From Anaerolineae bacterium (GTDB taxonomy: Bacteria; Chloroflexota; Anaerolineae; B4-G1): a DNA stretch of 9,746 nt. The stretch spans positions 1 through 9,746 of the forward strand of contig JAUWNP010000167.1 of the NCBI GenBank assembly GCA_030612585.1, written 5' to 3'. Shown in pieces: positions 1-9,746 of the stretch. A model generated the notes under the pieces. The model had not been told where the DNA came from, did not search any database, and saw only the letters and a list, made by a program, of their open reading frames with translations. Within the stretch, counting starts at the first letter, position 1, and each line of letters begins with the position of its first letter. The position numbers were made by a program, and so were the translations under genes.

Positions 1-344
1 GATGAAGCCACCATCGCCGCCAGTAGATCTCGCTCAATCTCGGTCTCGCCGCCAATTTCCTCCTGATACCGCTCGATCGCGTTCTTGCCCCTCGCCTTGT
101 ATTCGTAAAGCGCGCAATCCATCAGGACACTCGTTTCATCCTCATTATCGAAAATCATTGTGTTACCCCGCCCCATCATACCCAGCGCCCTGCCTGCGTA
201 CTGGATAGCCGCTTTGTCCAAAGTTGCACCCATAATCTTGTGGTTTAGCGCCCTGCCGTCTACGCGGTAGCGCCGGTAGACACTGGGGCCAGGAAGACCA
301 CCAGGCAAGGTGCGCCTGGCTGATTTCCATAGTTTGTCAAACAT
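1..344 (-). CDS. Uncharacterised protein, 3' end outside window
   Basis: An open frame starts at ATG 342-344 after AAAGGA and stays open for 114 codons to the window edge, so the C-terminus is missing. The protein starts MFDKLWKSARRTLPGGLPGP, then has YRRYRVDGRALNHKIMGATL, a Gly/Met-rich GRALGMMGRGNTMIFDNEDE, and a helical acidic segment with ALYEYKARGKNAIERYQEE and ETEIERDLLAAMVAS. I do not recognise a named family, though ALYEY-RGKNAIERY looks like a conserved block of some uncharacterised bacterial proteins. There is no signal peptide or membrane segment. It lies in the same orientation as the operon, 111 bp after the TPR gene. Confidence 0.72.
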   Translation of the reverse strand, partial: MFDKLWKSARRTLPGGLPGPSVYRRYRVDGRALNHKIMGATLDKAAIQYAGRALGMMGRGNTMIFDNEDETSVLMDCALYEYKARGKNAIERYQEEIGGETEIERDLLAAMVAS

Positions 345-350
345 GGCAAT

Positions 351-356
351 TCCTTT
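351..356 (-). promoter_or_regulatory. Ribosome binding site for the left-edge gene
   Basis: On the minus strand AAAGGA lies 6 nt before the ATG at 342-344, supporting that start rather than an in-frame upstream codon in the relic. Confidence 0.6.
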
Positions 357-360
357 CAGA

Positions 361-452
361 TTTCGGGACTCTGCATACCGCTCGTGGTTGAGCGCCAGCA
401 GCCGATCCAGCACATCCCAGCGGGTCTCCTGGCCGATGGTGAAGCGGCTCTC
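361..452 (-). pseudogene. Relic of a second methyltransferase 3' end
   Basis: Just after the TPR stop codons, the minus strand encodes ESRFTIGQETRWDVLD and then RLLALNHERYAES. Compared with the C-terminus of the nearby methyltransferase (RFTISEAARREVLT, then RLLQLNHERYAEE), 18 of 27 aligned residues are identical. Nucleotide identity is also visible (cgctcgtggttgagc and gatggtgaagcgg occur in both). No start codon or upstream domain is present, so this is a fragment left by duplication or recombination. It is in the same frame as the TPR gene and the next gene. Confidence 0.75.
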
Positions 453-455
453 TCA

Positions 456-1121
456 TCACTCACCCCGCTTTTCGACAAATATCCGCCCAAGCCAAAAGAT
501 GACCCGGCGCTTCCACACACCACGCGAGCGCGGCAGCAGTTTTGGAAGTATTCTCAGCCACGATAGCGCCGCTTCAAAGTGCCGCTGGTGGGCATGAATG
601 TCGCTCCACGTCAGGACGTACATACGAAACTCGGTCGACGTGAACTTTTGCAGGTTGTCCAGCGGTCGCATGATGGCTTCCGCTTCGTCAACCTGGTCAC
701 GCTTTAGGTAGATCAGGGCCATGCTAGCGCGAGGGAACACGTACCGGGGGAATTTATCTATCGCATCTCGGAAAAGGGCCTCGGCGGCAGCCTTATCCCC
801 CATCTTGACATAGATCGCCCCCAAATTCACGTACGCTTCCTTGGCCCGTGGCTCGCGCTCAATGATGCGCTGAAAGGCGGTTTTCGCCTCGCCCAGGCGA
901 CCGATCTTGACCAGCCAGGTTGCCTCTCCGATCTCGTCGGGGATACCCGGCTTGTAGTTACGCCCCGCGTCGTTTACAATCGCGAAGGCCCGAACCTGGT
1001 AGCCTGCCTGAGCCAGATTTTGCATCTTGGCCGACATTGGGGGACTGCCTCCGCGCTTGCCTGTTCGCCTACCTGTTTGTTTGCTCCTTCGCTTGCCCTT
1101 GCGTTTTTTCGATTTTGTCAC
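456..1121 (-). CDS. TPR-repeat protein with basic N-terminus
   Basis: This 221-aa protein has about four tetratricopeptide repeats, helical hairpins used for protein-protein binding. Repeats lie at about 60-92, 93-126, 127-160 and 163-196; the best is AYVNLGAIYVKMGDKAAAEA, ending in FPR, with the expected Gly/Ala/Pro spacing. The first 25 residues are almost all Lys/Arg/Gly/Ser (KSKKRKGKRRSK), so they may bind nucleic acid or be disordered. The C-terminus is basic and aromatic (VWKRRVIFWLGRIFVEKRGE). There is no signal peptide. Start: GTG with GGAG 5 nt upstream, overlapping the 94-aa gene by 4 bp. It ends in two successive stop codons (TGATGA), after which the same frame continues into a methyltransferase relic. 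A scaffold or regulator role is inferred; TPR alone does not tell the function. Confidence 0.82.
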   Translation of the reverse strand: MTKSKKRKGKRRSKQTGRRTGKRGGSPPMSAKMQNLAQAGYQVRAFAIVNDAGRNYKPGIPDEIGEATWLVKIGRLGEAKTAFQRIIEREPRAKEAYVNLGAIYVKMGDKAAAEALFRDAIDKFPRYVFPRASMALIYLKRDQVDEAEAIMRPLDNLQKFTSTEFRMYVLTWSDIHAHQRHFEAALSWLRILPKLLPRSRGVWKRRVIFWLGRIFVEKRGE

Positions 1122-1402
1122 GTTTGCTCCAGATTCAGAGTGTAGGATCGGAATTTCTGCTTTTCGTTATCCCGGACAAAAAGCACCATTTGCCCGTTGG
1201 CCTGGGCCTGCTGGTACTGATGCGTCAAGATAGATTGAGAGCGCTGGTTCAAATCCGCCTTGTATTCCTTGTACGGATAGGCGTATATCTTGAGGCTTGG
1301 CAACTCGAGCAGCATCACCGGCCCCTTGTCTGCGAACAGGTTGTACATCATCATGATCTTGTCCCAACATTCATCAATGACGTCCAAGTAAGGATCGTCC
1401 AT
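1118..1402 (-). CDS. Uncharacterised 94-aa protein
   Basis: I do not recognise a family. The ATG is 26 bp after the methyltransferase stop, with only a weak purine-rich stretch (AGAAAG) upstream. The protein is acidic at the N-terminus (MDDPYLDVIDECWDKI), then has alternating hydrophobic stretches (KGPVMLLELPSLKIYAYPY and GQMVLFVRD) that look like beta strands, separated by a polar, Gln-rich helix (HQYQQAQANG). It has no signal peptide or membrane segment. Its stop overlaps the start of the TPR gene by 4 bp (GTGA), so the two are probably co-translated and may act together. The codon use and dense packing support it as real, although it is small. Confidence 0.72.
   Translation of the reverse strand: MDDPYLDVIDECWDKIMMMYNLFADKGPVMLLELPSLKIYAYPYKEYKADLNQRSQSILTHQYQQAQANGQMVLFVRDNEKQKFRSYTLNLEQT
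1127..1130 (-). promoter_or_regulatory. Ribosome binding site deciding the GTG start of the TPR gene
   Basis: On the minus strand GGAG lies 5 nt before GTG (1119-1121), inside the last codons of the 94-aa gene. The GTGA overlap supports coupled translation from this start. Confidence 0.6.
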
Positions 1403-1428
1403 AGGTTTACGCTTTCTGTGGAATGGCG

Positions 1429-2037
1429 CTAAAGGAGCGGCATTTGTTTATCCGCTTTCTTCTTGGTTGTTTTCCTCCGTGTGGTCTTTTTGCGCGAACC
1501 GCGCTTTTGTTTCTTCTCGTGCAACCCCTGGCGGACCTCCTCCGCGTAACGCTCGTGGTTGAGCTGGAGCAGGCGGGTGAGGACCTCGCGGCGGGCGGCT
1601 TCGCTGATGGTGAAGCGGAGGCCCTGGCCCGTTTCGTGGAAGCCGTGGCTCAGGTCCAAATCCTGCCAGCCGTAGGCGGCGGCGACACTGTTGTCCATCT
1701 CGACGTGCAACTCGCGCAGCCGGGCGATGTCGGCGGCGGTCTCGTCGGGGTTGTGGAAGCGGTTGTAGGTTTTGGTTAGCCCTTCTTGGCGGTCGAGCAT
1801 CAGTTGGCGGCGGTGCTTGTGGTAGGTTTCGCCGATGTGGTCCAGAGTAGCGCGTTGTTCTGACACGCGGTTTGGAAAGGGGAAGGTTTCTAGGCAATCA
1901 CGGGGGGCATAGTTCAAAGTACTACTGCCAAGAGTAGAACTATATTGCCAAGCCCAATTATCGTGGATTGAAGACTGAAGTATAGCAAAAGTGGAATCGC
2001 TATCAGAATTAAACACAATCGTTTTGTATCTTCTCAA
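1429..2037 (-). pseudogene. C-terminal part of the DrmMI-like methyltransferase, severed by MITE
   Basis: This is the lost C-terminus of the methyltransferase gene at 2095-5706 and is in the same reading frame. The host part starts at about 2025 with KTIVFNSDSDS and continues with FAILQSSIHDNW, SSTLNYAPRDCLETFPFP, EGLTKTYNRFHNPDET, RLRELHVEMD, YGWQDLDL, RFTISEAARR and LNHERYAEE, the usual order of motifs at the end of this methyltransferase type. A Lys/Arg-rich tail (about 25 residues) ends at TAG (1429-1431). The nominal start is a TTG inside the terminal repeat of the element (2035-2037) with no ribosome site, so independent translation is unlikely. The segment shows little decay other than the insertion (no stop or frameshift), so the insertion looks recent. 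After removal of the element and one target duplication the full protein would be about 1382 residues. Confidence 0.85.
2018..2025. repeat. Target site duplication, left copy
   Basis: The octamer atcgtttt directly borders the element and matches 2147-2154. In the restored gene the single copy encodes part of NEKTIVF. Confidence 0.9.
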
Positions 2038-2146
2038 AAACTTGGGGCGGGTGTAGCGGGTGTAGGTCGGATTTGCTATCCGACCGGACGGCGGTTAGCA
2101 AAACCGCCCTACAGTCGTCATCCCCCCCTGAATATTGAGAAGATAC
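2026..2146. mobile_element. 121-bp MITE-like element inserted in the methyltransferase gene
   Basis: The ends are perfect 12-bp terminal inverted repeats: gtatcttctcaa (2026-2037) and ttgagaagatac (2135-2146). The element is flanked by identical 8-bp direct repeats atcgtttt (2018-2025 and 2147-2154), the expected target site duplication. It encodes no transposase and must have been moved in trans. Inside is a 53-bp double hairpin (2061-2113), a C7 tract (2122-2128) and a twice-repeated gggtgtag motif (2049-2066). The net addition is 129 bp, a multiple of three, and the only in-frame stop it brings is TAA at 2095-2097. Several IS families make 8-bp duplications; the terminal sequence alone does not let me name the parent family. 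Confidence 0.9.
2061..2113. repeat. Paired hairpins with complementary loops inside the MITE
   Basis: The outer arms tgtagg and cctaca bracket two adjacent hairpins. The first is ggtcggat-ttgct-atccgacc (2065-2085) and the second is ggcggtt-agcaa-aaccgcc (2090-2108). Stems are perfect. The loops ttgct and agcaa are exact reverse complements, so they could form a kissing interaction or a larger cruciform. This resembles a REP/BIME-type pair carried in the element. The truncating TAA codon overlaps the second hairpin (2095-2097). Confidence 0.8.
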
Positions 2147-5100
2147 ATCGTTTTCTCGTTGTAAACCCAATCTTTGGGCACAAAAGCAAGTACCACATAC
2201 TTGGTGACCCTCGCTACAACTAGTACTCGCTGTTGCTGAGCAACGGCACGATAAAGCTCAACTCGTGGTCTCCAGAATTGCCACCACATCTTCTCATACG
2301 TTTTGCGGCCCTTTTCACTGCCCATCCGCTCAGGATAAACGCGCCTTTCTAAAATCCGCATAGGGCCAGGGTAAGTCTGCGCTTTGGGAAGAGGCCAATC
2401 AAAAAAGTTGATAACCCAACGAGTGGGTGATTGATCAGGACTGCTATTTAGGTCTTGACCATTGAGATAAGGCTGAACAACTTCAGAATTGCGCGAGTCT
2501 TCCTCAATTAGATTTTGAGCTTCTTCAGGCGTTAGTACAAACCCCATCCCTCTTAATAAGGATCCTTGGAAACTCTCGTTCTGGTTTACAACCAATCTGT
2601 AAGGATCACCGCTCACTCTGTGGCTATCCAACAGGCTGGAAATGTGCTGCACTGACTTGCCATCCAGCAAAAAGGGTGGAGACATCTTGCTTTTGGCAAT
2701 GTGGATGACGTTCACTACCACGGCGGCCTGCCCGGGCCAGGGCCGGTCATTGTCAGTGCTGTAAATCGTACCGCCTTGTTTTACAATCTTTTCCAGTCCC
2801 GTCTGGCGAGTGTCGCCCTGGGCGATAGTGTTGGTGGCGATCAGGCCCAGCGTGCCGCCCCTGCGCAAGTGGGCAAAGCCACGCAGGAAGAAAAAGGCGC
2901 AGTAGTCAGCGTTGCCGCTGGAACCAGAGTAAAGTCGGTAGAGGGCTTCGCGGTAGTCATCACCCAGTGTCTCACGTATGCGGCGTCCACCAATGAATGG
3001 CGGGTTGCCCACGAAGCCACTAAAACCACCCTGCTCAAACACTTCGGGAAACTCGAAGGGCCAGTGGAAAGCAGACTGTCCCCGTGCTGTTGTCACCGCC
3101 CGTTGCGCATTCTCGTCCACGAGTGGTTCCCCTGCCGTGTAATCAATCAGCGCCTGCTCCAGCAGCGCGTCCTGTTCCCTCTGGCTCAGGTCGTCCAGCA
3201 GCCGCACGCCCACCAGCACATCGCAGCCCCGCTTAATGCGCGCCATCGCAGCCTCAGCCTCGGCCAGCAGGTGGGCCTTGCGTTCGGCGTCGTACACGTC
3301 CCGCACCTCGAAAGATTGCAGCTCACGCCGTTTGGCCCGCGCCGCCTCCAGTGCCTTGCGGTTCTCCTCGTCAAAGAGCGGCATCGCGCTGCCCCTTATG
3401 CTGTGGGACCAGCGGAGGAACATGTCCTCGTCGGCCCCAATCAGCGAGTCGCCGTGCTTCAGGGCATGATCCAGGAAGGTGAAGGAGCGGTGCTTGTCCA
3501 GTGTGATCAGCCACAGCGAGAGTTTGGCCATCTCCACGGCCAGGGGGTTCTTGTCCACGCCGTAGAGACAGCGGTCAACGACCAGGCGGCGGGCCAGCGT
3601 CAGCCGCTCGTCGGCGTCCTGGGGGATGATGGTCTCGGCTGGGTCGCCGGTGGCGGGATGGCCCTCTGGGGTGATTTGGAGATTGGCCCCCTCCCCAACC
3701 CTCCCCCGTCGGAACGGGAGAGGGAGCAGAGTGTCCCACGCTTCCACCAATCGCTCGGAGAGGTAGCGGCAGGCTTGCACCAGGAACGCGCCGGAGCCCA
3801 TCGCCATGTCGCAGATCTTCAGGTCGAGCAACTCAGCGGGGGAGCGCAGTTGCCACTCCTCGCGGGGTTTACCTTCGGCGGGGCCGGCGTAGACCAGCGG
3901 CTCCAGCGTGTGCTGTACGATCAGCTCGGTCAGGCTGCGCGGGGTGTAGTGGGTGCCGGTGGCGCGGCGCGTCGGCCCCTCCGTCACGTAGACGCTGCCT
4001 GCGGGAACCACCACCGGGAAACTGTAGTCGTCATCACGCACCAGCCCGGCAAAAGGCAACACGCGGCGGTACAATGCCTCGTCGTTACCACAAACCGCCC
4101 GCAACCGTTCGGCACGGAAGACATCGGACGTGGCAAACTGCGTCTCTATCGCTCTTTTGAGGGCACCAGCAGAGCGGCCTGTCTGCTCGCGCAGGTATTC
4201 CAACAACGCTGCCTGGCCCCTCGCCTGTTGCACTTCCAGTTCGGATAGAGAGATCTCCGGCTCTTTGCGCTTGGTACCCACCAGCCCCAGCACCGGTTCC
4301 GTGGCCCGCATGGCGACGTGGTCGAGCAAGCCCTCGTAGACGTGCCCGATCTGCTCAATGTCCAGGGCGCGGAAGCTGATGCGACGGGCCTCCGCCGGGC
4401 CGCCACCGGGCACCTTGACCTGCAGGATTTGCAGCGCATCCAGCAGGTGCATCACGGTGCGGTTGTTGATGGGCAGGGGGTCGGCAGGTGTGATGCGCCA
4501 GTGAGTGTCCGGGACGCGGCCTTCCAGGAAGGGGAAACGGTCAGGATCGAAGAGGCTGCCGCCATAAGCCGGCAGACGCAGGTTCTCGTGTTGCACGCCA
4601 TCGTACACGGCGCGGAAGGCGACCAACAGGCGGCACCAGGCATCGAAGCGGCGTTCCAGCAGTTCTTCACCCTGCTGATCGGCCATCTCGCGCAGTTGCG
4701 CCCGCAGGGTCGAGACGGCGTAATGCTGATCGTAGACCGGGTCGCCCAGCAGCAGCAGGCCTCGCTCCTCGGCCGAGAGCAAAAAGACCAGGCGCATCAT
4801 CACCGTCAGGGCGGCCTCGTACACGCGGTCTTCGCTGATGCCGGCCAACAACGTGCGCCCGCGGTCTTGATCGGCCTTGTCAATCGCCTGGATCAGAATC
4901 TCTACCGCCTGCCGCACCTGGTAGCCTAACTGGTCGGTGACTTCGTGCTGGTCCTGGGCACTGGCTTCCACCAGCGCCTCCAGGGTTTGGGCATTCTCAC
5001 CTTCGGAGGGCACGTTGAAGAAACGCTTCGCGCCCAGTAAGCTGTGAAAAGCGCGTAACGTCAGAGGTTCTTCCAGCCACAGCCCCGCGTACCAGGAGAC

Positions 5101-5706
5101 GAAGGTGGTGGTCTCGCCCCGCCTGGCGTGCACGAGCATCCATTGGTCGCCGTTGGTCAGCAGGCCCAGGCGCACCTCCGTGGTGCGCAGGAGTTCCATC
5201 ATGCGCATAGCGGCGCTGGCTTTCCAGGGGCGGTTGGGGAGGGGTTTGTCCAGGGCTTGCCCTGGGGGATAGATTTGGATGAGGAGACGTGGTTGCCTCC
5301 CCCCCTCAATCCCCCCCACTGGGGGGGAAGTACCCTTGGTCCCCCCCAAGGGGGGGGAAGCAAGGGGACGAACTACCATCAAGTCCGGGCGGATCACTTC
5401 CCCATACTCGGGGACGGTGGCCTTGATGCCGTCGGGGATGGCCTGGCCTTCGGCCAGGGTTCCTTCCAGGTCGAGCGTGTTCTCCAGCACGTAGCGCACC
5501 CAGGCGGTGTGGATGGCGGGATCGGGTTGCAGGCCACCCTGGTTGTCGGCCCATTCCTCGTAGGCGGCCCGCAACTCACCGGCCCGCTCGGCGTCACGGG
5601 CCTCCAATCCCTGTGGGAATGCCCCCATCAACACCGGCATACTGAGGAAGGGGCCGGATATTTCCAGCAGGGAAAGCCATTCGGCGTGGTGTCGTGCAAT
5701 TGACAT
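2095..5706 (-). CDS. drmMI: DrmMI-like Eco57I-type adenine methyltransferase, truncated by MITE
   Basis: This is the N-terminal 1203 residues of a giant N6-adenine DNA methyltransferase of the Eco57I/type IIG-like class, which in DISARM marks host DNA as self. An N-terminal domain (1-230) has RPDLMVV (106-112), LLIQIYPPGQ (141-150) and GLLTNGDQWML (181-191), a layout like the degenerate nuclease-like domain of type IIG enzymes. Motif X is GTHYTP (584-589), motif I is DMAMGSG (633-639), motif II is around YGVDKNPLAVEMAKLSLW, and the catalytic motif IV is NPPF (901-904). The target-recognition part follows. At about residue 1185 the 121-bp element enters; the protein then reads about 17 foreign residues to a TAA at 2095-2097. 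The missing ~198 residues continue in the same frame at 1429-2017. Two repeat insertions (residues 117-136 and ~660-673) are also in frame. The ATG at 5706 follows the previous stop by 10 bp and has only a weak ribosome site, suggesting translational coupling. The methyltransferase call is certain; the DrmMI label rests on the drmD neighbour and recalled similarity. Confidence 0.85.
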   Translation of the reverse strand: MSIARHHAEWLSLLEISGPFLSMPVLMGAFPQGLEARDAERAGELRAAYEEWADNQGGLQPDPAIHTAWVRYVLENTLDLEGTLAEGQAIPDGIKATVPEYGEVIRPDLMVVRPLASPPLGGTKGTSPPVGGIEGGRQPRLLIQIYPPGQALDKPLPNRPWKASAAMRMMELLRTTEVRLGLLTNGDQWMLVHARRGETTTFVSWYAGLWLEEPLTLRAFHSLLGAKRFFNVPSEGENAQTLEALVEASAQDQHEVTDQLGYQVRQAVEILIQAIDKADQDRGRTLLAGISEDRVYEAALTVMMRLVFLLSAEERGLLLLGDPVYDQHYAVSTLRAQLREMADQQGEELLERRFDAWCRLLVAFRAVYDGVQHENLRLPAYGGSLFDPDRFPFLEGRVPDTHWRITPADPLPINNRTVMHLLDALQILQVKVPGGGPAEARRISFRALDIEQIGHVYEGLLDHVAMRATEPVLGLVGTKRKEPEISLSELEVQQARGQAALLEYLREQTGRSAGALKRAIETQFATSDVFRAERLRAVCGNDEALYRRVLPFAGLVRDDDYSFPVVVPAGSVYVTEGPTRRATGTHYTPRSLTELIVQHTLEPLVYAGPAEGKPREEWQLRSPAELLDLKICDMAMGSGAFLVQACRYLSERLVEAWDTLLPLPFRRGRVGEGANLQITPEGHPATGDPAETIIPQDADERLTLARRLVVDRCLYGVDKNPLAVEMAKLSLWLITLDKHRSFTFLDHALKHGDSLIGADEDMFLRWSHSIRGSAMPLFDEENRKALEAARAKRRELQSFEVRDVYDAERKAHLLAEAEAAMARIKRGCDVLVGVRLLDDLSQREQDALLEQALIDYTAGEPLVDENAQRAVTTARGQSAFHWPFEFPEVFEQGGFSGFVGNPPFIGGRRIRETLGDDYREALYRLYSGSSGNADYCAFFFLRGFAHLRRGGTLGLIATNTIAQGDTRQTGLEKIVKQGGTIYSTDNDRPWPGQAAVVVNVIHIAKSKMSPPFLLDGKSVQHISSLLDSHRVSGDPYRLVVNQNESFQGSLLRGMGFVLTPEEAQNLIEEDSRNSEVVQPYLNGQDLNSSPDQSPTRWVINFFDWPLPKAQTYPGPMRILERRVYPERMGSEKGRKTYEKMWWQFWRPRVELYRAVAQQQRVLVVARVTKYVVLAFVPKDWVYNEKTMYLLNIQGGMTTVGRFC
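2147..2154. repeat. Target site duplication, right copy
   Basis: The octamer atcgtttt is identical to 2018-2025 and directly borders the other end of the element. Confidence 0.9.
3686..3727. repeat. REP-like palindrome in the methyltransferase gene
   Basis: A C-rich half (ccctccccaaccctccccc) is followed by a complementary G-rich half (gggagagggag) around gtcggaac. On the minus strand it encodes LLPLPFRRGRVGEG, the kind of Pro/Gly/Arg peptide left by a dispersed REP-like repeat. It lies between motif I and motif II of the methyltransferase and keeps the frame. Genome-wide repetition is inferred, not seen. Confidence 0.55.
5301..5360. repeat. Two tandem 30-bp G/C-tract repeats in the methyltransferase gene
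   Basis: Units 5301-5330 and 5331-5360 match at 23 of 30 positions; each has a C7 tract, a short spacer, a G7-G8 tract and then aag. A further C7 covers 5299-5305. Each unit is palindromic around the C/G tracts. They encode SPPLGGTKGT and SPPVGGIEGG in frame, a low-complexity insert at residues 117-136. The length (2 x 30) keeps the frame. Homopolymers of 7-8 G/C are prone to slippage. Confidence 0.8.
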
Positions 5707-5716
5707 AGTAACTCGA

Positions 5717-6532
5717 TTATCGTTCCGCCCGGTTCAGCGCTGTTTGCAGCCGAGTGAGCGCCGTTCGTGCCCGCCGTTCTAGTTTCCATAGTTCATCCAG
5801 GTCGTCCGGGTTGTGGACGGCTGCCTGGGCCAGTTGGGCACTGGCGCGGAGCAGGCTGAAGGCTGAACTTTGGATTGCCGGGCCACCCTTCATTTTGTTG
5901 GCCGCCTTGACCATGTCGCCCACCATCGGTCGCCAGTCCTTGCCGGGCTTTTCGCGCGTCTGCCGGGCAGGTTGAGCCAGTTCAGGCTCCAACGTGGTGA
6001 TGATACGGCCATTTTGCTTGGCCGTCATGTATTCCTCTTTTAGACGCGACCGAATGCCCCCACCAAAGTAGATGTTGTAGGAATTCAACGTCCCGTCGTA
6101 AACGATCTTCCCCTTGAATGGCAACAGCACTGCCTGGACCATAACCGGCAAGCGCCGCCCGTACAACACCTCTTCCAGGCTGTCATAGAGGGCCAACACA
6201 CCATACACGCCAGAGTTCTCGTGGATAAAGATAGCGTGCTTTTTCAAGTAGCGAAAGATCTGAAAGGTACCGGGGACGAACCGCTTCCATTTACGGATAA
6301 TGCCTAGATCTTCGTCCGGCAGGTCATGTGGGTTTTCGGCAACGTAGGCATCAATCAGTTCAGGATTCTCCCACAGAACGTTCCGCACCTGAACTCTTTC
6401 CGTTAGCGGCAGGTCGGCGTAATCCTCAACCGAACCCGCGTCGGATATAATCTGGTGCTGCTGGTTGACGTAGAATTGTAGTCTCCACATCAGATTGAAG
6501 AATAAAGCCACATCTTCCGTTGATAGTTTCAT
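5717..6532 (-). CDS. Uncharacterised 271-aa protein between drmD and the methyltransferase
   Basis: I do not recognise a named family. The ATG has a strong GGAGGAG ribosome site and sits 36 bp after drmD; the stop TAA is 10 bp before the methyltransferase ATG, so the three genes look co-transcribed. The N-terminal part (1-130) is rich in aromatic and charged residues, with a helix-like FFNLMWRLQFYVNQQHQ (11-27), a conserved-looking RKWKRFVPGTFQIFRYLKKHAIF (80-102 region) and a following hydrophobic stretch GVYGVLALYDSLEEVLYG. Residues 128-180 look like beta strands (VMVQAVLLPFKGKIVYDG) followed by FGGGIRSRLKEEYM. A basic linker (188-200) precedes a helical tail (220-271) ending in LERRARTALTRLQTALNRAER. 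There is no signal peptide, transmembrane segment or catalytic motif that I can name. A cytoplasmic accessory or regulatory role in the helicase-methyltransferase module is inferred from position only. Confidence 0.85.
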   Translation of the reverse strand: MKLSTEDVALFFNLMWRLQFYVNQQHQIISDAGSVEDYADLPLTERVQVRNVLWENPELIDAYVAENPHDLPDEDLGIIRKWKRFVPGTFQIFRYLKKHAIFIHENSGVYGVLALYDSLEEVLYGRRLPVMVQAVLLPFKGKIVYDGTLNSYNIYFGGGIRSRLKEEYMTAKQNGRIITTLEPELAQPARQTREKPGKDWRPMVGDMVKAANKMKGGPAIQSSAFSLLRASAQLAQAAVHNPDDLDELWKLERRARTALTRLQTALNRAER

Positions 6533-6540
6533 CGTCTCAT

Positions 6541-6547
6541 CTCCTCC
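6541..6547 (-). promoter_or_regulatory. Strong ribosome binding site for the 271-aa gene
   Basis: On the minus strand GGAGGAG lies 8 nt before the ATG at 6532. It is the best Shine-Dalgarno match in the window and fixes this start. Confidence 0.8.
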
Positions 6548-6568
6548 AAAGTAATTCCTACTATGGTT

Positions 6569-9500
6569 CTACCGGTCGAACCTCTCCGGTACCAGAAAGG
6601 TCACAGCCACAGGGAACATACGTGGCTGCGGGTCGGCAAAGCGCGCGCGGATGGCCGCTTGCTCGGCCTCGATCTCGCCTGGAATCTGATCCAGGCGTGC
6701 CCGCAAAGCCTGGGTGTTGCGGGTGAGTTGGGTGCGCTCGGCGTTGCTCCAGAGTTCCAACTGGCGGTACGCTGGCGCTGTCAACTCCTGCTCGATGGCG
6801 GCTGCCAGTTCGGTGAGCACCGCCTCGATATCGGCGGCCTCCTTGGTCGCGCGTTCCTGCAGGAGCCTTTCCAGGCCAGCGGTGCGGGCCTTCATCCGGG
6901 CTTCCAACGCTTGCTCCAACGAAGGCCGTAGCGTGGGCCACAACAGTGCTAATCGCTGTTGTGTTTCAACTGATACCGGCTTGTCCAGCATTGTCTGCAG
7001 GGCGGACTCGGTCTGCCCCACGTTCATCCGGCGGAAGCGCCCCTCGTGGATAAAGCCGCCTGCCGTGATGATCTCCTCGTGCAGCCGGTGGCTATCACCG
7101 CCGATCACCACCAGGCGAGCGTGCGCAACGACGGCAGGTGTATCCAGGGCGTGGTTGGGCACGCGCCGGGCGGTGACACGGTACAAGCCTTGGCGTCCCT
7201 CCGGCGACCAGACCTCGGCCCGCAGCAGGCGGAGCGACATCTGCACCAGGCGATGGTTGAGGTGGGCCAGCACCACGTCATCACGACCCTTGATCAGTTC
7301 GTGGTCGAAGACAATCGGACGAACTTCGCCCGTGTGTGGGTGGGCCAACCCCTCGGTGCACGCGATCCAACTGCCGCTCAACGGGGGCAGGTGGAATGCT
7401 TGTGAAGACCGTAAAGACCTGACAGGTTTTCCGAAACCTGTCAGGTCTGGCAGGTCAATGGGGCGCAAAGGGAGCTGTCCGGCCAGTTCCAGGGCAATGT
7501 GCACCACGGACTGCACGTGCTCCGGCGTCAGGTGCAAGGTTTGGCGGGTTTCCTGCAATTGCTGAAAGTGGCGCTGAATTTGCCTGAGCAGGTCGCGCTC
7601 AAACTTGAGCATCTTGCGCACCGCTCCCGCCTCTTCCTCGGCCAGTTGCGTCTCCAACTGGGTACGCCGGCCCAACATCGCCTCCTCCACCTGCTGGGCG
7701 ATGACTGGCCCCACTTTGCCCAGGTCCTCGCGGATCTGTTCCACCTTTTCGGCGGCTCGCACCAGGAACTCCAGGTCGGCTTCGAGGTCGCTGGGGGGTA
7801 CGGCTCGGGCATCGGACACCCGCCGCTTGTAGCCCTGGCCCGCAAAGTGATAGATCAGCGGGTCGTGTCTTTGGCCGTGCCGGTCAATGCGGCCGTTGCG
7901 CTGTTCCATCCGGTTCGGATTCCAGGGGATCTCCAGGTGTATCAGGCGGTGGCAGTGATTCTGCAGGTCAATGCCCTCCGACGCCGCGTCGGTGGCCAGC
8001 AAGATGCGCACCGGGCTCTGGTCGGGGCTGGCCTGGAACGCGGCCTTGATTCGCTCGCGCTGTTCGCCATCCATGCCACCATATAGCGTCATCAGCCGGT
8101 CGCCAGTCGCCAACCCCTCGGCCACCAGAATCTCGTGCAGCCAGTTCTGTGTCGCGCGGTACTCGGTGAAGATGATGACTCGCTCATCAGACCACTTTCC
8201 GTCGGGCTTGACGATCTCGCGCAGTTGTTTGATCAGAGACTTGGTCTTGCAATCGCGCTGGGCCATGGCCTTCGCGGCCCACTGGCGCATCTGGTCTAAC
8301 AGCCAACGCTCACGGGGGCCAAGTTCCCGGAACATCCGGGTGGCCGTATCTACGGCTCCGCTGGTGGCCTCTTCGTACTCGTCATCGTCGGCGTAATCCT
8401 CGTCTATTTGAGCAATCTGGCGGCGCAGGATGCCCACAGATGGTCGGGCCGGGTGTTTGGCCCGCCGCGTGGTTTCAACCGTTTCAACCAGAGATTGCTC
8501 GTGCTTTGCCAGAGTCGTAGCAAAGGCCGCCGGAGAGAAAAACAGTCGCTTCTTGAGGAGTTTGAGGACAAACTCGGTGGCGAAGCGTTCAGTGTTCTCC
8601 TGGGCACTAGCCTGGCGCAGTCCGGTGTACTCTTTGAGCCAGGCATGCACTTGCTTCTCTTCCTCCGAGTAGACGACTTCGATCACGTGCAGACGACGAT
8701 GGGGGAAGCGAGGCTTGCCATCCCACTCGTCCACGAATTCCGACTTGAGCCGTCGCACCATCACGGTCTCTAATTGTCGTTGATCAGGCACTACGCCGCG
8801 GGCAAAGCGCTGGTTGTCCAGCAGTTCGAGCAGTGCCGAGAAGCTCTCCCGATAGCCATTGTGCGGGGTCGCCGTGAGGAACAGTTTGTGCTCAAAGTGC
8901 GGGGCGATGGTACGAACGGCCTGGGTTCGCAGAGAATCTATCGCGTAGCGACCGGTTCCGGATGGGGCGACGTTGTGGGCTTCGTCCACCACCAGGATGT
9001 CGAAACGGCGGGGGTAGGTGGTTCTGTCGGGCAAGGCTTCGCGGAACAGGCGCATGGGCCGTTCCCGCTTCAGGAAGTCAATGGACGTAATGAGACGCGG
9101 AAAATGCGACCAGGGGTTGACGTGAATCCCACGGCTGCGGCGCAGTTGCTGCATCAACCGGCTGTCCACAATGCGGAATTCCAGCCCGAACTTGTCCCGC
9201 ATCTGGTCGCGCCAGTGGATCTGCAGGCCGGCAGGGCAAACGACCAGTACCGTTCGCGCCCGGTTGCGTACGATGAGTTCCTGGATCACCAGTCCTGCCT
9301 CTATCGTCTTGCCCAGCCCCACGTCGTCGGCAATGAGCAGGTTGACCCGAGGCATCTGCACCGCCCGCACCAGTGGATCGAGTTGGTAATCCTCGATTTC
9401 GACGCCACTGCGGAACGGGGCCTGCAGGGCGCTAATATCGGCCGAGGCAATCGCCCCCCAGCGTACCGCGTCGAGAAAGGCGTCGAGGCATTGGGGTGGG

Positions 9501-9746
9501 TCAAACCCTGTGGGATCGGGTAGCTCTACCTTTTCGCTGACACGAGCGCCTGGTTCCAATTCCCAGACCACCTGTAAGCCTTCCCCCAGCGCGTCATCCT
9601 CGATTGAAGTGAGCGTCACAAGATTCTGAGGGGCAGATTGGCTGCCCAAGGGGGGCGGAGTCAGGGTGCTGGACAGGACATCCGTCACGACGTAACGTCG
9701 TTGCCGCACTGTAACGATCTGACCTTGTTCGGGGATGTTGCCTGGA
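6569..9746 (-). CDS. drmD: DISARM SNF2-like helicase DrmD (5' end outside window)
   Basis: This is a superfamily 2 helicase/translocase of the SNF2 type, the ATP-driven motor of class 1 DISARM anti-phage defence. Numbering is from the first in-window GTG (9709). Residues 121-140 hold Walker A (DDVGLGKT), 240-245 hold the DEAH box (VVDEAH), and 279-281 hold motif III (TAT). The C-terminal helicase lobe has IIFTEYR near 510, TDAASEGIDLQ near 573 and the arginine-finger motif RNGRIDRHGQ near 603. A long, partly coiled-coil C-terminal region follows. The frame stays open above 9709 (PGNIPEQGQIVTV), and 9709 is probably an internal Val codon, because relatives as I remember them begin just upstream with GQ-V-VRQRRYVV. 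The true start therefore lies beyond the window. At least 1058 residues are visible, close to the usual family size. The stop is TAG, 36 bp before the next gene. An in-frame palindrome interrupts the region near residue 760. The family call rests on recalled similarity across the N-terminal half; the helicase assignment itself is certain. Confidence 0.87.
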   Translation of the reverse strand, partial: PGNIPEQGQIVTVRQRRYVVTDVLSSTLTPPPLGSQSAPQNLVTLTSIEDDALGEGLQVVWELEPGARVSEKVELPDPTGFDPPQCLDAFLDAVRWGAIASADISALQAPFRSGVEIEDYQLDPLVRAVQMPRVNLLIADDVGLGKTIEAGLVIQELIVRNRARTVLVVCPAGLQIHWRDQMRDKFGLEFRIVDSRLMQQLRRSRGIHVNPWSHFPRLITSIDFLKRERPMRLFREALPDRTTYPRRFDILVVDEAHNVAPSGTGRYAIDSLRTQAVRTIAPHFEHKLFLTATPHNGYRESFSALLELLDNQRFARGVVPDQRQLETVMVRRLKSEFVDEWDGKPRFPHRRLHVIEVVYSEEEKQVHAWLKEYTGLRQASAQENTERFATEFVLKLLKKRLFFSPAAFATTLAKHEQSLVETVETTRRAKHPARPSVGILRRQIAQIDEDYADDDEYEEATSGAVDTATRMFRELGPRERWLLDQMRQWAAKAMAQRDCKTKSLIKQLREIVKPDGKWSDERVIIFTEYRATQNWLHEILVAEGLATGDRLMTLYGGMDGEQRERIKAAFQASPDQSPVRILLATDAASEGIDLQNHCHRLIHLEIPWNPNRMEQRNGRIDRHGQRHDPLIYHFAGQGYKRRVSDARAVPPSDLEADLEFLVRAAEKVEQIREDLGKVGPVIAQQVEEAMLGRRTQLETQLAEEEAGAVRKMLKFERDLLRQIQRHFQQLQETRQTLHLTPEHVQSVVHIALELAGQLPLRPIDLPDLTGFGKPVRSLRSSQAFHLPPLSGSWIACTEGLAHPHTGEVRPIVFDHELIKGRDDVVLAHLNHRLVQMSLRLLRAEVWSPEGRQGLYRVTARRVPNHALDTPAVVAHARLVVIGGDSHRLHEEIITAGGFIHEGRFRRMNVGQTESALQTMLDKPVSVETQQRLALLWPTLRPSLEQALEARMKARTAGLERLLQERATKEAADIEAVLTELAAAIEQELTAPAYRQLELWSNAERTQLTRNTQALRARLDQIPGEIEAEQAAIRARFADPQPRMFPVAVTFLVPERFDR
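7415..7448. repeat. Perfect palindrome embedded in drmD
   Basis: The arms agacctgacaggttt (7415-7429) and aaacctgtcaggtct (7434-7448) are perfectly complementary over 15 bp around the 4-nt loop tccg. The extra half-copies gacc (7417 region) and caggtc (7451-7456) flank it. On the minus strand it encodes in-frame DLTGFGKPVRSL inside the helicase C-terminal region. It has no T-tract, so it does not look like a terminator. It resembles a dispersed REP-like palindrome that landed in frame; that it is dispersed in the genome is inferred. Confidence 0.75.

Follow-up and report, generated by a model that had tools for sequence, protein, structure and literature searches.

A MITE with IS66-type ends interrupts the drmMI-type methyltransferase gene that accompanies drmD in an Anaerolineae bacterium

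Results and Discussion

A short element splits a drmMI-type gene

In the 9,746-nucleotide stretch of Anaerolineae DNA analysed here, which we call the window, a miniature inverted-repeat element (MITE) with IS66-type ends has inserted into the drmMI-type methyltransferase gene that accompanies drmD, and the defence module has most likely been switched off, not turned against its host. We give this reading a probability of about 0.92. Insertion of a small transposon into the methyltransferase gene is itself well supported and is an event of an ordinary kind.

The inverted ends of the element are perfect over 12 bp (GTATCTTCTCAA at 2026-2037 and TTGAGAAGATAC at 2135-2146) and extend imperfectly to 22 bp, as 12 bp, a further 6 bp and GGGG (Table 1). 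By arithmetic, a window of this size should hold about 1e-6 cases of an exact 8-bp direct repeat abutting a perfect 12-bp inverted pair, all within 150 bp. Besides the two ends of the split gene, the element overlaps a single ORF of at least 50 aa, which is 53 aa long. The sequence-only reading had described a small non-autonomous element, and this anatomy (12/12 bp of inverted ends, 8/8 bp of duplication, 121 bp without a transposase gene) bears it out. A plasmid search with segment 1900-2300 of the window gave no match.

Table 1. Features of the window, with positions counted from its first nucleotide; the 22-bp end consensus was read from 51 core families
Feature	Position	Strand	Evidence
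drmMI 3' part, frame still open	1429..2037	-	PADLOC DrmMI 1159-1343 of 1347; MmeI_TRD 163-206, E 0.15
Target-site duplication copy 1, ATCGTTTT	2018..2025	.	exact direct repeat
MITE, 121 bp, IS66/ISBst12 kind	2026..2146	.	inverted repeats perfect over 12 bp, target duplication of 8 bp, same ends paired in at least 120 other stretches
Left terminal inverted repeat: perfect for 12 bp, 22 bp including a GGGG block	2026..2047	+	19/22 vs consensus
Core: two inverted GTAG-tagged hairpins (2062-2085, 2090-2112), REP-doublet-like	2062..2112	.	folds; similar cores elsewhere
drmMI-type N6-adenine methyltransferase, 5' part	2095..5706	-	PADLOC DrmMI 1509.9 bits; Pfam Eco57I and MmeI_Mtase over cut-off
Right terminal inverted repeat	2125..2146	-	19/22 vs consensus
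Target-site duplication copy 2, ATCGTTTT	2147..2154	.	exact direct repeat
Conserved 271-aa protein, family unknown, lying between drmD and drmMI	5717..6532	-	1036 homologues
drmD, SNF2-like helicase, open to window end	6569..9745	-	NF038317 DISARM_DrmD 1359.7 bits, cut-off 610

A single PADLOC DrmMI profile is matched from end to end by the two halves of the methyltransferase gene (5-1161 and 1159-1343 of 1347). The element and one copy of the duplication amount to 129 bp, or 43 codons, with one in-frame stop (TAA), and removing these 129 bp by script yields a single frame of 1382 codons with its junction after residue 1186. The proposed split of a DISARM-type methyltransferase gene and the restoration of its frame on removal of the element were thus both confirmed, and the C-terminal loss stands with a small correction, at 196 residues in place of about 198. 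As it now reads, the 5' ORF comprises 1186 native and 17 foreign residues before the TAA within the element, and the 3' part has its listed TTG start within the terminal repeat of the element. The methyltransferase domain is kept in the 5' part, while the target-recognition domain is cut (MmeI_TRD 29-162 of 207, E 0.08), the break falling at profile position 162/163 with a weak match on each side; in all three intact homologues scanned, MmeI_TRD was found over cut-off. A match to MmeI_N in the methyltransferase (24.9 bits) lies below the cut-off of 27.

We considered whether the split gene might still be functional, through read-through of the TAA or re-initiation at the TTG giving a 43-residue-longer or a split enzyme, or through precise excision of the element acting as a switch. 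The insert with its duplication measures exactly 43 codons with a single in-frame stop, and the 3' part retains an open frame with an in-frame TTG start 57 bases past the stop, as this explanation would have it. However, the cut lies within the target-recognition domain, no ribosome-binding site was seen by eye upstream of the TTG, and among the homologues listed, of which the best stands at 73%, none was near enough to serve as an empty allele; we regard this explanation as improbable. The earlier suggestion that the truncated enzyme still works is likewise unlikely, given the cut at 162/163 of 207 and the weak half-matches. As for the claim that the insertion was recent, the exact duplication, the exact ends and the open C-terminal frame agree with it, but at 73% the closest listed homologue offers no closer allele by which to date the event.

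Most cells might have the gene intact, the split form being a faulty assembly of a repeat or a minority variant. MITE families are repeats, and the longest contig with the window's own 271-aa protein measures 9746 bases, so that the window probably represents an entire metagenome contig. Yet the exact 8-bp duplication and the frame-preserving flanks are of the kind left by real insertions, and a misjoin would not yield them. An artefact or a minority variant is very improbable as a whole, the variant being the less improbable of the two.

A dispersed element family in Chloroflexota

The window element belongs to a dispersed, multicopy MITE family that is abundant in Chloroflexota, and copies were observed in other genomes. 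The identical end pair occurs in at least 120 other genome stretches, 114 of the 120 records among the matches listed carrying a Chloroflexota-type name, and per-genome counts of the ends lie between a few and about 1,000. Exact ends numbered 108-210 per genome in six genomes, against 2 control matches in all, and the extended end was present in 59 of 298 genomes of the class, against one control match. Viral contigs held no stretch with the end pair. An exact 8-bp duplication borders 74 of 121 assessable elements (the element of locus L116, at a contig edge, is left out of this count), rising to 84 when one mismatch is allowed and leaving 37 that lack it at that tolerance; every other duplication length from 5 to 12 was seen in at most 8 elements. 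Only 11 of 67 element sites fell within genes, compared with 1535 of 2078 random sites. The family is therefore rare inside genes, and for that reason the drmMI gene disrupted here is probably dispensable.

Conservation of the ends does not extend to the interior. By a simple rule, 123 elements fell into 51 core families, none of the 122 elements examined for duplications sharing the core family of the window element, and a single whole-element relative was found (locus L243). The bacterial MITEs MITEPsy1 (PMC3189936) and Nezha of cyanobacteria (as cited in PMC3733652) have the same traits, being short and non-coding with inverted ends, a target duplication and ends in common with an insertion sequence (IS); the family described here differs from them in its IS66-type ends and its many unrelated cores.

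The core of the window element resembles a pair of repetitive extragenic palindromes (REPs). GTAG-tagged REPs, likewise hairpins in an inverted pair, are reported in Chloroflexi (PMC3733652), and the REP doublets (REPINs) mentioned in PMC3189936 are also inverted hairpin pairs, whereas the pair in the window is enclosed by IS66-type ends. Similar cores occur in two genomes at places without such ends: four of the six core places outside locus L243 have no end within 350 bp (up to 2 mismatches), and the remaining two, on the same contig of genome G376, have one end with one mismatch. Under a simple tetramer rule, GTAG pairing was detected in 9 of the 51 core families, so a REP reading does not cover most of them. 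The enclosure of a REP-like doublet by IS66 ends may be new. More tentatively, and with the odds against it, the window element could be one of many modular mobile elements, spread across the phylum, whose IS66/ISBst12-type ends enclose pairs of REP-like hairpins that a different transposase produced; one transposase would then repeatedly re-mobilise the repeats of another system, up to hundreds of copies per genome, and prune defence genes as it went.

A parent insertion sequence with the same ends

In another genome, the 12-bp ends of the window element recur unchanged on an IS of 1866 bp (locus L200, 1495-3360), with an exact 8-bp duplication, AGTGACAT, on both sides. It has one long sense ORF, open for 556 codons and giving 530 aa from the listed start, whose product matches PF03050 at 49.3 bits (cut-off 23.1); against the NCBI IS66 model NF033517, transposase scores of 120 and 99.9 bits fall below the curated cut-off of 180. 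A second element, of 1835 bp with an exact duplication, carries a transposase gene broken in two (locus L202), and at a third locus, L201, two ends surround a transposase gene without a matching duplication. The predicted transposase bordered by the terminal repeat was thus found, exactly gtatcttctcaa flanking it, in other genomes. As the ends and the 8-bp duplication are shared with this IS66-type, ISBst12-like parent, we classify the window element as an IS66-type MITE, although its core has no 12-mer in common with the parent.

ISDge4, of the ISBst12 group, is described (PMC12898284) with an 8-bp direct repeat, one transposase ORF and the ends GTGACTACTCAGCA and GTAACTGCTCAGCA, which agree with those of the window element at 9 and 10 of 14 positions. 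The window element differs in having no gene, and the parent transposase in its length, about 530-556 aa compared with 449 aa in ISDge4, and in its score against the NCBI IS66 model, which is under the cut-off.

Long-distance end pairs within the first 120 loci revealed no parent element. Stubs at contig ends were mostly MITE-like in two genomes, and in two others ran into the C-terminus of a transposase, which led to the parent IS. A 47-residue piece of the transposase had no match in 10 of 20 genomes carrying the ends, including genome G001 with its 144 and 143 extended ends; incomplete assemblies or a divergent enzyme may account for this.

The element would have been mobilised in trans. 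A different enzyme might instead have moved it, for instance one of ISL3 type, or a tyrosine transposase associated with REPs that recognises the hairpin core, and the likeness of the core to the GTAG-tagged REP hairpins reported in Chloroflexi (PMC3733652) speaks in its favour; but the duplication directly adjoins the outer ends, and these belong to the IS66-type element, and ISL3 transposases were present in 3 of 8 end-carrying genomes searched, leaving such a mobiliser highly unlikely. The ISL3-type candidate, which had rested on the 8-bp duplication and on a similarity of ends, was dropped after the IS66-type partner was found.

Homologues, defence module and effect on the host

Had the 43 codons been native to this enzyme, orthologues should carry the same segment, as the sequence-only reading pointed out; they were absent at the insertion point in all 38 aligned homologues (the members of P0001-P0040 exceeding 1250 aa, with two shorter proteins left out). 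That the segment is a normal insertion of the enzyme lineage, as the frame kept on both sides might suggest, is accordingly a negligible prospect against this absence and the stop and transposon ends that the segment holds. In a relative, locus L241, a second insertion in drmMI was considered and rejected: what interrupts the gene is an in-frame TAG, and ends of this kind are absent from the locus. The PD-(D/E)xK motif marks the catalytic nuclease site of MmeI-like type IIL restriction-modification enzymes; among 23 homologues shown in a program-made alignment, the D of this motif is present in 21, and Q-x-x replaces E-x-K in 20. A search of solved structures with the intact homologue P0001 gave no match.

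The DISARM class I gene set comprises drmD, drmMI, drmA, drmB and drmC. The window shares with it the proximity of drmD and drmMI, the latter here broken, and differs in the gene for a 271-aa protein lying between them. The window, whose end is probably the contig end, holds no drmA, drmB or drmC. A PADLOC scan of 10 proteins from the loci of 4 of 10 relatives (L233, L235, L236 and L237) detected drmA and drmB in L233 only, and drmC in none. The ARMADA system, as presented in a preprint (PMC12458937), likewise pairs a RapA/SNF2-type helicase with a PglX-like methyltransferase, but also has a YprA-like helicase, of which there was none among the scanned gene-sized ORFs of the window.

We propose that a single-gene, ISBst12-like transposase of the IS66 family would have recognised, in trans, the ends of about 22 bp and inserted the element into the drmMI-type gene, duplicating 8 bp of target. 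Translation would then stop at the TAA within the element after 17 foreign residues, giving a protein expected to keep its N-terminal and catalytic parts and to lose about the last fifth of the target-recognition domain and everything beyond. Since this domain is truncated, proper target methylation is no longer expected; methyltransferase activity would have been lost, and the helicase-methyltransferase module most likely switched off.

The idea that losing the methyltransferase should harm the host finds little support in ARMADA, which is described as having the same two genes: in section 6 of the preprint (PMC12458937), deletion of the methyltransferase abolished protection, and no lethality is reported. 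The loss would probably be harmless here. In DISARM-like modules the methyltransferase may serve as a self-marker, so that cells deprived of it would be endangered, or it may belong to the attack machinery, in which case its loss merely disarms the cell; this natural drmMI knockout leans towards the second. The locus is also a case in which a defence methyltransferase was broken by a MITE of an abundant Chloroflexota family, now tied to its likely transposase. Among the literature matches listed, titles and abstract openings contain no description of this element family or of IS66-type MITEs in Chloroflexota.

The 271-aa protein encoded between drmD and drmMI has no PADLOC, Pfam or NCBIfam match; its predicted structure has a mean pLDDT of 69.

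The methyltransferase gene and its 121-bp insert

The drmMI-type methyltransferase gene of the window is present as two open parts, between which lies a 121-bp element flanked by an exact 8-bp direct repeat. Insert and one repeat together make up 129 bp, or 43 codons, and joining the flanks by script restored a single frame of 1382 codons, with the junction after residue 1186. Both open parts match one PADLOC DrmMI profile, the first over positions 5-1161 and the second over 1159-1343 of its 1347, and the insert was absent at the junction from all 38 aligned homologues (those longer than 1250 aa among the first 40 listed, with P0019 and P0029 left out as short). Together with the perfect 12-bp ends and the duplication, these comparisons bear out the sequence-only reading that an element interrupts the gene, and indicate that the gene is split rather than naturally of this shape. 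Since the closest homologue among the 120 listed of 7999 scored is only 73% identical over residues 500-1190 (1369 aa long), this set offered no nearly identical allele for comparison, whether carrying the element or lacking it.

Features of the interrupted locus and of the parent-type elements
Feature	Location	Strand or length	Remarks
drmD	9745-6569	minus strand	
271-aa gene	6532-5717	minus strand	
Methyltransferase gene, first open part	5706-2095	minus strand	
Methyltransferase gene, second open part	2037-1429	minus strand	
121-bp element	2026-2146	121 bp	perfect 12-bp inverted ends
Direct repeat ATCGTTTT	2018-2025 and 2147-2154	8 bp	exact; flanks the element
Complete parent element	L200 1495-3360	1866 bp	GTATCTTCTCAA at each end; flanked by exact duplication AGTGACAT
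Second parent-type element	L202	1835 bp	flanked by exact duplication TGCAGATG; gene in two pieces

The break falls within the MmeI-type target-recognition domain. The first half of the gene product matches positions 29-162 of the 207-position domain profile and the second half positions 163-206; with E-values of 0.08 and 0.15, respectively, each half is a weak match by itself, and all three intact homologues scanned score above the cut-off. As a single strand, the element is predicted to fold back into a single long hairpin (z-scores -9.5 for one strand and -8.5 for the other). Its exact duplication, exact ends and the clean downstream frame, all present in the window copy, fit a young, though undated, insertion.

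Several further features of the locus were observed. An MmeI-type nuclease is expected to carry an E-x-K motif; at this place the N-terminal domain of drmMI (5706 side) has Q-x-x in 20 of the 23 homologues shown, so it may be an inactive nuclease. A downstream stretch of ~100 bp is similar to the drmMI 3' end (window 346-448 and 1521-1619), as if 346-448 were a second, decayed drmMI end, with a 94-aa ORF and a TPR protein between the two. The 271-aa protein has no Pfam, PADLOC or NCBIfam match and a structure prediction of moderate confidence (mean pLDDT 69); it has 1036 homologues, and many of the 120 listed lie on contigs of 1-3 kb. A drmMI homologue in another genome (L241, 5210-9595) is also interrupted, by an in-frame TAG, and no element-type ends were found in that locus.

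An abundant element family and its parent

Identification of the element as a MITE was confirmed by copies and by a parent with identical ends, both in genomes other than the host's. Used as a pattern, the two 12-bp ends match at least 120 stretches of GTDB genomes; among the 120 matches listed, 114 carry names that we take to be those of Chloroflexota, one is a Candidatus Altarchaeum archaeon and five are labelled only as bacteria. The 8-bp duplication is exact in 74 of 121 assessable elements, has at most one mismatch in 84 and is absent at that tolerance from 37, and each other length from 5 to 12 was found in no more than 8. In six genomes picked for already holding elements, the exact 12-mer end occurs in 108-210 copies per genome, compared to a total of 2 matches for its reversed control. 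With at most 3 mismatches allowed, the 22-bp end occurs in 59 of 298 class genomes, in numbers from 1 to 480 + 510 per genome, with one control match. By a simple score rule, the cores of 123 elements, window included, fall into 51 families, and a GGGG block at end positions 19-22, which unlike positions 1-12 was not set by the search pattern itself, is kept in 41-48 of these families at each position.

The Candidatus Altarchaeum contig (L076) carries, at 482-580, a 99-bp element that shares these ends and is flanked by an exact duplication of 8 bp; this genome holds many GTAACTTCTCAA ends, eight of them equally far (44-55) from contig starts. At another locus (L067, 974-1285), a 312-bp end pair with exact 8-bp duplication GAAATAAT adjoins a second element, possibly as nested insertions.

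The parent search started from a transposase C-terminus adjoining the end repeat in two genomes. Of 20 end-bearing genomes searched, half (10) had transposase matches; none was found in the remaining 10, some of which have many ends. The transposase gene bordered by the same ends that the sequence-only reading had suggested looking for was found in another genome (L200), where the parent element contains a single long sense ORF, 556 codons open and 530 aa from the listed start. At a further locus, L201, the ends lie 1847 bp apart with no matching duplication. The parent protein scores above the cut-off for Pfam PF03050 and is of the IS66 DDE type; its scores against the NCBI IS66 model, 120 and 99.9, lie below the cut-off of 180, which makes it a divergent branch. 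The single ORF, the 8-bp duplications and the end form GTA-CT-CTCA all agree with the ISBst12 group. ISDge4 is reported to have GTGACTACTCAGCA and GTAACTGCTCAGCA as its ends, a repeat of 8 bp and a single 449-aa transposase gene (PMC12898284); its ends are identical to the element end at 9 and 10 of 14 positions. Among the 120 listed transposase relatives (P0241-P0360), 101 have a longest contig below 3 kb, as expected because high-copy insertion sequences break assemblies.

A REP-like core

Positions 2062-2112 of the window, within the element, form two inverted hairpins, each starting with GTAG. Searching 396 class genomes with the full-length element gave matches in three: G376 and G123 hold the core alone, at 91-96% and 81-87%, respectively, and G333 holds the whole element at 76% with both ends. 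No ends (up to 2 mismatches, within 350 bp) were found at two core places in G123 and two on contig 215 of G376; a tandem core pair on contig 11 of G376 lies close, on one side, to a single end with one mismatch and may therefore be a decayed element. GTAG/CTAC is found at both sides in 9 of the 51 core families (tetramer rule), the largest included. GTAG-tagged REPs have been reported for Chloroflexi (PMC3733652). This is suggestive of a core made of REP-like hairpins packaged in IS66-type ends.

Insertion sites and the defence setting

The insertion event is ordinary in kind; what merits follow-up is how abundant the family is, that it is linked to an IS66-type parent and that its core is REP-like. 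Among 67 of 122 elements (duplication within one mismatch, flanks of 300 bp or more on each side), a long frame runs through the site in 11, compared to 1535 of 2078 positions drawn at random from the same loci. Insertions within genes are rarer than random, the pattern expected were most of them purged. The window copy passes this open-frame test and thus belongs to the within-gene minority, which points to a host gene that is dispensable or already idle.

The defence context is a drmD-drmMI pair. Nine of ten class relatives examined have drmD a short way upstream of drmMI, two genes separating them in L237; in the stretch analysed from the tenth, L242, drmMI is matched only in part and drmD not at all. 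A PADLOC scan of ten proteins from four of these loci found drmA and drmB in L233, where the next gene (245 aa) had no match, and neither among the scanned proteins of L235, L236 and L237. At L239, L240 and L242 there are genes about as long as drmA. Other partners are an OLD-like ATPase in L236 (PADLOC) and L238 (Pfam AAA_15 with an OLD-like TOPRIM), an nSTAND1 ATPase and a CHAT protein in L237, and DUF3800 in L235 and L236. The neighbours across L234-L238 also include an ADP-ribosylglycohydrolase and, further off in L235, a HamB-like helicase. Because partners vary and drmA and drmB were seen in L233 alone among those scanned, assignment to DISARM proper is provisional; the window locus could also be ARMADA-like or a stand-alone pair. 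ARMADA and class I DISARM are described as having a RapA-like helicase and a PglX-like methyltransferase in common (PMC12458937).

The simplest reading is that the element disarmed the drmD-drmMI locus. The sequence-only reading had held that such a half-system should be harmful, a claim that is weaker than stated. In ARMADA, protection was lost whichever of four genes was deleted, the methyltransferase among them, and the section on these deletions reports no lethality (PMC12458937). Some room for harm is left if drmA and drmB are present, since a study of DISARM has put forward a model in which DNA ends gate DrmAB and methylation represses it (PMC9142583).
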